A DNA stretch of 64,000 nt from the NCBI RefSeq assembly GCF_000242255.2, contig NC_017033.1:806001-870000 (forward strand). Reading direction: 5' to 3'. Of this stretch, positions 1-64,000 are shown in pieces. The notes under the pieces are model-generated. The model was not told where the DNA came from. It saw nothing but the letters and a program-made list of their open reading frames with translations, and did not search any database. Position numbers and translations under genes: made by a program. The DNA comes from Frateuria aurantia DSM 6220. Its GTDB lineage: Bacteria; Pseudomonadota; Gammaproteobacteria; Xanthomonadales; Rhodanobacteraceae. The number at the start of each line of letters is the position of its first letter. The first letter of the stretch is position 1.

Positions 1-831
1 GTCGTCCGGCTGTTCGAAGACGGCGAAGATGCCGGCATAAGGCTTGACCATGAAGGCCGGTGCGCCGTTGAAGCCCTTGCCGTCCAGATAGAACTGCGAA
101 ATCGTGCCATCCAGATACAGCGCGTTGCGGCAATGCAGGTGATCCCGGAACAGCTCGGCAAAGGCGTGGAAATTGACGGGCACCTCGCTGATCGCGAAGA
201 CCACCTGTCGTGGCGACACCGCACAGACACCGCTGCGCCACTTCAGGCTGGTGGAATCACCGATGAATCGGGGATTGATCTCGCCGTCGACGACCAGCAT
301 CGGCCCGGACTGGGTGGCCCAGTCGGGTTTCCGTGTCTGCTGCTTGAAGGACTCGCTGGCGGTGACCTCGGCATGGCCGTCAGGATAGATCGCGAAGACG
401 CCGTTGGGCAGCAGTGAAAAATTCCCCGCCGCCGGATTGCCGTGCGCCAGATTGAGCGGGACCATGGCCTTGCCATGCTCCACATACAGACCCAGCGGGC
501 TGATGTTGCGGTCGTAGATCCCGGCATTGGTGGCGAACAGCAGGCGCTGCCCGCGAGCCTCGCCCCATTGGCGCAGGGTGTCGATATCGCTGTAGGGACG
601 GCCGGTTTCCGGGTCGCGCCAGTGCAGACTCAAGGGATGCTGGCCGAGATCGATGCGTACCAGCTGGTAGTTGGCGCCACGGTAGTTGATTTCCCGATTG
701 TCCGGAGTGCTGGCGCGATCGCCGCAGGCGGCCAGCCCCAGCAGGCTGCAGACCAGCAGGACAAGCCGCCGTGAACGGAGGTGGCATGGCGGCAGCTTGG
801 CACCGGCAGACAGGAATAGTGACCAGGTCAT
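1..831 (-). CDS. Phosphodiester glycosidase family (NAGPA/DUF2233) lipoprotein, C-terminus cut by window edge
   Basis: Translation of the minus strand from the ATG at 831 is open to base 1, so the 3' end lies outside the window. After about 25 residues comes an Arg-Arg hydrophobic stretch ending in a lipobox (LGLAAC), so the mature protein is probably a lipid-anchored envelope protein. The body has the order typical of the NAGPA/DUF2233 family: an N-A-G-I-Y segment followed by GLYVE and PLN, an S-G-P-M-L segment, and near the end an LYLDG segment. The family covers phosphodiester alpha-GlcNAcase-like enzymes and uncharacterised bacterial periplasmic proteins. The substrate is unknown here. 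The n-region before the signal core is unusually long, and no better start codon is in frame. Confidence 0.72.
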   Translation of the reverse strand, partial: MTWSLFLSAGAKLPPCHLRSRRLVLLVCSLLGLAACGDRASTPDNREINYRGANYQLVRIDLGQHPLSLHWRDPETGRPYSDIDTLRQWGEARGQRLLFATNAGIYDRNISPLGLYVEHGKAMVPLNLAHGNPAAGNFSLLPNGVFAIYPDGHAEVTASESFKQQTRKPDWATQSGPMLVVDGEINPRFIGDSTSLKWRSGVCAVSPRQVVFAISEVPVNFHAFAELFRDHLHCRNALYLDGTISQFYLDGKGFNGAPAFMVKPYAGIFAVFEQPDD

Positions 832-967
832 GGCCTGATGGTGGCGGCCCGTGGTGGTTATCGCAAGACTTGACGCCGCGCTGCGGCAATGCGAGCGACC
901 GGTCCGTCACGGTCGCTGCGGTCTGGAGATCGGGCTAGAATCGGCATCTTTGGTCCGGTGCCTGTTC

Positions 968-1456
968 ATGCCTTATACCCCGATCACCTCCACCCTGGGC
1001 TATGTGTTGTCGCCTGATCGCCAGCAGGTGCTGATGATTCACCGCAATGCCCGGGCCGATGACCAGCATCTGGGCAAGTACAACGGACTGGGCGGCAAGA
1101 TGGAGCCGGGCGAGGACGTGGCGACCTGCATGCGACGTGAAATCCGCGAAGAGGCCGGCATCGAATGCACCGCCATGCGCCTGCGCGGTACCTTGAACTG
1201 GCCCGGCTTCGGCAAGCAGGGCGAAGACTGGCTGGGCTTCGTGTTTGTCATTGATGCTTTCGAGGGCACGGTGGCGGCTGACAATGCCGAGGGCAAGCTG
1301 CAATGGGTGCCCCGCGAGCGCCTGCTGGAACTGCCGATGTGGGAGGGGGATCGCCTGTTCCTGCCCTTGGTCTTCGACGAGGATCCGAGGCCCTTCCATG
1401 GCGTGATGCCTTATCACCAGGGCCAGCTGCAGTCCTGGTCCTACGAGCGTCTGTAA
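968..1456 (+). CDS. Nudix hydrolase, MutT/8-oxo-dGTP diphosphatase type
   Basis: A 162-residue protein with a perfect Nudix box G-x5-E-x7-RE-x-x-EE-x-G-I at residues 43-65, which coordinates the divalent metal that cleaves nucleoside diphosphate-linked substrates. Length and the early box position match cytosolic 8-oxo-dGTP diphosphatases of the MutT/MutX type, so nucleotide-pool sanitation is the likely role. The open frame extends upstream to 851, but the ATG at 968 gives the usual family start a short distance before the first beta strand. A glutaredoxin-like gene follows 11 bases after the stop and is probably co-transcribed. Substrate specificity cannot be read from the sequence. Confidence 0.85.
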   Translation: MPYTPITSTLGYVLSPDRQQVLMIHRNARADDQHLGKYNGLGGKMEPGEDVATCMRREIREEAGIECTAMRLRGTLNWPGFGKQGEDWLGFVFVIDAFEGTVAADNAEGKLQWVPRERLLELPMWEGDRLFLPLVFDEDPRPFHGVMPYHQGQLQSWSYERL

Positions 1457-1467
1457 GGCCGCGATCG

Positions 1468-1734
1468 ATGCCGAAGCCCTTTCCGGTCGAGACGGCGCCA
1501 GCCTGGGATCTGTATATCCGTGATCATTGCGGACTGTGTGATCAGGCTCTGGCCGTGCTGGCGGCCTTCGGCTTTCCGGCATTCCGCATGGTCTGGATCG
1601 ATGACGATCCAGGGCTGGAAGCACGCTACGGCGAGCGGATCCCGGTGCTCAGTCACCGGGGCGGCGGAGCCGCCCTGGACTGGCCGTTCGAGGTGGATGC
1701 TCTGCAACGCCTGCGTGAACGGGGCCGGGACTGA
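1468..1734 (+). CDS. Glutaredoxin-like protein (DUF836 type)
   Basis: An 88-residue protein with a C-G-L-C redox-type motif at residues 21-24, right after the first strand (LYIRDH), and a later I-P-V-L segment that supplies the cis-proline of the thioredoxin fold. This is the layout of the small glutaredoxin-like DUF836 family. It lies 11 bases after the Nudix gene on the same strand, which suggests one transcript for two oxidative-damage functions. No signal peptide is present, so it should be cytosolic. The physiological partner is unknown. Confidence 0.75.
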   Translation: MPKPFPVETAPAWDLYIRDHCGLCDQALAVLAAFGFPAFRMVWIDDDPGLEARYGERIPVLSHRGGGAALDWPFEVDALQRLRERGRD

Positions 1735-1779
1735 TCAGCCGGACCCGCCTTGTTCGTTTGTCCGGCTCGGAGCTGGTGC

Positions 1780-2337
1780 TCAGGGCCCGGTCAGCTGCAG
1801 ATGCGCGCTGACATCCACATCCTTGCCGATCACCGAGGTATCGGCATAGTCGCCGCTGCCGACGCCGTAATCCAGCCGCTGCAGCTGGGTGCTGACATCC
1901 AGGGTGGCGCCCTTGCCGGCGGGAGTGAAGTTGACCTTCAGCACCACCGGATGGCTGTGGCCTTTCAGCGCCAGCGTGCCATCGGCCAGAATCGAGCCGT
2001 CCGCCGCCTTGCGGAAAGACTGCGTGGTGAAGTGGGCCGTCGGGAAGTGGGCGGCGTCGAAGAAGTCCGCCGTGGGCAGGCTCTGGTCGCGATTGCTGTC
2101 ACCGGTGGCCGCGTTGGCCAGCGAGATCACCACGTCGAACGAGGACTGGTCCAGATGCTGGGGATCGTAACGGATGCTGGCTTTCCACTGCGGGAAGGTG
2201 CCATCGAAGCCCTCGCCCTGATAGGTGCCGTGGAATTTCAGCGTGCTGGCGGCGGCAACTACCTGGTAGTCGGCGGCCTGAGCCAGCAGCGGCAGGCTCA
2301 GCAGGCCGGCCAGCAGGGTCTTGTGCAAAATTTTCAT
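1780..2337 (-). CDS. YceI-family periplasmic lipid-binding protein
   Basis: A 185-residue protein with a clear signal peptide (K-I-L-H-K then a hydrophobic core ending A-Q-A). It carries YceI-family hallmarks: a start strand with S-T-L-K-F-H, an F-D-G-T-F segment, S-S-F-D-V-V-I, the pair F-F-D-A-A-H-F-P-T-A-H-F, and a C-terminal D-V-D-V-S-A-H-L strand. YceI proteins form a lipocalin-like barrel that holds isoprenoid quinone-like lipids. It follows a cytochrome b561 gene on the same strand with a 14-base gap, the usual pairing for this family, so the two are probably one operon with a quinone-linked role. Confidence 0.88.
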   Translation of the reverse strand: MKILHKTLLAGLLSLPLLAQAADYQVVAAASTLKFHGTYQGEGFDGTFPQWKASIRYDPQHLDQSSFDVVISLANAATGDSNRDQSLPTADFFDAAHFPTAHFTTQSFRKAADGSILADGTLALKGHSHPVVLKVNFTPAGKGATLDVSTQLQRLDYGVGSGDYADTSVIGKDVDVSAHLQLTGP

Positions 2338-2351
2338 GGTGCGGAATTCCT

Positions 2352-2915
2352 TCAGTAGGAGGACGGCTTGCGACGTGCCAGGGGCAGCATCCGGGTCAGG
2401 GTGTTGTCGCGATCGACAAAGTGATGTTTCAGGGCCGCGCCGATATGCAGGACCAGGGCAGCCACCAGCAGCCAGAACAGATATTGGTGCGCGACCAGAG
2501 CGATATGGGCCAGATCGCTGTCACGCCCGCCCATAGCCGGTACTTTGAAGTGCTTGAACCATTGCAGCGGATAGCCCGAGGCCGAGTTGAACCACCAGCC
2601 GCTGAGCGGTATCGCCAGAATCAGGCCGTAGAGTCCGACGTGGGTCAGTCGGGCGGCCAGCAGCTGCCAGCGGGGCGCGGGCTCGACTTCGGGATGCTTG
2701 TCGACAAGGCGCCATGCCAGTCGCAGCAGGGCCAGGGCCAGCAGGGTCAATCCAATGGATTTGTGCAGGGCGAAGACATTGATTTTCTTCATGGAGGGCG
2801 CGATGCCCACCATCCACAGTCCCCAGGCGCCGTTGACAATGATCCCCGCGGCCATGATCCAGTGCAGCAGCCGGGCGACGGCTCCCCATCGTTGTGTCGT
2901 GCTCAGTAGGCTCAT
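2352..2915 (-). CDS. Cytochrome b561 family membrane protein
   Basis: A 187-residue integral membrane protein starting MSLLST. It has four hydrophobic segments and the histidines expected to bind two b haems: H-W early in helix 1, H-K-S-I-G in helix 2, and H-Q-Y-L-F-W and H-I-G-A-A-L-K-H-H near the end. The family passes electrons between quinol and periplasmic acceptors. The frame is open to 3002, but the upstream part is not membrane-like, and the ATG at 2915 gives the canonical N-terminus. It lies just upstream of the YceI gene (14-base gap), with which it is commonly paired. Confidence 0.88.
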   Translation of the reverse strand: MSLLSTTQRWGAVARLLHWIMAAGIIVNGAWGLWMVGIAPSMKKINVFALHKSIGLTLLALALLRLAWRLVDKHPEVEPAPRWQLLAARLTHVGLYGLILAIPLSGWWFNSASGYPLQWFKHFKVPAMGGRDSDLAHIALVAHQYLFWLLVAALVLHIGAALKHHFVDRDNTLTRMLPLARRKPSSY

Positions 2916-3128
2916 GGGTGTGCCCAGTCCTGTCGCTGTAAAAGTTGGTCTGTGCAGGCCTTCGCAAGCGTGATGCCGGCCCCGAAGACTGCTTCCTGCC
3001 ACCGTGTCGGTGAGCTGGAAGCAGTTTGCGGCAGCAGGGTCGCAGGGGCTAGATCAGGGAAACGAAACCTATCGTTTCCCTGATGGTGTCAATTGGTCGT
3101 GAAATCGCATATTTCTGATGAGCTGGCG

Positions 3129-4355
3129 TCAATACCAGTTCAGCAAGCTGACGCCGGCGCCCAGATAAGTGGCATTGTGGTTGTAGTCGATCATGCTCTC
3201 GCCGGTGCCCTTGAACAGTTCGACATAGCCATGCAGGCGACCTGCCAGCGGAAAGCTCCATGTCAGTCGGCCCGAGCCATGGGCATCGCTGCCGCCGCGC
3301 ATGCTCGATCGCAGAGTCAGGCTGATCTCGTTGCGACCCCATTCGCGGATGATCTGGATCTGGGCTCGTCCCATGTAGTTGCTGATATCCGGATTGTCAT
3401 CGGTCTTGCGAGGTTCCGGAATCCGCCACCAGGGCGTGAACATCACGATCCAGTCGCCGCGTTCGAAGCCGACATTGGCAATCACCCGGTTCCAGCTGCG
3501 GGAAAGCGGATCGGCCCGACCGTTGGACTGATGGTTGAGACCGAAGGAGACCATCCGGCCATCCCAGCCGAAGATCCGGTAGTGGGTGGCAAACACGAAC
3601 AGGGCTTCGGGCTCGTAATTGGTCTCGCGGAAGGGCCGGGAATTGCGGCCGTTGTAGACCTGCCACCGTGAGGACTGGGTGTAGCCGAACCACAGATCGC
3701 CATAGTCACCGAAGATGCCCTGCCAGACCTTGGTCTTCAGGCTCAACTGGAACTTGGCCTCGACGTTGTCCAGGATCTGCGGCGTGAGGACCTGGTTGGC
3801 CGGATTCGGCGAGCCGGGCTTGCTGTTCTGATGGCTGGTGGCAAACACCGGCAGCACATAGATCGGTTGATAGCCGCGAATATTGAAGGTGCCCAGCTTG
3901 CTCTGCGGCGACAGTTCCCAGCGACTGTCCAGGCGGGATCGGTGCTGTTCAGGCGCCGGCCGTCTCGGCAGCTCGGTGTCACGGGTAAAAATGGCGAGTC
4001 GTTCACCGTGGGGCGCCGCCGGCCCAGTGTCGCCGGGCGTGCCGGCAGATGCCGCGGGGTCTGCCCTTGTCGCCACCGCGGGTGTCGCACGGGGGCGGGC
4101 CAGACTGTCGTAGCAGGCCAGCCTCTGGGCATCATTGGACAGCAGGCTGCAGGCCTGCAGGCTGCTGGGGCTGGGTACCGGCATACCGGTGGCCCAGAGC
4201 GGGCTGCTGCCCAGACTCAAGCCGAGCCAGAGCAGGCTGCGTCGCCACGCCTCTTGGCGCGAGCTGGTGCGACGGGGGATCTTGCTGCCGGGCTGGTACT
4301 TGGCGCAATCCTTGTAGATCGATATCCGGGAAACGGGATTCCTCATGGCATTCAT
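3129..4355 (-). CDS. pldA: Outer membrane phospholipase A1 (OMPLA)
   Basis: A 408-residue protein. A long Arg-rich leader is followed by a hydrophobic signal core (residues about 39-56), then a short Cys-containing segment (ACSLL, LACYDSLA) and a Pro/Ala-rich linker before the barrel. The OMPLA catalytic signature is present: N-H-Q-S-N-G at residues 274-279 gives His275 and Ser277, and S-R-S-W-N-R follows at 285-290. The C-terminus ends in Trp-Tyr, as in outer membrane barrels. The enzyme hydrolyses glycerophospholipids that reach the outer leaflet and maintains outer membrane asymmetry. It is larger than the E. coli enzyme because of the N-terminal region. The start could be three codons downstream. 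Confidence 0.9.
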   Translation of the reverse strand: MNAMRNPVSRISIYKDCAKYQPGSKIPRRTSSRQEAWRRSLLWLGLSLGSSPLWATGMPVPSPSSLQACSLLSNDAQRLACYDSLARPRATPAVATRADPAASAGTPGDTGPAAPHGERLAIFTRDTELPRRPAPEQHRSRLDSRWELSPQSKLGTFNIRGYQPIYVLPVFATSHQNSKPGSPNPANQVLTPQILDNVEAKFQLSLKTKVWQGIFGDYGDLWFGYTQSSRWQVYNGRNSRPFRETNYEPEALFVFATHYRIFGWDGRMVSFGLNHQSNGRADPLSRSWNRVIANVGFERGDWIVMFTPWWRIPEPRKTDDNPDISNYMGRAQIQIIREWGRNEISLTLRSSMRGGSDAHGSGRLTWSFPLAGRLHGYVELFKGTGESMIDYNHNATYLGAGVSLLNWY

Positions 4356-4882
4356 ATCCTTGAGCGTTACGAGAGAGCAACGCAGGCCGTCGGGCGGCTG
4401 CGCGCGCGCTTATGCCATGCTTTCCCCTGGCCGTTCCAGTCTAGGCGATACCGCGACCTGCAATATCCTGCGTGGCGATGCAATCGAGGACTGGAATCAG
4501 GTCCGTTCATCTCCCCGTCATGAAAATGGCGGCTTCAAGAGGACGCAGTCGGCCGCGATTCGGCTTCGATTCATCTGGCAAATCTTTTCGATTACGGACA
4601 GTTAGATCGAAGCGATGTCGGGATCATCCGCAAAAAGATCGTCTTTGCGATCAAATTCGTTAACTTTTTTCATCATTGGCGGGGATCAACCGGTCGCCAG
4701 TTCCAAATACTGCAGGTATGATAGGGCCACTGAGTTTGCTGGGTCCCCCAAAGTATTGGACCCGATGACGCCGATCAGCGATCTGCAACATCGATACACC
4801 CCTAGGGTTTTCCACGCACACCAGTAAACCGCCGGGCATGTTGCCTTGGCGGCTCTATTCAAAACCTATGGAGTTGTACGCA
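4356..4882. other. Intergenic region and leader of the first cold-shock gene
   Basis: No convincing gene. The region separates divergent pldA and the cold-shock gene. The stretch 4560-4720 is AT-richer than its surroundings. The last 150 bases are probably the long untranslated leader typical of cold-shock mRNAs, if transcription starts just after the TATGAT at 4717. Confidence 0.5.
4694..4722 (+). promoter_or_regulatory. Possible promoter of the first cold-shock gene
   Basis: TCGCCA (4/6 to the -35 consensus) at 4694-4699, a 17-base spacer, and TATGAT at 4717-4722. It would give a leader of about 155 bases, typical of cspA-type mRNAs. The second cold-shock gene has the same TATGAT hexamer. 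Weak -35, so only a candidate. Confidence 0.35.
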
Positions 4883-5092
4883 ATGTCTGATCGTCAGACC
4901 GGTATTGTCAAATGGTTCAATGATGCCAAGGGCTTCGGCTTTATCAGCCGCGATGACGGCCCGGATGTGTTTGTTCACTTCCGCGCCATCACCGGCGGTG
5001 GCTTCAAGAGCCTGCAGGAAGGCCAGAAGGTGACCTTCAAGGTCGTCCAGGGCCAGAAGGGCCTGCAGGCCGAGGAAGTCAGCGCTGTCTGA
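4883..5092 (+). CDS. Cold-shock protein, CspA family
   Basis: A 69-residue single cold-shock domain protein. RNP1 (KGFGFI) and RNP2 (VFVHF) are intact, as is the K-W-F-N-D-A-K lead-in. Such proteins bind single-stranded RNA and DNA and act as RNA chaperones. The ATG at 4883 is chosen because GGAG sits about nine bases upstream and it gives the standard MSDRQTG start. The frame extends to 4838 with non-family residues. A strong intrinsic terminator follows at once. A close paralogue, nearly identical in the domain, begins 550 bases downstream. Confidence 0.93.
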
Positions 5093-5111
5093 GCGTTGAA
5101 ATCCTGTACCA

Positions 5112-5142
5112 GAAAAACCGGGCTCAGGCCCGGTTTTTTTTT
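5112..5142 (+). terminator. Rho-independent terminator after the first cold-shock gene
   Basis: A GC-rich stem AACCGGGC / GCCCGGTT with a 4-base loop, preceded by an A run and followed by a run of T, 20 bases after the cold-shock stop codon. Confidence 0.9.
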
Positions 5143-5645
5143 GTTTCGCTGAAACCGCAGGCCGCTTTCAGCCGCTTGCCAGGGCTCGGATTCAGCAGAG
5201 TTTATGCGCCCGCCTCATGCCGCCGCCTTGGCACATCGGCAGCGAGTCTGGCTGATCTCGCTACCAGGCCGGTTCCGAGACAAGATTCGCCATGGCCCGG
5301 CTCCGCCTCGGACGTGTGACGGTCCGGAGCGGGCAGGTGGGCGGCGCGTCGGCCACCCGGTGACGGCTGTGGAGGCGCATTCATTCATGTTTGTGAGGGC
5401 GTGTGCTGAGGAAAATTTCGCGCCATCAAGGCACACGATCCGCTCCAATAAGCTGGGATTGCCGAATCATGTCATGCGTCACTATGACTCTTGTGATAAA
5501 AATCGGATATGATCGAGTCTGGCTGGGCGATCTGCTGTGCAGGCGACGGAGACCTGTCTCCGCTGGCCTTCAGCGGGTCTTCCGCGTCGTCAGAGGTCGT
5601 CGGCCCAGAGGCCGGCCTGGTTGTTTGCGCTGGAATAGGTGAGTT
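5143..5645. other. Intergenic region between the two cold-shock genes
   Basis: No gene that I can support. The distal part (about 5520-5645) is probably the untranslated leader of the second cold-shock gene. The proximal part holds short, non-family open frames on both strands only. Confidence 0.5.
5484..5513 (+). promoter_or_regulatory. Possible promoter of the second cold-shock gene
   Basis: ATGACT (4/6 to the -35 consensus) at 5484-5489, an 18-base spacer, and TATGAT at 5508-5513. It would leave a leader of about 125 bases before the ATG at 5646. Candidate only. Confidence 0.35.
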
Positions 5646-5855
5646 ATGTCGGATCGTGAAGTGGGTACCGTCAAGTGGTTCAATGACGCCAAGGGTTTCG
5701 GGTTCATCAGTCGCGACGGTGGTCCCGATGTTTTCGTGCATTTCCGGGCGATCAGTGGCAGCGGTTTCCGCAGCTTGAAGGAAGGCCAGAAGGTCAGTTT
5801 CAAGGTGGTGCAGGGCCAGAAAGGGCTGCAGGCCGACGAGGTCGCGCCGGTCTGA
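5646..5855 (+). CDS. Cold-shock protein, CspA family (paralogue)
   Basis: A 69-residue cold-shock domain protein with intact RNP1 (KGFGFI) and RNP2 (VFVHF). It differs from the upstream paralogue at few positions (for example E-V for Q-T near the N-terminus, S-G-S for T-G-G). An AGGTGA ribosome-binding site precedes the ATG. The tandem arrangement suggests local duplication. The two copies have separate leaders, and the first is isolated by its own terminator, so they can be regulated separately, for example by cold versus growth phase. That is inference. Confidence 0.93.
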
Positions 5856-6021
5856 GTCCAGGCGGCGAACGGCCGGCCGGGAGAGGCCGGTTGCTTGCCG
5901 GTTTCTGATGGCGGCGGTCCTGCTGCCCAGGTGGCAGCAGCGCTTGCGTAGGTGAGTGCCGGTCGGTGTCCGGCAGTCTCCATACGGTGTTTCCGCATCG
6001 GGGCATGGGAGTGTTGCGGGC

Positions 6022-6933
6022 ATGGCGGATGCTGATCAGGCCGGCTTGCCGGCAGCGCAGGTGCTGGCTGTACACAGTCGCGACGGCCATGATTTCGAAT
6101 TGATATACCAGCCACCGGCCGGCATGGCCTTGGCGTGTCTGTACTGGCTACCGGCCATGGGCGTGCCAGCCAGGCATTATCGCGGTCTCGCGTCGCAACT
6201 GGCGATGCACGAGGTAGCCGTGTTTCTGCATGAATGGCGGGGCATCGGCTCAAGTACGATGCGTGCCGGTCGTCGCCATGACTGGAATTATCGCAGTCTG
6301 CTGGATGGCGACATCGCCGCCGGTCTGGTCCGGGCGGAGGCCTTGCATCCGGCCCTGGCTTTGGTGCTGGGCGGCCACAGCCTTGGCGGGCAATTGTCGG
6401 TGATCTACGCCAGCCTGCACCCGGAGGAGGTCGACGGGCTGCTGCTGATCGCTTCCGGCGCACCGTATTGGCGCCACTTCCGTCGGCGCTGGGCGGTACG
6501 TCTGCTGTATCTGCTTGCCTATCCCGTCAGCCGGGTGTTCGGTCACTTTCCCGGGCGTCGACTGGGTTTCGCCGGCAACGAAGCCCGTGGCGTGATTGCT
6601 GACTGGTCACGCAGCGGGCGCGATGGTCAATATCTGGACCCCGCCAGCGGTCAGCCGCTGACCCCGGCCACGGCGCGTCTGGCATTGCCGCTGCTGGCTC
6701 TGGTGCTGGACCAGGACTGGCTGGCGCCGGAAGCTTCGCTGGCTCATCTGCTGGCCCCGATGGCGCAGGTCCGGGGGCGCATCCAGCGTCTGGATGCACG
6801 CAGTCTCGGACTGGCCCGGGCCGATCATTTCAGCTGGATGAAACAGTCCCACGCCATGGTGAAGCCCATGCTCGACTGGCTGTCGAGCTGGCTCAGCGAT
6901 ATTGCCGATGACAGGCGTCGCAGGCTTCCTTGA
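6022..6933 (+). CDS. Alpha/beta hydrolase (serine esterase/lipase-like)
   Basis: A 303-residue protein with the nucleophile elbow G-H-S-L-G-G in mid-sequence, an early HEWRGIGSS segment (oxyanion/cap region), a basic amphipathic stretch (FRRRWAVRLLYLLAYP) in the cap, and a C-terminal A-D-H-F-S-W that supplies the catalytic His. This resembles the YheT/serine aminopeptidase S33-like hydrolases of unknown substrate. The start at 6022 (MADADQ) is chosen over upstream in-frame ATG 5956 because the extra residues look unrelated. The 3' end overlaps the convergent cytochrome gene by 41 bases. Confidence 0.75.
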   Translation: MADADQAGLPAAQVLAVHSRDGHDFELIYQPPAGMALACLYWLPAMGVPARHYRGLASQLAMHEVAVFLHEWRGIGSSTMRAGRRHDWNYRSLLDGDIAAGLVRAEALHPALALVLGGHSLGGQLSVIYASLHPEEVDGLLLIASGAPYWRHFRRRWAVRLLYLLAYPVSRVFGHFPGRRLGFAGNEARGVIADWSRSGRDGQYLDPASGQPLTPATARLALPLLALVLDQDWLAPEASLAHLLAPMAQVRGRIQRLDARSLGLARADHFSWMKQSHAMVKPMLDWLSSWLSDIADDRRRRLP

Positions 6934-7282
6934 CGGCGGCCAGCGGGGCCTGCCAGGCCTGACAGCTGGCCGCCGGATGGGTGGCGGCCTGGCGGATCGC
7001 CTGCTGCAGGCGGGTGGTGGCCTGGGCAAAACCCTGATCGAAACCCTGAAACACGGGCGGAATGCTGAGGGCCACGCTGTCCATCAGTTCCAGCTCGGGA
7101 ACCACGGCTTCGGCACTGCATCGACCGCTGCGGATCGACTGCTGCAATTGGCCCTGATGGTAGGCCATCATCACCATCACGGCGCGCGGGACTGGATTGC
7201 GTTGCGAAATGGCGTTGTTCAGGGAAATGGCGCCCAGGGTTCCGATCACGATACCGATCAGCAGTAGAAGAACGTGGCGCAT
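6893..7282 (-). CDS. Membrane-anchored cytochrome c'-like protein
   Basis: A 129-residue protein: an N-terminal uncleaved-looking hydrophobic helix (VLLLLIGIVIGTLGAI), then a helical domain that ends with a single c-type haem motif C-D-A-C-H at residues 121-125, five residues from the C-terminus. A C-terminal CxxCH on the last helix of a four-helix bundle is the hallmark of class II (cytochrome c'-type) cytochromes. It would sit on the periplasmic face of the inner membrane. Its last 41 bases overlap the end of the convergent hydrolase gene. Partner and role are unknown. Confidence 0.72.
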   Translation of the reverse strand: MRHVLLLLIGIVIGTLGAISLNNAISQRNPVPRAVMVMMAYHQGQLQQSIRSGRCSAEAVVPELELMDSVALSIPPVFQGFDQGFAQATTRLQQAIRQAATHPAASCQAWQAPLAAVKEACDACHRQYR

Positions 7283-7365
7283 GGCTGGGTTGATCCGGCA
7301 AAACCTTGAGAATAGTCCGCCCTAGGCGGATCGCAAAGGTAAACTAGCGGTTTGCAGCAAGACGG

Positions 7366-8208
7366 ATGACTCTGGTGACTGAACAATCCATCAGCCCTGA
7401 TCCTGCTCCGGCGCTGGATCACGCGACGGCCGGGCAGCGCTTCGCCGGCATCGACCGGCTGTACGGGGTGGGTACGGTGGCTCGGCTGGCCAGCTGCCAT
7501 GTGGCGGTGATCGGTGTCGGCGGGGTGGGGTCCTGGGCTGCCGAGGCGCTGGCCCGCAGCGGAGTGGGAGCACTGACCCTGATTGATGCCGATGATATCT
7601 GCGTGTCCAATACCAATCGGCAGCTGCCGGCGCTGGACGGGCATTATGGCGAGCTGAAAGTGCAGGCCATGGGCGCGCGACTGCGGGCGATCAATCCCGA
7701 ACTCCGGCTGGATCTGATCGAACGCTTTCTCACGCCGTCAAGCCTGGACGAGCTGCTGGATCGCGGCTATGACATGGTGCTGGATGCCTGCGACGCCTTC
7801 CGGGTCAAGCTGGAGGCCATCGCCTGGTGCCGCCGCCACAAGCTGCCGATGGTGACCGTCGGTTCCGCCGGCGGACGCACCGATCCGACCATGATCCGGG
7901 TCCGTGACTTGTCCCGCACCGAGCATGACGCGATGTTCAGCCTGATCCGCAAGAAGCTCAGGCAGGACTTCGGCTTTCCCCGCAATCCCGATCGCTATTT
8001 CGGCATTTCGGCGATCTATTCCCTGCAGAACGTGCAATATCCCCAGCCGGACGGCAGCGTCTGCGGCAACCGGCCGGCGGCCGGCACTTCGCTGGGTCTG
8101 TCCTGCGGGGACGGCCTGGGGGCCGCCACCCATGTCACCGGCGCCTTCGCGTTCGCCGCGGCCGGCCGGGTTCTGGAAAAGCTGCTGGAAACCGCGCCAT
8201 CGGCCTGA
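7366..8208 (+). CDS. tcdA: tRNA threonylcarbamoyladenosine dehydratase
   Basis: A 280-residue E1-like (ThiF/MoeB superfamily) enzyme with an ATP-binding G-V-G-G-V-G-S loop at about residues 50-56, the D-A-D-D-I / N-T-N-R-Q adenylation segment, and a D-A-C-D-A-F segment. TcdA (CsdL) uses ATP to cyclise t6A37 of tRNA to ct6A, which improves decoding of ANN codons. Length and the C-terminal C-G-N-R-P and T-H-V-T-G-A-F segments match the family. It stands alone on its strand and converges with the acetoacetyl-CoA reductase gene. Confidence 0.92.
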   Translation: MTLVTEQSISPDPAPALDHATAGQRFAGIDRLYGVGTVARLASCHVAVIGVGGVGSWAAEALARSGVGALTLIDADDICVSNTNRQLPALDGHYGELKVQAMGARLRAINPELRLDLIERFLTPSSLDELLDRGYDMVLDACDAFRVKLEAIAWCRRHKLPMVTVGSAGGRTDPTMIRVRDLSRTEHDAMFSLIRKKLRQDFGFPRNPDRYFGISAIYSLQNVQYPQPDGSVCGNRPAAGTSLGLSCGDGLGAATHVTGAFAFAAAGRVLEKLLETAPSA

Positions 8209-8231
8209 GCCGGCGGCACAGTGTGCGGCGC

Positions 8232-8975
8232 TTACCAGCCCATGTACTGACCGCCGTTGATGGCCAGATTCGAGCCGGTGATCCAGCTCGAATCATCGCT
8301 GACCAGGAAGGCGACCGCCTGGGCGATTTCCTCGGGGCGGCCGAAACGGCCCAGAGGGATCTGGGCCACGATCTTCTCGCGGACATCCTCGCGTACGGCC
8401 TTGATCATGTCCGTGTCCACATAGCCCGGTGACACGGTATTCACGGTGATGCCGTATTTGGCATTTTCCAGCGCCAGCGAAATGGTGAAGCCATGGATAC
8501 CGGCCTTGGCGGCGGCATAGTTGGCCTGGCCGTACTGACCTTTCTGGCCGTTGACCGAGCTGATCTGCACAATGCGCCCCCAGCGGCGTTCGCGCATCCG
8601 CTCGATCACCGGCCGGGTGACATTGAAACAGGCATGCAGATTGGTGCCGATCACCTCGGACCACTGCTGATAACTCATCTTGTGGAAGGTGGCATCGCGG
8701 GTGATGCCGGCATTGTTCACCAGAATATCGATCGGTCCCAGCGCCGCTTCCACTTCGGCGACCATGGCGGCGCTGGAATCATGGTCCGAGACATCGCCCG
8801 GCACCAGCAGCACATTGTCCAGTCCTTCCGCAGCCAGCGCAGTGCGCAGGGCGTCGGCCTTGTCCGGGTCGCGGTAGTTGGTGGCAACCCGGTGACCTTT
8901 GCGCGCCAGATCCCTCACGATCGCGCCACCGATGCCGCCGGTGCCGCCCGTGACGAGCGCGGTATGCTGACTCAT
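8232..8975 (-). CDS. phaB: Acetoacetyl-CoA reductase (short-chain dehydrogenase)
   Basis: A 247-residue classical short-chain dehydrogenase: T-G-G-T-G-G-I-G nucleotide-binding loop, N-N-A-G-I, catalytic Ser in QISSVNG, Tyr and Lys in N-Y-A-A-A-K, and a C-terminal G-R-P-E-E-I-A and N-G-G-Q-Y-M. These last segments are typical of the PhaB/PhbB branch that reduces acetoacetyl-CoA to (R)-3-hydroxybutyryl-CoA with NADPH for polyhydroxybutyrate synthesis. No phaA or phaC is next to it, so a related 3-oxoacyl reductase role cannot be excluded. A short tandem repeat lies just upstream of its start. Confidence 0.85.
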   Translation of the reverse strand: MSQHTALVTGGTGGIGGAIVRDLARKGHRVATNYRDPDKADALRTALAAEGLDNVLLVPGDVSDHDSSAAMVAEVEAALGPIDILVNNAGITRDATFHKMSYQQWSEVIGTNLHACFNVTRPVIERMRERRWGRIVQISSVNGQKGQYGQANYAAAKAGIHGFTISLALENAKYGITVNTVSPGYVDTDMIKAVREDVREKIVAQIPLGRFGRPEEIAQAVAFLVSDDSSWITGSNLAINGGQYMGW

Positions 8976-9384
8976 TTACCTCTACTCCTGATGTCTTTGA
9001 TGTCTTTGATGTATGAAGCGGACAGGGTACAGCCGAAATCGATGCGTCTGGTCCTGAACTAAGGCCTGTGCCCGTGTCTTTATAGCGGTTTCCGGAAGAA
9101 GTTTACCGCTGCACTGCGACATGGTGGCAGGGCTGTTGCGCCCGCATTCAAGGGGTATTCGCAGGACGGAACGTCCGGATGCGGGATGGATATCCGGCTC
9201 GACGATGCCGCAGGCCGAAAGCATCGGGGATGCCGCGGCCAGGGATTCAGGCAACTGCCTTCCCGGACTCCTGTCTGCAGGCGACGCCGGATCAGGGCAT
9301 CGCCGGACTCGGATGGATGGCTCGCCGCAGGGACTGACCCGTGCAGGTGGTCCGGCGCCCGGATCGTGCGGCAAGGCTGGCGGT
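8976..9384. other. Intergenic region upstream of phaB
   Basis: About 410 bases between the phaB start and the 3' end of gluQ. The open frames here have no family character. Apart from the 9-base tandem repeat at 8989-9015, nothing recognisable is seen. Confidence 0.45.
8989..9015. repeat. Short tandem repeat TGATGTCTT
   Basis: Two exact copies and a partial third copy of a 9-base unit, 14 bases upstream of the phaB start codon on the opposite strand, thus in its leader or promoter. Confidence 0.6.
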
Positions 9385-10254
9385 TCAGTTTCCTGAGGTG
9401 TCCCGAAGCCGGCTTCGGGCGGATGGCAAGGGCATCGACAAGGCGGCGGCCAGCAGTTCAGCCGGGGGCAGCCCGATCTCGGCGGCTGCCGGACTGCCCA
9501 ATTGCCGCAATGCCGTTCGCAGTGCATCAGCCGGGGACATCTCGTCCAGGGCGGGGGCTTGAGAAGACTTCGACAGTTTCCTGCCCTGTGCATCGAGCAG
9601 TACCGGCAGATGCGCATAGTCCGGATGCGGCAGGCCCAGCCAGCGTTGCAACAACCATTGTCTGGGCGTGGAGGACAGCAGGTCGGCGCCACGCACGACT
9701 TCACTGACGCCTTGCCAGGCGTCATCGACGACGGTGGCCAGCTGGTAGGAATCGAAGCCTTCCACCCGGCGGACCACGAAGTCGCCGACGGTCTGCCGAA
9801 GATCGACCTGTTGCGGACCCAGGATCCGGTCGTGAAAATGCAGCACTTCATCGGGCGTGCGGGCCCGCCAGGCAGGCGCGCGGTCAGTCTGCGGCCCGAT
9901 CAGGCAGTGCCCGTCGCGGTGCACGCCGCCTTGCGAGGCCAGCAGCTGCCGACTGCACCAGCAGGGAAACACGAGGTTTTCCTGGCGCAGGGCCTCGAAC
10001 GCCTGGTCATAGGCCGGCCGGCGCTGCGACTGGAACAGCACCGGCGTATCCGGGACCAGACCGAGGCGCTTCAGGCTGGCCAGAATCCGCTGACTGGCGC
10101 CGGCCACTTCGCGGGGGGGATCGATATCGTCGATCCGGACCAGCCACTGCCCCCCCTGGCGTCGCGCTGACAACCAGCTGCCCAGAGCCGCCAGCAGCGA
10201 CCCCTGGTGCAAGTCACCGGTGGGCGAGGGTGCGAAACGTCCGCGAACTGTCAT
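9385..10254 (-). CDS. gluQ: Glutamyl-Q tRNA(Asp) synthetase
   Basis: A 289-residue truncated class I glutamyl-tRNA synthetase paralogue. It has the catalytic core signature R-F-A-P-S-P-T-G with the HIGH-like H-Q-G-S, the second motif G-R-K-L-S-K-S, and a C-W-C segment with a later Cys for zinc. It lacks the anticodon-binding domain, as GluQ-RS does, and charges glutamate onto queuosine 34 of tRNA(Asp). The start at 10254 (MTVRGRF) gives the standard family N-terminus. The frame is open further upstream. The dsbA gene lies 129 bases upstream on the same strand. Confidence 0.9.
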   Translation of the reverse strand: MTVRGRFAPSPTGDLHQGSLLAALGSWLSARRQGGQWLVRIDDIDPPREVAGASQRILASLKRLGLVPDTPVLFQSQRRPAYDQAFEALRQENLVFPCWCSRQLLASQGGVHRDGHCLIGPQTDRAPAWRARTPDEVLHFHDRILGPQQVDLRQTVGDFVVRRVEGFDSYQLATVVDDAWQGVSEVVRGADLLSSTPRQWLLQRWLGLPHPDYAHLPVLLDAQGRKLSKSSQAPALDEMSPADALRTALRQLGSPAAAEIGLPPAELLAAALSMPLPSARSRLRDTSGN

Positions 10255-10383
10255 CGCTATGGCTTGGGTCTGCCTGGGCTTGGGCACATGGCCGCTCAAG
10301 GGGCGACAGCTTAACCTGCGCCGCCGTCGGCTTGCCAGATGAGGAGGGGCGACGGCTCCGAACGGGAAGGGGCATCCGCGATT

Positions 10384-11034
10384 TCAGTGCGCGGGTGACT
10401 GCAGCTCGTGCCGGACCAGCACCCGGACCACCTCCAGCATGCCGGCATAGGACTGATTGCCATCGGACGACACCTTGTAACGCCCATTGACGACAAAACT
10501 GGGGGTGGAATCCACGCCCCAGCGCTCCGTCAGCAAGGCATCGTGGCGCATGGTTTCCCAGACTGGTCGCGAGTTGGCCTGCTCCAGAAAACGGTCGGAG
10601 GCGATACCGTAAGCGGCATAGAAGCCGGCCAGTGACTGCAACTGGTCCAGCGGCTGATGGTCTACCCACAAGGCCTTGAACAGGGCCAGATGACTGGCCT
10701 CGACGGCATGATGATTTCGCGCCACATAGAAGCCGCGGGCATAAACCAGCCAGGGCATATTGAACATCGCCGGTATCAGCTTGAAGGCGACCCCGGCGGG
10801 CAACTGGCGCCGGAAACGGTCAACCTGCGCCGCCGCCTCGGCGCAGTGCACGCAGCCGTAGGAAAAGATTTCCACCACTTCGACCCGGCCGGCGGCAGAG
10901 GCGCGCTCGGGCGAGGGCAGCACGCTGTAGCTGCCGGCCGGCGGCAGCTGGGCCGCGCGGGCCGAACTCGCCGCCGTCCACAGCCACAGGCAGGAAGCCA
11001 GAGTCTGAAGCAGGCGCAGCTTGAATCGGGACAT
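10384..11034 (-). CDS. dsbA: Thiol:disulfide interchange protein DsbA
   Basis: A 216-residue periplasmic thioredoxin-fold oxidase: signal peptide ending A-R-A, active site C-V-H-C at residues 61-64, and the cis-proline loop V-D-S-T-P-S-F. The C-x-H-C dipeptide is close to the classical C-P-H-C, so an oxidising role in disulfide formation is expected. The start at 11034 is chosen because it leads directly into the signal peptide. The frame remains open to 11313. DsbB is not in the window. Confidence 0.88.
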   Translation of the reverse strand: MSRFKLRLLQTLASCLWLWTAASSARAAQLPPAGSYSVLPSPERASAAGRVEVVEIFSYGCVHCAEAAAQVDRFRRQLPAGVAFKLIPAMFNMPWLVYARGFYVARNHHAVEASHLALFKALWVDHQPLDQLQSLAGFYAAYGIASDRFLEQANSRPVWETMRHDALLTERWGVDSTPSFVVNGRYKVSSDGNQSYAGMLEVVRVLVRHELQSPAH

Positions 11035-11179
11035 GGCGGGATCCGATGGGAGCGTGAAGTGGAGCGGGCGGCCAACATAGCATGTCCCTGGTTCGCGTCC
11101 GGAGGGTGGAGGCGGCCGTGTATGCTGTGCAGTCCATGCCTTCGCTCCGGCCCGGGGCCAACTTCCGAGGATCACGTCC

Positions 11180-11692
11180 ATGTCTGTTCCGGCCATGTCA
11201 CCGCCCACCGACGCCGCACTGCGGGCCTTGGCCCTGTCACTGGCCGAACGGATGTTGGCCAGACGCTGGCATCTGGCCACGGCTGAATCCTGTACCGGTG
11301 GCTGGATCGCCAAGGTCGTGACCGACCTGGCTGGCAGTTCGGGCTGGTTCGAGGCGGGGCTGGTGACCTACAGCAATCAAGCCAAGACTCGCTTGCTCGG
11401 TGTGTCGCCGGCCACGCTGGAGCGGCATGGCGCGGTCAGCGAGGCGACGGTACGGGAGATGGTGGCCGGTGCGCTGGCCGTCACCGAGGCCGATGTGGCG
11501 GTGGCCGTGACCGGCATTGCCGGGCCGGGCGGGGCCACCCCCGGCAAGCCTGCAGGCAGCGTCTGGATCGGCTGGCAGCGACGTGGTGCCGAGGACGGTG
11601 CCAGACTGTACCGGTTCGAGGGGGATCGCGAAGCCGTGCGGCGCCTGACCGTGCAGATGGCCTTGCAGGGGCTGCTGGCGAGCATTGACTGA
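11180..11692 (+). CDS. pncC: Nicotinamide-nucleotide amidohydrolase (CinA C-terminal domain)
   Basis: A 170-residue stand-alone CinA C-terminal domain: A-E-S-C-T-G-G near the N-terminus, then G-L-V-T-Y-S-N, G-A-V-S-E, V-T-G-I-A-G-P-G-G and K-P-A-G-S-V segments. PncC deamidates NMN to nicotinate mononucleotide in NAD salvage. It lies 147 bases upstream of recA on the same strand, the order seen in many gammaproteobacteria. The start could be the Met at codon 6. Confidence 0.92.
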   Translation: MSVPAMSPPTDAALRALALSLAERMLARRWHLATAESCTGGWIAKVVTDLAGSSGWFEAGLVTYSNQAKTRLLGVSPATLERHGAVSEATVREMVAGALAVTEADVAVAVTGIAGPGGATPGKPAGSVWIGWQRRGAEDGARLYRFEGDREAVRRLTVQMALQGLLASID

Positions 11693-11839
11693 TTGCTGCC
11701 CTGGTCGTCACGACAGGGTCTTGACGGGCATGGGATACTCAAAAAATGGATTGGCCAGCTGCCGTGTCGCAAGTTCTGAGACGGGGTCCCCTCATACTTG
11801 CCGGCAGGCTTTATCAGAAACTGAATCGGGATGAACACG

Positions 11840-12886
11840 ATGGATGACAACAAGCGTCGCGCGCTGACTTCGGCCCTTGGCCAGATCGAAAAACAATTCG
11901 GCAAGGGTGCGGTGATGCGTCTGGGCGACCGCACCGAAGAGAAGATCGACACGGTATCGACCGGCTCGCTGGGTCTGGACATCGCCTTGGGCGTCGGTGG
12001 TCTGCCGCGCGGCCGGATCGTGGAAATCTACGGCCCCGAGTCGTCGGGCAAGACCACCTTGACTCTGCAGGTGATCGCCAACTGCCAGAAGAACGGGGGC
12101 ACCGCGGCCTTCGTCGATGCCGAGCATGCTCTGGATCCGACCTATGCCGAAAAACTGGGCGTCAAGGTCGAGGATCTGCTGATTTCCCAGCCCGACACCG
12201 GTGAACAGGCGCTGGAAATCGCCGACATGCTGGTGCGCTCGGGCGCGGTCGACGTGGTTGTGGTCGACTCGGTGGCGGCGTTGACCCCCAAAGCCGAAAT
12301 CGAGGGCGAGATGGGCGACTCTCATGTCGGCCTGCATGCGCGACTGATGAGCCAGGCCCTGCGCAAGCTGACCGCCAACATCAAGAAGTCGAACTGTCTG
12401 GTGGTCTTCATCAACCAGATTCGCATGAAGATCGGTGTGATGTTCGGCAGCCCCGAAACCACCACCGGCGGCAATGCCCTGAAGTTCTACGCTTCGGTGC
12501 GTCTGGATATCCGCCGCATCGGTGCGGTCAAGAAGGGCGATGAGGTGATCGGTTCGGAGACCCGCGTCAAGGTGGTCAAGAACAAGGTGGCGCCGCCGTT
12601 CCGCCAGACCGAGTTCGAGATTCTCTACGGTGAGGGTACCTCGCGTGAAGGCGAGATCATCGAGCTGGGTGTGCGCGAGAACCTGATCGACAAGGCTGGT
12701 GCCTGGTACAGCTACAAGGGTGATCGCATCGGGCAGGGCAAGGAGAATGTCCGCCAGTTCCTGCGTGACAATCCGGCGATTGCCGACGAGGTCGACACCG
12801 AGCTGCGTGCCCGTCTGCTGGTCAGTGCCAAGCCCAAGCCGGCCGAAGCCGAAGCCGAAGCCGCCGCTGCCAAAGACGAGGCATGA
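11840..12886 (+). CDS. recA: Recombinase A
   Basis: A 348-residue RecA with Walker A G-P-E-S-S-G-K-T, the L2-type [11 protein letters not shown] segment, and an acidic Ala/Glu-rich tail. It forms the strand-exchange filament and is the SOS co-protease. The ATG at 11840 gives the family start (MDDNK) with GGGA eight bases upstream. The in-frame ATG at 11831 has no ribosome-binding site. recX follows after 60 bases. lexA is not adjacent, unlike in many Xanthomonadaceae. Confidence 0.98.
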
Positions 12887-12946
12887 GGCCCGGTGTTTCG
12901 GTGATGTTCGCCTGATGGCGGGCTTCACCACAATGGTGCCGGATCG

Positions 12947-13465
12947 ATGAGCCGTTTCAAGGCTTCCGCTCGCCCCAGACCCAGCGCCTATGACAAGGCG
13001 CTGGGTCTGCTGGCGCGACGTGAGCACTCCCTGTTCGAATTGCGTCGCAAACTGGGGCAGGGCGGTTATGCCGCCGATGAGATCCGGCAAGCGCTTGAGC
13101 GGCTGGATGCCTCGCCTTATCAGGATGACCAGCGTTTCGGCGAGGCCTTGTTGCGCAGCCGGGTGCAGCAGGGCTATGGCCCGATGCGGATCCGGGTTGA
13201 ATTGCGCAGCCACGGTCTGAGTGATCGCATCATTGCCGAGCTGCTGGAAGAGGCCGCTGTGGACTGGGATGGACTGGCGCAACGTCAGCTGATCCGCCAT
13301 TACGGCACTGAACCGGCCGAGGAGGCGGTCGACCGTCAGCGCCGGGCCCAGTATCTGCAGCGCAGGGGCTTCAGTGCGGCGAATATCCGCGCAGCCGGTC
13401 AGCGTCTGGAGGAGGCCGGTACAGATGATGGGATGACATTCGATGCGTCCTGCTTCGGTGAATAG
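12947..13465 (+). CDS. recX: Regulatory protein RecX
   Basis: A 172-residue helical protein with repeated three-helix units (A-L-G-L-L-A-R-R-E-H-S, D-D-Q-R-F-G-E-A, Y-G-P-M-R-I-R-V-E-L, Y-L-Q-R-R-G-F) characteristic of RecX, which caps and inhibits RecA filaments. It lies 60 bases after recA, in the usual recA-recX operon. Confidence 0.92.
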   Translation: MSRFKASARPRPSAYDKALGLLARREHSLFELRRKLGQGGYAADEIRQALERLDASPYQDDQRFGEALLRSRVQQGYGPMRIRVELRSHGLSDRIIAELLEEAAVDWDGLAQRQLIRHYGTEPAEEAVDRQRRAQYLQRRGFSAANIRAAGQRLEEAGTDDGMTFDASCFGE

Positions 13466-13858
13466 GCCGCGGGGATCGGTCAGCGTTCTCCGCAGCCTTC
13501 GCCGGGCCTGCAAAGGCTGAATCGCCAGCCATGCCCTCGGCATGGCCAGACAAGACCTTGGTCCAAGGGCTCGGATCGGCAGGCGGCCTCCGGCGTCGAG
13601 GCTGTCCGGCGACTAGAAAGTTGCAGTCACTTTCCAGCCTGCGGCCACCGGTATCGGCGTTGCCGGCCACGGTGTGCAGCCTTGATCGGCCGGCTTCGGG
13701 CCGGAGCGGCGGCTCGTCCCGCAGCTGGATGCTTGCTTCCAAAGGCGTCCGCCCCCAAAGTAAGCGACCCAAGCCACGCATGTCGTCCGCGAAAGCACCG
13801 AATCCAAGGTGGGCTCGCCCGCGTGGCCCCCATGCGTACGCCGCCGCCATCGATCATT
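13466..13858. other. alaS upstream region with several perfect hairpins
   Basis: No gene. It holds GCCATGCC-CTC-GGCATGGC at 13528-13546 and further hairpins, among them one with GAAAGT / ACTTTC arms near 13615-13635. The first could be part of the recX transcript end, the others part of an alaS leader. Confidence 0.45.
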
Positions 13859-16507
13859 ATGAAAACCGCCGAAATCCGCTCAGCCTTCCTCGAATTCTTC
13901 CGCGAAAAGCAGCACAGCATCGTGCCGTCGAGTTCGCTGGTGCCTGCCAGTGATCCGACCTTGTTGTTCACCAACTCGGGCATGGTGCAGTTCAAGAATG
14001 TTTTTCTCGGCAGCGAAAAGCCGGCCCATGTCCGCGTCGCCGATGTGCAGCGCTGCCTGCGGGCCGGCGGCAAGCACAACGATCTCGATGCGGTCGGTTA
14101 CACCGCCCGTCATCACACGTTTTTCGAAATGCTGGGCAATTGGTCGTTCGGGGATTACTTCAAGAAAGAGGCCATCCACTGGGCCTGGGAACTGCTGACC
14201 CGTGTTTTCGGTCTGCCGGCCGAGCGGCTGACGGTTACCGTCTACCATACCGATGACGAGGCCTATGCCATCTGGCATGACCAGGTCGGCGTGCCCGCCG
14301 AGCGAATCATCCGCATCGGCGACAACAAGGGGGCGCCTTACGCTTCGGACAACTTCTGGCAGATGGCCGATACCGGTCCCTGCGGTCCTTGCACCGAGAT
14401 CTTCTACGACCATGGGGAGGGCATCGCCGGCGGTCCCCCGGGTTCGCCGGACGAGGATGGCGACCGCTTTATCGAGATATGGAATCTGGTGTTCATGCAG
14501 TTCGACCGGGCGCCCGATGGCAGCCTGGCGCCGTTGCCGGCGCCCTGCGTGGATACTGGCATGGGTCTGGAGCGGCTGGCTGCGGTGCTGCAGCATGTGC
14601 ATTCCAATTACGAGATCGACCTGTTCGCGCATCTGATCCGGGTTGCCGGCGAACTGACCGGCACCGCCGATCTGGGCAACAAGTCGCTGCGGGTGATCGC
14701 CGATCATATCCGGGCCTGCTCCTTCCTGGTCATTGACGGGGTGCTCCCTTCCAACGAGGGTCGTGGCTATGTGCTGCGCCGGATCATCCGTCGCGCGCTG
14801 CGCCATGGCTGGATGCTGGGCGTGCGCGGTGACTTCTTCTGGCAGATGGTGTCGCCGCTGGTTGCGGAGATGGGCGAGGCCTATCCCGAACTGGCCCAGC
14901 GCCAAAGCTTCGTGGAAGAGGTGCTGCGCAACGAAGAGCAGCGTTTCGGGGAAACCCTGGAACACGGCATGCGGGTATTTGACGAGCTGGCGGGCAAGGC
15001 CTCGGGCCGGATCGCCGGTGAAGATGCCTTCCGTCTGTATGACACCTACGGCTTTCCCGTCGATCTGACGGCGGATATCGCACGTGAGCGTGGTCTGGAT
15101 GTCGATATGGCCGGCTTCGAGCAGGCGATGCAGCAGCAGCGCGAGCGAGCCCGCGCCTCCAGCCGCTTTGAATCCCGTGGCCAGATGCCGGCCGAGCTGG
15201 CCAGCCAGCTGGCTGCCACCGATTTTATGGGTTACCAGACCTTGGTCGTCGAGCAGGCCACCGTCATCGGGATGGTTCGTGACGGTGTGCAGCTGAACGA
15301 GCTGGCCGATGGCGAGGAAGCCTGGGTCATTCTTGACCGGACCCCGTTCTATGCCGAATCCGGTGGCCAGAGTGGTGACCAGGGCGAGCTGCATGGCGTC
15401 GAGGGGGTGCTGGCGGTCAGCGACACCAGCAAGCTGGGCGGAGTGTTCTTCGCTCATGTCGGCCGCTGGAAAGGCCGGGCCGCGCTGCGTGTCGGAAGCC
15501 AGGTCGAGGCCCGTGTAGATGGCACGAGGCGTGCTGCCATCGCGCTGAATCATTCGGCTACGCATCTGTTGCACAGCGCGCTGCGTCAGGTGCTGGGCGA
15601 GCATGTCGCGCAGAAAGGTTCGCTGGTCGCGGCTGGTCGGCTGCGCTTCGATTTTTCGCATCTGCGTCCGGTCAATCGCGAGGAAATCGAGCAGATTGAA
15701 AACCTGGTCAACGCCGAGATCCGTCACAACGAGGCGGTGGAAACCCGGCACATGAGCTATGACGACGCGATCGAGGCCGGTGCGATGGCCTTGTTCGGCG
15801 AGAAGTACGGCGACGAAGTGCGGGTACTGCGGATGGGCGAGTTCTCCACCGAGCTGTGCGGCGGTACCCATGTACAGCGTACCGGTGATATCGGTCTGTT
15901 CAAGATTCTCTCCGAAGGCGGCGTCGCTTCGGGGGTGCGTCGCATCGAGGCTGTCACCGGCACGGCGGCGCTGGCTCTGGTCAACGGACAGGAACGTCGT
16001 CTCGGAGAAATCGCCCAGCTGCTGTCCGGCCCCAGTGACGAGTCGGTGGACAAACTGCGTCAGTTGCTGGATCGGCAGAAGAAGCTGGAGCGCGAGCTGG
16101 AGTCGTTGAAAGCCAAGGCGGCCGGCTCGGCGACCGCGAATCTGGCGGAGCAGGCTGAAGATCTGGGCGGCATCAAGCTGATCACGGCCAGACTGGAGGG
16201 CCTGGATGCGAAGGCCTTGCGTGAAAGCATCGACAACCTCAAGACTCAGCTTCCTGACAGCGTGATCCTGCTGGCCGGTGTGGTCGATGGGCGGGTCGCC
16301 CTGGTTGCCAGCGTCAACGGTGCGGCTCGCGCCATGCTGAAGGCCGGTGCTGTGGTTGGCCATATCGGCAAGCTGATCGGTGGCAAGGGAGGCGGTCGCG
16401 ATGATCTGGCCCAGGGCGGTGGTGTCGATTCGCCCGCCCTGCCGGGCGCACTGAACGAGACCCGTGCCTGGATCAGCGGGGAACTCGGGCAGGCGGCTGT
16501 CGTCTAA
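13859..16507 (+). CDS. alaS: Alanine-tRNA ligase
   Basis: An 882-residue class II synthetase, close to the E. coli length. The N-terminal catalytic domain begins K-T-A-E-I-R-S-A-F. The editing domain has the zinc motifs N-H-S-A-T-H-L-L-H and C-G-G-T-H, and the C-terminal region contains a coiled coil and ends with the [11 protein letters not shown]1 glycine-rich motif. The start at 13859 is the family start. In-frame ATG 13832 would add nine non-conserved residues. No clear ribosome-binding site precedes either. csrA follows downstream, a conserved order. Confidence 0.97.
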
Positions 16508-16771
16508 GTGTCCATGGGTTGACGCTGCATTCACATGAAAAGTGCGTCGAACGATGTTAAGGTGGCGTCGAATATGTATGGGCTTCCTGTCAACACGAAT
16601 GCTGTCAGGGAGTTCTTGGGTGTGGATGGGTGAGCGCGGCCCGAGGAATCTGGATAAGCTGTTTTCGATGGCAGGGCTTGGAAAGTGACTTGGTGAGCTG
16701 TGGTGGAGTTGCCCATCGAGATGGATGGCACTGCAGGAACCCCGGATTAAGAACCATATTGGAGTGAAGAC

Positions 16772-16993
16772 ATGCTTATTCTGACCCGCCGGGTCGGTGA
16801 GACCCTGATGATCGGCGACGAAATCACCGTCACTGTGCTGGGTGTCAAAGGCAATCAGGTACGCATCGGCATCAACGCCCCCAAGGACGTTGCAGTGCAT
16901 CGTGAAGAAATCTATCAGCGGATCCGCAGCGAATTCGGAGCCGATGGCAGCGAAGCCGTGGTCAGTGCCGGCGAAGTGCATTCCGATCACTAA
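16772..16993 (+). CDS. csrA: Carbon storage regulator CsrA/RsmA
   Basis: A 73-residue RNA-binding homodimer protein. The conserved N-terminus ([10 protein letters not shown]) and the V-A-V-H-R-E-E-I-Y segment are intact, and the variable C-terminal tail is slightly longer than in E. coli. GGAG lies nine bases before the ATG. CsrA binds GGA-containing leader loops and controls translation and stability of carbon-flux, motility and biofilm mRNAs. It lies between alaS and tRNA-Ser, a conserved gammaproteobacterial order. Confidence 0.96.
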
Positions 16994-16998
16994 AAAGC

Positions 16999-17026
16999 TT
17001 TACATCTGCTGCTGAGACCCTATAAT
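16999..17026 (+). promoter_or_regulatory. Promoter of tRNA-Ser
   Basis: TTTACA at 16999-17004, a 16-base spacer and a perfect TATAAT at 17021-17026, about 30 bases before the mature tRNA 5' end. The -35 element overlaps the region just after the csrA stop codon. Confidence 0.75.
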
Positions 17027-17055
17027 TAGCGGCTCTGCAGCAAAGCAGAAACAAT

Positions 17056-17148
17056 GGAGAGATGCCCGAGAGGCTGAAGGGGCTCCCCTGCTAAGGGAGT
17101 ATAGGGTCAAAAGCCTTATCGAGGGTTCGAATCCCTCTCTCTCCGCCA
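17056..17148 (+). tRNA. tRNA-Ser (GCU)
   Basis: A 93-base class II tRNA with the 3' CCA encoded. The acceptor stem GGAGAGA pairs with TCTCTCC, the anticodon stem CTCCC/GGGAG encloses loop CTGCTAA with anticodon GCT (17090-17092), and there is a long variable arm followed by GGGTTCGAATCCC for the T arm. It reads AGC and AGU codons. Confidence 0.97.
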
Positions 17149-17162
17149 GATTCAGACAATGA

Positions 17163-17185
17163 GCCCCGCATGTCGGGGCTTTTTG
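17163..17185 (+). terminator. Rho-independent terminator after tRNA-Ser
   Basis: Stem AGCCCCG / CGGGGCT with a CATGT-type loop and a run of five T, 14 bases after the tRNA end. Confidence 0.88.
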
Positions 17186-17372
17186 TCGTCTGCCAGTTGC
17201 GGCGATGCCTGCGGTCATGGCGGCAAGGACGTCCAGAAAGTCTTGATGCGCAGCGGATGACTGGGTGTCGCCTTTGTCTCGTATATCGATATATGTCGAA
17301 ATTCGAGTAGATCCGGGCGAGGTACGGTCCAGTCCTCGCCATCGGCGAAAATGCGCCGGTGACGAGTGCTGA

Positions 17373-18344
17373 TCAGATGAATCCTCGCGCATGCATCCAT
17401 CGGGCCGCGATCTCCGGCCATGCGGCCGTCGGGCCGTCGACTCGGCCCAGCCCGAAGCCATGCCCGCCTGCAGGGAAAAGATGCCGTTCGACGGGGACCT
17501 CGTGCTGCAGACAGGCCTGTTGCAGAATGGCGGTGTTGGCCGGATTCGAAACAGGATCGTCCGCCGCCTGGACCAGGAGGAACGGCGCGTCGGAAGAGTG
17601 GATATGGGTCTGCACCGACCACTCGGCTGCTTCGTCGGCTGATGCATGGTCAGCCAGCAGTACCCTGCAGGTGCTGGTGTGCTGATAGGGCTTCTGCAGC
17701 GTCACGATCGGGTAGATCAGCAGATTGATATTGCTGTGCGCGGGGAGCAGATCGGCCTCGTCCTGCGCCGGGCTGCTTCGCCAATCCGGGCGGGTCGCGG
17801 CCATGCCCAGCAAATGCCCGCCTGCCGAGAAACCGAGCACGCCGACCCGGGCGGGGTTGATCTCGTATACCGCAGAACGGGCACGGATCAGTCGCAATGC
17901 CCGCTGTGCATCCTGGAATGGCGCCAGCCGGCCAGCATGCCAGTCCTCCCGGGGCAGGCGATAGGACAGCACAAACACGGTGATGCCCATTCCGGTGAGC
18001 CATGCGGCGGCAGGCAGCGCTTCCTTGCCCATCTCGATATGCCGGTAGCCTCCACCTGCGGCGACCAGCATGGCGGCACCATTGGGTGATGAAGGGCGAT
18101 ACACGGAAAGAGCGGGCTCCGAGACGTTGGTCAGCGAGCCTCGAGCCGACAGCCGGCTGGGACCTTGCGGTCCGCCTCCACCGGGCGGAGGGCCTGGCCA
18201 CAATGCCATCGATTCGGATGCGGCACGGGCCGCCGCGGGACGAGAGGTGATCGCCCGGAGTTGCGAAGCGGCGCTGACCGGCAGTCCCGTCATGGCCGTA
18301 GCGAGCACTCCCGCTTCCAGAAAATGCCTTCGGGTGATGTGCAT
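17373..18344 (-). CDS. Exported alpha/beta hydrolase, acetylesterase/BD-FAE type
   Basis: A 323-residue protein. It starts M-H-I-T-R-R-H-F-L-E-A-G with a hydrophobic core, a likely Tat signal (R-R-x-F-L). The mature part has an oxyanion segment A-G-G-G-Y, the nucleophile elbow G-F-S-A-G-G-H, a D-D-P-V segment with the acid, and H-G-F-G-L with the catalytic His. This is the pattern of acetylxylan- or feruloyl-type esterases and other BD-FAE family hydrolases acting outside the cytoplasm. The start at 18344 is chosen for the signal sequence. The frame itself is open far upstream. It is divergent from the nitrilase gene. Confidence 0.8.
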   Translation of the reverse strand: MHITRRHFLEAGVLATAMTGLPVSAASQLRAITSRPAAARAASESMALWPGPPPGGGGPQGPSRLSARGSLTNVSEPALSVYRPSSPNGAAMLVAAGGGYRHIEMGKEALPAAAWLTGMGITVFVLSYRLPREDWHAGRLAPFQDAQRALRLIRARSAVYEINPARVGVLGFSAGGHLLGMAATRPDWRSSPAQDEADLLPAHSNINLLIYPIVTLQKPYQHTSTCRVLLADHASADEAAEWSVQTHIHSSDAPFLLVQAADDPVSNPANTAILQQACLQHEVPVERHLFPAGGHGFGLGRVDGPTAAWPEIAARWMHARGFI

Positions 18345-18566
18345 GTCTGTGTTCCAGGTCGGGAAGGGTGGGGGCTGCGGCGTGCAACCATGACTCAGGA
18401 CTCGCTTGCATCTGATGCGACACCAGATGGATGACTTCGGCAATTGACTGGCCACCTGACTGAGTCCGGTGCGCGTGATCGGCGGGAGGTGGCTGCATGT
18501 CATGTTGCTTATGCGCGCCGACACTGCCAGCATCGTAAGCTCGTTTTTGCCAGCCTGGAATATCGC

Positions 18567-19490
18567 ATGAGTCAGACCGTCGTTGCCGCCTTGCAGATCG
18601 GTGCCTCTCCCGAGGGCAAGGCCGCTACCCTGGAGCAGATCCTTTCCTTCGAGGCTGCCATACGCGAGGCCGGTGCCGAACTGGTGGTCATGCCTGAGGC
18701 TGTGCTGGGCGGCTATCCCAAGGGCGAGATCTTCGGCACCTATCTGGGTTATCGTCTGTCTGAAGGCCGGGAGGCTTTTGCCGCCTATCACGCCAATGCC
18801 GTCGACGTGCCGGGACCTGAAACGGAAGCGTTGGCAGGATTGGCACAGCGCAGTGGCGCTTCGCTTGTGGTGGGCGTGATCGAGCGTTTCGGTGCCAGCT
18901 TGTATTGCAGCGCGCTCTTTTTCACTCCGGAGCAGGGGCTGGTCGCGACCCATCGCAAACTGATGCCGACCGGTACCGAGCGATTGATCTGGGGCCAGGG
19001 CGATGGCTCGACCCTGCCGGTCGTTGACAGTCCCGCCGGCAAGCTTGGCGCGGCCATCTGCTGGGAAAACCATATGCCGCTGCTGCGGATGGCCATGTAT
19101 GCCAAGGGGGTAGAAGTCTGGTGCGCACCTACGGTGGATGAACGTGATGTCTGGCAGGCTTCGATGCGCCATATCGCCCACGAAGGCCGGATGTTTCTGG
19201 TCAGTGCCTGCCAGGTTCAGCCTTCGCCCAAGGCCCTGGGAATCGAGGTGCCGCAATGGGATCCGGATCGCCCCCTGATCCAGGGCAACAGCGTGATCGT
19301 GGGGCCTCTTGGAGACGTGCTGGCCGGCCCCTTGCGCAACGAGACCGGCCTGCTGACTGCAAGCATCGATCTGGATGATCTGGTTCGCGCCCGCTACGAT
19401 CTTGATGTCGTGGGGCATTATGCCCGACCGGATGTCTTCAGTCTGACGGTGGACGAGCGTCCCCGCGGCAACGTTCGATTCACGACTTGA
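18567..19490 (+). CDS. Nitrilase (carbon-nitrogen hydrolase)
   Basis: A 307-residue cytosolic enzyme with the catalytic triad of the nitrilase branch: Glu44 in [10 protein letters not shown], Lys131 in H-R-K-L-M-P-T, and Cys165 in C-W-E-N-H. The G-G-Y-P-K and C-W-E-N-H forms are those of true nitrilases (organic nitrile to carboxylate and ammonia) rather than amidases. The upstream frame is open to 18444, but the ATG at 18567 gives the conserved start. Natural substrate unknown. No cyanide or aldoxime pathway genes are adjacent. Confidence 0.88.
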
Positions 19491-19737
19491 TGGCTGGCGT
19501 GTCGACGGCAGTCATCGGGTCCGTGGCCTGTCGTTCCATGCCTTTGAATCTCGTTGCGACTGGCCGCTGAGGTCGGCTCGCAAGGACCTGATAAGCAAGA
19601 TCATGCGCTTTTGAGCGTGTCCGGTCCGCGATCCGTATTCCAAAAGTTCATGGCGGCTCCTGCCAGCGGCTGCGCGTTGCTGTCACTGCTGCTCGGGACT
19701 GCGGGAGACGGCTTTCCCGCGGCTGACAGCTGACCTG

Positions 19738-20094
19738 ATGTGGGCAACTGTCAGCCGCAGGCAGGCACTGCGTCTTCGCATCCAGTGGTGGCTTGACTCG
19801 AGCATTCCTGAAGCAGACCTCGACAGGATGCGTCGCTATCTCCGGATCCAGGGGCATGTCGAACAGGCCTTGCAGAGATTGTGCTTTCACTACCATCACG
19901 GCCGTCTGGCCGGATGGTTGCGGATGATCGATGCCATGGTGGAGGTTGCCGGTTCAGAAGCCGTCGTGGATGCCTTCAAGCAATATCTGTCAGCCCGCTG
20001 GCAGCAGGGATCCGAGTCCGCCCGGAATATATCTTCACTGCAGTCGAAGCCGGAAGGCCATTTGCTCGGTGATATGGGCATGCTGTCGGCGTGA
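19738..20094 (+). CDS. Hypothetical protein
   Basis: A 118-residue frame with a mostly G/C third-codon position, rich in Arg, Leu and Trp, and predicted helical (L-R-I-Q-W-W-L, Q-A-L-Q-R-L-C-F-H-Y-H-H-G-R-L-A-G-W-L-R-M-I). No signal peptide, no family I recognise, and no good ribosome-binding site before the ATG. The frame stays open upstream, so the start is unsure. It lies alone between the nitrilase and the siderophore receptor. Codon use argues for coding, but it may be a remnant. Confidence 0.42.
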   Translation: MWATVSRRQALRLRIQWWLDSSIPEADLDRMRRYLRIQGHVEQALQRLCFHYHHGRLAGWLRMIDAMVEVAGSEAVVDAFKQYLSARWQQGSESARNISSLQSKPEGHLLGDMGMLSA

Positions 20095-20770
20095 TGGCGC
20101 TGGATGAAAGCCATGAACAGGAAGATCGTGCATCCTGCGTAGTGCAGCGGGGTGATGTCGGAGAACGGGAGCTTGTGATCCGCATATCCTGTCCAGATAT
20201 GCGGACCCTAGCAATGCTTTCGATGGCGCTTGTCATTGAATAAATGAGTATTCAGACGCTCGTTTTGACCATTGATTGGTGAGACTTGAGGATGTCCTGC
20301 AAGGTCTTCGAGGCCTTTCGAAAGGATTCTGCATGGGCATGAATGGACGCAGGCTTTGTCGCTGAGTGCTTCCGGGGTGAGCTGGCGGCCCATTGAATAT
20401 CCGTTCAATGACGTTGATGACAGCGGAGAAATCTGCCCTCCTGGATGGGATGGAAGATCGCTAACATCAAGTGATCGCACAGATTGGTTCGTTGCACCTG
20501 ATCTGAGCGGAAATCTTTGCTGCCGACAGGGAAGTGTGGCCTGCCCAAGTGTCGGACGTCTGACGCATCGCGCCAGTCACTTGCTTGCGGCTCGGGCAGT
20601 AGGTTGTTGGCCGGGTGGGCGGCTGGATGATCGCCATGGCCGCTTCCATTCCGACCAGGGTCTCTGGCCCGGGCGGGAGGGAGACGTGGCGCAAGGCCTT
20701 ACGCAAAAGTAGCAAATGCGTTAAGTGCTGGTTATGATAATGATTCTCATTATAATCGGATTGCCAGCCA
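20095..20770. other. Intergenic region upstream of the siderophore receptor
   Basis: About 675 bases with weak open frames only, less GC-rich at both ends. The last 40 bases contain the Fur box and -10 element of the receptor gene. Confidence 0.5.
20736..20756 (+). promoter_or_regulatory. Fur box overlapping a -10 element
   Basis: The 19-base sequence at 20736-20754 matches the Fur consensus GATAATGATAATCATTATC at all but a few positions and is nearly palindromic (ATAATGA / TCATTAT). A perfect TATAAT at 20751-20756 overlaps it. Fe-Fur binding here should block transcription of the receptor gene in iron-replete cells. Confidence 0.88.
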
Positions 20771-23146
20771 GTGAATCTCGTTTCCGCTTGTCGTGACCTG
20801 GGTTCGTTTCGTCGCCAGGTTCTTTTTTGCGCATTGGCATCGCTGCTGCCCATCTCGGCCCAGGCGACGACGGCCCAGCCTTCGGAAAAGCAGGATGCCG
20901 GCTCGCCTCGTCATGGCCGACATGACCATGAGCGTCACGGTCGCGCCCGGCTTGGGCCCGAAGGGCATGCGTCCGCCAGGCGCAAAGTCACTGCGCTGGG
21001 GGCGGTAACCGTCCATGGCGTGGACAATCACAGCTACACCATACCGTCGACGCCGACTTCGACCGGCATGGACCTGTCCCTGCGTCAGACTCCGCAGACC
21101 ATCGTGGTGATGACCCGGCAGCAGCTTGACGACGAGAACGTGCAGACCATGAGCGATGTGCTTGCGGCCGCACCCGGTGTCACCAGTTTTTCGCAGGACA
21201 ATGCCGGACGCACGACGTATCGCGCACGCGGGTTCAATATCACCAACTACCGCATCGACGGCATGCTGGTGGATGGCACGGCCAGCATGAGCGGTGGCGC
21301 CTCGGCCTTCAATATGGACCTGTACGACAACGTGCAGATCGTGATGGGCGCCAACGGTCTGATGGGCGGTACCGGTGATCCGTCGGCGACGATCTATATG
21401 GCGCGCAAGCTGCCGACCCGGCAGTTCAGCCTGAACGCCTCGGCGACGATGGGCAGCTGGGACAAGAAGCGGGCGATGATTGATTTGAACACGCCGTTGA
21501 CCAAGGATGGCCGCATTCGCAGCCGGCTGGTGATCAGCGACGAGAATTCCGGAACTTTTCGCGATCGCGAATCTGTCCGCCGCCTGGGTGTGATGGGCAG
21601 TGTGGCGGCCGATCTGACCTCCAGCACCACCTTGACCCTCGGCGTGCAGTACGAGCGGACCCGCAACAACGGTTCCTCCTGGGGGACCAATGTTCCGATC
21701 TGGTATGCCGATGGCAGTCGTACCCATCTGCGTCGTGGTACCAATCCGGTGGCCAACTGGAGTGTGGCCGAACGCAATACCACCACATGGTTCGGCTCGC
21801 TGGTGCAGCAGCTGCCGGGGGACTGGCATGCCAGCCTGAGCTTTTCGCAAAGCCATGGCGGCGCCTACAACAATATCGGCATCGCCAAGATCAACAACGC
21901 GGCAAAAAACGTGGGCGGTTATGCCGGTTTCTGGAATCAGGACGGCACCGGCGCCTATCTGAATGCCCTGCATGCCGAATATGCCGATACCCGCACCAAT
22001 ATCGACCTGAATGCCTCCGGTCCGCTGCAATTGTTCGGTCGTACCCATCAGTTGATCTTCGGCTTCAGCGGCTACAAGGATGACGAGACGACTTACACCT
22101 TCAATGCCGGCAACTGCAATATCGCGGGGGTGAAGCCCTACAGCGGCTGCCAGTACCGCGCTACAGGCCTGCCGATCGACAACTGGCAGACCTGGAATGG
22201 CAGCTATCCGGGCTTCAATACCTATCGCACCAACGCGCGAAGCCTCGATACCACCATGAATTACGGTTTCTACATGGCCGGCCATTTCAATCTGGCCGAT
22301 CATCTGAACCTGATTCTGGGCGGTCGCATCAGCAATTACCGCACGCAGACCACGACCTATTCGCTGGCCAATGTCGGCACCCGCAGTCCGGCCTCGGGCA
22401 ACACCCAGGTCTGGACGCCCTACGCCGGTCTGCTCTATGACGTGGATCGTCATCACACCTTGTACGTCAGCTACACCAGCATCTTCAGCCCGCAAGGCGA
22501 TCTGCGCGATGCCAGCAACCAGCTGCTGGCACCGGTCAACGGTGTCAGTTACGAGGGCGGCATCAAGGGCGAATATTTCCATGGCAACCTGAATACCAGC
22601 GTGGCCTATTTCAAGAACAAGCAGAACAATGTCGCCGAGAGCACGGGCCTGACCAATCTGGATACGGGGCAAGGCATCTATCGCTCCGTCAACGGGGTGC
22701 AGTCGCAGGGTGTGGATATCGAGGCGACGGGCCGGATCGGTCGTGGCTGGAACATCTCGGGCGGCTATACCTATGTGCAGACCACCGGTTTGAGCTATCG
22801 CCAGGATCCGCGGAACCTGTTCAAGGTGTTCAGCACCTATACCTTGCCGGGAGCGCTGCGTCATCTGACGGTTGGTGGTGGGGTGACGATGCAGGGCACG
22901 ACGCAATGGACGGTCAATCCCGGTCGGCCGCTGGGCAATGGCAAGTATGATGCCAGCAATATCACGTTGGGCGGCTATACGACTCTCAATCTGATGGCCC
23001 GCTACGATGTCAGTCGCCGGCTGCAGCTTGTCCTCAATGTCGCCAATGCCACCAGCAAGGTCTATTACACCCAGTTCGGTTTCTACGACGGCCTGATCTA
23101 CGGCACGCCGCGTTCGGCCAATCTGTCGGTCCGCTTCAAGCTCTGA
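20771..23146 (+). CDS. TonB-dependent ferric-siderophore receptor
   Basis: A 791-residue outer membrane receptor: signal peptide ending I-S-A-Q-A, a His-rich segment of about 40 residues (H-G-R-H-D-H-E-R-H-G), a possible TonB box near A-V-T-V, a plug domain (T-P-Q-T-I-V-V-M-T, D-V-L-A-A-A-P-G-V, Y-R-I-D-G-M) and a 22-strand type barrel ending R-F-K-L. The plug and the Y-T-F-N-A-G-N-C barrel segments resemble TIGR01783-type receptors for hydroxamate or pyoverdine-like siderophores. The start is GTG at 20771, only 17 bases after the Fur box. No synthesis, TonB or transporter genes are adjacent, so it may capture xenosiderophores. Confidence 0.92.
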   Translation: MNLVSACRDLGSFRRQVLFCALASLLPISAQATTAQPSEKQDAGSPRHGRHDHERHGRARLGPEGHASARRKVTALGAVTVHGVDNHSYTIPSTPTSTGMDLSLRQTPQTIVVMTRQQLDDENVQTMSDVLAAAPGVTSFSQDNAGRTTYRARGFNITNYRIDGMLVDGTASMSGGASAFNMDLYDNVQIVMGANGLMGGTGDPSATIYMARKLPTRQFSLNASATMGSWDKKRAMIDLNTPLTKDGRIRSRLVISDENSGTFRDRESVRRLGVMGSVAADLTSSTTLTLGVQYERTRNNGSSWGTNVPIWYADGSRTHLRRGTNPVANWSVAERNTTTWFGSLVQQLPGDWHASLSFSQSHGGAYNNIGIAKINNAAKNVGGYAGFWNQDGTGAYLNALHAEYADTRTNIDLNASGPLQLFGRTHQLIFGFSGYKDDETTYTFNAGNCNIAGVKPYSGCQYRATGLPIDNWQTWNGSYPGFNTYRTNARSLDTTMNYGFYMAGHFNLADHLNLILGGRISNYRTQTTTYSLANVGTRSPASGNTQVWTPYAGLLYDVDRHHTLYVSYTSIFSPQGDLRDASNQLLAPVNGVSYEGGIKGEYFHGNLNTSVAYFKNKQNNVAESTGLTNLDTGQGIYRSVNGVQSQGVDIEATGRIGRGWNISGGYTYVQTTGLSYRQDPRNLFKVFSTYTLPGALRHLTVGGGVTMQGTTQWTVNPGRPLGNGKYDASNITLGGYTTLNLMARYDVSRRLQLVLNVANATSKVYYTQFGFYDGLIYGTPRSANLSVRFKL

Positions 23147-23715
23147 CCCGGCCGCAGCGATCAAGGCGGACGGGAAGGAGCGGGTTGCTGACTTCAGCCG
23201 GGCTTTCGCAGTGACTCGCCTACTCAGCCCGGCAGCGGTCTGGCGAGCGGCCCCGACCTGCCTCAGGCTGGATGCCTTCACGTCACGCCTGCCCCGGCGT
23301 GAGATCTTTTCAGCGGGAGGGTCGAGGCATCCGCTGCACGCTCAAGCCAGCGGCCGCGACCGATGCCGGCCGCTGGCAGAGCCGGGCCGGGTACCAACAA
23401 GCACGGCTGTCCACGGGACGCATGGCACCGCTCAGATGGGCCGCCGATGTCTGTCAGCAGCATGGTCTCTGCATGATCTGATGGTCTTGCAGCCGTTCAT
23501 CTTGATGATCCGCCCGTCTGTGGCCGGGACTGGCCGACCTGCCGGCGCAGCGGGATCTGCCTGAGGGCCGAGATCCTCATGCTGCAGGGGATGCACACGG
23601 GATGTGGCGGCGGTCTGTATGGCCGCCACATCCCTGTCAGTCCGACATCTCCGCAGATCTGCCTTCATGTCGGCGATCCGTCGCCGGCGGCTTGTTTATT
23701 CGTGGCGGCTCAGGC
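23147..23715. other. Intergenic region between convergent receptor and shc
   Basis: About 570 bases without a gene I can support. It contains a perfect 13-base-pair hairpin at 23599-23634 and a smaller one (CCGACAT / ATGTCGG) next to it on the shc side. Confidence 0.5.
23599..23634. repeat. Perfect 13-bp inverted repeat
   Basis: GGGATGTGGCGGC (23599-23611) pairs perfectly with GCCGCCACATCCC (23622-23634) across a 10-base loop. No T run follows on either strand, so it is not a standard intrinsic terminator. Confidence 0.75.
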
Positions 23716-25692
23716 TCAGTGCAGCGCCGGGCGCTGGATGTCGCCGTTGCGGGCGGTGTGGCTGAAGCGCTGATACTGGCTCAGTGCCCACAGCGGGAAA
23801 TAGGCGGTATAGCCGTGGTACTTGAGATAGTAGACGCGGGGGAAGCCGGGTGCATTGTGCGAAGGGTGATGCCACAGACCGTCGGCCTGCTGGGTGGCCA
23901 GCAGATGCTCGATGCCGCGGGCGACCGCCGGGTGGTCGGCCTCGCCGATGGCGATCAGGGCCAGCAGAGCCCAGGCGGTGTGGTTGGGGGTGCTGACCCC
24001 CTGGTTCTGGCCGGCCAGGGCCGGGTCCAGGTAGCTGTCATTGGTCTCGCCCCAGCCGCCGTCGGCGTTCTGGCAGGCGTAAAGCCACTCGATGGCCTTG
24101 CGGATATAGGGCTGCTGGCGGTCTTCGCCGACCAAGGCCAGGCCGGCCAGGGCGCTCCAGGTGCCGTAGACATAGTTGGTACCCCAGCGCCCCCACCAGG
24201 AGCCGTCCTGCAGCTGGGTGGTGCGCAGATACTCGACGCCGCGGCGGATCACCTCGGCATCCTGCGGGCGCTTGAGCAGGCCCAGGCAGGCCAGCACGCG
24301 GCCGGTTACATCCTCGGTCGGCGGATCGAGCAGGGCGCCATGGTCGGCAAAGGGAATCGAGTTCAGGTAATAGCGGGTGCAATCGGCATCGAAGGCGGCG
24401 AAACCGCCGTTTTTCGACTGCAGGCCCAGCATCCATTCGGCCGCCCGATCGGTGGCCTCGCGATAGCGCTGCGGATCGCCCAGCCGCTGCGCCCGCGAGT
24501 GCAGCATGCCGGCGACCACGGCGGTGTCGTCGATGTCCGGGTAATAGTCGTTGGCATACTGGAAGGCCCAGCCACCGGGACGGACCTGATCGCTGCAATG
24601 CTCTTTCCAGTCGCCGCGCAGCTCCAGCACCTGACGCGGCAGCAGCCAGTCGTAGCCGCGCTGCACGGCGCTCTGGGTGACCTCGTCATCGCCGGTATGC
24701 TGCAAGGCCATCAGGGCCCAAGCCGTATCCCATACCGGGGAGACGCAGGGCTGGCAATAGGCCGAGCCGTCCGGGCGGAACACCAGCAGCTTGTGCAGGG
24801 CCTTGCGGCAGGTCTGCATCAGCGGATGGTCCGCGGGATAGCCCAGCAGGTGATACATCTCGTAGGCATTGACCATGGGCGGGAAGATGGCGCCGAGGCC
24901 ATCTTCGCCGTTCATGCGTTCGGCGCACCAGTCGGCGGCCTTCTGGATCGCCTTGCGGCGGATGGCCTTGGGGATCAGCGGATCGACGGCGCGGCCGAGC
25001 TTGTCCAGCGCCAGGAAGACCCGGTTCAGCACGCCGCCACGGGCGAAATAGTCACGCTCCTCCTCGGCCGGGGTGACGAACAGCTCGGCGATGCCGGCGC
25101 CGCGGGGATTGGCGGCGCGGGCCTGCATCGAGCACAGCGCCATCAGCGGAATCATGGTGGTGCGTGCCCAGTAGGCGACCTTGTCGACATGGATGGGCGC
25201 CCAGCGCGGGAACAGCATCAGTTCGACCGGGGTGTACGGGGTGGCGCGCCAGGGCACCTGGCCGAACATGGCCAGCAGCATGCGGGTGAAGACATTGGCC
25301 TTGGCGGCGCCGCCGCGCTCGAGCACGGCTTCGCGGGCCCGCTGCATATGCGGGGCCTCGGCACTGTCGCCGGCGGCCTTGAGGGCGAAATAGGCCTTGA
25401 CGGTGCAGGACAGGTCCAGATCGCCGCCATGATAGAGCGGCCATCCGCCGTGGCTGTCGAGCTGCTGGGTGGCCCGCAGATAGCGGGCCAGCTTGGCCTG
25501 CAGGATATCGTCGATTTCATCCATGAAGTGAGTCATCAGGATGTATTCGGCGGTGATGGTGGCATCGGATTCCAGCTCGAAGCACCAGTGGCCGTCAGCG
25601 GCCTGACGGCCCAGCAAATTGTCGGCCGCGCGGCGGATCGCGGCTTTCAATTTGGGTAGGGATTGCTTGTTCATGAAATCAGCTGCCTGCAT
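23716..25692 (-). CDS. shc: Squalene-hopene cyclase
   Basis: A 658-residue triterpene cyclase. The protonating motif D-I-D-D-T-A is at residues 386-391, and many QW-type repeats (Q-x3-G-x-W, for example N-G-G-F, D-G-S-W, D-G-G-W, D-G-L-W) are spread through the protein. The enzyme cyclises squalene to hopene/hopanol, which orders membranes against acid and solvents, and acts as a monotopic inner membrane protein. No other hopanoid (hpn) genes flank it here. It diverges from a TetR regulator. An alternative start six codons downstream (MNKQ) is possible. It lacks a clear ribosome-binding site. Confidence 0.95.
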   Translation of the reverse strand: MQAADFMNKQSLPKLKAAIRRAADNLLGRQAADGHWCFELESDATITAEYILMTHFMDEIDDILQAKLARYLRATQQLDSHGGWPLYHGGDLDLSCTVKAYFALKAAGDSAEAPHMQRAREAVLERGGAAKANVFTRMLLAMFGQVPWRATPYTPVELMLFPRWAPIHVDKVAYWARTTMIPLMALCSMQARAANPRGAGIAELFVTPAEEERDYFARGGVLNRVFLALDKLGRAVDPLIPKAIRRKAIQKAADWCAERMNGEDGLGAIFPPMVNAYEMYHLLGYPADHPLMQTCRKALHKLLVFRPDGSAYCQPCVSPVWDTAWALMALQHTGDDEVTQSAVQRGYDWLLPRQVLELRGDWKEHCSDQVRPGGWAFQYANDYYPDIDDTAVVAGMLHSRAQRLGDPQRYREATDRAAEWMLGLQSKNGGFAAFDADCTRYYLNSIPFADHGALLDPPTEDVTGRVLACLGLLKRPQDAEVIRRGVEYLRTTQLQDGSWWGRWGTNYVYGTWSALAGLALVGEDRQQPYIRKAIEWLYACQNADGGWGETNDSYLDPALAGQNQGVSTPNHTAWALLALIAIGEADHPAVARGIEHLLATQQADGLWHHPSHNAPGFPRVYYLKYHGYTAYFPLWALSQYQRFSHTARNGDIQRPALH

Positions 25693-25747
25693 GAATCCAT
25701 CCGGCCGGAATGTTTTTCGAGATGACAGATGGTAGGATCATGACGGG

Positions 25748-25792
25748 CAGTTGCCAAGCATTTCTGTTCACAGTGTCAAGTTGCGAAGCATT
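25748..25792. repeat. Direct repeat TTGCnAAGCATT upstream of the TetR gene
   Basis: TTGCCAAGCATT at 25751-25762 and TTGCGAAGCATT at 25781-25792, one mismatch in 12, repeated with a 30-base period between divergent shc and the TetR gene. Placement suggests an operator, probably for the TetR protein, but this is inference. Confidence 0.5.
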
Positions 25793-25813
25793 GAATCGAG
25801 CGAGGGCAATGGT

Positions 25814-26461
25814 TTGAACAGTGGTCGAACATCATCCGCGGAGCCGTCTGGCGGCAATCCGGTCTCGGGTCTGCGCAGGAAAAAAGATCCGCAGGCCGCG
25901 CGGGCACAGTTGCTGCAGGCGGCAACCCGGCTGGCGGCCGAAAAAGGCCTGCATGCGGTCACTCTGGAGAAGGTCGCCGAGTTGGCCGGGCTGACCAAGG
26001 GGGCCTTGCAATACCATTTCAAAAGCCGGAAAGGGCTGGTTGAAGCACTTTACGATCAGGTGATCGGCCAGCTGCAACAGCGCATGGAGGGGCATCGCAA
26101 GGCGGATGCGGGAGAGCCCGAAGGAGCGGCGGCACGTGCCTATCTGAAAGGCGCCGAAGACGATACCCAGGGCAAGGGACGGGTCGACGTGTTGCGGGTA
26201 TTGACCGCTCATTCGCTCAATGACGCCACGGTGCGCCATCGCTATTTGCCGGTGCTGCGGGAATGGATGCGGCCGGATGATCTGCCGTTGGCCTGGGCGG
26301 CGCGCAACATGATCTGTCGACTGGCGGCGGACGGGTTGTGGATCTCCAGGCTGATCGGCTACGACGACGTCATCAGCGAAGAGTTGATGGCCGAGATCCG
26401 CAGGCAGCTGGAACGGCTGACCACGCAGCGGGGTGTGGTCGGAGGGGAGCAGCCGGCCTGA
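25814..26461 (+). CDS. TetR-family transcriptional regulator
   Basis: A 215-residue regulator. The N-terminal helix-turn-helix has the family pattern A-R-A-Q-L-L-Q-A-A-T-R-L-A-A-E-K-G ... L-T-K-G-A-L-Q-Y-H-F-K-S-R-K, followed by a variable helical ligand domain. The G-A-L-Q-Y-H-F form recalls the subgroup that senses small hydrophobic ligands. The frame runs to TTG 25751, but TTG at 25814 has GAGGG seven bases upstream and avoids placing coding sequence over the direct repeats. Start therefore uncertain. Divergent to shc, so control of hopanoid synthesis is the simplest hypothesis. Confidence 0.82.
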   Translation: MNSGRTSSAEPSGGNPVSGLRRKKDPQAARAQLLQAATRLAAEKGLHAVTLEKVAELAGLTKGALQYHFKSRKGLVEALYDQVIGQLQQRMEGHRKADAGEPEGAAARAYLKGAEDDTQGKGRVDVLRVLTAHSLNDATVRHRYLPVLREWMRPDDLPLAWAARNMICRLAADGLWISRLIGYDDVISEELMAEIRRQLERLTTQRGVVGGEQPA

Positions 26462-26576
26462 ATCCGCCCCCCGGCACCTTGTCGGGAGGCCGGCTTGGTA
26501 GCGACGCCGGCAGGGCCCGGGGCAGCGATATTCAGGTTTTATTGTCGCAGGCCGCATGTTAATCTCGGTGGTGATT

Positions 26577-26588
26577 GAGAGCGCTCTC
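26577..26588. promoter_or_regulatory. Perfect 12-bp palindrome, LacI-type operator-like
   Basis: GAGAGCGCTCTC is a perfect even palindrome with a central CG, the symmetry typical of LacI/GalR-family operators. It sits 60 bases before the HbpS/GlcG-like gene. Confidence 0.4.
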
Positions 26589-26648
26589 CTTTTCTGTCCG
26601 GTGCCGGTACGGACGCGGACCCTACGCACTACGGAGTACGAGCAAGTC

Positions 26649-27131
26649 ATGAACAAAATGGTTTTCGCCGCGGCGATCGCGGCTCTGGGCGGCGGCCTGG
26701 CCCTGCATTCCCCGCAGGCAAAGGCTGCCACGATGCAGCCCGTGCTGGATGATGCCGATGTGGCCAAGGTGGTCCAGGTGGCCAAGCAGGCCTTGGCCGA
26801 GCGCCATGCCAAGGGGTGCATCGTGATCACCGATGCGGACGGCATGACGATTTTCTTCCAGCGCATGGCCGGCGCCTATACCAATTGCAATGCCGCAGCC
26901 ACGGTCAAGGCCAAGTCGGCCGCCCAGTTCCAGCTGCCCACCGACGATCTCTACGCCCAGCTGGACAAGCAGAACCAGTTGCACATCCTGGCGGTGCCGG
27001 ACATGTCTCCGCTGCCCGGTGGCATGCCGTTGAAGGTCAATGGCGTGGTGGTCGGTGGTCTGGGCATCAGTACCCCGGATGGCAATGTCGACACCCCGGT
27101 GGTGAAGCTGGCCGCCGCCGCGCTGCACTGA
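26649..27131 (+). CDS. Exported HbpS/GlcG-like (DUF336) protein
   Basis: A 160-residue protein with a signal peptide (N-K-M-V-F then hydrophobic, A-K-A) and a single DUF336/GlcG-HbpS domain: C-I-V-I-T-D-A-D-G, then R-M-A-G-A, K-A-K-S-A-A-Q-F and a P-G-G-M-P-L-K-V-N-G-V-V-V-G-G-L-G-I-S-type end. The family binds haem or iron in the HbpS case. Two Cys (in K-G-C and T-N-C) are absent from the second copy at 36 kb and could form a disulfide in the periplasm. The ATG at 26649 gives the signal peptide; the frame is open to 26556. Function uncertain. Confidence 0.75.
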   Translation: MNKMVFAAAIAALGGGLALHSPQAKAATMQPVLDDADVAKVVQVAKQALAERHAKGCIVITDADGMTIFFQRMAGAYTNCNAAATVKAKSAAQFQLPTDDLYAQLDKQNQLHILAVPDMSPLPGGMPLKVNGVVVGGLGISTPDGNVDTPVVKLAAAALH

Positions 27132-27674
27132 TTTCCGGCTTCACCGTGACACACTCCCCGGGCAGGCGGAGCGTGTTGCTCCAGATCCATGCCGGTGCCT
27201 CTGACGAAGTCATCGGCATGGCTGCAGATGAAGCCGTGCTTGCCGGCCGACCCGGCATCGGACGCTGACGGCCTGTTCCGCGGTTTCCGCACAGATGGGA
27301 TCAGGTCTTGGTCGCCGGCTCGGCAGAGCCCAGGGAGTCCGGATGATGGCCCGGCTCCGGCGGACCGCCGACGGGATCATGCCAGGGACGGCTGGGCGAA
27401 TACCTGCACGATATCGCATCAGGGCATCGGGATGCGGGCTGGCCCTGGGTTCGGTGATGGCTCTGGATCCAGGCTGACGAGCAGTACATGGCCGGCGGAT
27501 GCCATAAGTGGCTTTGTTCCTTGTGCTGCTTCGCGGCAGGCGCATGTCTATCCGGGTGCGATGAGCCTGGCACGGATCATGGGGTGCACGCGATTGGACG
27601 GAGGCAAGTGGTGAGGCGCCCGGCCCTGAATTGTGGGCGGAATTTTACGCAGACTTTTACGCAAGCCCAAAATA
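27132..27674. other. Intergenic region before tRNA-Asn
   Basis: About 540 bases; short open frames on both strands have no family character. Near the end TTTTACGCA occurs twice (27643-27651 and 27655-27663). Confidence 0.45.
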
Positions 27675-27703
27675 CAAAGGCCCGCGCAATGCGCAGGCCT
27701 TTG
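27675..27703 (-). terminator. Probable terminator after tRNA-Asn
   Basis: CAAAGGCC / GGCCTTTG-like arms around GCGCAATGCGC form a strong hairpin eight bases beyond the tRNA 3' end. On the minus strand it is followed by a T-rich run (TATTTT). Confidence 0.7.
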
Positions 27704-27710
27704 AAAAATA

Positions 27711-27787
27711 TGGCGCCCGAAGTTGGACTCGAACCAACGACCCCCTGATTAACAGTCAAGTGCTCTAACCAGCTGAGCTATTCGGGC
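27711..27787 (-). tRNA. tRNA-Asn (GUU)
   Basis: A 77-base tRNA including encoded CCA. The acceptor GCCCGAA pairs with TTCGGGC, the D arm is AGCTCAGCTGGTTAGAGC, the anticodon arm TTGACTGTTAATCAG carries anticodon GTT, and the T arm contains GGTTCGAGTCC. Confidence 0.97.
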
Positions 27788-27801
27788 GGGGTGAGCTGCG
27801 T

Positions 27802-27829
27802 ATTCTAGGGGATCTTCCTTCGATGTCAA
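27802..27829 (-). promoter_or_regulatory. Promoter of tRNA-Asn
   Basis: On the minus strand, a perfect TTGACA (27829-27824), a 16-base spacer and TAGAAT (27807-27802), 15 bases upstream of the tRNA 5' end. Confidence 0.85.
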
Positions 27830-27917
27830 CAGCGAAAGTAAAGTTTCATGAATTTTTTTCGCCACGGCTGTCGGTCGACCCGCCAGACGCATCGTACCGA
27901 GTAAGCCTGAAGGCGCC

Positions 27918-29170
<1,253 letters not shown>

Positions 29171-29243
29171 GCGGGAAGAGGCGAGGCCGGGTCCGGAAAT
29201 GGACGCGGACACTCGTGGTTTCCGGATGCCATAGGGAAAGTTG

Positions 29244-29594
29244 ATGAACCAACGTCATTGTTATGAATTTTCGATTGCGGACCTGGCGTCTGCAAAGGGC
29301 GAACTCGCCGGACTGGCCTTTGATGGCGCCGGGCCCAATCATCTGGCCGCGGCCCTGCAGGAGGCACTGCGCTACCCCGGCTTCCATCAGCAGTGGGTGC
29401 AGTTGACCGGTGCCAGCGAAGCCGAGGCCGTCGCTCTGGGCTTGACCGATGATCAGGCGCTGACCAAGGCCAGGCTGGCGGATCTGGCGGTCGACCTGGA
29501 AGTGGTGACCACCTTGCCGATGCGCATCGTGAGGCATCGCCTGAGCCTGCTGATCGGCGAGCACTGGCAGTTGCGGGATGTCCGCAACGCCTGA
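29244..29594 (+). CDS. Conserved-looking hypothetical protein
   Basis: A 116-residue soluble protein starting MNQRHCYEFSIADL, with F-D-G-A-G-P-N-H-L-A-A and a C-terminal segment rich in basic and hydrophobic residues (M-R-I-V-R-H-R-L-S-L-L-I-G-E-H-W). No signal peptide. Codon use is like its neighbours, and it lies between bioD and the M3 peptidase on the same strand. I do not recognise the family. TTG at 29241 is an alternative start. Confidence 0.72.
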   Translation: MNQRHCYEFSIADLASAKGELAGLAFDGAGPNHLAAALQEALRYPGFHQQWVQLTGASEAEAVALGLTDDQALTKARLADLAVDLEVVTTLPMRIVRHRLSLLIGEHWQLRDVRNA

Positions 29595-29656
29595 TTCCGG
29601 TCCGGATGCTAGTCTTGCCTGCTCGTTTTTCTTTATTAGTCGCCAAGGGTTTGATC

Positions 29657-31792
29657 ATGTCACGTCCTCTTGTTTCCCGTTTCCGTCTCGGCGCTCTGGC
29701 GCTGGCCACCACCATGGCTCTGGGTGTCGCGATGCCGGCGCTGGCCGACACGACGGCCAATCCGCTGGAGACGGCCAGTCCGCTGCCGTTCCAGGCCCCG
29801 CCGTTCGATCGCATCAAGGAAAGCGATTATCTGCCGGCCTTCGAGCTGGGGATGAAGCAGCAGCGGGCGGAAGTGCGTGCGATTGCCGACAATCCGGCTG
29901 CTCCGACGTTTGAAAACACCTATGTCGCTCTGGAAAAGAGCGGTGTCTTGCTGAACCGCGTGTCCCAAGTCTTCTTTGGCGTGGTCCAGGCCAATACCGA
30001 TGACACCTTGCAGAAGGTGCAGGAGCAGGTGGCGCCGGAACTGGCCGCCCATGCCGATGCCATCCATATGGACAGCAGGTTGTTCAGCCGTCTGGGCAAG
30101 ATCTATCAGCAGCGTCACCAGCTGAAACTGGATCCGGAATCGCTGCGGCTGGTGGAAGTGACCTATCGCAACTTTGTCCTGAATGGCGCGCGTCTGTCGC
30201 CTGCCGACAAGACCAGGCTGAAGCAGCTGAATCGTGAGCAGTCGGTGTTGAGCACCCAGTTCAACAATCGCCTGCTTGCCGGCACCAAGGCCGGAGCCCT
30301 GGTGATCGACGACAAGGCCAAGCTGGCTGGCCTGTCGGATTCTGATATCGCTGCGGCAGCCGAGGCGGCCAAGGAGCGTGGCCTGCCGGGCAAGTGGGTA
30401 CTGGTGCTGCAGAACACCACCCAGCAGCCTGCCTTGCAGGATCTGACGGATCGCGCCACGCGGGAGGCCTTGTTCCACGCCTCCTGGACGCGAACCGAAA
30501 AGGGTGATGCCAACGATACGCGGGCCATCATCGCCAAGCTGGCCCACGTACGGGCCGAGAGTGCCCGATTGCTGGGCTTCCCCAGTTATGCCGCCTGGAC
30601 GCTTGCCGACCAGATGGCCAAGACGCCGGCCAATGCCCTGAATTTCATGCAGGCCCTGGTCGCGCCGGCAACGGCTCGTGCGACGCGCGAGGCGGCGGAT
30701 ATCCAGACGGTGATCGATCAGGAAAAGGGCGGCTTCAAGCTGCAGCCCTGGGACTGGTCGCTGTATGCCGAAAAGGTCCGCAAGCAGCGCTATGATCTGG
30801 ACGAGTCTCAGGTGCGGCCTTATTTCGAGCTCAATGACGTGCTGGAAAACGGCGTGTTCTACGCGGCCAACCAGCTGTACGGACTGACCTTCAAGGCGCG
30901 CACGGATATTCCGGTCTATCAGAAGGACGTCAAGGTCTACGAGGTCTTCGACAAGGACGGCAAGTCGCTGGCTCTGTTCTATACCGACTATTTCAAGCGC
31001 GACAACAAGAGCGGCGGCGCCTGGATGAGCAATTTCGTCGGCCAGTCGCATCTGCTGGGCACCAAGCCGGTGATCTACAACGTGGCGAACTTCACCAAGC
31101 CGGTGGACGGGCAGCCGGCGCTGCTGTCGTTTGACGACGTGGTGACGATGTTCCATGAGTTCGGTCATGCCCTGCATGGCATGTTTGCCGATCAGCAGTA
31201 TCCCAGCCTTTCGGGTACCGCCACGGCGCGTGATTTCGTGGAATTCCCCTCGCAGTTCAATGAGCACTGGGCACTGGATCCTAAGGTCTTTGCCCATTAC
31301 GCGAAGAACTACCAGACCGGCGAGCCGATGCCGCAGGCTTTGGTCGACAAGATCAAGCGGGCCGCGACGTTCAACAAGGGTTATGACATGACCGAGCTGG
31401 TTTCGGCGGCCTTGCTGGACATGGACTGGCACAGCCTGTCGGCCAGCGCGCCGCTGCAGAACGTGGACAGTTTCGAGTTGCAGTCGCTGCAGCATCACAA
31501 GATCGATCTCAGCTACGTGCCGCCGCGTTATCGTTCCAGTTACTTTCTGCATATCTGGGGCAATGGCTATGCGGCCGGTTACTACGCCTATCTGTGGACC
31601 CAGATGCTGGCTGATGATGCCTTCCAGTGGTTTGACGAGCACGGCGGGTTGACCCGTGCCAATGGCGACCGTTTCCGGCAGATGGTGTTGTCGCGCGGCA
31701 ACTCCGAGGACTTGCAGAAGCTGTACGAGACCTGGCGTGGCAAGGCGCCTTCGGTCGAGCCGATGCTGAAAGATCGCGGTCTGAAGCAGTAA
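29657..31792 (+). CDS. dcp: M3-family metallopeptidase (dipeptidyl carboxypeptidase/oligopeptidase), exported
   Basis: A 711-residue M3 peptidase with the zinc motif H-E-F-G-H at residues 500-504 and the following G-M-F-A-D segment, plus W-A-L-D-P and the C-terminal R-Y-R-S-S-Y-F-x-H-I-W-G substrate region. A signal peptide (residues 1 to about 30, ending M-P-A-L-A-D) shows it is exported, as for several xanthomonad Dcp proteins, whereas the E. coli enzyme lacks a classical signal. It releases C-terminal dipeptides from oligopeptides. Start at 29657 preceded by AAGGGT. A terminator follows the stop. Confidence 0.93.
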   Translation: MSRPLVSRFRLGALALATTMALGVAMPALADTTANPLETASPLPFQAPPFDRIKESDYLPAFELGMKQQRAEVRAIADNPAAPTFENTYVALEKSGVLLNRVSQVFFGVVQANTDDTLQKVQEQVAPELAAHADAIHMDSRLFSRLGKIYQQRHQLKLDPESLRLVEVTYRNFVLNGARLSPADKTRLKQLNREQSVLSTQFNNRLLAGTKAGALVIDDKAKLAGLSDSDIAAAAEAAKERGLPGKWVLVLQNTTQQPALQDLTDRATREALFHASWTRTEKGDANDTRAIIAKLAHVRAESARLLGFPSYAAWTLADQMAKTPANALNFMQALVAPATARATREAADIQTVIDQEKGGFKLQPWDWSLYAEKVRKQRYDLDESQVRPYFELNDVLENGVFYAANQLYGLTFKARTDIPVYQKDVKVYEVFDKDGKSLALFYTDYFKRDNKSGGAWMSNFVGQSHLLGTKPVIYNVANFTKPVDGQPALLSFDDVVTMFHEFGHALHGMFADQQYPSLSGTATARDFVEFPSQFNEHWALDPKVFAHYAKNYQTGEPMPQALVDKIKRAATFNKGYDMTELVSAALLDMDWHSLSASAPLQNVDSFELQSLQHHKIDLSYVPPRYRSSYFLHIWGNGYAAGYYAYLWTQMLADDAFQWFDEHGGLTRANGDRFRQMVLSRGNSEDLQKLYETWRGKAPSVEPMLKDRGLKQ

Positions 31793-31824
31793 TCACGGGT
31801 TTCGGAAGAAATCGACGCCTGATG

Positions 31825-31855
31825 ACGGGCCGGCAGTGATGCCGGCCCGTTTTTT
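31825..31855 (+). terminator. Rho-independent terminator after the M3 peptidase
   Basis: ACGGGCCGGCA / TGCCGGCCCGT stem with a GTGA loop and a T run, 32 bases after the stop codon. Confidence 0.92.
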
Positions 31856-32153
31856 GTGGGGATTCAGCTTCATGCAGCAAGCTGCGCCGCTGTTGCGCGA
31901 CGCAGGTAGTTGCGGTCTTTGCGCAGGATCGTCGTGATTTGAATGAAACAGTGGACAAGTGTCACTACATGACTAATCTATGCAGTCGAGTCGCGAAATG
32001 TCGCATGAGGTCAAATGTCTCATGCCGATATTCGTGACAGGTTGATCGCGGCGTTTGCATCGCTGCTGAGCTTTCTTTCCATTGCCGGTCCGCTCGGACC
32101 GCAGGCGGTCTTTATTGCCCGTGTCAGCCTGGCGCAGCCAGAGGCCTACAAGC
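31856..32153. other. Upstream region of the dehydrogenase operon
   Basis: No gene. Contains the inverted repeat GCATGAG-N9-CTCATGC at 32003-32025 and the probable promoter of the operon, which I cannot place firmly. Confidence 0.45.
32003..32025. promoter_or_regulatory. Operator-like inverted repeat before the dehydrogenase operon
   Basis: Perfect 7-base arms GCATGAG (32003-32009) and CTCATGC (32019-32025) separated by 9 bases, about 130 bases before the small-subunit start. Spacing fits a dimeric regulator on successive turns; the regulator is unknown. Confidence 0.4.
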
Positions 32154-32783
32154 ATGTCAGAAAATAAGAACGATCTAAAAGCTGGGGCGGGTGCTGTCCC
32201 GTTTCTGCCGGCACGGCGCAGGCTGCTGCTGGGGCTGGCCACGACGGTGGCCGTTGTCGAGGCGGGGGCGCTGGCGGCGACTCCACGGACGGGGCTCGCG
32301 GCGACATTCGCCACGTCGGCTTCGGCGGTGCCGGGCAGCGCGCAGGCCGTGGTTCCGGCCGCGATCCTTGATCGCTTCATGGCGCTGTCGCGGGTGATGA
32401 CTGCGCGGGCCGATCTCTCGGCCGAGACGGGTGCGCGGATCTATCAGGCGCTGCTCGCCGCGGATGCTTCGCGGGCTGCTGCCTTTGAAGCCCTGTTCGC
32501 GCTGCCGTTGGCGGAACGGACGGCCGAGCAGGTGTTGGCCGCGGCCCGAGGCAAGGGCCGGGACGGGCTCCTGCACGAACTGGTTGCCGCCTGGTACACG
32601 GGAACGGTGGGGCAGGGCAATCAAGGCGTGCTGGTCGCTTACGCCGAGGCGCTGATGTATCGCACGGTCAGCGACGGTCTGATCGTGCCGACTTATGGCA
32701 GTTACGGGCCATTGTGGTGGACCGGGAATCCCCCGGCCCTGGGTATTGCGGAACATGGAAGGCAGGGCGGGATGCAGGCATGA
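32154..32783 (+). CDS. Small (gamma) subunit of a membrane-bound FAD sugar dehydrogenase
   Basis: A 209-residue protein with a twin-arginine signal (P-A-R-R-R-L-L-L-G-L-A) at about residues 20-30, and a helical mature domain typical of the FAD-SLDH small-subunit family: F-M-A-L-S-R-V-M-T, A-W-Y-T-G-T-V, A-L-M-Y-R-T-V-S-D, Y-G-P-L-W-W. In related gamma-alpha-beta complexes this subunit is the carrier that takes the signal-less flavoprotein through Tat. Start 32154 chosen for the signal. The stop overlaps the flavoprotein start by four bases (ATGA), so translation is coupled. Confidence 0.85.
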   Translation: MSENKNDLKAGAGAVPFLPARRRLLLGLATTVAVVEAGALAATPRTGLAATFATSASAVPGSAQAVVPAAILDRFMALSRVMTARADLSAETGARIYQALLAADASRAAAFEALFALPLAERTAEQVLAAARGKGRDGLLHELVAAWYTGTVGQGNQGVLVAYAEALMYRTVSDGLIVPTYGSYGPLWWTGNPPALGIAEHGRQGGMQA

Positions 32784-34432
32784 ACAGGGCAGAGAAACTG
32801 GCGAACGGCGATTACGCCGCCGATGTGGTCATCGTCGGTTCGGGCATCGTCGGCGGCCTGATTGCCGACCAGATGGCGGCAGCGGGGCATTCGGTGCTGA
32901 TTCTGGAGGCCGGCATGCGTATCCAGCGCGATCAGGCGGTGGAGAACTGGCGCAATATGCCGTTCGACAATCGTCTGCACTCCGATTTCCAGGGGCTTTA
33001 TCCGCAGTCGAAGCTGGCGCCGGCGCCGCTGTATTTTCCGGAAAACCACTATGTCGGCCTGAGTGGACCGAATGGAAGCGCCTTCAAGCAGGGCTATCTG
33101 CGCACCGTCGGCGGTACCACCTGGCACTGGGCCGCTTCCTGCTGGCGGCATTTGCCGGTGGACTTCAAGATGAAGAGCACCTACGGCGTGGGTCGCGACT
33201 GGCCGATCAGCTACGAGGAGTTCGAGCCTTATTACTGTCGCGCCGAGCAGGCGCTGGGGGTGGCCGGACCCAGCGATCCGGCGATGCAGTCACCTCCGCA
33301 GCGCAGCCAGCCCTATCCGCTGGACATGGTGCCCTGGGCTTATGGCGACAAGCGTTTTGCCGAAGTGGTCAATGCCCACGGTTTTCATTCGATCCCGATT
33401 CCACAGGCCCGCAGTACCCGGCCCTGGAATGGCCGTCCGACCTGCTGCGGCAACAACAACTGTCAGCCGATCTGTCCGATCGGCGCGATGTACAACGGCA
33501 TCCACAGTATCGAGTCGGCCGAACGCCGTGGCGCCACGGTGCTGGCGGAGTCGGTGGTCTACAAAGTCGATACCGACCTGAACAACCGCGTCGAGGCCGT
33601 GCACTGGTACGATGCCTCGCACCAGTCGCACAAGGCCAGCGGCAAGGTCTTCATCTTCGCCTGCAACGGCATCGAGACGCCGCGCTTGCTGCTGCTGGCC
33701 GCCAATGCCCAGAATCCCCGAGGCATCGCCAATGCGTCCGACCAGGTCGGCCGGAACATGATGGACCACTCGGGACTGCACTGCAGTTTCATCGCCAACG
33801 AGCCGTTGTGGATCGGTCGCGGTCCGGCGCAGAGCAGTTGCATCGTCGGTCCCCGCGACGGCGACTTCCGCTCGAGGTACTCGGCGAACAAGATCATTCT
33901 GGACAATATCTCGCGAGTGGCGCCTGCCACCGAGCAGGCCCTGAAGCTGGGTCTGGTCGGCAAGGCGCTGCAGGACGAAATCCGTCGACGTGCCGTCTGC
34001 AGCGTCGATCTGTCGATCAGTCTCGAACCGCTGCCCGATCCGCGCAATCGGCTGACCCTGAGTCCGGATCGTCGTGACCCCCATGGCCTGGCCTGTCCGG
34101 ACATCTATTACGACGTGGGCGATTACGTGCGCAAGGGTGCCGAAGCCGTCAAGGGCCAGTTGCGGCAGATCGGTGATCTGTTCGGCGCCAGCGAATTCGT
34201 GATCAATGACGATCTCAATGCCAACAACCACATCATGGGCGGGGTGATCATGGGAGCTGATCCGCGGGACTCAGTGGTGGACGCCGATTGCCGCTCACAT
34301 GATCATGCCAACTTGTGGCTGCCGGGTGGTGGTGCGATGCCTTCGGCCAGTGTAGTGAACACGACGTTGAGCATGGCAGCTCTGGCCATCAAGGCGGCTG
34401 ATTCCATCGGCAAGGTCATGGCGCGCAGTTGA
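32780..34432 (+). CDS. GMC-family flavoprotein (alpha) subunit, gluconate/sorbitol dehydrogenase type
   Basis: A 550-residue GMC oxidoreductase. A Rossmann FAD loop G-S-G-I-V-G-G lies at the N-terminus, then V-G-G-T-T-W-H-W. A cysteine cluster C-C-G-N-N-N-C (Cys222, 223, 228, plus Cys232) matches the 3Fe-4S site known from FAD glucose dehydrogenase of Burkholderia and its relatives. The C-terminus has N-N-H-I-M-G-G and N-T-T-L-S. It should oxidise a sugar or sugar acid in the periplasm and send electrons through the Fe-S centre to the haem subunit. The overall pattern is closest to gluconate 2-dehydrogenase in my memory, but substrate cannot be fixed. It has no signal of its own. Confidence 0.88.
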   Translation: MNRAEKLANGDYAADVVIVGSGIVGGLIADQMAAAGHSVLILEAGMRIQRDQAVENWRNMPFDNRLHSDFQGLYPQSKLAPAPLYFPENHYVGLSGPNGSAFKQGYLRTVGGTTWHWAASCWRHLPVDFKMKSTYGVGRDWPISYEEFEPYYCRAEQALGVAGPSDPAMQSPPQRSQPYPLDMVPWAYGDKRFAEVVNAHGFHSIPIPQARSTRPWNGRPTCCGNNNCQPICPIGAMYNGIHSIESAERRGATVLAESVVYKVDTDLNNRVEAVHWYDASHQSHKASGKVFIFACNGIETPRLLLLAANAQNPRGIANASDQVGRNMMDHSGLHCSFIANEPLWIGRGPAQSSCIVGPRDGDFRSRYSANKIILDNISRVAPATEQALKLGLVGKALQDEIRRRAVCSVDLSISLEPLPDPRNRLTLSPDRRDPHGLACPDIYYDVGDYVRKGAEAVKGQLRQIGDLFGASEFVINDDLNANNHIMGGVIMGADPRDSVVDADCRSHDHANLWLPGGGAMPSASVVNTTLSMAALAIKAADSIGKVMARS

Positions 34433-35916
34433 TGGATGTCCGTATCGTGAAATCAGAAGCCCGTTCCAGCTACGTTCCGTCGAGCAGCTGGCGTCGCCTG
34501 ACGACATTGGGCCTGGCCATCGGTCTGGTCTGTGGCAGTCTGCTGACGCCGCTGGCCGCACAGGCGGAAGACATCTCTCCGCAGTTGATCGACCAGGGGC
34601 ATCGGCTGGCAGTTGCCGCCGACTGCCAGGCCTGTCATACCGATGTCCTGCATGGCGGGAAACCATTTGCCGGCGGCTATTCGATCCACTCGCCGCTTGG
34701 GGTCATCTACGCAACCAATATCACCCCGTCGCGCTCGGCCGGCATCGGCGACTACAGCGAGGCCGAGTTTGCCCGCGCGCTCAGGCAGGGGGTGCGTCGT
34801 GACGGCGCACACCTCTATCCGGCGATGCCGTACACCTCGTATACCCAGCTGACGGATACCGATATCCATGCGCTGTATGCCTATTTCATGCACGGCGTTC
34901 AGCCGGTGGATGTGCAGGCCCATCAGACCCATCTGCCGTTTCCCTTCAGCATCCGGGCCTCGATGGCGGTATGGAATGCCTTGTATCTGCGGGACCGGCG
35001 CTTCAGGCCGGATACGTCCAGAACGGCGGAGGTCAATCGTGGCGCCTATCTGGCTGGTGCATTGGAGCATTGCGATGCCTGCCATACGCCGCGCAATGCG
35101 ATGATGGCTGAATCCTCGAGCCGGCCCCTGGCTGGCGGGATGGTCGGGGAATGGTTTGCTCCCAATATCAGTTCGGATCCGGTCAGTGGCATCGGTGGCT
35201 GGACCGATGAGCAGCTGTTCTCGTATCTGAAAACCGGGCGGGCAGCCGGTATGGCCCAAGCGGCCGGAGGCATGGCCGAGGCCGTCGAGCACAGTCTGCA
35301 GTATCTGCCGGATGACGACATCCGCGCCCTGATCGCCTATCTGCGCACCACGGCACCGCAGCGCGATCCCGGCGAGTCGAAACCGGCGTTCACTTATGGA
35401 GCGGCAGCGAGTGCCGAGCCTTCTCTGCGCGGTCTCAGCGGGCACCATGATCGGGAGGCCCTGAGGGGAGGGGCACAGCTGTACAGCGGCTTCTGCGCCA
35501 GCTGCCACCAGCCGGATGGCTCAGGCAGCGCGAATCAGGCCTATCCTTCACTGTTCCACAATACGGCCACCGGCTTGCCGAATCCCTCGGATCTGGTGGC
35601 GGCCATGCTCAATGGCGTGGATCGCACGGTGGATGGGCGGCAGGTGCTGATGCCGCGCTTCGACCGTCAATCCTATGTGGCGCAATTGAGCGATGAGCAG
35701 ATTGCCGAGATTGCCAATTATGTCCTGCAGCACTACGGCAACAGCTCGCAGCGTGTCACGCCCGGGGATGTGTTCGAAGCCCGGGGCGGCGGCAAGCTGC
35801 CTTTGATCGCCCGTTTGCAGCCCGACATCGTGCCGGCAATGCTGGGCGGTGTTCTGGTGTTGGTGCTGATCCTGTGGCTGGTCTGGCGACGTTGGCACAG
35901 GAGGTTTCAAGGCTGA
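34432..35916 (+). CDS. Three-haem membrane cytochrome c (beta) subunit of the dehydrogenase
   Basis: A 494-residue protein: a hydrophobic signal at about residues 18-45 ending A-Q-A, three c-type haem motifs C-Q-A-C-H (65-69), C-D-A-C-H (214-218) and C-A-S-C-H (355-359), and a C-terminal membrane anchor followed by a basic tail W-R-R-W-H-R-R. It takes electrons from the flavoprotein and passes them to ubiquinone. Its ATG overlaps the flavoprotein stop (TGATG), so the three subunits form one translationally coupled operon. A terminator follows. Confidence 0.93.
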   Translation: MDVRIVKSEARSSYVPSSSWRRLTTLGLAIGLVCGSLLTPLAAQAEDISPQLIDQGHRLAVAADCQACHTDVLHGGKPFAGGYSIHSPLGVIYATNITPSRSAGIGDYSEAEFARALRQGVRRDGAHLYPAMPYTSYTQLTDTDIHALYAYFMHGVQPVDVQAHQTHLPFPFSIRASMAVWNALYLRDRRFRPDTSRTAEVNRGAYLAGALEHCDACHTPRNAMMAESSSRPLAGGMVGEWFAPNISSDPVSGIGGWTDEQLFSYLKTGRAAGMAQAAGGMAEAVEHSLQYLPDDDIRALIAYLRTTAPQRDPGESKPAFTYGAAASAEPSLRGLSGHHDREALRGGAQLYSGFCASCHQPDGSGSANQAYPSLFHNTATGLPNPSDLVAAMLNGVDRTVDGRQVLMPRFDRQSYVAQLSDEQIAEIANYVLQHYGNSSQRVTPGDVFEARGGGKLPLIARLQPDIVPAMLGGVLVLVLILWLVWRRWHRRFQG

Positions 35917-35943
35917 CGGATCCGGCCGCCGCCAATGCCCATG

Positions 35944-35978
35944 AAAAAGCCGGGGCCGCCTGCGGCCCCGGCTTTTTC
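35944..35978. terminator. Bidirectional terminator between the dehydrogenase operon and the convergent HbpS-like gene
   Basis: AAAAAGCCGGGGCCGC / GCGGCCCCGGCTTTTT, a perfect long stem with A run on one side and T run on the other, so it can work for both strands. Confidence 0.93.
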
Positions 35979-36010
35979 ATGGCGGCTTGCCATTGGCCGC
36001 GATCAGGCGC

Positions 36011-36493
36011 TCAGTGGGCCTGCTTGGTATAGACGGCTGCGCCGACTTCGGCCGCGTGGTTGTCCTGGATATTGTTGCCGCCGCTGACGCCGACGGCGCC
36101 GATCACGGTGTCACCGACGATCAGGGGCACGCCGCCACCGGCAGGCAGGGCACCGGGCAGGCCCAGCACATTGTTCAGACCATGGGCCACGTCCTGTTCC
36201 AGCGAACGGGTGGGGCGCTTGTAGAACACGGCCGAATGGGCCTTCTTGATCGACAGTTCAATGCTGGCGAGCTGGGCATTGGCCATGCGCTCGACCAGGA
36301 TGATGTTGCCGCCGGCATCCATCACGGTGACCACGTCATTGGCATGGTCGGCCGTCGCCTGGGCTTCGGCGGCGGCAGCCATCTGGCGGGCCAGCGACAG
36401 GTTGATCTGGGCCGGTTCGGCGGCCTGGGCGGCAACCGCCGAGCCGAGACCGATGACGGCGGCGAGGGTGAGCGAGAACTTTTTCATGAGCAT
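36011..36493 (-). CDS. Exported HbpS/GlcG-like (DUF336) protein, second copy
   Basis: A 160-residue protein with signal peptide (M-K-K-F-S-L-T-L-A-A then A-Q-A) and a DUF336/HbpS-GlcG domain: V-V-T-V-M-D-A-G-G, R-M-A-N-A, K-K-A-H-S-A-V-F, G-L-P-G-A-L-P-A-G-G-G-V-P-L and G-D-T-V-I-G-A-V-G-V-S-G-G. It is closer to the standard family than the copy at 26.6 kb. The start is put at 36493, five bases after AAGG; ATG 36487 is the alternative. It converges on the dehydrogenase operon, and a haem-related link to its cytochrome subunit is conceivable but unproved. Confidence 0.8.
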   Translation of the reverse strand: MLMKKFSLTLAAVIGLGSAVAAQAAEPAQINLSLARQMAAAAEAQATADHANDVVTVMDAGGNIILVERMANAQLASIELSIKKAHSAVFYKRPTRSLEQDVAHGLNNVLGLPGALPAGGGVPLIVGDTVIGAVGVSGGNNIQDNHAAEVGAAVYTKQAH

Positions 36494-36866
36494 GATTGCC
36501 TTTTTGGATGAGCCATCCCTGGCGGGCTTGGATCCATGGGGTCGGGCCCGGCGGGCCTCGACCATGTGCCGACATGCCTGTCGAGCAGCCGGGAGCCGCA
36601 GAGGCATGTCGGTATGAGCCTGAGTGGCCAACAGCCATCGGCAGCGCCTGCAGGACCTCGAGAGCGAACGGATTGGTCGTTGGGCAACAGTCAAGGCGGG
36701 TCGGCGTGCAGGCTGGGAACTAAGGAGACCGAGGCCGTTGCAGCCGTGCCAGGCAGCAATTGGATCGATCTTATTCAGGCTAGCACGCCACCCGGCAAGT
36801 CTCTTTGCCACGCGTCAATAAGTCGCTGTGCAACTCCGGCGGCGTGAGCCGGGGCCGGGGTGGCGC
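36494..36866. other. Intergenic region between the HbpS-like gene and gshA
   Basis: About 370 bases without a supported gene. It holds a long-loop inverted repeat, CCGACATGCC (36569-36578) and GGCATGTCGG (36603-36612). Confidence 0.45.
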
Positions 36867-38234
36867 TCAATAGGCGTACGCTTCGAACACGGGGTCGACC
36901 TGCTGCTGCCAGGCGCCGTGGTACAGGGCCAGCTTGCGATCGGCGGGGGTCAGGCCGGATTCGACGATTTCGTGCAGCGGGGCAAGATAAACCGATTCAT
37001 CCTGGCCGGCAGCATTGGTCAGTGCGCGGGCCTTCAGGCCGCTGTCGGCGATGGCCAGTACTTCCCGGGCCAGCTCGCGGACCTTGCCCTGGCGGAAGGG
37101 CAGATCAAGCGCGTGGCGGGGAACGCCGTCGCGCAGGTGGTGACGCTCTTCGCGGGTGAGGCGACTGATCAGCTCGTAGGCGGCATCCAGGGCCGAGCCG
37201 TCATAGAGCAGTCCGGTCCAGAGCGCGGGCAGGGCCAGCAGCCGGTCAGCCGGCCCGCTGTCGGCGCCGCGCATTTCCAGATACTGTTTCAGCCGCACTT
37301 CCGGGAAGGCGGTGGTCAGGTGGTCGGCGTAATCCCGCATGGTGGCCTGGATGCCTGGCAGCTGGGGCAGCTCGCCACGGATGAATGCCTTGAAGTCGGC
37401 GCCGGCCAGATCGTGATAGCGGCCATCCTGGTAGCTGAAATACATCGGCACATCCAGTATGTAGTCGACGTAGCGCTCGTAACCGAAACCGTCCTCGAAC
37501 ACGAAGTCCAGCATGCCGGTGCGATCCGGATCGGTATCGGTCCAGACATGGGAGCGGAAGGACTTGAAGCCGTTGGGACGGCCCTCGCTGAAAGGCGAGT
37601 CGGCGAACAGGGCCGTCGCGATTGGCTGCAGCGCCAGTCCGACCCTGAACTTGCGGATCATGTCGGCCTCGCTGCCGAAGTCCAGATTGACCTGGACGGT
37701 GCTGGTGCGCGTCATCATGTCCAGACCCAGCTGGCCGACCTTGGGCATGTATTCGCGCATGATCTTGTAACGCCCCTTGGGCATCCAGGGCATTTCGGCG
37801 CGCGCCCATTTGGGCTGAAAGCCCATACCGAGAAAGCCGATGCCCAGGGGCTCGGCGATGCTGCGCACCTCGGCCAGATGGCCCTCCAGTTCCGCGGCAG
37901 TGCCGTGGACGCTGGCCAGCGGGGCGCCCGAGAGTTCAAGCTGGCCGGCCGGTTCGAGGGTGATGTTGGCCATGCCTCGGGTCAGGGCCACCGGGTTGCT
38001 GCCCTCCAGGGCGATCGACCAGCCGTAGCGTTCGGCCAGTTGCCGCAGCAGTACGTCGATGCCGGCGTCGCCCTCGAACGCGGGAGCGCGCAGGTCGGCA
38101 TGGCGGAACCCGAACTTCTCGTGCTCGGTGCCGATCCGCCAGTTCTCCTGCGGCTTCTCGCCGGCGGCGAGATAATCGATCAGTTGCTGGCGCTTTACGA
38201 TCGGGGTCCGTTGGTTGGCGCTGGGTATCGACAC
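36867..38234 (-). CDS. gshA: Glutamate-cysteine ligase (class 2 / plant-proteobacterial type)
   Basis: A 455-residue enzyme of the GCS2-like family found in alpha-proteobacteria, xanthomonads and plants: I-G-T-E-H-E-K-F-G-F near the N-terminus, E-P-A-G-Q-L-E-L-S-G, and T-S-T-V-Q-V-N-L-D-F. It makes gamma-glutamylcysteine, the first step of glutathione synthesis. GTG at 38234 is chosen: it gives the family start and has AAGGA about seven bases upstream, while the ATG at 38303 adds unrelated residues. Confidence 0.93.
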   Translation of the reverse strand: MSIPSANQRTPIVKRQQLIDYLAAGEKPQENWRIGTEHEKFGFRHADLRAPAFEGDAGIDVLLRQLAERYGWSIALEGSNPVALTRGMANITLEPAGQLELSGAPLASVHGTAAELEGHLAEVRSIAEPLGIGFLGMGFQPKWARAEMPWMPKGRYKIMREYMPKVGQLGLDMMTRTSTVQVNLDFGSEADMIRKFRVGLALQPIATALFADSPFSEGRPNGFKSFRSHVWTDTDPDRTGMLDFVFEDGFGYERYVDYILDVPMYFSYQDGRYHDLAGADFKAFIRGELPQLPGIQATMRDYADHLTTAFPEVRLKQYLEMRGADSGPADRLLALPALWTGLLYDGSALDAAYELISRLTREERHHLRDGVPRHALDLPFRQGKVRELAREVLAIADSGLKARALTNAAGQDESVYLAPLHEIVESGLTPADRKLALYHGAWQQQVDPVFEAYAY

Positions 38235-38379
38235 GTAGCATTCCTTGGCCGCTCGATTGAAGCGGACCGGCAAAAAATAGAGGATGGCCAAATTAGAACT
38301 CAATAGTACAATTATAGGCTATTCGACGATATCGGGCTTGGATGCCCTGCCCATTTCCCAAGCACCAGGTCTGAACCCT

Positions 38380-38904
38380 ATGCATTCTCTGAAATCCCTG
38401 CTCCTTGTCGGTGGCGTGGCTCTGTGCGGCCTGCTTGCCGGTCCGGCTCATGCTGTCGAACTCGAGTTTGACGGCGGCAAGAGCATCACCAGCAATCGCA
38501 GCACCAATGCGGCCTTCATTGAAGCGACCTTCCACGAATTTCGCCTGGGCGGCAGCCTGTTCACCTTGGCGCCCGACATCAGCGCAGGCTGGATCGGTGG
38601 GCGCAATCTCAGTCAGCGAGTGGACGGTTACGGTCTGCGCCAGGATGCCTGGCTGTTTTCCGCAGGCGGCCGTTTGCGGGTGGGGCATCAGGGGGACTGG
38701 TACCACAACTTCTTCCTGAGCTTTCAGCCGGCAGCCAATTTCGGACGAACCATCGCCTTGAGCAGCCCGCTGGAATTCAATACTTCGATCGGCTGGGGCT
38801 GGCACCATTTCGATATCCGGGTCCGGCATATTTCCAATGCCGGCTACCATGAGCCCAATCGCGGCGAGACCATGATTCTGGGCGGCATGCACTTCAGCTT
38901 GTAA
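38380..38904 (+). CDS. PagL-like lipid A 3-O-deacylase (outer membrane)
   Basis: A 174-residue protein with signal peptide (ending A-H-A) and an 8-strand type outer membrane barrel that ends with F-S-L. The segment V-R-H-I-S-N-A-G-Y-H-E-P-N at residues 148-160 fits the PagL active site, with His150 and Ser152; Glu158 or Glu163 could be the third residue. PagL-type enzymes remove the 3-O acyl chain of lipid A, lowering endotoxicity. The His-x-Ser-Asn pattern is the only strong support. Starts at 38380, where a clear signal peptide begins. Confidence 0.75.
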   Translation: MHSLKSLLLVGGVALCGLLAGPAHAVELEFDGGKSITSNRSTNAAFIEATFHEFRLGGSLFTLAPDISAGWIGGRNLSQRVDGYGLRQDAWLFSAGGRLRVGHQGDWYHNFFLSFQPAANFGRTIALSSPLEFNTSIGWGWHHFDIRVRHISNAGYHEPNRGETMILGGMHFSL

Positions 38905-38948
38905 AGCGATTCGCACAGGGTCTTCGTCGTGGACGGAGGCCTGCCCAC

Positions 38949-38975
38949 GAAAAAGCGGCCGTTGGGCCGCTTTTT
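38949..38975. terminator. Bidirectional terminator between the deacylase gene and rho
   Basis: AAAAAGCGGCC / GGCCGCTTTTT with a GTTG loop, flanked by A and T runs, between convergent genes. Confidence 0.92.
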
Positions 38976-38999
38976 CATGGCTGGAACGGAGGACTTCGC

Positions 39000-40751
39000 T
39001 CAGCGCTTCATCGAGTTGAAGAATTCGTCGTTGGACTTCGTGTTCTTCATCTTGTCCAGCATAAACTCCATCGCGGCCAGTTCATCCATCGGATGAAGCA
39101 GTTTGCGCAGGATCCAGATTTTCTGCAGCATGTCCGGCTCGATCAGCAGATCCTCGCGGCGAGTACCGGAGCGATTGATGTCGATGGCGGGATAGACCCG
39201 TTTTTCGGCAATGCGGCGGTTCAGGTGCACTTCCATGTTGCCGGTGCCCTTGAATTCCTCGTAGATCACCTCGTCCATCTTGGAGCCGGTTTCGGTCAGG
39301 GCGGTGGCGACGATGGTCAGGCTGCCGCCTTCCTCGATATTGCGGGCCGCACCGAAGAAACGCTTGGGGCGCTGCAGGGCGTTGGCATCCACGCCGCCGG
39401 TCAGCACCTTGCCGGAGCTGGGCACCACGGTGTTGTAGGCACGGGCCAGGCGGGTGATCGAGTCCAGCAGGATGATGACATCCTTCTTGTGCTCGACCAG
39501 GCGCTTGGCGCGCTCGATCACCATCTCGGCGACCTGGACGTGGCGCACGGCAGGCTCGTCAAAAGTCGAGGAAATGACTTCGGCACGTACGCTGCGGGCG
39601 ATTTCGGTGACTTCCTCCGGACGCTCGTCGATCATCAACATGATCAGATGGGCATCGGGATGGTTGTACATGATGGCCTGGGCGATGTTCTGCAGCATCA
39701 TGGTCTTGCCGGCCTTGGGCTGCGCGACGATCAGGGCCCGCTGGCCGCGGCCGATCGGCGCGACCAGGTCCAGGATGCGACCGGTGATGTCTTCGCTGGA
39801 CCCGTTGCCGCGTTCAAGCTTGAAGGCCTGGCGGGGAAACAGCGGCGTCAGATTCTCGAACAGGACCTTGTTCTTGCTCGCTTCCGGCGGGTCGCCATTG
39901 ATGTCGTCGACCTTCAGCAGGGCGAAGTAGCGCTCGCCTTCCTTGGGGTGACGGACGCGGCCGGTGATGTAGTCGCCGGTACGCAGATTGAAGCGCCGGA
40001 TCTGGCTGGGGGAGACGTAGATGTCGTCCGGACCGGCCAGATAGGACTCATCGGCGGAGCGAAGGAAGCCGAAACCGTCCTGCAGGATTTCCAGCACGCC
40101 TTCGGCCCAGATGCCGCCGCCCGAACGGGCGTGGGCCTTCAGGATCGAGAACACTACATCCTGCTTGCGGGCGCGGGAAACACCTTCCTGAATGCCCAGG
40201 GACTCGGCGTATTCCAGCAGCTCGTAGTTTTTCTTGCGCTTCAGCTCGGTCAGATTGATCAGGCGATCACTGCTGCCGGCATCGGCATTTTCGTCGTCCA
40301 CCGGCAATCCGTGTGGATTGGCATGGCGGCCGCCGTTGCCGCCCTGGCCGCGAGGCTGGTTGCGTTCGTGGCGCCGGCGGCGTCCACGGTCATTGGCATT
40401 GCCGCCGTTGGTCGAGGCATTGCGCTGATGGCCATGGGGCTGGCCATTGCCGGCGGGTTCGCGCTGCTCGGGGGCTACCCGGGGGGCAGAGCTCGCTTCG
40501 TTCACCTGGCTTTCGCTCGGCGCAGGCGCAGGCGGCGGCACCGGGGCGGGGGCCGCCGGAGTCGGCGCTTCGGCGGCCGGAGCAGGTTTGCTGGCCGGCG
40601 CGGCATCGATCGGTAGCGAAGACTGCGCCGGTGCGGCAGCCGCCGTCTTGCTTCTGGTCGTGCGACGCGGTGCGCGGGGCCGGGGCTCAGCCGCAGGCTT
40701 GGATTCGGCGCGGGGGGCGCCGGAGGATTCTGGAGTTTCGATATCGGACAC
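39000..40751 (-). CDS. rho: Transcription termination factor Rho with long disordered N-terminal extension
   Basis: A 583-residue Rho, about 165 residues longer than the 419-residue E. coli protein. Residues 1 to about 165 are Pro/Ala-rich, then Asn/Gly/Arg-rich ([10 protein letters not shown]), without predicted fold. The rest is standard: RNA-binding domain (G-F-G-F-L-R-S), Walker [10 protein letters not shown] loop and R loop (G-T-G-N-M-E). GTG 40751 is chosen over TTG 40757 because AGAGG lies seven bases upstream. trxA lies upstream on the same strand. Confidence 0.97.
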
Positions 40752-40905
40752 GGGCAAACCTCTACGGGGCGCCGTTGAAAAAAGAGGGTGGGGTGGGCGC
40801 AGAAGGGCGCCAGAGATGCGGGATCACCGCGATCCGCGACAATCTAGCACCCGGCCCGACGCTTCGTAAAGAGTCAGCCGGGTGTTTGAGGCCGGAAAGA
40901 CCGGC

Positions 40906-41232
40906 TTAGAGCACCTTGTCGATCAGCTGGGTCAACTGACCCTTGCCGACGGCCCCGACCTGGGTCGCCTCGACCTTGCCGTTCTTGAACACCATCAGGG
41001 TCGGAATGCCACGCACATTGAAATTGCGCGGGGTCTGCTGGTTTTCGTCGATATTGATCTTGGCGATCCGCAGCTTGCCTTCGTACTGCTTGGCCAGTTC
41101 GTCCAGAACGGGGGCGATGGACTTGCAGGGGCCGCACCATTCAGCCCAGAAATCGAGCAGCACGGGGGTGTCGGAATTCAGCACGTCCTGCTCGAAGGCA
41201 GCGTCGCTGGTATGGGTAATCAGTTCACTCAC
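40906..41232 (-). CDS. trxA: Thioredoxin
   Basis: A 108-residue protein with W-C-G-P-C-K active site at residues 32-37, cis-Pro loop G-I-P-T-L, and K-x-G-x-V-E. It is the general cytosolic disulfide reductase. The start is GTG 41232, preceded by GGAG, giving the standard length. trxA-rho with divergent rhlB is the conserved enterobacterial-type order. Confidence 0.97.
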
Positions 41233-41572
41233 GGGGGGGGCTCCGTACTGGCGGTTCAAAGGGGATGGACGACGCGGGCGCCGACTTCAGCTAAACTCTC
41301 CTGCTGGTCCGGGGCCAGCGATCAGGGCGGCGCGAAGCCATTCCATCGCAACTCCGGATTCGTTTCAAGAGTCATTGACAGGTCGGTCAGCACCTCATGC
41401 GGCGGACTGGTCCGGTCCTGCGGGACCTGCCCGGTTCTGTCGTACAGGCTGTAGATGGGCTTGTCGATCCACGATTTCAAGTGTGCTGCACCATCGCCCG
41501 TCCCACGACGGCCGGTCTGGGGCAGAGCCTGAGAGCATTGCCGCCGCCCGACCGTACTGGTACTTATTTCCG

Positions 41573-43249
41573 ATGTCACAAACTGTCCTCACCGATACCA
41601 CTTTTTCCGAATTCGATTTGCATCCTCTGCTGCGGCAGGGCCTGGATGAAGCCGGCTTCAGCCGTTGCACGCCGATCCAGGCGCTGACGCTGCCGGTCGC
41701 GCTGACAGGTCGCGATGTCGCCGGCCAGGCCCAGACCGGTACCGGCAAGACCTGTGCCTTTCTGGTCGCGCTGATGAATCGGCTGCTGACCCAGCCGGCC
41801 ATGGCGACCCGCAAGGACAATGATCCGCGGGCGCTGATCGTGGCGCCGACCCGCGAGCTGGCGATCCAGATCGAGAAAGATGCTCGCGCCATCGGCGGTC
41901 CGACCGGGCTGCGCATCGCACTGATCTACGGTGGTGTCGACTATGACAAGCAGCGCCAGCAGTTGCGCGATGGCTGCGACATCATCATCGCCACGCCTGG
42001 TCGTCTGCTGGATTACTACAAGCAGCAGGTGTTCGGCTTCGACAGCGTCGAAGTGATGGTGCTGGATGAGGCCGACAGGATGTTCGATCTCGGCTTTATC
42101 AAGGACATCCGCTTCATCTTCCGTCGCCTCCCGGCTCGCGAACATCGTCAGGTCCTTCTGTTCTCGGCGACCTTGAGCCATCGTGTGCTGGAGCTGGCCT
42201 ATGAGCATATGCACGAGGCCGAGAAGCTGGTGGTGGAAAGCGACAACGTCACCGCCGACCGGGTCCGGCAGCTGGTCTACTTCCCCGCCAAGGAAGAAAA
42301 GATGCCGCTGCTGCTGAATCTGCTGAAGACCACCGGCGAGCGGGCCCGCTGCATCATCTTCGTCAATACCAAGGCCGCGGCGGAGAAGATCACCGAACGG
42401 GTCGGTCGCTATGGTCACCGCGTCGGCGCGCTGTCCGGCGACGTGCCGCAGCTGAAGCGGCAGAAGCTGCTGCAGCGTTTCCAGGATGGTCAGCTCGATA
42501 TCCTGGTCTGTACTGACGTGGCGGCACGCGGTCTGCATATTCCGGCGGTCAGCCATGTCTTCAATTACGATCTGCCGCATGATGCCGAGGATTATGTCCA
42601 CCGCATCGGCCGTACCGCCCGGCTGGGCGCGGAAGGCGATGCGATCAGCTTTGCCTGCGATTTGTATGCCATGTCGTTGCCGGATATCGAAACCTATATC
42701 GGGCAGCGGATTCCGGTGGGTCAGATCCAGCCTGAATGGCTGGTGATGCCGAAGGCCCCCCCGGTCGCGCCCGCTCGTGAAGCCACGGAAACGGCCGAGT
42801 CCGCTGCCGATGCATCGGCTCGTCCGCCGCGCCGTCGTCGTCGGAGTGGTACGGGCAGGGCCGCCGGCGCCGGCGAGCCCGGTCGGGTTTCCCAGACGTC
42901 GGTCGCCGCCGCGGTGGCAGTGGCCAGCGTCAGTGACCCGGCTCCGGGCCATGCAGCTGGCGAGGGTGGTACCGATCCGGCCAGGAAGCGTCGCCGTCGT
43001 CGCCGTGGGGCAGGGCGCAACGATCAGACAGCCACGGCATCGTCCGTGGCGTCTGTCGGTCAGGCCGGCGGCCGACCGACGGCCGCCGAGCCGACGGCTC
43101 CCGGCGTCGCGGCAGCTGCGCCTGCGCCGGTGGTCACGCCGGCCGAGCTCAAGCCGGGTCGGCCACAGGAAATCACGCCAGTGGCAATGGATCCAGTCAA
43201 GCCGGCAGGTCTGTTCAAGCGGCTGGGCCGCTTGCTGTTCGGCCGCTGA
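41573..43249 (+). CDS. rhlB: DEAD-box RNA helicase RhlB with long C-terminal tail
   Basis: A 558-residue helicase. The core has the Q motif (S-R-C-T-P-I-Q), [20 protein letters not shown] and H-R-I-G-R-T-A-R. After about residue 400 comes a tail rich in Ala, Pro and Arg clusters ([16 protein letters not shown]), absent or short in the 421-residue E. coli protein. RhlB unwinds RNA in the degradosome, and the tail may bind RNA or RNase E. The ATG at 41573 gives the family N-terminus. The stop precedes ftsE by 97 bases. Confidence 0.95.
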
Positions 43250-43346
43250 TCCGGATGGACCGGCGGGCATGCCCGCCACGGGCACGGGTTTCGCCTATGC
43301 TGGTCGTCGGGATGGCCCCAGGGATTGATGATTCGGAGGCAGACAG

Positions 43347-44024
43347 GTGATTCGCTTCGAACAGGTCAGCAAGCGCTACGACGAGGGTCATACCGCACTG
43401 GCGGAGGTGAGCTTCGAGGTGGCTGCCGGCGAAATGGTGTTCGTGACCGGACATTCCGGCGCGGGCAAGAGCACGTTGTTGCGCATGCTGGCGCTGGCCG
43501 AGCGACCTACGGCGGGACGGGTCTGGTTGAACCAGACCGATCTGGCGGCGGCTCGTGCCTCGCAAGTCGCCCCGCTGCGGCGACGGATCGGGATGGTGTT
43601 CCAGGACCATCGACTATTGACCGATCGCAGCGTATTCGCCAATGTCGAGCTGCCTTTGATGATTGGCGACCATTCGCGGCGCCAGCGGCGCCAGCGCGTC
43701 ATGGATGCGCTGACCAAGGTCGGGCTGCAGGCCTATGCCGAGCAGCTGCCTTCGACCTTGTCCACTGGCGAGCAGCAGCGGGTCGGCATTGCCCGCGCCA
43801 TCGTCGCGCGGCCCGAATTGCTGATTGCCGATGAGCCGACCGGCAATCTGGATCCTCAGCTGGCGATGGAAATCATGGGCCTGTTCACCGAATTCGAACA
43901 GCTGGGCACCACGGTGTTGATTGCCAGTCATGATCTGTCCCTGATCAAGCGGCTGCATCGACGGGTGATCGTGCTGGATCACGGCCAGTTGGTGGCCGAT
44001 GTCGCTGCAAGGGAGGTTCTGTGA
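43347..44024 (+). CDS. ftsE: Cell division ATP-binding protein FtsE
   Basis: A 225-residue ABC ATPase with Walker A G-H-S-G-A-G-K-S-T at residues 35-43, signature L-S-T-G-E-Q-Q-R-V, and Walker B L-L-I-A-D-E-P-T-G. GTG start with GGAGG seven bases upstream. FtsE with FtsX transmits division signals to peptidoglycan hydrolases through the membrane. ftsX overlaps its stop. Confidence 0.96.
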   Translation: MIRFEQVSKRYDEGHTALAEVSFEVAAGEMVFVTGHSGAGKSTLLRMLALAERPTAGRVWLNQTDLAAARASQVAPLRRRIGMVFQDHRLLTDRSVFANVELPLMIGDHSRRQRRQRVMDALTKVGLQAYAEQLPSTLSTGEQQRVGIARAIVARPELLIADEPTGNLDPQLAMEIMGLFTEFEQLGTTVLIASHDLSLIKRLHRRVIVLDHGQLVADVAAREVL

Positions 44025-44026
44025 CC

Positions 44027-44995
44027 ATGTCTGATATCGCACCGGGTTCGACCGCGCCGGCTGCGTCCCAGACCGGCGGTACCGAGCGTTTCGCGGTCTG
44101 GCGCGAGCACCACGCCTGGAGTCTGGCGGTCAGTTTCCGGCGCCTGGCCCGGCGCCCGATCGGCAGTCTGCTGACGATTGCGGTCATGGCGCTGGCGCTG
44201 GCGCTGCCGCTGGCCTTCGCCTTGCTGCTGCTGAACGTGCAGCGACTGGGGGACGCGCTGGGCCGCAGCCAGACGGTCGATGTCTATCTCAAGCTCGGCC
44301 AGGACCAGACGGCCGTGACAGCCTTGGCTGACCAGCTGCGCCAGCGGCCGGACATCGCCGGGCTGAGCGTCAAGAGTCCGCAGCAGGGACTGGACGAGCT
44401 GTCTCGGCAGCAGGGGTTCAGTGATGCGCTGCATGAGCTGTCCGACAATCCCTTGCCCTGGGTAGTGCAGCTGACGCCGGCCAAGGCCTTGTCGGCATCG
44501 GCCGTGGCGTCGATGGTCGCCGAGGTGGCGGCGTTGCCAGGCGTGGAGACGGTGCAGGATGGAGGGACCTGGCGTCAGCGACTGGATGCCTTGCTGGGGC
44601 TGGGTGGCCAGGTGGTGCTGGGCTGGTCGCTGATGCTGGCGCTGGCGGCCGTGCTGGTGGTGGGCAATACGGTGCGGGTGGATATTTCCGGAAGAATCGA
44701 GGAAATCGGGGTCTTGCTGCTGCTGGGAGCCAGTCCGCGTTTTATCCGTCGGCCCTATTTGTACGCAGGAATCTGGTACGGACTGCTGGGCGGCGGCCTG
44801 GCGGTATTGCTGGCCGCAGGCATCGAATATGGGTTGGCTGCACCGGCCGCAGCGCTCAGTGCGGCCTACGGCGGCACGTTGCAGCTCAATGCGCTTCCGG
44901 CCTGGGTGCTGGCAGCGGTGCCGGCCGGCGCGGCGATCCTGGGCTGGGTCGGCGCGCGACTGGTCAGTGGCTGGCAGCTGCGACGGATGGCCTGA
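44027..44995 (+). CDS. ftsX: Cell division protein FtsX
   Basis: A 322-residue membrane protein with the FtsX layout: cytoplasmic N-terminus, a first helix (L-L-T-I-A-V-M-A-L-A-L-A-L), a periplasmic domain, and three C-terminal helices, including the V-R-V-D-I-S-G-R-I-E-E-I-G segment. GTG 44021 overlaps the ftsE stop, and the ATG at 44027 is an alternative; GGGAGG upstream is 4 and 10 bases away respectively, so the start is ambiguous. It forms the ftsEX operon. Confidence 0.94.
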   Translation: MSDIAPGSTAPAASQTGGTERFAVWREHHAWSLAVSFRRLARRPIGSLLTIAVMALALALPLAFALLLLNVQRLGDALGRSQTVDVYLKLGQDQTAVTALADQLRQRPDIAGLSVKSPQQGLDELSRQQGFSDALHELSDNPLPWVVQLTPAKALSASAVASMVAEVAALPGVETVQDGGTWRQRLDALLGLGGQVVLGWSLMLALAAVLVVGNTVRVDISGRIEEIGVLLLLGASPRFIRRPYLYAGIWYGLLGGGLAVLLAAGIEYGLAAPAAALSAAYGGTLQLNALPAWVLAAVPAGAAILGWVGARLVSGWQLRRMA

Positions 44996-45022
44996 GCCCG
45001 GGCGGATCGACGATGTTTCTGG

Positions 45023-45712
45023 ATGGAGTACATGCTCAAACTTGAAGCAAGCTGGAAGGACCGGATCGGGGATCATTTCGAACGCCCCGAGATGCAGGCG
45101 CTCAGCGGCTGGCTGCGCGATCGCCGAAAAGCGGGGGCCATCATCTATCCGCCGGGGCCGCAGATTTTCGCTGCTTTCGAGCACACGCCATTCGACGCGG
45201 TTAAAGTGGTGATTCTGGGCCAGGACCCCTATCACGGGCCGGGCCAGGCTCATGGTCTGAGTTTCTCGGTGCCGCCGGGGATTCGTCCGCCACCGTCGCT
45301 GGGCAATATCTACAAGGAAATCCAGCGGGATCTGGGCGTGACGGCTCCCGGGCATGGCTGCCTGACGGCCTGGGCCGACCAGGGCGTCCTGCTGCTCAAC
45401 AGCGTGCTGACAGTGGAGCAGGGCGAAGCCTCGTCCCATCGTGATCGGGGTTGGGAGGGCTTCACCGACCGGGTGATCGCCGAGCTCAACGCGCACCGCG
45501 AGCATCTGGTCTTTATGTTGTGGGGGGCTTATGCCCAGCGCAAGGGACGCCTGATCGACCGGAGCCGGCATGAAGTGCTGAGCTCGGTGCATCCATCGCC
45601 CTTGTCGGCACATCGCGGTTTTATCGGCTGTGGTCACTTCTCTGCCGCCAACCGGTATCTGGCCGGACATGGGCAGGCCGTCATCGACTGGCAGCTGCCT
45701 GCATTGCGTTGA
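45023..45712 (+). CDS. ung: Uracil-DNA glycosylase
   Basis: A 229-residue family 1 enzyme with the water-activating loop G-Q-D-P-Y-H-G-P, the L-L-L-N-S-V-L-T-V segment and the DNA-intercalation loop [10 protein letters not shown]. It removes uracil from DNA. Start at 45023 or 45032 cannot be decided. It sits between ftsX and rpoH, an insertion in the usual ftsX-rpoH order. Confidence 0.96.
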
Positions 45713-45800
45713 GGCCTTTGTGAGCGTCTAATGAAGATGAAGCTAAGGCAACGAAGCACAGGATCAGGGCTTGAAGTCCTGTTCTTCGGAAATGGATTCT

Positions 45801-45816
45801 TGTACTATTGAGTACA
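45801..45816. promoter_or_regulatory. Perfect inverted repeat upstream of rpoH
   Basis: TGTACT-ATTG-AGTACA, six-base arms with a 4-base loop, about 95 bases before the rpoH start. Could be a regulator site or a leader hairpin. Confidence 0.35.
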
Positions 45817-45910
45817 GTTATATGGGTGGGATCCCGGGAACCAACGCCCGGATCCAGCCGTCGAAGTCGGACGTGCCGGATCACCATCCACCCATGAGGA
45901 GGATTTTTAC

Positions 45911-46768
<858 letters not shown>

Positions 46769-46887
46769 GCCCTAGCCCTGGGGGCAGGATTGTCCATCAC
46801 AGCCGACGGCCTTGCAGCAATGCAGGGCCGTCGACGTTTCGGGACCGGCAGGCGCCCGGTCTTCGCCAACACTCCACCGAGGTTGTT

Positions 46888-47568
46888 GTGGCAAGAGTTC
46901 TGATCATTGAAGATGATGAGGTGACCGCACGCGAGATTGCCACCGAATTGTCGGGGCACGGCATGCAGGTCGAATGGGTAGGCAGCGGTCAGGACGGTCT
47001 GGATCGCGCCGCGACGGGGCGCTATGACGTGATCACCCTGGATCGCATGCTGCCTGGGCTGGACGGCATCGAGGTGATCGGGCGTTTGCGTGAGCGCGGC
47101 GTGCAGACGCCGGTATTGATGATCAGTGCGCTCAGCGACGTGGATGATCGCATCCGTGGGCTGCGTGCCGGTGGCGATGACTATCTGACCAAGCCTTTTG
47201 CGCCCGACGAAATGGCGGCACGGGTCGAGGTGCTGCTGCGTCGGCACGACACCGGCCAGACGCGTTCCCAGTTGAAGGTGGCCGATCTGGAGCTGGACCT
47301 GCTTTCGCGCACGGCCCGGCGAGGGGAGGCCGAGTTGAATCTGCTGCCGACCGAGTTCCGGCTGTTGGAGTTTCTGATGCGCCATTCCGGTCAGGTCCTG
47401 ACCCGGATGATGCTGTTCGAGACGGTATGGGGCCTCAATTTCGATCCGGGTACCAATCTGATCGACGTGCATATCGGGCGACTGCGCCGCAAGGTTGACC
47501 CGGCCGGCAGCGAGCCGCTGATCCACACCGTGCGCGGTTCAGGTTATCGTCTGGGCAAGCATGTCTGA
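46888..47568 (+). CDS. OmpR-family response regulator
   Basis: A 226-residue regulator: receiver domain with acidic pair E-D-D near residue 8-10, phosphoacceptor Asp52 in L-D-R-M-L-P-G, Lys in T-K-P-F, and a C-terminal winged helix (L-P-T-E-F-R-L-L-E-F-L, D-V-H-I-G-R-L-R-R-K, H-T-V-R-G-S-G-Y). GTG start with GAGG upstream. It overlaps the kinase gene by 8 bases, so the two are one operon. The RND genes that follow are the obvious candidate target. Confidence 0.93.
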   Translation: MARVLIIEDDEVTAREIATELSGHGMQVEWVGSGQDGLDRAATGRYDVITLDRMLPGLDGIEVIGRLRERGVQTPVLMISALSDVDDRIRGLRAGGDDYLTKPFAPDEMAARVEVLLRRHDTGQTRSQLKVADLELDLLSRTARRGEAELNLLPTEFRLLEFLMRHSGQVLTRMMLFETVWGLNFDPGTNLIDVHIGRLRRKVDPAGSEPLIHTVRGSGYRLGKHV

Positions 47569-48934
47569 GTACTGGCGGACCTCGATTTCGAGGGTGGTGC
47601 TCAGCTACGGCATTTTCTTCACCATATGGGCGGTCTGCCTGCTCAATCTCCTGCACTGGAGCACGGCGCATTACCTCAGCGAGGAAACCGATCGCAATCT
47701 GCGCCACCAGGTGCGTTATCTGGCCAATCTGGACCGTCAGCGGATGCTGACCTCGCTGGACGATTATGTCGCCCTGCAGAGTCGTGAATTCAATTCCTGG
47801 GGCTTGTTCGACAGCGGCGGCCATCCCCTCTACGGCAATGTCGGCCGCTTGCCGGGCGAGATCGAGGTCGATGGCCCGGTACACAGCTTCAGCACTGACA
47901 ACCATATCCATGTCTGGTATGGGCCCGGCATCGAAGTGCGGGCCATAGCCCGGCGCCTCAATGATGGCGACATCCTGCTGCTTGCCCATGACACCAGCGT
48001 GATCTCGCGCGTCGGCGCGATCATCCATGACGCCTTGTGGTGGGGTCTGCTGCTGACTCTGGTCCCGGGCGTTCTTGGCGGGTACTGGATGGGACGAGGA
48101 GCGATCCATCGTCTGCGCGTGCTGGAGCAGGCGATTCTTCCCCTGCGCCGGGGCGAGCTGGGGCAGCGTCTGCCGGTATCTCCCCGCGGCGACGAGCTGG
48201 ATCAGCTGGCCGATATCGTCAACGATACTCTGGCCGAGGTCGAGCGGCTGATGGGCGAAGTCAAAGGGGTCTGTGACAGCATTGCCCACGATCTGCGGAC
48301 GCCACTGACCCGGTTGCGGGCTTTGCTGTACCGGCTGGAGCAGGGTGAACGGGAGCCGGAACGCATCGAGATGGTGGAAAACTGCGTGGCCGAGACCGAT
48401 GCCCTGCTGGCCAGGTTCCGGGCCTTGCTGCGGATTTCCGAGCTTGAGGACCGGCATCGGCGGGCCGGCTTCGTGATGGTGGATCTGGGTGAGCTGCTGT
48501 CCCGGGTCCATGACTTGTACGCCCCGCTGGCGGAAGACAAGTCGCTGGACATGAGCCTGGAGCTGGTGGACGTGCCGCCGGTGCAAGGGGATCCAGGCCT
48601 GATGCTGGAGGCCATCGGCAATCTGGTCAGCAATGCCATCAAGTTCACCCCGCTGCATGGCAAGGTCCGCTTGCAGCTTGGCGTGGATCGTGCAGGCGCC
48701 CCGTGCATCACGATTCACGATACGGGGCCGGGCATTCCGGAAGCCCAACGGGCCAGCGTGCTGCAGCGCTTCTACCGTGCCGAGAGTACCCAGTCGGTGG
48801 AAGGGCACGGTCTGGGGCTCAGCATCGTGGCAGCGATCACCAAGCTGCATGGTTTCCGGCTGGAGATCGGCGGTCACGAAGGCGGCGCGATGATCTGCAT
48901 TCGTTGCCTCGCGGCGCCGGCCAGGTCTGCATGA
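47561..48934 (+). CDS. Sensor histidine kinase
   Basis: A 457-residue transmembrane kinase: helix near residues 10-30, a small periplasmic domain of about 130 residues, a second helix, HAMP-like linker (I-L-P-L-R-R-G-E-L-G-Q-R), His243 in S-I-A-H-D-L-R-T-P-L, and an ATPase domain with N-L-V-S-N-A-I-K-F-T, D-T-G-P-G-I and G-H-G-L-G-L-S. Signal sensed is unknown. The start overlaps the regulator gene. Confidence 0.93.
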   Translation: MSEYWRTSISRVVLSYGIFFTIWAVCLLNLLHWSTAHYLSEETDRNLRHQVRYLANLDRQRMLTSLDDYVALQSREFNSWGLFDSGGHPLYGNVGRLPGEIEVDGPVHSFSTDNHIHVWYGPGIEVRAIARRLNDGDILLLAHDTSVISRVGAIIHDALWWGLLLTLVPGVLGGYWMGRGAIHRLRVLEQAILPLRRGELGQRLPVSPRGDELDQLADIVNDTLAEVERLMGEVKGVCDSIAHDLRTPLTRLRALLYRLEQGEREPERIEMVENCVAETDALLARFRALLRISELEDRHRRAGFVMVDLGELLSRVHDLYAPLAEDKSLDMSLELVDVPPVQGDPGLMLEAIGNLVSNAIKFTPLHGKVRLQLGVDRAGAPCITIHDTGPGIPEAQRASVLQRFYRAESTQSVEGHGLGLSIVAAITKLHGFRLEIGGHEGGAMICIRCLAAPARSA

Positions 48935-49125
48935 GGCGATATGTCGCACAATCTTGTCGGGATCGGGTCTGATGCCTTGCGGCTGAGGCCTTGGGTTGCG
49001 CCTGCCATGGCTTGAACAAGGCTTTCACGCCAACATGAAAGAAACTTAATGCGGCTGAAAGGTACGCGTCGCGAGAGCCGAAGATACTTTCGGATACCTT
49101 CCCGACCGTGTGCGGAATTGGCTAC

Positions 49126-52100
49126 ATGATAGGTCTTGTCCGGATCGCGCTATCGCGCCCCTTAACATTCATCGTGCTGGCGATCATGATCTTGATCGCC
49201 GGTCCCCTCGCAGCCCTGCGCACGCCGACCGATATCTTCCCGAATATCGGCATTCCGGTGATCAGCGTGGTGTGGAGCTACACCGGCCTCAATCCCGACA
49301 ACATGTCGGGCCGAGTGCTTTACTACTACGAGCGAACGCTGACCTCGACGGTGGCCGACATCGAGCATGTCGAGTCCCAGTCACTGCCCGGCATGGGTGT
49401 GGTCAAGATCTACTTCCAGCCGGGCGTGGATATCCGTACCGCGACGGCGCAGGTGACCTCGATCTCGCAGACCGTGCTGAAGCAGATGCCGCCGGGCATG
49501 ACACCGCCGCTGATCCTCAACTACAGCGCCTCGACGGTACCGATTCTGCAGCTGGCGCTGTCCAGCCAGAAACTCTCCGAAGCGACCATCTACGATCAGG
49601 CTTCGAATTTCATCCGGCCCGGCCTGGTATCGGTACCCGGCGTGGCGATTCCCAGCCCCTACGGTGGTCGGTCCCGTCAGATCACGCTGGACATGGATCC
49701 GCACGCGCTGGCCTCGCTGGGCCTGTCGGCACAGGACGTCGGCAATGCGCTGGCGTCGCAGAACCAGATCATTCCGGCCGGTACCGCCAAGATCGGCATG
49801 TATGAATACACCATCGAGCTCAATGACAGCCCGACGGTGATCAGCGCGATCAACAACTTCCCGATCAAGACCGTCAACGGCGCGACCATTACCCTGGGGC
49901 AGGTCGCCCACGTGCGCGACGGTTCGCCGCCGCAGCAGAACGAGGTCCGCGTCGATGGTCGCCGCGCGGTGCTGATGAGCATCCTCAAGGGCGGCAGTGC
50001 CTCGACTCTGGCCGTCGTTGCCGGCGTGAAGGCCTTGCTTCCGCATATCGAGGAAAGTCTGCCGAAGTCGCTGAAGATCGTGCTGATGGGCGATCAGTCG
50101 GGCTTCGTGAAGTCAGCCATCGTCTCGGTGGCGCGCGAAGGCATCATTGCCGCGGTGCTGACCTCGCTGATGATTCTGGTGTTCCTGGGCAGCTGGCGCT
50201 CGACCATCATCATCGCGGTCTCGATTCCGCTGGCCGTGCTTTCGGCGATCATCCTGCTGTCGGTGTTCGGGCAGACCCTGAACGTGATGACGCTGGGCGG
50301 TCTGGCGCTGGCGGTGGGCATCCTGGTGGATGACGCCACGGTGACCATCGAGAACATCAACTGGCATCTGGAGCAGGGCAAGCAGGTCAAGGAGGCGATC
50401 CTGGATGGCGCCGCCCAGATCGTGACTCCCGCCTTTGTCTCGCTGCTGTGCATCTGCATCGTGTTCGTGCCGATGTTCATGCTGGACGGCGTGGCCGGCT
50501 TCCTGTTCCGGCCGATGGCGATGGCCGTGATGTTCGCCATGATCTCGTCCTTCATCCTGTCGCGTACCCTGGTGCCGACCCTGGCCATGTACCTGCTCAA
50601 GCCGCATGTGGTCGAGCCGGATCCGGGCCAGTATCCGGACCAGCCCTATATCAACCACCACGACGGTGACCAGCGGCACAGCCAGAAGGGCGGCCTGCTT
50701 AAGCTGGCGGGCAATTTCCAGAAAGGCTTCGAGGCCCGCTTCGAGAAGATCCGCGACGCTTATATCGGCTTGCTGACCCTGGCCCTGGCCAATCGCAAGC
50801 GCTTCGTGACCGGTTTCCTGGGTTTTGTGCTGCTGTCGTTCGTGCTCGTGCCGACCCTGGGCCGAGACTTCTTCCCGAACATCGACAGCGAGACCATTTC
50901 GTTGCATGTGCGTGCCCCTTCCGGTACCCGTCTGGAAGAGACTGCCGCCGAGTTCGACCATGTCGAGACCGCGATCCGCCAGATCATTCCGTCCCACGAT
51001 CTCGCCCACATCATCGACAACATCGGTCTGCCCACCAGCGGCATCAACATGAGCTATTCCAGCGACGGCACCATCGGGCCGATGGATGGCGACATCACCA
51101 TCTCGCTGCATGAAGGTCATCGTCCGGCCGCCGACTACATCAAGGAAATGCGTGCACGGCTGCCACGCCTGTTCCCGGGGACCACCTTCTCGTTCTTGCC
51201 GGGCGACATGACCAGCCAGATCCTGAACTTTGGTTCGCCGGCCCCGATGGACGTCAAGATCGGTGGTCACGACGCCAATGCGAACTTCGCCTACGCGGTC
51301 AAGATCATGCGTCAGCTGAGGACGATTCCGGGCCTGGTCGACGTGCATCTGCAGCAGTCGCGCAGCTATCCGGAGTTCCTGGTCAACGTGGATCGCGTCC
51401 GCGCCAATACCCTGGGCATCAACGAAAGCGACGTGACCAACTCGATGGTGGCCACCCTGGCATCCAGCGCCCAGGTCGCCCCGACCTATTGGCTGAATCC
51501 GAAAAACGGCGTGTCCTATCCCATCGTGGCCCAGACCCCGCAGTACGAGATGGATTCGATGTCGGATCTGGAAAGTCTGCAGGTGACCTCCAAGGCCACC
51601 GGTGCCAACCAGATCCTGGGCGGTCTGGCGACCTTCAAGCGTGCGCCCAGCGACGCGGTGGTCTCGCACTACAACATCGCGCCCTCGCTGGACATCTATG
51701 CCTCGGTGCAGGGGCGCGATCTGGGGGGGGTGTCGAGTGACGTGCAGAAGGTGCTGAACCAGTTCGCTTCCCAGCGTCCGCGCGGCTCCACGGTCAAGCT
51801 GTACGGCCAGGTGCTGACCATGAATACCGCCTTCTCCGGCCTGCTGTTCGGCCTGCTGGGTGCGGTGGTCCTGATCTATATGCTGGTGGTGGTGAACTTC
51901 CAGTCCTGGCTGGATCCGTTCGTGATCATCACTGCGCTGCCTGCCGCGTTGGCCGGTATCGTCTGGATGTTGTTCGTGACCCAGACCACCTTGTCGGTGC
52001 CCGCACTGACCGGCGCCATCCTGTGCATGGGTGTGGCCACGGCGAACTCGATCCTGGTGGTCAGTTTCTGCCGCGAACGTCTGGCCGAGCATGGCGACGC

Positions 52101-52362
52101 CCTGAAAGCCGCGATGGAGGCCGGGTTCACCCGCTTCCGCCCGGTCTGCATGACCGCCCTGGCGATGATCATCGGCATGTTGCCGCTGGCCACCGCCCAG
52201 GAACAGAACTCCCCACTGGGTCGTGCGGTGATCGGTGGCCTGATGTTCGCCACCTGCGCCACCTTGCTGTTCGTCCCGGTCATCTTCAGCATTGTTCACG
52301 GTCGCACCAAGACCGATCCGTCTTCCACTCCCGCTTCTGGAGCTACCTCCCATGTCGCATAA
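49126..52362 (+). CDS. RND-family efflux pump, inner membrane subunit
   Basis: A 1078-residue RND transporter: N-terminal helix (L-T-F-I-V-L-A-I-M), porter domain, the proton-relay helix G-I-L-V-D-D-A-T-V-T-I-E-N with both Asp present, and a second half with the mirrored arrangement. Large gaps in the second porter half are as in HAE-1/HAE-3 pumps. It exports hydrophobic or amphipathic compounds with the adaptor and outer membrane factor encoded next. ATG 49126 is preferred over GTG 49108 since it begins the conserved N-terminus. The pump comes first in the operon. Confidence 0.9.
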   Translation: MIGLVRIALSRPLTFIVLAIMILIAGPLAALRTPTDIFPNIGIPVISVVWSYTGLNPDNMSGRVLYYYERTLTSTVADIEHVESQSLPGMGVVKIYFQPGVDIRTATAQVTSISQTVLKQMPPGMTPPLILNYSASTVPILQLALSSQKLSEATIYDQASNFIRPGLVSVPGVAIPSPYGGRSRQITLDMDPHALASLGLSAQDVGNALASQNQIIPAGTAKIGMYEYTIELNDSPTVISAINNFPIKTVNGATITLGQVAHVRDGSPPQQNEVRVDGRRAVLMSILKGGSASTLAVVAGVKALLPHIEESLPKSLKIVLMGDQSGFVKSAIVSVAREGIIAAVLTSLMILVFLGSWRSTIIIAVSIPLAVLSAIILLSVFGQTLNVMTLGGLALAVGILVDDATVTIENINWHLEQGKQVKEAILDGAAQIVTPAFVSLLCICIVFVPMFMLDGVAGFLFRPMAMAVMFAMISSFILSRTLVPTLAMYLLKPHVVEPDPGQYPDQPYINHHDGDQRHSQKGGLLKLAGNFQKGFEARFEKIRDAYIGLLTLALANRKRFVTGFLGFVLLSFVLVPTLGRDFFPNIDSETISLHVRAPSGTRLEETAAEFDHVETAIRQIIPSHDLAHIIDNIGLPTSGINMSYSSDGTIGPMDGDITISLHEGHRPAADYIKEMRARLPRLFPGTTFSFLPGDMTSQILNFGSPAPMDVKIGGHDANANFAYAVKIMRQLRTIPGLVDVHLQQSRSYPEFLVNVDRVRANTLGINESDVTNSMVATLASSAQVAPTYWLNPKNGVSYPIVAQTPQYEMDSMSDLESLQVTSKATGANQILGGLATFKRAPSDAVVSHYNIAPSLDIYASVQGRDLGGVSSDVQKVLNQFASQRPRGSTVKLYGQVLTMNTAFSGLLFGLLGAVVLIYMLVVVNFQSWLDPFVIITALPAALAGIVWMLFVTQTTLSVPALTGAILCMGVATANSILVVSFCRERLAEHGDALKAAMEAGFTRFRPVCMTALAMIIGMLPLATAQEQNSPLGRAVIGGLMFATCATLLFVPVIFSIVHGRTKTDPSSTPASGATSHVA

Positions 52363-53542
52363 CGCCAACACGATGCCGTCGAATCAGGCGCGGCCGCCCT
52401 TGAAGCGGATCGGCGGCATCGCCATCATCGTCGTCATCCTGCTGGTCGGCTGGGGCCTGTGGTCCCGCCACCGCCAGTCCCAGGATCTGGTCAAATGGAC
52501 CGATGCCCAGTTGGTGCCGACGGTGCAGCTGGCGCCGGCCGGCGAAGTCGCCGGCCACACCATGACCTTGCCCGGCCGTCTGGATGCCTGGAACAGTGCA
52601 CCCATCCGTGCCCGTGTCAGCGGTTACCTGAAGGACTGGTACAAGGATATCGGTGCTACCGTGAAGGCCGGTGATGTGCTGGCCACCATCGATACGCCGG
52701 ACCTGGATCAGCAGTACGCCCAGGCCAAGGCCGATCTGGCCCGCTATCGCGCCGATGCCAACCTGGCCGACATCAGTGCCCGCCGCTGGAAGAATCTGCG
52801 CCAGTCCGATTCGGTGTCGCAGCAGGAGCTCGACGAGAAGCTGGGTCAGGCCGCCGCGGCCAAGGCCAATGTGCTGTCGGCCCAGGCCAATGTGGATCGC
52901 CTGGCGGCACTGGAGTCCTTCAAGCAGATCATTGCGCCGTTCGATGGCACGGTCACCGCCCGCAATACCGATATCGGTGATCTGATCAATGCCAACACCT
53001 CGTCCGGTCCGGAGCTCTTCTCGGTCGCCGATACGTCCAAGCTGCGTCTGTATGTGCGGGTGCCGCAGAATTTCGCGACCATGATCCATCCCGGCATGAA
53101 GGTGAATCTGACGGTGCCCGAGCATCCCGGTACCCGTTTCCAGGCCACCCTGGTCGGTACTTCGGGTGCTGTGAACCTGTTGTCGGGTGCGGTGCTGGCC
53201 CAGTTCATCGCCAACAATCCCGGCAACCAGCTTCTGCCCGGCGACTATGCCGACGTCCAGTTCACCATGAGCTCGGAAGCCCATATGGTGACGGTGCCGG
53301 CCAGCGCCCTGCTGTTCCGGGCCGCCGGTGCCCAGGTGGCTACCGTGGGTGACGATGACAAGGTGACCCTGCACAAGGTGCATATCGCGCTGGATCTGGG
53401 TCCGACCCTGGAAATCGACGAGGGTCTCTCGCCCAAGGACCGCGTCATCATCAACCCGACTGATTCCCTGGAGCAGGGTGACAAGGTCAAGGTCGATGCC
53501 GATCAGCAGGCTGGAGGTGGTCATGCGCATGCCGATGCTTAA
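52352..53542 (+). CDS. RND efflux membrane fusion (adaptor) protein
   Basis: A 396-residue periplasmic adaptor with one N-terminal anchor helix (I-A-I-I-V-V-I-L-L-V-G-W), lipoyl halves (V-K-A-G-D-V-L-A-T-I-D-T-P and A-P-F-D-G-T-V), a coiled-coil hairpin between (rich in Ala, Lys and Gln), and beta-barrel domain. A His-rich end (G-G-G-H-A-H-A-D-A) could bind metal but is short. It overlaps the pump gene by 11 bases. Confidence 0.92.
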   Translation: MSHNANTMPSNQARPPLKRIGGIAIIVVILLVGWGLWSRHRQSQDLVKWTDAQLVPTVQLAPAGEVAGHTMTLPGRLDAWNSAPIRARVSGYLKDWYKDIGATVKAGDVLATIDTPDLDQQYAQAKADLARYRADANLADISARRWKNLRQSDSVSQQELDEKLGQAAAAKANVLSAQANVDRLAALESFKQIIAPFDGTVTARNTDIGDLINANTSSGPELFSVADTSKLRLYVRVPQNFATMIHPGMKVNLTVPEHPGTRFQATLVGTSGAVNLLSGAVLAQFIANNPGNQLLPGDYADVQFTMSSEAHMVTVPASALLFRAAGAQVATVGDDDKVTLHKVHIALDLGPTLEIDEGLSPKDRVIINPTDSLEQGDKVKVDADQQAGGGHAHADA

Positions 53543-55013
53543 GCCGCTGGCGCTTGCCACGCTGATCATCGGTCTGGCCGGCTGCTCGTTCGCGCCGACC
53601 TATCATCAGCCGAAGATGCCGGTGCCGGCCAGTTTCAAGGATGGCGCGGGCGCCTGGAAGACCGCGACGCCCAGCGATCAATTCGATCGTGGTCAGTGGT
53701 GGAAGGTTTTCAAGGATCCTCAGCTGTCGGCACTGGAAGAGCGGCTGGAAAAGGCCAATCCGACCCTGGCCGGTGCGCTGGCCAGTTACGACAGTGCCCG
53801 CGCCTATGCCGCCGAGGTCAGATCCGGCCTGTTCCCCAATCTGGGAGTGGGCTCGGATATCCTGCATCAGCGCCAGTCGGAGTATCGGCCGCTGCGTACA
53901 GCGGGCAGCTCGTTTCCCAACGAGTACGACAACCACGATCTGACCTTCAATCTGAACTATGAAGTGGATCTGTGGGGCAAGATCCGCAATCAGGTCAAGG
54001 AAGGGCGTGGCGATGCGCAGGCCGCATCGGCGGATATGGCCAATATCCGGCTGAGTCTGCAGTCGCAGCTGGCCAACTACTATATGCAGTTGCGCGGTTT
54101 CGACATCCAGCAGCAGATCCTGACCGATTCGCTGAACGTGTACGAGCGTGGTCTGCAGCTGACCGAGGCTCTGCATGCCGGTGGCGCGGTATCCGGACTG
54201 GACGTGTCGCGGGCCCAGACCCAGCTGGCGGACTCGCGATCGCTGCTGGATCAGATCAAGGGTCAGCGGGCCTTGACCGAGCATGCCATCGCGGCTCTGG
54301 TCGGGACGACGCCTTCGGAGCTCAGCATTGCCCTGAACGACAAGGACCTGACCGTGCCGGTCACCCCGGCCGGGGTGCCGTCCGAATTGCTGGAACGACG
54401 TCCGGATATTGCGGCGGCGGAGCGGCGGACCTTTGCGGCCAATGCCGAGATCGGGGTGGCACGCGCAGCCTATTTTCCGACCTTGAGCCTCACCGGCGGC
54501 TTTGGCTGGCAGAACACGGCGCACAACGATCTGTTCGCGATGGCCAACCGCTACTGGGCAGTCGGGCCGATGAGTGCGCTGAATCTGTTCGATGGCGGCT
54601 ATCGTCGCGGCAAGGTGCGTCAGGCCCATGCCGAGTTCGAGATGGCGGCCGCGACCTATCGTGAAACGGTGTTGACCGCCGTGCGCGAGGTCGAGGACAA
54701 CCTCAGTCTGCTCGATCATCTGGGCCGGGCTGCTGGTGACGAGCAGCAGGCGGTGCAGTCGGCGTTGAAGTCGCAGGCGATCGCGACCAGCCGTTATCGC
54801 GAAGGTGCGGTCAGCTATCTGGACGTGGTGACGGCCCAGGCCGCCGCCTTGTCGGTCGAGCTGAATGCGCAGGCGATCCGTACCCGTCGTCTGCAGGCCA
54901 GTGTCAACCTGATCCGCGCCCTGGGCGGTGGTTGGGATCGCAGCGACATGCCGCGCATGAATCAGGCCTCGGCTCCACATCCGGCGGCCAACAAGCCTGG
55001 CCAGAAAGTCTGA
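53523..55013 (+). CDS. Outer membrane efflux factor (TolC/OprM-like lipoprotein)
   Basis: A 496-residue protein with a lipoprotein signal (I-I-G-L-A-G-C), the first periplasmic segment W-W-K-V-F-K-D-P, and two repeated OEP domains (N-Y-E-V-D-L-W-G-K in the first; F-P-T-L-S-L-T-G-G, N-L-F-D-G-G in the second). NodT/OprM-type outer membrane channel. GGAGG lies six bases before ATG 53523, which is used; ATG 53529 and 53535 are also possible. It overlaps the adaptor gene by 20 bases. A terminator follows. Confidence 0.92.
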   Translation: MRMPMLKPLALATLIIGLAGCSFAPTYHQPKMPVPASFKDGAGAWKTATPSDQFDRGQWWKVFKDPQLSALEERLEKANPTLAGALASYDSARAYAAEVRSGLFPNLGVGSDILHQRQSEYRPLRTAGSSFPNEYDNHDLTFNLNYEVDLWGKIRNQVKEGRGDAQAASADMANIRLSLQSQLANYYMQLRGFDIQQQILTDSLNVYERGLQLTEALHAGGAVSGLDVSRAQTQLADSRSLLDQIKGQRALTEHAIAALVGTTPSELSIALNDKDLTVPVTPAGVPSELLERRPDIAAAERRTFAANAEIGVARAAYFPTLSLTGGFGWQNTAHNDLFAMANRYWAVGPMSALNLFDGGYRRGKVRQAHAEFEMAAATYRETVLTAVREVEDNLSLLDHLGRAAGDEQQAVQSALKSQAIATSRYREGAVSYLDVVTAQAAALSVELNAQAIRTRRLQASVNLIRALGGGWDRSDMPRMNQASAPHPAANKPGQKV

Positions 55014-55075
55014 GGCTCTGGTGCAGCCGGGCGCGAGTCGCCTGGCTGGCGGATCTGGGTGATCAGGCTTCAGCA

Positions 55076-55108
55076 AAAAGGCCCGTGGCTTGCGCCACGG
55101 GCCTTTTC
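55076..55108 (+). terminator. Rho-independent terminator after the RND operon
   Basis: AAGGCCCGTGG / CCACGGGCCTT arms with a CTTGCG-type loop and a T-rich tail; also readable from the convergent transaldolase side, as it is flanked by A and T runs. Confidence 0.85.
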
Positions 55109-55125
55109 TTGTCGCTGCATCGGGC

Positions 55126-56079
55126 TCAGAGCTTGGCGGCGAGTGCCTTTTCCAGCTTGCGCTGATCGACGGCGAACTTGCGGATGCCTTCGGCCAGCTT
55201 GTCCGTGGCCATCGCGTCCTCGTTGTGGCCGAAGCGGAAGGCCGCTTCGCCGAGGCGCGCGCCGGGCTTGCTGGTGGCGCCGTGGTCGCTGAGCACGCGC
55301 GGCAGCTCGGCATCGGTCTGATCCAGCTTTTCCAGCAGGTCGGGACTGATGGTCAGGCGATCGCAGCCGGCCAGGGCCTGGATCTGGCCGATATTGCGGA
55401 AGCTGGCCCCCATCACCACGGTGGCATAGCCGTGATCCTTGTAGTACTGATAGATCTTGCGCACCGACTTCACGCCCGGATCTTCGTCAGGGCTGTAGCT
55501 CTTCTGGTCGGTATGGGCTACGTACCAGTCGAAGATGCGACCGACGAAGGGCGAGATCAGGAAGGCGCCGGCCTCGGCGGCGGCGACGGCCTGCTCGAAA
55601 GAGAACAGCAAGGTCAGATTGGTGTTGATGCCGGCCTTCTCGAGCTTTTCGGCGGCCCGGATGCCTTCCCAGGTCGAAGCCAGCTTGATCAGGATGCGGT
55701 CGCGGCTGATGCCCTTGTCGTGGTACAGGCTGACCAGCTTCTCGGCCTTGGCGACGCTGGCATCGGTATCGAAGGACAGGCGGGCATCGACTTCGGTGGA
55801 TACGCGGCCCGGCACGATTTCCAGGATCTTGCGGCCGACCGAAACCGCGAGGTAGTCGCCGGCATCGATCAGCTGGGCGGCCTTGTCGTTCGACTTGCTC
55901 TTGGCCCAGTCGACGGCTTCGTCGATCAGAGGCGCATAGGAGGGAATTTCGGAAGCCTTCAGCAGCAGCGAGGGATTGGTGGTGGCATCGACGGGCTGAT
56001 AGCGCTTGATCGCTTCAATATCACCGGTATCAGCGACGACCGTCGTGTACTGACGCAGTTGTTCGAGTTGCGAAGCCAT
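55126..56079 (-). CDS. tal: Transaldolase
   Basis: A 317-residue class I aldolase of the pentose phosphate pathway: D-A-T-T-N-P-S-L near the N-terminus, the Schiff-base Lys in [18 protein letters not shown], and M-G-A-S-F-R-N. The ATG at 56079 has GGAGG just upstream. The longer frame is non-family. It moves three-carbon units between sugar phosphates. Confidence 0.97.
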
Positions 56080-56210
56080 GGGACCTCCTACTTTCGGGGG
56101 ATGCCAGTATAGACCTTCCGCCGGCCGAAGGCGCATCGCCACCCGTGTCCCGGGGGCGGGGCTTCAGCTTGGGCCGGGCGATCTCCGTGACCGCGGCAAG
56201 GCAGGGCGGT

Positions 56211-58385
56211 TCAGTACAGATCGATCGGGTCGACATCGACCGACCAGCGTACCTTGCGGGCTTCCGGGCGCTGTCGCAGCTGGCTCAGCGCCTGGCTCAG
56301 CGCCTGGTGCAACAGGCTGCGGCGAGGTCCTTCCAGCAGCAGCTGGCCCCGTTGGCGACCTGCGCGAACCGGCATCGGCGCCGGCATCGGTCCGGCCAGA
56401 TGAAACCCCGGATGGCCCTGCAGGGCCGCCGCCGCCGCATGCAGAAAGTCCTGCCACGCATCGGCCCGGTGAGCATCGGCGCGCACCAGGATCTGATGCC
56501 CGTAAGGTGGCAGTTCCAGCGTCTGGCGCTCTGCCAGCAGTTCCCGCGCCACGGCCGGATAGCCGTGGCTGAGCAGGCTGCGCAGCAGGGGATGATCCGG
56601 GTGATGGGTCTGCAGCATTACCTTGCCCGGCTTCGCGGCTCGCCCCGCGCGGCCCGCGACCTGGATCACCAGCTGGGCCAGCCGCTCGGTGGCACGAAAG
56701 TCGATGCTGTGAAGGCCTTCGTCGACCGAGACGATGGCCACCAGGGTCAGATTGGGCAGATCATGGCCTTTGGCCAGCATCTGGGTTCCCACCAGGATCG
56801 CCGGGCCTCCTTCGTGCAATTGCCCCAGCATGTCTTCCAGACTGTTCTTGCGGCGGGTGGTTTCGCGATCCACCCGCAAGACCGGAATGTCAGGATAGCG
56901 GGCGGTCAGCACCTCCTCCAGCCGTTCGGTACCCTGGCCTTGCGGGGTCAGGGCCTTGGAGGCGCAGGCGGGGCAGGTGGCCGGGACCGGCATGACATGG
57001 TCACAGTGATGGCACAGCAGCCGGCGCGGGGACTGGTGCAAGGTCATTGGCTGCTGGCAGCGCGGGCATTCGGCATGCCAGCCGCAGTCATAGCACAGCA
57101 GCACCGGCGCGTAGCCTCGCCGGTTGCGGAAAACCAGTACCTGTTCGCCACGGGCCAGGGTGGCATCGATCTGCCCCAGCAGGCTGGCCGAAAGTCCGTG
57201 TTCCAGATATTGGGCACGCACGTCGACCAGTTGCACGCTGGGCGCCTTGCTGCCACCGGGACGCTGGCGCAGGGGCAGTGACCGGTAGCGCCCGGCGGCG
57301 ACATTGGCCAGGGATTCCAGCGAGGGCGTGGCCGAACCCATGACCACCGGAATGCCCAGCCGGCGGGCTCTGACCAGGGCCAGGTCACGGGCGTGGTAGC
57401 GAAACCCTTCCTGCTGCTTGTAGGCGCCGTCGTGCTCCTCGTCGACCACGATCAGCCCGGCCCGCGGCAGGGGCGTGAACACGGCGGAACGGGTGCCTAC
57501 GATGACGCGCGCCAGACCTGACCGTGCTCGCATCCAGGCTTTGGCTCGGGCACCCTCGGAAAGATTCGAGTGCAGCACATCGATGGGAATCCCCAGTCTT
57601 GCCCGCAGTCGCTGGCCGGTCTGCGGGGCCAGGCTGATTTCGGGAATCAGTACCAGTACCTGTTCGTTGCGTGCCAGAGCTGCCTCGATCAAGGCCAGAT
57701 AGACCTCGGTCTTGCCACTGCCGGTGACGCCGTCCAGCACCCATGGCTGATAGCGGCCCCAGTGGGCGATGACCTGCTCGGCAGCATGGCGCTGTTCGGC
57801 ATTGAGCTCCACACCGGGCCGGGGCTGCCAGGGCGGGGCCTCCGGCCGGCTTTCAAAGCGTTCCAGCAGACCGGCCTTGCGCAGACGGCGGCCGGCATCG
57901 CGCCAGCCGGGCAGGACCACGTCCAGCTCGCCTTCGGTGGCGCTGGCAGCCTGCAGCTGGGTCAGCAGCTGCAGGGCGATGCCTCGGCGCGTGCCGTGGC
58001 TGGCCGGATCCTGGCCCAGTTCACTGAGTCGCCAGCCCGGCTCGCCAAGTTCAGGCCATTCGCCGGTTTCGCGCAGGCTCAGGGGCAGCGCGCTGCTCAG
58101 CGCCTCGCCGGGAGCGCCCATCCAGTAGCTGGCCGCCCACAATACATTGGTCAGCAGTTCGGCATCCAGCAGGGGTTCGGGGTCAAGGATGCGCTCGATC
58201 GGCTTCAACTGTTCCGGCGGAAGCGGACTGTCATCGATGAGGGCTGTGACCACGCCGACGCGTCGGCCTCTGCCGAAGGGCACTTCGACTCGGGTGCCGG
58301 GTGCCGGAATCCGACCCTCGGGCAGACGGTAGTCGAAAAAATTCGGCAGCGGGACCGGGAGGGCGATGCGTAGGGCGGCAGACAT
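56211..58385 (-). CDS. priA: Primosomal protein N' (replication restart helicase PriA)
   Basis: A 724-residue helicase: N-terminal DNA-binding domain, Walker A G-V-T-G-S-G-K-T-E, D-E-E-H box, then the zinc-binding Cys cluster (C-Y-D-C, C-P-R-C, C-H-H-C, C-P-A-C) and the C-terminal helicase lobe with G-T-Q-M-L-A-K-G-H-D. It restarts replication at collapsed forks. The DnaA-box region lies just upstream of its start. Transaldolase is downstream with a 131-base gap. Confidence 0.97.
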   Translation of the reverse strand: MSAALRIALPVPLPNFFDYRLPEGRIPAPGTRVEVPFGRGRRVGVVTALIDDSPLPPEQLKPIERILDPEPLLDAELLTNVLWAASYWMGAPGEALSSALPLSLRETGEWPELGEPGWRLSELGQDPASHGTRRGIALQLLTQLQAASATEGELDVVLPGWRDAGRRLRKAGLLERFESRPEAPPWQPRPGVELNAEQRHAAEQVIAHWGRYQPWVLDGVTGSGKTEVYLALIEAALARNEQVLVLIPEISLAPQTGQRLRARLGIPIDVLHSNLSEGARAKAWMRARSGLARVIVGTRSAVFTPLPRAGLIVVDEEHDGAYKQQEGFRYHARDLALVRARRLGIPVVMGSATPSLESLANVAAGRYRSLPLRQRPGGSKAPSVQLVDVRAQYLEHGLSASLLGQIDATLARGEQVLVFRNRRGYAPVLLCYDCGWHAECPRCQQPMTLHQSPRRLLCHHCDHVMPVPATCPACASKALTPQGQGTERLEEVLTARYPDIPVLRVDRETTRRKNSLEDMLGQLHEGGPAILVGTQMLAKGHDLPNLTLVAIVSVDEGLHSIDFRATERLAQLVIQVAGRAGRAAKPGKVMLQTHHPDHPLLRSLLSHGYPAVARELLAERQTLELPPYGHQILVRADAHRADAWQDFLHAAAAALQGHPGFHLAGPMPAPMPVRAGRQRGQLLLEGPRRSLLHQALSQALSQLRQRPEARKVRWSVDVDPIDLY

Positions 58386-58540
58386 GGATTCCTCGAGGCA
58401 AGCAGTGTAACCGGTATCGTCCAGATCGTTTCGATGCTGCTGCAGGGATGCGCGAATCGTCGCGGCCTCACTTGCAGCACTTATCTGGGGGATTTGCCAG
58501 GATTGAGCGCTAAGTGACTATCGCCGTGAAGGTTTGCCGG

Positions 58541-58575
58541 TTATCCACAGGAGTTGTGGATAAGTCTGTGGATCA
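58541..58575. promoter_or_regulatory. DnaA-box cluster
   Basis: Perfect DnaA consensus TTATCCACA at 58541-58549 on the plus strand, its inverted counterpart TGTGGATAA at 58555-58563, and a one-mismatch copy TGTGGATCA at 58567-58575. Confidence 0.75.
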
Positions 58576-58660
58576 GGTGGTGGCAGAGTGCCTCCAGGCC
58601 CGCCGCAAGGCGCTTTATGACGGCCTGTCTAATTTTTAACCATGATAAAAACAATATAAA

Positions 58661-58673
58661 AATCAAATAATTG
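58661..58673 (+). promoter_or_regulatory. IHF consensus match in the AT-rich tract
   Basis: AATCAAATAATTG fits WATCAANNNNTTR at every fixed position. It lies in the AT-rich tract about 85 bases from the DnaA boxes. Such matches occur by chance in AT-rich DNA. Confidence 0.5.
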
Positions 58674-58874
58674 CAAAGGCATCGTGGCTCGGGTTCATAC
58701 GCCGGTCAGGATTGAAGTCTGGTTCTTGACAGCCGGGTGACGCTGTGCAAAACACTTGACAGATCGCCAATCACCAAACGGCTCATCCCGCGCAGGCCGG
58801 TTTTCACTGCGGCCTGTGCATGCGAAATCCATGGCGATATCGCATACTAGCCGACCTCCCGGCTGGTGACTGCA

Positions 58875-60239
58875 ATGCCTTTTCATCGATTCGACCGCCA
58901 GCGGATCGTGCGCGAAGCGACGGCGACCTTAAAACTGGCACTGCCCTTGATCCTTGCCCAGCTGGCCGCGATGGGGAGCAGCGTGGTCGACACGATCTTG
59001 TCGGGCCATGTCGGGTCCCAGGTATTGGGTGCGGTGGCTGTCGGTACGGGCGTATGGTCGCTGGCGGTAGTGACCGGCATCGGGGTGATGCTGGCGGTGC
59101 CTTCGACGGTATCCCAGCTCGAGGGGGCAGGTCAGCGCCGCAGCATTGCCGATGTGCTGATCCAGTCCCAGTGGCTGGGTCTGATCGTCGGTGTGATCCT
59201 GATGCTGCTGATGCGCCATGCCATCTGGCTGGTGGATGTGATGGGAGTGGACCCCGGTCTGCGTCGGGACGTGGCCGGCTTCTTGCGGGCGATCAGTTGG
59301 GGGGCTCCGGCCCTGACCTGTTATTTCGGCATGCGTGGCATGTCGGAAGGCATGGGACTGACCCGGCCTTCGATGTGGTTCAGTTTCGGCGGACTGCTGC
59401 TGCTCGCGCCGCTGGATTATGCCTTGATGTACGGTCGCTTGGGGATTCCCCCGCAAGGTGCCGAGGGCTGCGGCGCAGCCACCGCCCTGGTGCTGTGGCT
59501 GCAGACGCTCAGTTTCGCCTGCTATATCCGCTGGCGGGCCGATTATCGGGACCTGGGCTGGGACCGGGTTCGCCGCTGGCCCAGCTGGGTGGTCCTGGGG
59601 CCTCTGCTGCATATCGGTGTGCCGATGGCGATCAGCCTGCTCGCTGAATCGGGCATGTTCGTGGCCGCGGCCTTGCTGATCGGCCGGCTGGGCGCCTCGG
59701 CGGTATCCGCCCATCAGGTGGCGCTGAATATTTCCGCCTTGTTCTTCATGGTACCGCTGGGCTTGTCGATGGCGATCACGGTCAGGGTCGGACAGGCGGT
59801 GGGGCGGGGCGACCCGGTGGGGCGGGCCTATGCGGGATTCTGCGGCATCGGCCTGACCTTGCTGACCCAGGCCTTGTCGGCCAGTCTGCTGCTGCTGGCA
59901 CCCGGGATGCTGGCCCATATCTATACCAGTGATCCGCAAGTGGTCCACAACACCATGGTGCTGCTGGCGCTGGCTGGACTGTTCCAGTTCTCGGACGGTA
60001 TCCAGGTGGCCTCGGGCGGTGCCTTGCGCGGCATGAAGGATACGCGCGTGCCGATGCTGGTCACTATTTTCGCCTACTGGCTGGTGGGCTTGCCGGTGGG
60101 CTGGTGGCTGGCCTTCCCCGGGCGGCTGGGAGCACGTGGCATGTGGATGGGCCTGGTTGCCGGACTCAGCGTTGCTGCCATCCTGTTGCTGGGTCGCTTC
60201 TGGCGGCGCAACCGGCTCGCCGTGGCGGATATGCATTGA
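58875..60239 (+). CDS. MATE-family multidrug efflux transporter (NorM type)
   Basis: A 454-residue protein with twelve hydrophobic segments in two halves of related sequence, and MATE signatures (L-P-L-I-L-A-Q near the first helix, D-T-I-L-S-G-H, V-D-V-M-G, V-A-S-G-G-A-L-R-G near the end of the second half). It exports cationic drugs using Na+ or H+ gradients. ATG 58875 is preferred; GTG 58866 would add three residues. A terminator lies about 165 bases after it. Confidence 0.93.
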   Translation: MPFHRFDRQRIVREATATLKLALPLILAQLAAMGSSVVDTILSGHVGSQVLGAVAVGTGVWSLAVVTGIGVMLAVPSTVSQLEGAGQRRSIADVLIQSQWLGLIVGVILMLLMRHAIWLVDVMGVDPGLRRDVAGFLRAISWGAPALTCYFGMRGMSEGMGLTRPSMWFSFGGLLLLAPLDYALMYGRLGIPPQGAEGCGAATALVLWLQTLSFACYIRWRADYRDLGWDRVRRWPSWVVLGPLLHIGVPMAISLLAESGMFVAAALLIGRLGASAVSAHQVALNISALFFMVPLGLSMAITVRVGQAVGRGDPVGRAYAGFCGIGLTLLTQALSASLLLLAPGMLAHIYTSDPQVVHNTMVLLALAGLFQFSDGIQVASGGALRGMKDTRVPMLVTIFAYWLVGLPVGWWLAFPGRLGARGMWMGLVAGLSVAAILLLGRFWRRNRLAVADMH

Positions 60240-60404
60240 TCTGATCCGACCTGATCCGGTCAGGAAGTGGAGGGTATCCGCGAATCGCCATGGGACTGAC
60301 ATCCGGATGTCATCCAGGTTCGCCAGACTGGCCTCACTCGATGGAGTCCAAGGGATCGTGGTGTGCCCGCCGCAGCGCCATCCGCCCATCGAGACCAATG
60401 CCGA

Positions 60405-60444
60405 CCCGTCGTCGCCGCCCTGCAGGGCGGGACGGCGGGTTTTT
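60405..60444 (+). terminator. Probable terminator after the MATE gene
   Basis: An imperfect GC-rich hairpin with the perfect core CCGCCCTGCAGGGCGG, followed by GGGTTTTT. Confidence 0.6.
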
Positions 60445-60528
60445 CATGTCTGCGCTCCCCGGATCCGCTGGCCGTCGGCGCCCCGTTGAAGGCCGGGTTG
60501 CCTGGGCATTCGGACCCGCAGGGCCGGA

Positions 60529-61014
60529 TCAGGCTTCTTCGAAGCGGTTCGCTTCGCGGTTCTTGCGCACGCTCAAGGGATCCCAGATCCGCCCGTTCAT
60601 GGCGATATGGACGCCGGGAGGCAGCAACTGCACCGCGGAAACGGCACAGCCGATATTGAATACCGCGTCCGAACCCATGAAGCGGGCCGGATTCAGAGCG
60701 CCGGTCAGCACGATGGTCTTGTCGGTCACCGCCTGCAGCACGCGGGCGGTCTCGACCATGCTGTCGGTGCCGTGGGTGATCAGGATCCGGTCCTGGGGGA
60801 TGGCCTTGACCGTCGCCAGGATCTGAGCCCGGTCCTCGTCGGTGATATGCAGGCTGTCCTTGCGCATCAAAGCATGGACTTCGTAGTCGAAGGCCACGCC
60901 GAACTGGCCCAGGATGTCACTGATCTGGGGAGCCCCGATCTTGTAGTCGGACTTGTCATCGAAATAGATCTTGTCGATGGTGCCGCCGGTGGTGATGATG
61001 GCTAACTGCTGCAT
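60529..61014 (-). CDS. One-domain L-asparaginase-like protein
   Basis: A 161-residue protein that keeps only the N-terminal asparaginase domain. It has the T-T-G-G-T-I-D nucleophile loop, and H-G-T-D-S-M-V-E-T with the second catalytic Thr/Asp. Full asparaginases are over 300 residues, with a C-terminal domain missing here. The stop is followed by plain intergenic DNA, so it is a natural short form rather than a truncation I can see. Start at 61014 (MQQLAII). Activity uncertain. Confidence 0.78.
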   Translation of the reverse strand: MQQLAIITTGGTIDKIYFDDKSDYKIGAPQISDILGQFGVAFDYEVHALMRKDSLHITDEDRAQILATVKAIPQDRILITHGTDSMVETARVLQAVTDKTIVLTGALNPARFMGSDAVFNIGCAVSAVQLLPPGVHIAMNGRIWDPLSVRKNREANRFEEA

Positions 61015-61094
61015 GGAAGGCTCGTTGTTCTCAAGAGTTGGGGCTGCGCTGAAGTGATGATGCACCCATCGCGGATATTTCGCCCGTCGGTGGT

Positions 61095-61733
<639 letters not shown>

Positions 61734-61792
61734 CTAGTGTAGCGTTTGGGCTGGCTGAACTGGACCGGCCAAGGCCAGAACCAAGGACATTC

Positions 61793-63076
61793 ATGGCATT
61801 GAAGATTGACCGGAAACGGCTGTTCGCGTTTTTTGCCTACGCCTGGGAGCGCTTTGTTGCGGACAAGTGTTTCGAATCGGCCGGCGCACTGGCCTATACC
61901 ACCCTGGTGTCGCTGGTGCCGTTGATGGTGGCGATGCTGGCGATGTTCTCGGTGTTTCCGGTATTCGAGCCCTGGCGCCAGACCGTCGAGGATTTCGTGT
62001 TCAACAATGTGCCGGCCGCGGGCTCGGGCGTGCGCGATGCCCTCAAGGGGTTTGCCAGCAACGCCAGCCAGCTGACTGGCATCAGTATTCTGGCCATGCT
62101 GTTCAGTGCCGTCTCGATGATGGTCAGCATCGAAGACCGCATGAATCGCATCTGGCGTGTCCGCAAGCCGCGCAGCTGGGTGTCGCGGGTGTTTCTATAC
62201 TGGACCGCGCTGACCCTGGGACCGATCCTCACGGTCGGATCGCTGGCGGCCATGTCCTATGCCGTGGCGCTGCCCATGCTGCACGATGCCGCTGACCAGC
62301 TGTCTTCCACGGTGGGCCAGCGAGCTTTGCTGCTGCTGCCGTTTGCCGTCACCTTCGCCTCTTTGTGGCTGCTCTATGCCCTGGTACCCAATGGTCAGAT
62401 CAAGCGGCGTTATGCTACCGCAGGGGCCTTTGTCGGCGCGGTGCTGTTCGAAATCGCCCGCAACGGCTTCGGCATCTACGTGGCCCATGCCCAGACCTAC
62501 GAACGCATCTACGGCGCGCTGGCGGCGCTGCCGATTTTTCTGCTATGGATCTATCTCTCCTGGGTGATCGTGATCATGGGCGCCTCGCTGGCTGCCTCGA
62601 TGGCGTCCTTCGAATATCATCCCTCGGGCAGTCTGTTGCCCGAGGGGGCCGAGTTTCTGGGGCTGCTGGTGGTTCTGGGCCATTTCGTGCAGGCACAGCG
62701 AGAAGGTCGACCGCTTGCCGTGGCCGAGGTCAATCGCGTGGAACCGGCCTTGAGCCGCAAGGACACACTCGGCTATTTCGACGATCTTGAGCGTGGCGGC
62801 ATCATCCGCGGTTCCGTCAGCGAGGGCTGGGTGATGATACGCAGTCTGGATACCACTCAGTTGCTGAGCCTGTATCGTGACGTGCACTATCGTCTGCCAT
62901 TGTCACCACGTGACGAGATCGAGCAACGTGGCATCCAGTTGCCGGAGCCGCTGATGACGGTTCTTGATGCTCTTGCCCGTCAGCTGCGCGGTTCGCTGGC
63001 CGTGTCGCTGGAACAGATTTTCCCGGTATCGGAATCCACCGTTCCGGCTGATGCCCACAGGAAGAGCGGTCCATGA
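61793..63076 (+). CDS. YihY/UPF0761-family inner membrane protein
   Basis: A 427-residue protein: about six hydrophobic helices in the first 270 residues, with the family hallmarks A-L-A-Y-T-T-L-V-S-L-V-P at the first helix, E-D-R-M-N-R-I-W and the R-R-Y-A-T-A-G-A segment, and a soluble C-terminal domain. Once called RNase BN, but not a nuclease; function unknown, related to envelope integrity in some bacteria. Its TGA overlaps the ATG of the next gene. Confidence 0.88.
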   Translation: MALKIDRKRLFAFFAYAWERFVADKCFESAGALAYTTLVSLVPLMVAMLAMFSVFPVFEPWRQTVEDFVFNNVPAAGSGVRDALKGFASNASQLTGISILAMLFSAVSMMVSIEDRMNRIWRVRKPRSWVSRVFLYWTALTLGPILTVGSLAAMSYAVALPMLHDAADQLSSTVGQRALLLLPFAVTFASLWLLYALVPNGQIKRRYATAGAFVGAVLFEIARNGFGIYVAHAQTYERIYGALAALPIFLLWIYLSWVIVIMGASLAASMASFEYHPSGSLLPEGAEFLGLLVVLGHFVQAQREGRPLAVAEVNRVEPALSRKDTLGYFDDLERGGIIRGSVSEGWVMIRSLDTTQLLSLYRDVHYRLPLSPRDEIEQRGIQLPEPLMTVLDALARQLRGSLAVSLEQIFPVSESTVPADAHRKSGP

Positions 63077-63555
63077 TGTTTCGCAAATTGATTTCCGCCC
63101 TGGCGCTTGTCAGCGGCATCGGCCTGGCCTCGACGGCGATGGCCGCCATGCCTGCCCATCCGCAGCTGAAGCTGGCCACGCTCGATGGCCATGGTTTCGA
63201 CCTTGAGGCTCAGCGAGGGCGCTGGGTGATCGTGAATTTCTGGGCCACCTGGTGTGTGCCCTGCATTGCAGAAATGCCGGCCATATCGGCGTATGTCAAG
63301 GCGCATGCCGGCAAGGTCTCGGCCATCGGCGTGGCCTACGATGATACGGAGCTGGCGGATCTGAAAGCTTTCATGCTCAAGCATCCGTTGGCCTATCCGG
63401 TGGCGCGGGTACCGATGGATCAACCGCCGCATGATTTCGATCAGCCGCAAGGGCTGCCGACGACCTGGCTGATCGCGCCGGACGGCACGGTGGCGAAGCA
63501 TTTTGTCGGACCGGTCACGGCGGCTTCACTGGCGGCGGCGACCGGGCTGAAATAA
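63073..63555 (+). CDS. Exported TlpA/ResA-type thioredoxin-like protein
   Basis: A 160-residue protein with a signal peptide (ending A-M-A) and a thioredoxin fold with W-C-V-P-C active site, then the T-W-L-I cis-Pro-type segment (G-L-P-T-T). Periplasmic reductants of this type serve cytochrome c maturation or other thiol proteins. ATG 63073 overlaps the stop of the membrane protein gene; ATG 63076 is an alternative. A very strong hairpin follows. Confidence 0.88.
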   Translation: MMFRKLISALALVSGIGLASTAMAAMPAHPQLKLATLDGHGFDLEAQRGRWVIVNFWATWCVPCIAEMPAISAYVKAHAGKVSAIGVAYDDTELADLKAFMLKHPLAYPVARVPMDQPPHDFDQPQGLPTTWLIAPDGTVAKHFVGPVTAASLAAATGLK

Positions 63556-63578
63556 GCGGCCGCTCGTTCCTGCCCAAG

Positions 63579-63617
63579 AAACGAAGATGGCCGGGGTGAC
63601 CCGGCCATCTTCGTTTC
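63579..63617. terminator. Bidirectional terminator-like hairpin
   Basis: GAAACGAAGATGGCCGGG / CCCGGCCATCTTCGTTTC, perfect 18-base arms with a 3-4 base loop, between convergent genes; ends in only short T runs. Confidence 0.75.
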
Positions 63618-63634
63618 AGCATCCGGTTGCGGTC

Positions 63635-63925
63635 TCAGCCGGCGCTGGACGAGGCCGATGCGGGCGCGGTCTGATCCGAGGGAGCGCTGTCGCCATCACC
63701 GCCGCGGGTGTAGACGATCTTCTTGCTCTCGTTTTCGCAGTTGCCGACCACCTTGCCGGAGGCCGAATCGGCCTTGTCGGCATCAACGACATCCAGCGAG
63801 TAATGGCTGACACCGTTGGCTTCGATCTTCTTGGCGATCTGGGCCTTGGTGTCTTCGCAGCTGGCGTGGGCCAGAACCGGCAGAACCAGCAGCGGCAGCA
63901 GGGCAAGGCCGAACGACTTCTTCAT
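63635..63925 (-). CDS. DUF1161-family exported protein
   Basis: A 96-residue protein: signal peptide (K-K-S-F-G-L-A-L-L then L-A-H-A-S), a short domain with C-E-D-T-K-A-Q-I, K-I-E-A-N-G-V-S-H-Y, G-K-V-V-G-N-C-E and K-K-I-V-Y-T-R (DUF1161 pattern with a conserved Cys pair), and a Ser/Ala-rich disordered C-terminus. Periplasmic, function unknown. AAGGAG precedes the ATG. Confidence 0.85.
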   Translation of the reverse strand: MKKSFGLALLPLLVLPVLAHASCEDTKAQIAKKIEANGVSHYSLDVVDADKADSASGKVVGNCENESKKIVYTRGGDGDSAPSDQTAPASASSSAG

Positions 63926-64000
63926 GATGAACTCCTTGAAACGCGTTGACTTGAATGGATCTGGATACCTGCTTTTGACCGATAAAACGCGATTCCATAT

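Follow-up and report, generated by a model that had tools for sequence, protein, structure and literature searches.

A probable membrane-bound 2-keto-D-gluconate dehydrogenase operon in Frateuria aurantia

In Frateuria aurantia DSM 6220, the analysed stretch of 64,000 nucleotides (NC_017033.1, positions 806,001 to 870,000; here the window) contains three plus-strand genes organized as one operon. The first (32154-32783) encodes a small or "hitchhiker" gamma subunit of 209 aa, the second (32780-34432) the catalytic alpha subunit, a GMC flavoprotein of 550 aa, and the third (34432-35916) the beta subunit, a three-haem cytochrome c of 494 aa. As originally predicted, stop and start codons overlap at both junctions and can be read directly from the sequence as ATGA (32780-32783) between gamma and alpha and TGATG (34430-34434) between alpha and beta. 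A terminator scan placed a hairpin on the plus strand at 31824-31851, 3ʹ of the upstream peptidase gene, which is perhaps the 5ʹ boundary of the operon; the region holds three terminator-like sites against 2.3 expected by chance, so the hairpin says little by itself. A sigma-70 scan of the operon region found no promoter. Convergent with the operon, on the minus strand at 36011-36493, lies a gene for an HbpS-like protein (PF03928, E 7.4e-29) of 160 aa from its likely start, with a probable signal peptide; Frateuria defendens has one at the same place.

The domains of the three subunits are those of a membrane-bound gamma-alpha-beta dehydrogenase. Gamma matches PF12318 (E 3.8e-33) and has a Tat-type leader with its RR motif in ARRRLLLGLA, alpha matches GMC_oxred_C (E 6.1e-18), and beta carries CXXCH motifs at residues 65, 214 and 355 between a leader and a C-terminal hydrophobic anchor (IVPAMLGGVLVLVLILWLVW), both judged by eye. 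Beta thus has the pattern described for the cytochrome subunit of 2-keto-D-gluconate dehydrogenase (KGDH), namely three CXXCH motifs plus a C-terminal transmembrane segment (as given in PMC9692623). The solved chains of fructose dehydrogenase (FDH) match gamma (E 4.9e-11 across residues 46-197), alpha (E 1.9e-190 across residues 8-543) and beta (E 1.2e-133 across residues 38-489), values that rule out chance. These domains, together with the RR motif, the cysteines and the CXXCH motifs, agree with the original prediction of an enzyme of this type that is Tat-exported, membrane-bound and equipped with FAD, three haems and an Fe-S centre. In Pfam and NCBIfam, no substrate-specific family matched any of the three subunits above its cut-off, the misleadingly named PF12318 aside.

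To place the operon among its relatives, one genome from each of 84,980 species was scanned for orthologues, and the best 80 of at least 80 loci were kept; their alpha subunits are 72-83% identical to that of the window. With three plasmid loci and the window itself, these make up 84 sampled KGDH loci. Gene order is S-L-C (small subunit, large subunit, cytochrome) in all 84 (best 80 listed plus four), compared with S-C-L in 6/6 loci of the FDH clade. By homology to the FAD-glucose dehydrogenase of Burkholderia cepacia (BcGDH), alpha contains the FAD histidine His116 (His105 in BcGDH), the 3Fe-4S ligands Cys222, Cys228 and Cys232, and the catalytic pair His484/Asn527 (His476/Asn519 in BcGDH). 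These cofactor and catalytic residues are invariant in 84/84 sampled KGDH alpha subunits (the best 80 listed, the three from plasmids and that of the window).

The clade is tied to a tested enzyme through Gluconobacter. A locus of G. sphaericus NBRC 12467 (L069) has open reading frames of exactly 222, 552 and 476 aa, the lengths given for KgdABC of G. oxydans NBRC3293 (PMC9692623). Twelve published kgd primers map onto L069 with 0-2 mismatches, and their order runs from immediately 5ʹ of kgdS through to where kgdC ends. Two were published for kgdL of NBRC3293 (PMC5003925); the other 10 belong to the 14 that Table 1 of PMC9304662 lists for kgd of strain ATCC 9937 (all except kgdC down-R, kgdS up-F, kgdS up-R and kgdL up-F). 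The three primer pairs that could be tested as arms span 1000, 999 and 1000 bases on L069, and the ATCC 9937 work describes its knock-out arms as 1000-bp (PMC9304662). The primer labelled as the kgdS start lies 47 bases 5ʹ of the L069 kgdS reading frame and in a different frame, so the published record and L069 set this start differently. In ATCC 9937, single knock-outs of kgdS, kgdL and kgdC were each described as abolishing both browning and the conversion of 2-keto-D-gluconate (2KG) to 2,5-diketo-D-gluconate (2,5-DKG) (PMC9304662). Neither kgdL nor 2KGDH activity was detected in G. oxydans 621H (PMC5003925). In Acetobacter malorum, strains that tested positive for a gene under the name kgdL had no 2KGDH activity (PMC5003925); because the A. 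malorum primer pair has at best 4 and 6 mismatches on L069, that gene may or may not belong to the KGDH clade.

Phylogeny places the window operon with this anchor, most clearly through alpha. Trees cover 27 of the 84 KGDH loci; those left out include L017 (a Pseudomonas silvicola plasmid on which the large-subunit and cytochrome genes are apparently split) and L019 (an unannotated plasmid). In the alpha tree, all 27 KGDH rows fall on one side of a branch with 100/100 support that recurs in 200/200 bootstrap trees, and the clade stands apart from the FDH, SLDH-type (sorbitol dehydrogenase) and GDH rows. The window alpha is 76.3% identical to the L069 KgdL over 535 residues. Gamma also falls in the KGDH clade (SH-aLRT 98, in a quick tree without bootstrap in which 21 of 49 forks are open). 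Its identities separate the families poorly, at 36.7% to L069, 35.5% to the FDH-like operon of F. aurantia itself and 35.4% to BcGDH; it is 47.5% identical to the F. defendens orthologue. The same is true of beta (55.7%, 51.8% and 47.5%, respectively), whose placement is less clear. A free quick tree split the KGDH rows of beta, a tree constrained to keep them together was 28 log units better (p-AU 0.915), and joining beta to six FDH rows was weakly rejected (p-AU 0.037). Clustering of all three subunits with one characterised enzyme, which the original prediction had set against its mixed pairing, is therefore seen for alpha and gamma and is compatible with the data for beta.

Gene neighbourhoods were compared by strict matching, as looser clustering lumps the SDR, LacI and MFS families. 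Among the 84 sampled KGDH loci (best 80 listed plus four), a gluconate dehydrogenase large subunit is a neighbour at 8, which are 8 of the 10 loci from acetic acid bacteria, and a gluconate 5-dehydrogenase at 17. Neither was found at any of 23 other-paralogue control loci, which are shorter (median 14.0 kb vs 21.6 kb for KGDH loci); a GADH-type cytochrome matched at one of these 23 (L154). The HbpS-like neighbour is present at 13 of the 84 (again the best 80 listed plus four) and at 3 of the 23. Around the plasmid orthologues, the neighbouring genes did not point clearly to any substrate. A single weak, partial match to the cytochrome was seen in phage records and was disregarded.

Taken together, the operon is very probably the F. 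aurantia orthologue of kgdSLC, encoding a membrane-bound FAD/3Fe-4S/three-haem 2-keto-D-gluconate dehydrogenase (EC 1.1.99.4). It shares with the Gluconobacter enzyme the S-L-C order, subunit domains, three haems, C-terminal anchor, and cofactor and clade-specific residues; it differs in its divergent gamma, in its location away from a gluconate dehydrogenase operon and in its gammaproteobacterial host. The original prediction had left the choice among glucose, gluconate, sorbitol and fructose; clade placement and the primer and knock-out anchor point instead to a fifth substrate, 2-ketogluconate. In such an enzyme, the large subunit would fold and load its cofactors in the cytoplasm, and the leader of the small subunit would take it across the membrane by the Tat route. 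On the periplasmic side, His484 and Asn527 would oxidise C5 of 2KG to yield 2,5-DKG, and electrons would pass from FAD to the 3Fe-4S cluster, then through the haems of the membrane-anchored cytochrome to ubiquinone. A literature search that included the accessible part of PMC3910546 found no report of 2-ketogluconate dehydrogenase activity in F. aurantia.

A change of specificity within the KGDH clade, by which the Frateuria member would act on another keto-aldonate, an aldonate or a sugar, is conceivable because the clade is broad and the tested genes are tied to its Gluconobacter members only. The Gluconobacter anchors form a separate subclade, next to which the sequences of the window and of F. 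defendens split off in an order that is poorly supported (85/42). Moreover, the window alpha has Asp at position 375, where 80/84 sampled orthologues (best 80 listed plus four) carry Asn, and its gamma has lost a cysteine. Against such a shift, the window retains 22/22 of the alpha positions that mark the KGDH clade versus FDH, 18 of which are identical in all 84 sampled alpha subunits (best 80 listed plus four), and the identity to the anchored alpha is 76.3% over 535 residues; a shift is thus unlikely.

That the operon encodes a D-fructose dehydrogenase making 5-keto-D-fructose is very unlikely. The FDH of G. japonicus (FdhSCL, EC 1.1.99.11) is the top solved-structure match for every subunit, and it shares the architecture, the cofactors, the catalytic His/Asn and the Asn-Asn that precedes them. 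However, alpha is only 52.1% identical to it and lies outside the 7-row FDH clade, the gene order is S-L-C rather than S-C-L, and the 22 clade-marking positions, which divide the two groups under the chosen cut-offs, carry other residues in FDH. Furthermore, F. aurantia has a separate S-C-L operon (L009) inside the FDH clade, at C1:3,312-3,316 kb.

An FAD-sorbitol dehydrogenase (SldSLC, EC 1.1.99.21), which shares the S-L-C order, is suggested by the Pfam name of PF12318, "FAD-SLDH", and the original prediction had seen a sorbitol-branch gamma in a mixed pairing. PF12318, however, matches 9/9 scanned small subunits outside the KGDH clade, including the solved FDH and BcGDH chains, as well as the Gluconobacter KGDH small subunit. 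Judged by these matches, the label is no sorbitol-specific marker, as it fits the small subunit whether the enzyme is a fructose, glucose, sorbitol-type or 2-ketogluconate dehydrogenase; annotators should take from it no information on sorbitol. L148-L150, the SLDH-type loci, group in a clade of their own, with alpha 44.6% identical (L149) and Glu at the position of BcGDH alpha Cys213 in 3/3. L148 and L149 owe this label to glp-like genes nearby (seen by eye; compare GOX2094-2097, situated near GOX2087-2090, PMC6174558), with no primer or sequence match, and L150 was added by the tree alone. The sldSLC genes of G. frateurii are reported with sboA/sboR neighbours (PMC8102297); these were not recognised beside the Gluconobacter paralogues L146-L149, whose flanking reading frames were inspected by eye with no domain search, which leaves the glp-like genes near L148 and L149 as the sole anchor for SLDH. 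A sorbitol dehydrogenase is accordingly an exceedingly unlikely reading. Since the apparent mixture of parts is an accident of naming, the KGDH finding is mostly an ordinary one, of a known kind of membrane enzyme.

Members of this superfamily are often automatically named gluconate 2-dehydrogenase. That the operon encodes one, and that its catalytic subunit belongs to that branch as first proposed, has a negligible chance of being right: the small subunit matches PF12318 and not PF13618, the large subunit has 550 aa compared with about 590, and the only PF13618 operon of the genome lies elsewhere, at C1:64-68 kb. The large subunit of that operon is 30.5% identical to alpha; FDH reaches 52.1% and the Gluconobacter KGDH locus 76.3%.

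Strain Kondo 67T of F. aurantia, a flower bacterium, came from a lily. Frateuria is a non-acetic-acid bacterium that was formerly classed as Acetobacter, and 2,5-diketogluconate is an intermediate of one route to vitamin C. A KGDH operon would explain how Frateuria could make this compound. The single PF13618 GADH of the genome, which does not adjoin the KGDH operon, has a large subunit 63.3% identical to that of Gluconobacter, and the genome also encodes three PQQ membrane dehydrogenases, each full-length and assigned to the glucose/quinate family; by their family assignments, these enzymes could complete a path from glucose through gluconate and 2KG to 2,5-DKG. No gluconate 5-dehydrogenase was found in the genome above the curated cut-off, just SDRs below it. 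F. aurantia is described as producing a soluble brown pigment (PMC3910546), and 2,5-DKG is described as browning (PMC9304662); the KGDH reading hints at a source of the pigment, which as a sign of 2,5-DKG is unspecific.

One oddity of the Frateuria enzyme lies in its cysteines. The alpha cluster consists of four residues, Cys222, Cys223, Cys228 and Cys232. In the BcGDH structure, the 3Fe-4S ligands are Cys212, Cys218 and Cys222, and the adjacent Cys213 forms a disulfide with Cys152 of the small subunit, a bond described as not conserved across the family and hence no defining feature (PMC6719666). In the alignment, alpha Cys222, Cys228 and Cys232 occupy the ligand columns and Cys223 that of the disulfide cysteine, so that of the ligands first proposed (Cys222, Cys223 and Cys228), Cys223 gives way to Cys232. 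BcGDH thus shares with the window operon the gamma-alpha-beta architecture, cysteine cluster, FAD histidine and His/Asn pair, but belongs to another clade (alpha 49% identical). The window gamma contains no cysteine and has Gly at the position of BcGDH Cys152. This cysteine is kept in 82/84 sampled orthologues (best 80 listed plus four) and is absent from both Frateuria; a third representative of this bacterial family, not among the 84, has Ala there. Going by these residues, a BcGDH-type alpha-gamma disulfide cannot form in the F. aurantia complex, and Cys223 would be unpaired. Somewhat favoured is a reading in which the Frateuria complex functions as a 2-ketogluconate dehydrogenase despite the loss of this disulfide and retains an unpaired alpha cysteine beside its 3Fe-4S cluster; if so, Frateuria offers a natural test of what the bond does.

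The operon comprises three overlapping genes on the forward strand: gamma (32154-32783; 209 aa), the small subunit, which matches PF12318; alpha (32780-34432; 550 aa), the catalytic FAD subunit, with hits to both GMC families (N- and C-terminal); and beta (34432-35916; 494 aa), which matches cytochrome c families and contains CXXCH at 65, 214, and 355. The genes overlap at the gamma/alpha (ATGA) and alpha/beta (TGATG) junctions, and the Tat/GMC/three-haem operon of the original prediction is largely confirmed. When solved structures were searched, every subunit had its top match in the equivalent chain of Gluconobacter japonicus fructose dehydrogenase (FDH).

In the large-subunit tree (52 rows, careful run, 200 bootstrap trees), alpha belongs to the clade of 2-keto-D-gluconate dehydrogenase (KGDH, encoded by kgdSLC), whose 27 rows group with support of 100/100 and in 200/200 bootstrap trees. 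FDH (7 rows; 100/99) and sorbitol dehydrogenase (SLDH)-type enzymes (3 rows; 100/100) are separate from KGDH and from each other. Quick runs were used for the other two subunits. Gamma likewise falls in a single clade of 27 KGDH rows (SH-aLRT 98), in a tree with 21 of 49 forks open. For beta, the KGDH rows are split in the free tree: the window is grouped with 19 others (99), and seven acetic acid bacteria rows stand apart with two rows of C-S-L gene order (S, L, and C denoting small, large, and cytochrome subunits). A tree constrained to keep the 27 rows together was 28 log-likelihood units better (p-AU 0.915); forcing the window and Frateuria defendens beside six FDH rows gave a p-AU of 0.037. 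Alpha is 76.3% identical to its counterpart at the KGDH locus of Gluconobacter sphaericus NBRC 12467 (L069), versus 52.1% for FDH, 44.6% for SLDH-type locus L149, and 48.7% for the FAD-glucose dehydrogenase of Burkholderia cepacia (BcGDH). In the same order, the values are 55.7, 50.1, 44.7, and 47.5% for beta and 36.7, 30.6, 29.9, and 35.4% for gamma, which by themselves would not decide the enzyme. Adjoining the KGDH clade is a very long branch formed by another S-L-C operon of Gluconobacter (L146:5859-9506 and L147:710-4357), which by eye lies next to an apparent pyruvate decarboxylase gene.

The KGDH clade is tied to tested genes, in Gluconobacter only. The L069 ORFs encode exactly 222, 552, and 476 aa, the lengths given for kgdABC of G. 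oxydans NBRC3293 (PMC9692623), and a gluconate dehydrogenase (GADH) large-subunit gene lies ~4.6 kb away. Two NBRC3293 kgdL primers (PMC5003925) and 10 of 14 ATCC 9937 kgd primers (PMC9304662) were mapped; all 12 align on L069, in order and each with 0-2 mismatches. Three of the pairs enclose 1000, 999, and 1000 bases, fitting the 1000-bp arms of PMC9304662. Since single knock-outs of kgdS, kgdL, and kgdC each ended browning and the conversion of 2-ketogluconate to 2,5-diketogluconate (2,5-DKG; PMC9304662), the primer match anchors the clade to tested genes. Acetobacter malorum is kgdL-positive yet activity-negative (PMC5003925), so a gene called kgdL need not confer activity.

The original prediction had paired a sorbitol-type small subunit with a catalytic subunit of the gluconate-2-dehydrogenase branch, and neither assignment holds. 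PF12318 ("FAD-SLDH") matches seven of seven small subunits from the solved FDH and BcGDH chains, one SLDH-type locus, and four F. aurantia paralogues, and also three of three from Gluconobacter KGDH, the F. aurantia FDH-like operon, and L146; small subunits throughout this branch share the family. The GADH branch has PF13618 in its place. One such operon (GADH) is present in the F. aurantia genome (one contig, 3,603,458 bases), and the large subunit of this operon shares 63.3% identity with its Gluconobacter counterpart and 30.5% with the window alpha. A separate F. aurantia S-C-L operon (L009:7157-11081; G000 C1 about 3,312-3,316 kb) lies in the FDH clade, and F. aurantia may therefore also make 5-keto-fructose. 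A third family operon (L010:7803-11351; G000 C1 about 2,412-2,415 kb; alpha 47% identical) has Cys-Arg replacing Cys-Cys at the cluster and adjoins two glucose/quinate-family PQQ membrane dehydrogenases (C1:2,415,838-2,421,881).

The 84 KGDH loci sampled comprise the best 80 of a species-genome scan (alpha 72-83% identical to the window), three plasmid loci, and the window. Among the matches listed, the closest named orthologue is F. defendens (83%). The distribution is patchy: alpha occurs at 73% identity or more in 3 of 147 genomes sampled from the F. aurantia family (the window, one at 83%, and one at 73%) and at 71-76% in 14 of 26 Gluconobacter genomes, and the only one of 369 genomes in a class-wide sample to reach E 1e-200 was the window itself. 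Gene order is S-L-C at 84/84 KGDH loci and S-C-L at 6/6 FDH-clade loci, the latter also being the order of fdhSCL (PMC7055074). In a Pseudomonas silvicola plasmid copy (L017:12001-15044), the large and cytochrome genes both look split.

In BcGDH, the 3Fe-4S ligands are Cys212, Cys218, and Cys222, a disulfide joins alpha Cys213 to gamma Cys152, FAD is covalently bound at His105, and His476/Asn519 are the likely catalytic pair (PMC6719666). By column mapping, the window alpha has Cys222, Cys228, and Cys232 at the ligand positions, Cys223 at that of the disulfide partner, His116 at that of the FAD-binding His, and His484 and Asn527 at those of the catalytic pair, all seven identical in 84/84 KGDH-clade alphas. 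Of the ligands first proposed, Cys222 and Cys228 are therefore retained, whereas Cys223 was wrongly listed and Cys232 overlooked. At the gamma position equivalent to Cys152, 82 of 84 KGDH gammas have Cys, whereas the two Frateuria (window and L020) have Gly; by eye, a third genome of the family (G112, outside the 84) has Ala there, in a gamma without any Cys. The alpha partner is retained in all KGDH-clade alphas, both Frateuria and G112 included. FDH gammas have Ala in 7/7, with the alpha Cys likewise retained. The wider family can thus do without the bond, in agreement with PMC6719666; within the sampled KGDH clade, its absence looks limited to the two Frateuria and G112.

KGDH-marking positions were those at least 95% conserved in KGDH, with another residue common to at least 6 of 7 FDH rows and no more than two occurrences among 18 other rows. 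Twenty-two alpha positions mark the clade (18 identical in 84/84), and the window retains 22/22. Judged from sequence, the candidate specificity positions S331, C354, V356, I373, I377, S414, L415, A481, W513, P515 (present in 82/84), and S524 would lie close to the substrate; A481 adjoins N482-N483-H484.

The neighbouring genes are compatible with a ketogluconate pathway, in which enzymes of the gluconate 5-dehydrogenase or 2-hydroxyacid dehydrogenase type return 2,5-DKG to gluconate by reduction. The GADH large subunit is found near 8 of 84 KGDH loci (four in Gluconobacter and four in Gluconacetobacter, the acetic acid bacteria contributing 10 loci in all) and 2-hydroxyacid dehydrogenase near 4. 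Gluconate 5-dehydrogenase lies near 17 (one representative above its curated cut-off), nine of them in Rahnella species. The GADH large subunit and gluconate 5-dehydrogenase occur at 0/23 other-paralogue loci, although a GADH-type cytochrome matches at L154, one of the 23. As these control loci are shorter (median 14.0 versus 21.6 kb) and Rahnella weighs heavily, the neighbour counts are uneven and not independent. The F. aurantia window gave no match to the GADH large subunit or to gluconate 5-dehydrogenase, and no gluconate 5-dehydrogenase above the curated cut-off was found in the genome. This genome encodes three PQQ membrane dehydrogenases that are full-length and exceed the TIGR03074 cut-off; together with the GADH and window operons, they would allow glucose to be converted via gluconate and 2-ketogluconate to 2,5-DKG. 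The glucose-to-gluconate step is the least certain because TIGR03074 is taken to cover glucose and quinate enzymes alike. Colonies of F. aurantia Kondo 67T produce a soluble brown pigment (PMC3910546). A search of open-access literature on Frateuria and ketogluconate found no paper on this operon.

Convergent with the operon is an HbpS-like gene (PF03928; 36011-36493, reverse strand) with a probable signal peptide. Relatives accompany 13 of the 84 KGDH loci, in Gluconobacter, Gluconacetobacter, Burkholderia, and both Frateuria, and 3 of 23 other-paralogue loci, two being FDH-clade operons; the protein is perhaps a haem-handling helper for the three-haem cytochrome. Directly 3ʹ of kgdC, a beta-propeller protein with a weak lactonase-like match is conserved in seven Gluconobacter/Gluconacetobacter loci (e.g., L070:13056-14252).
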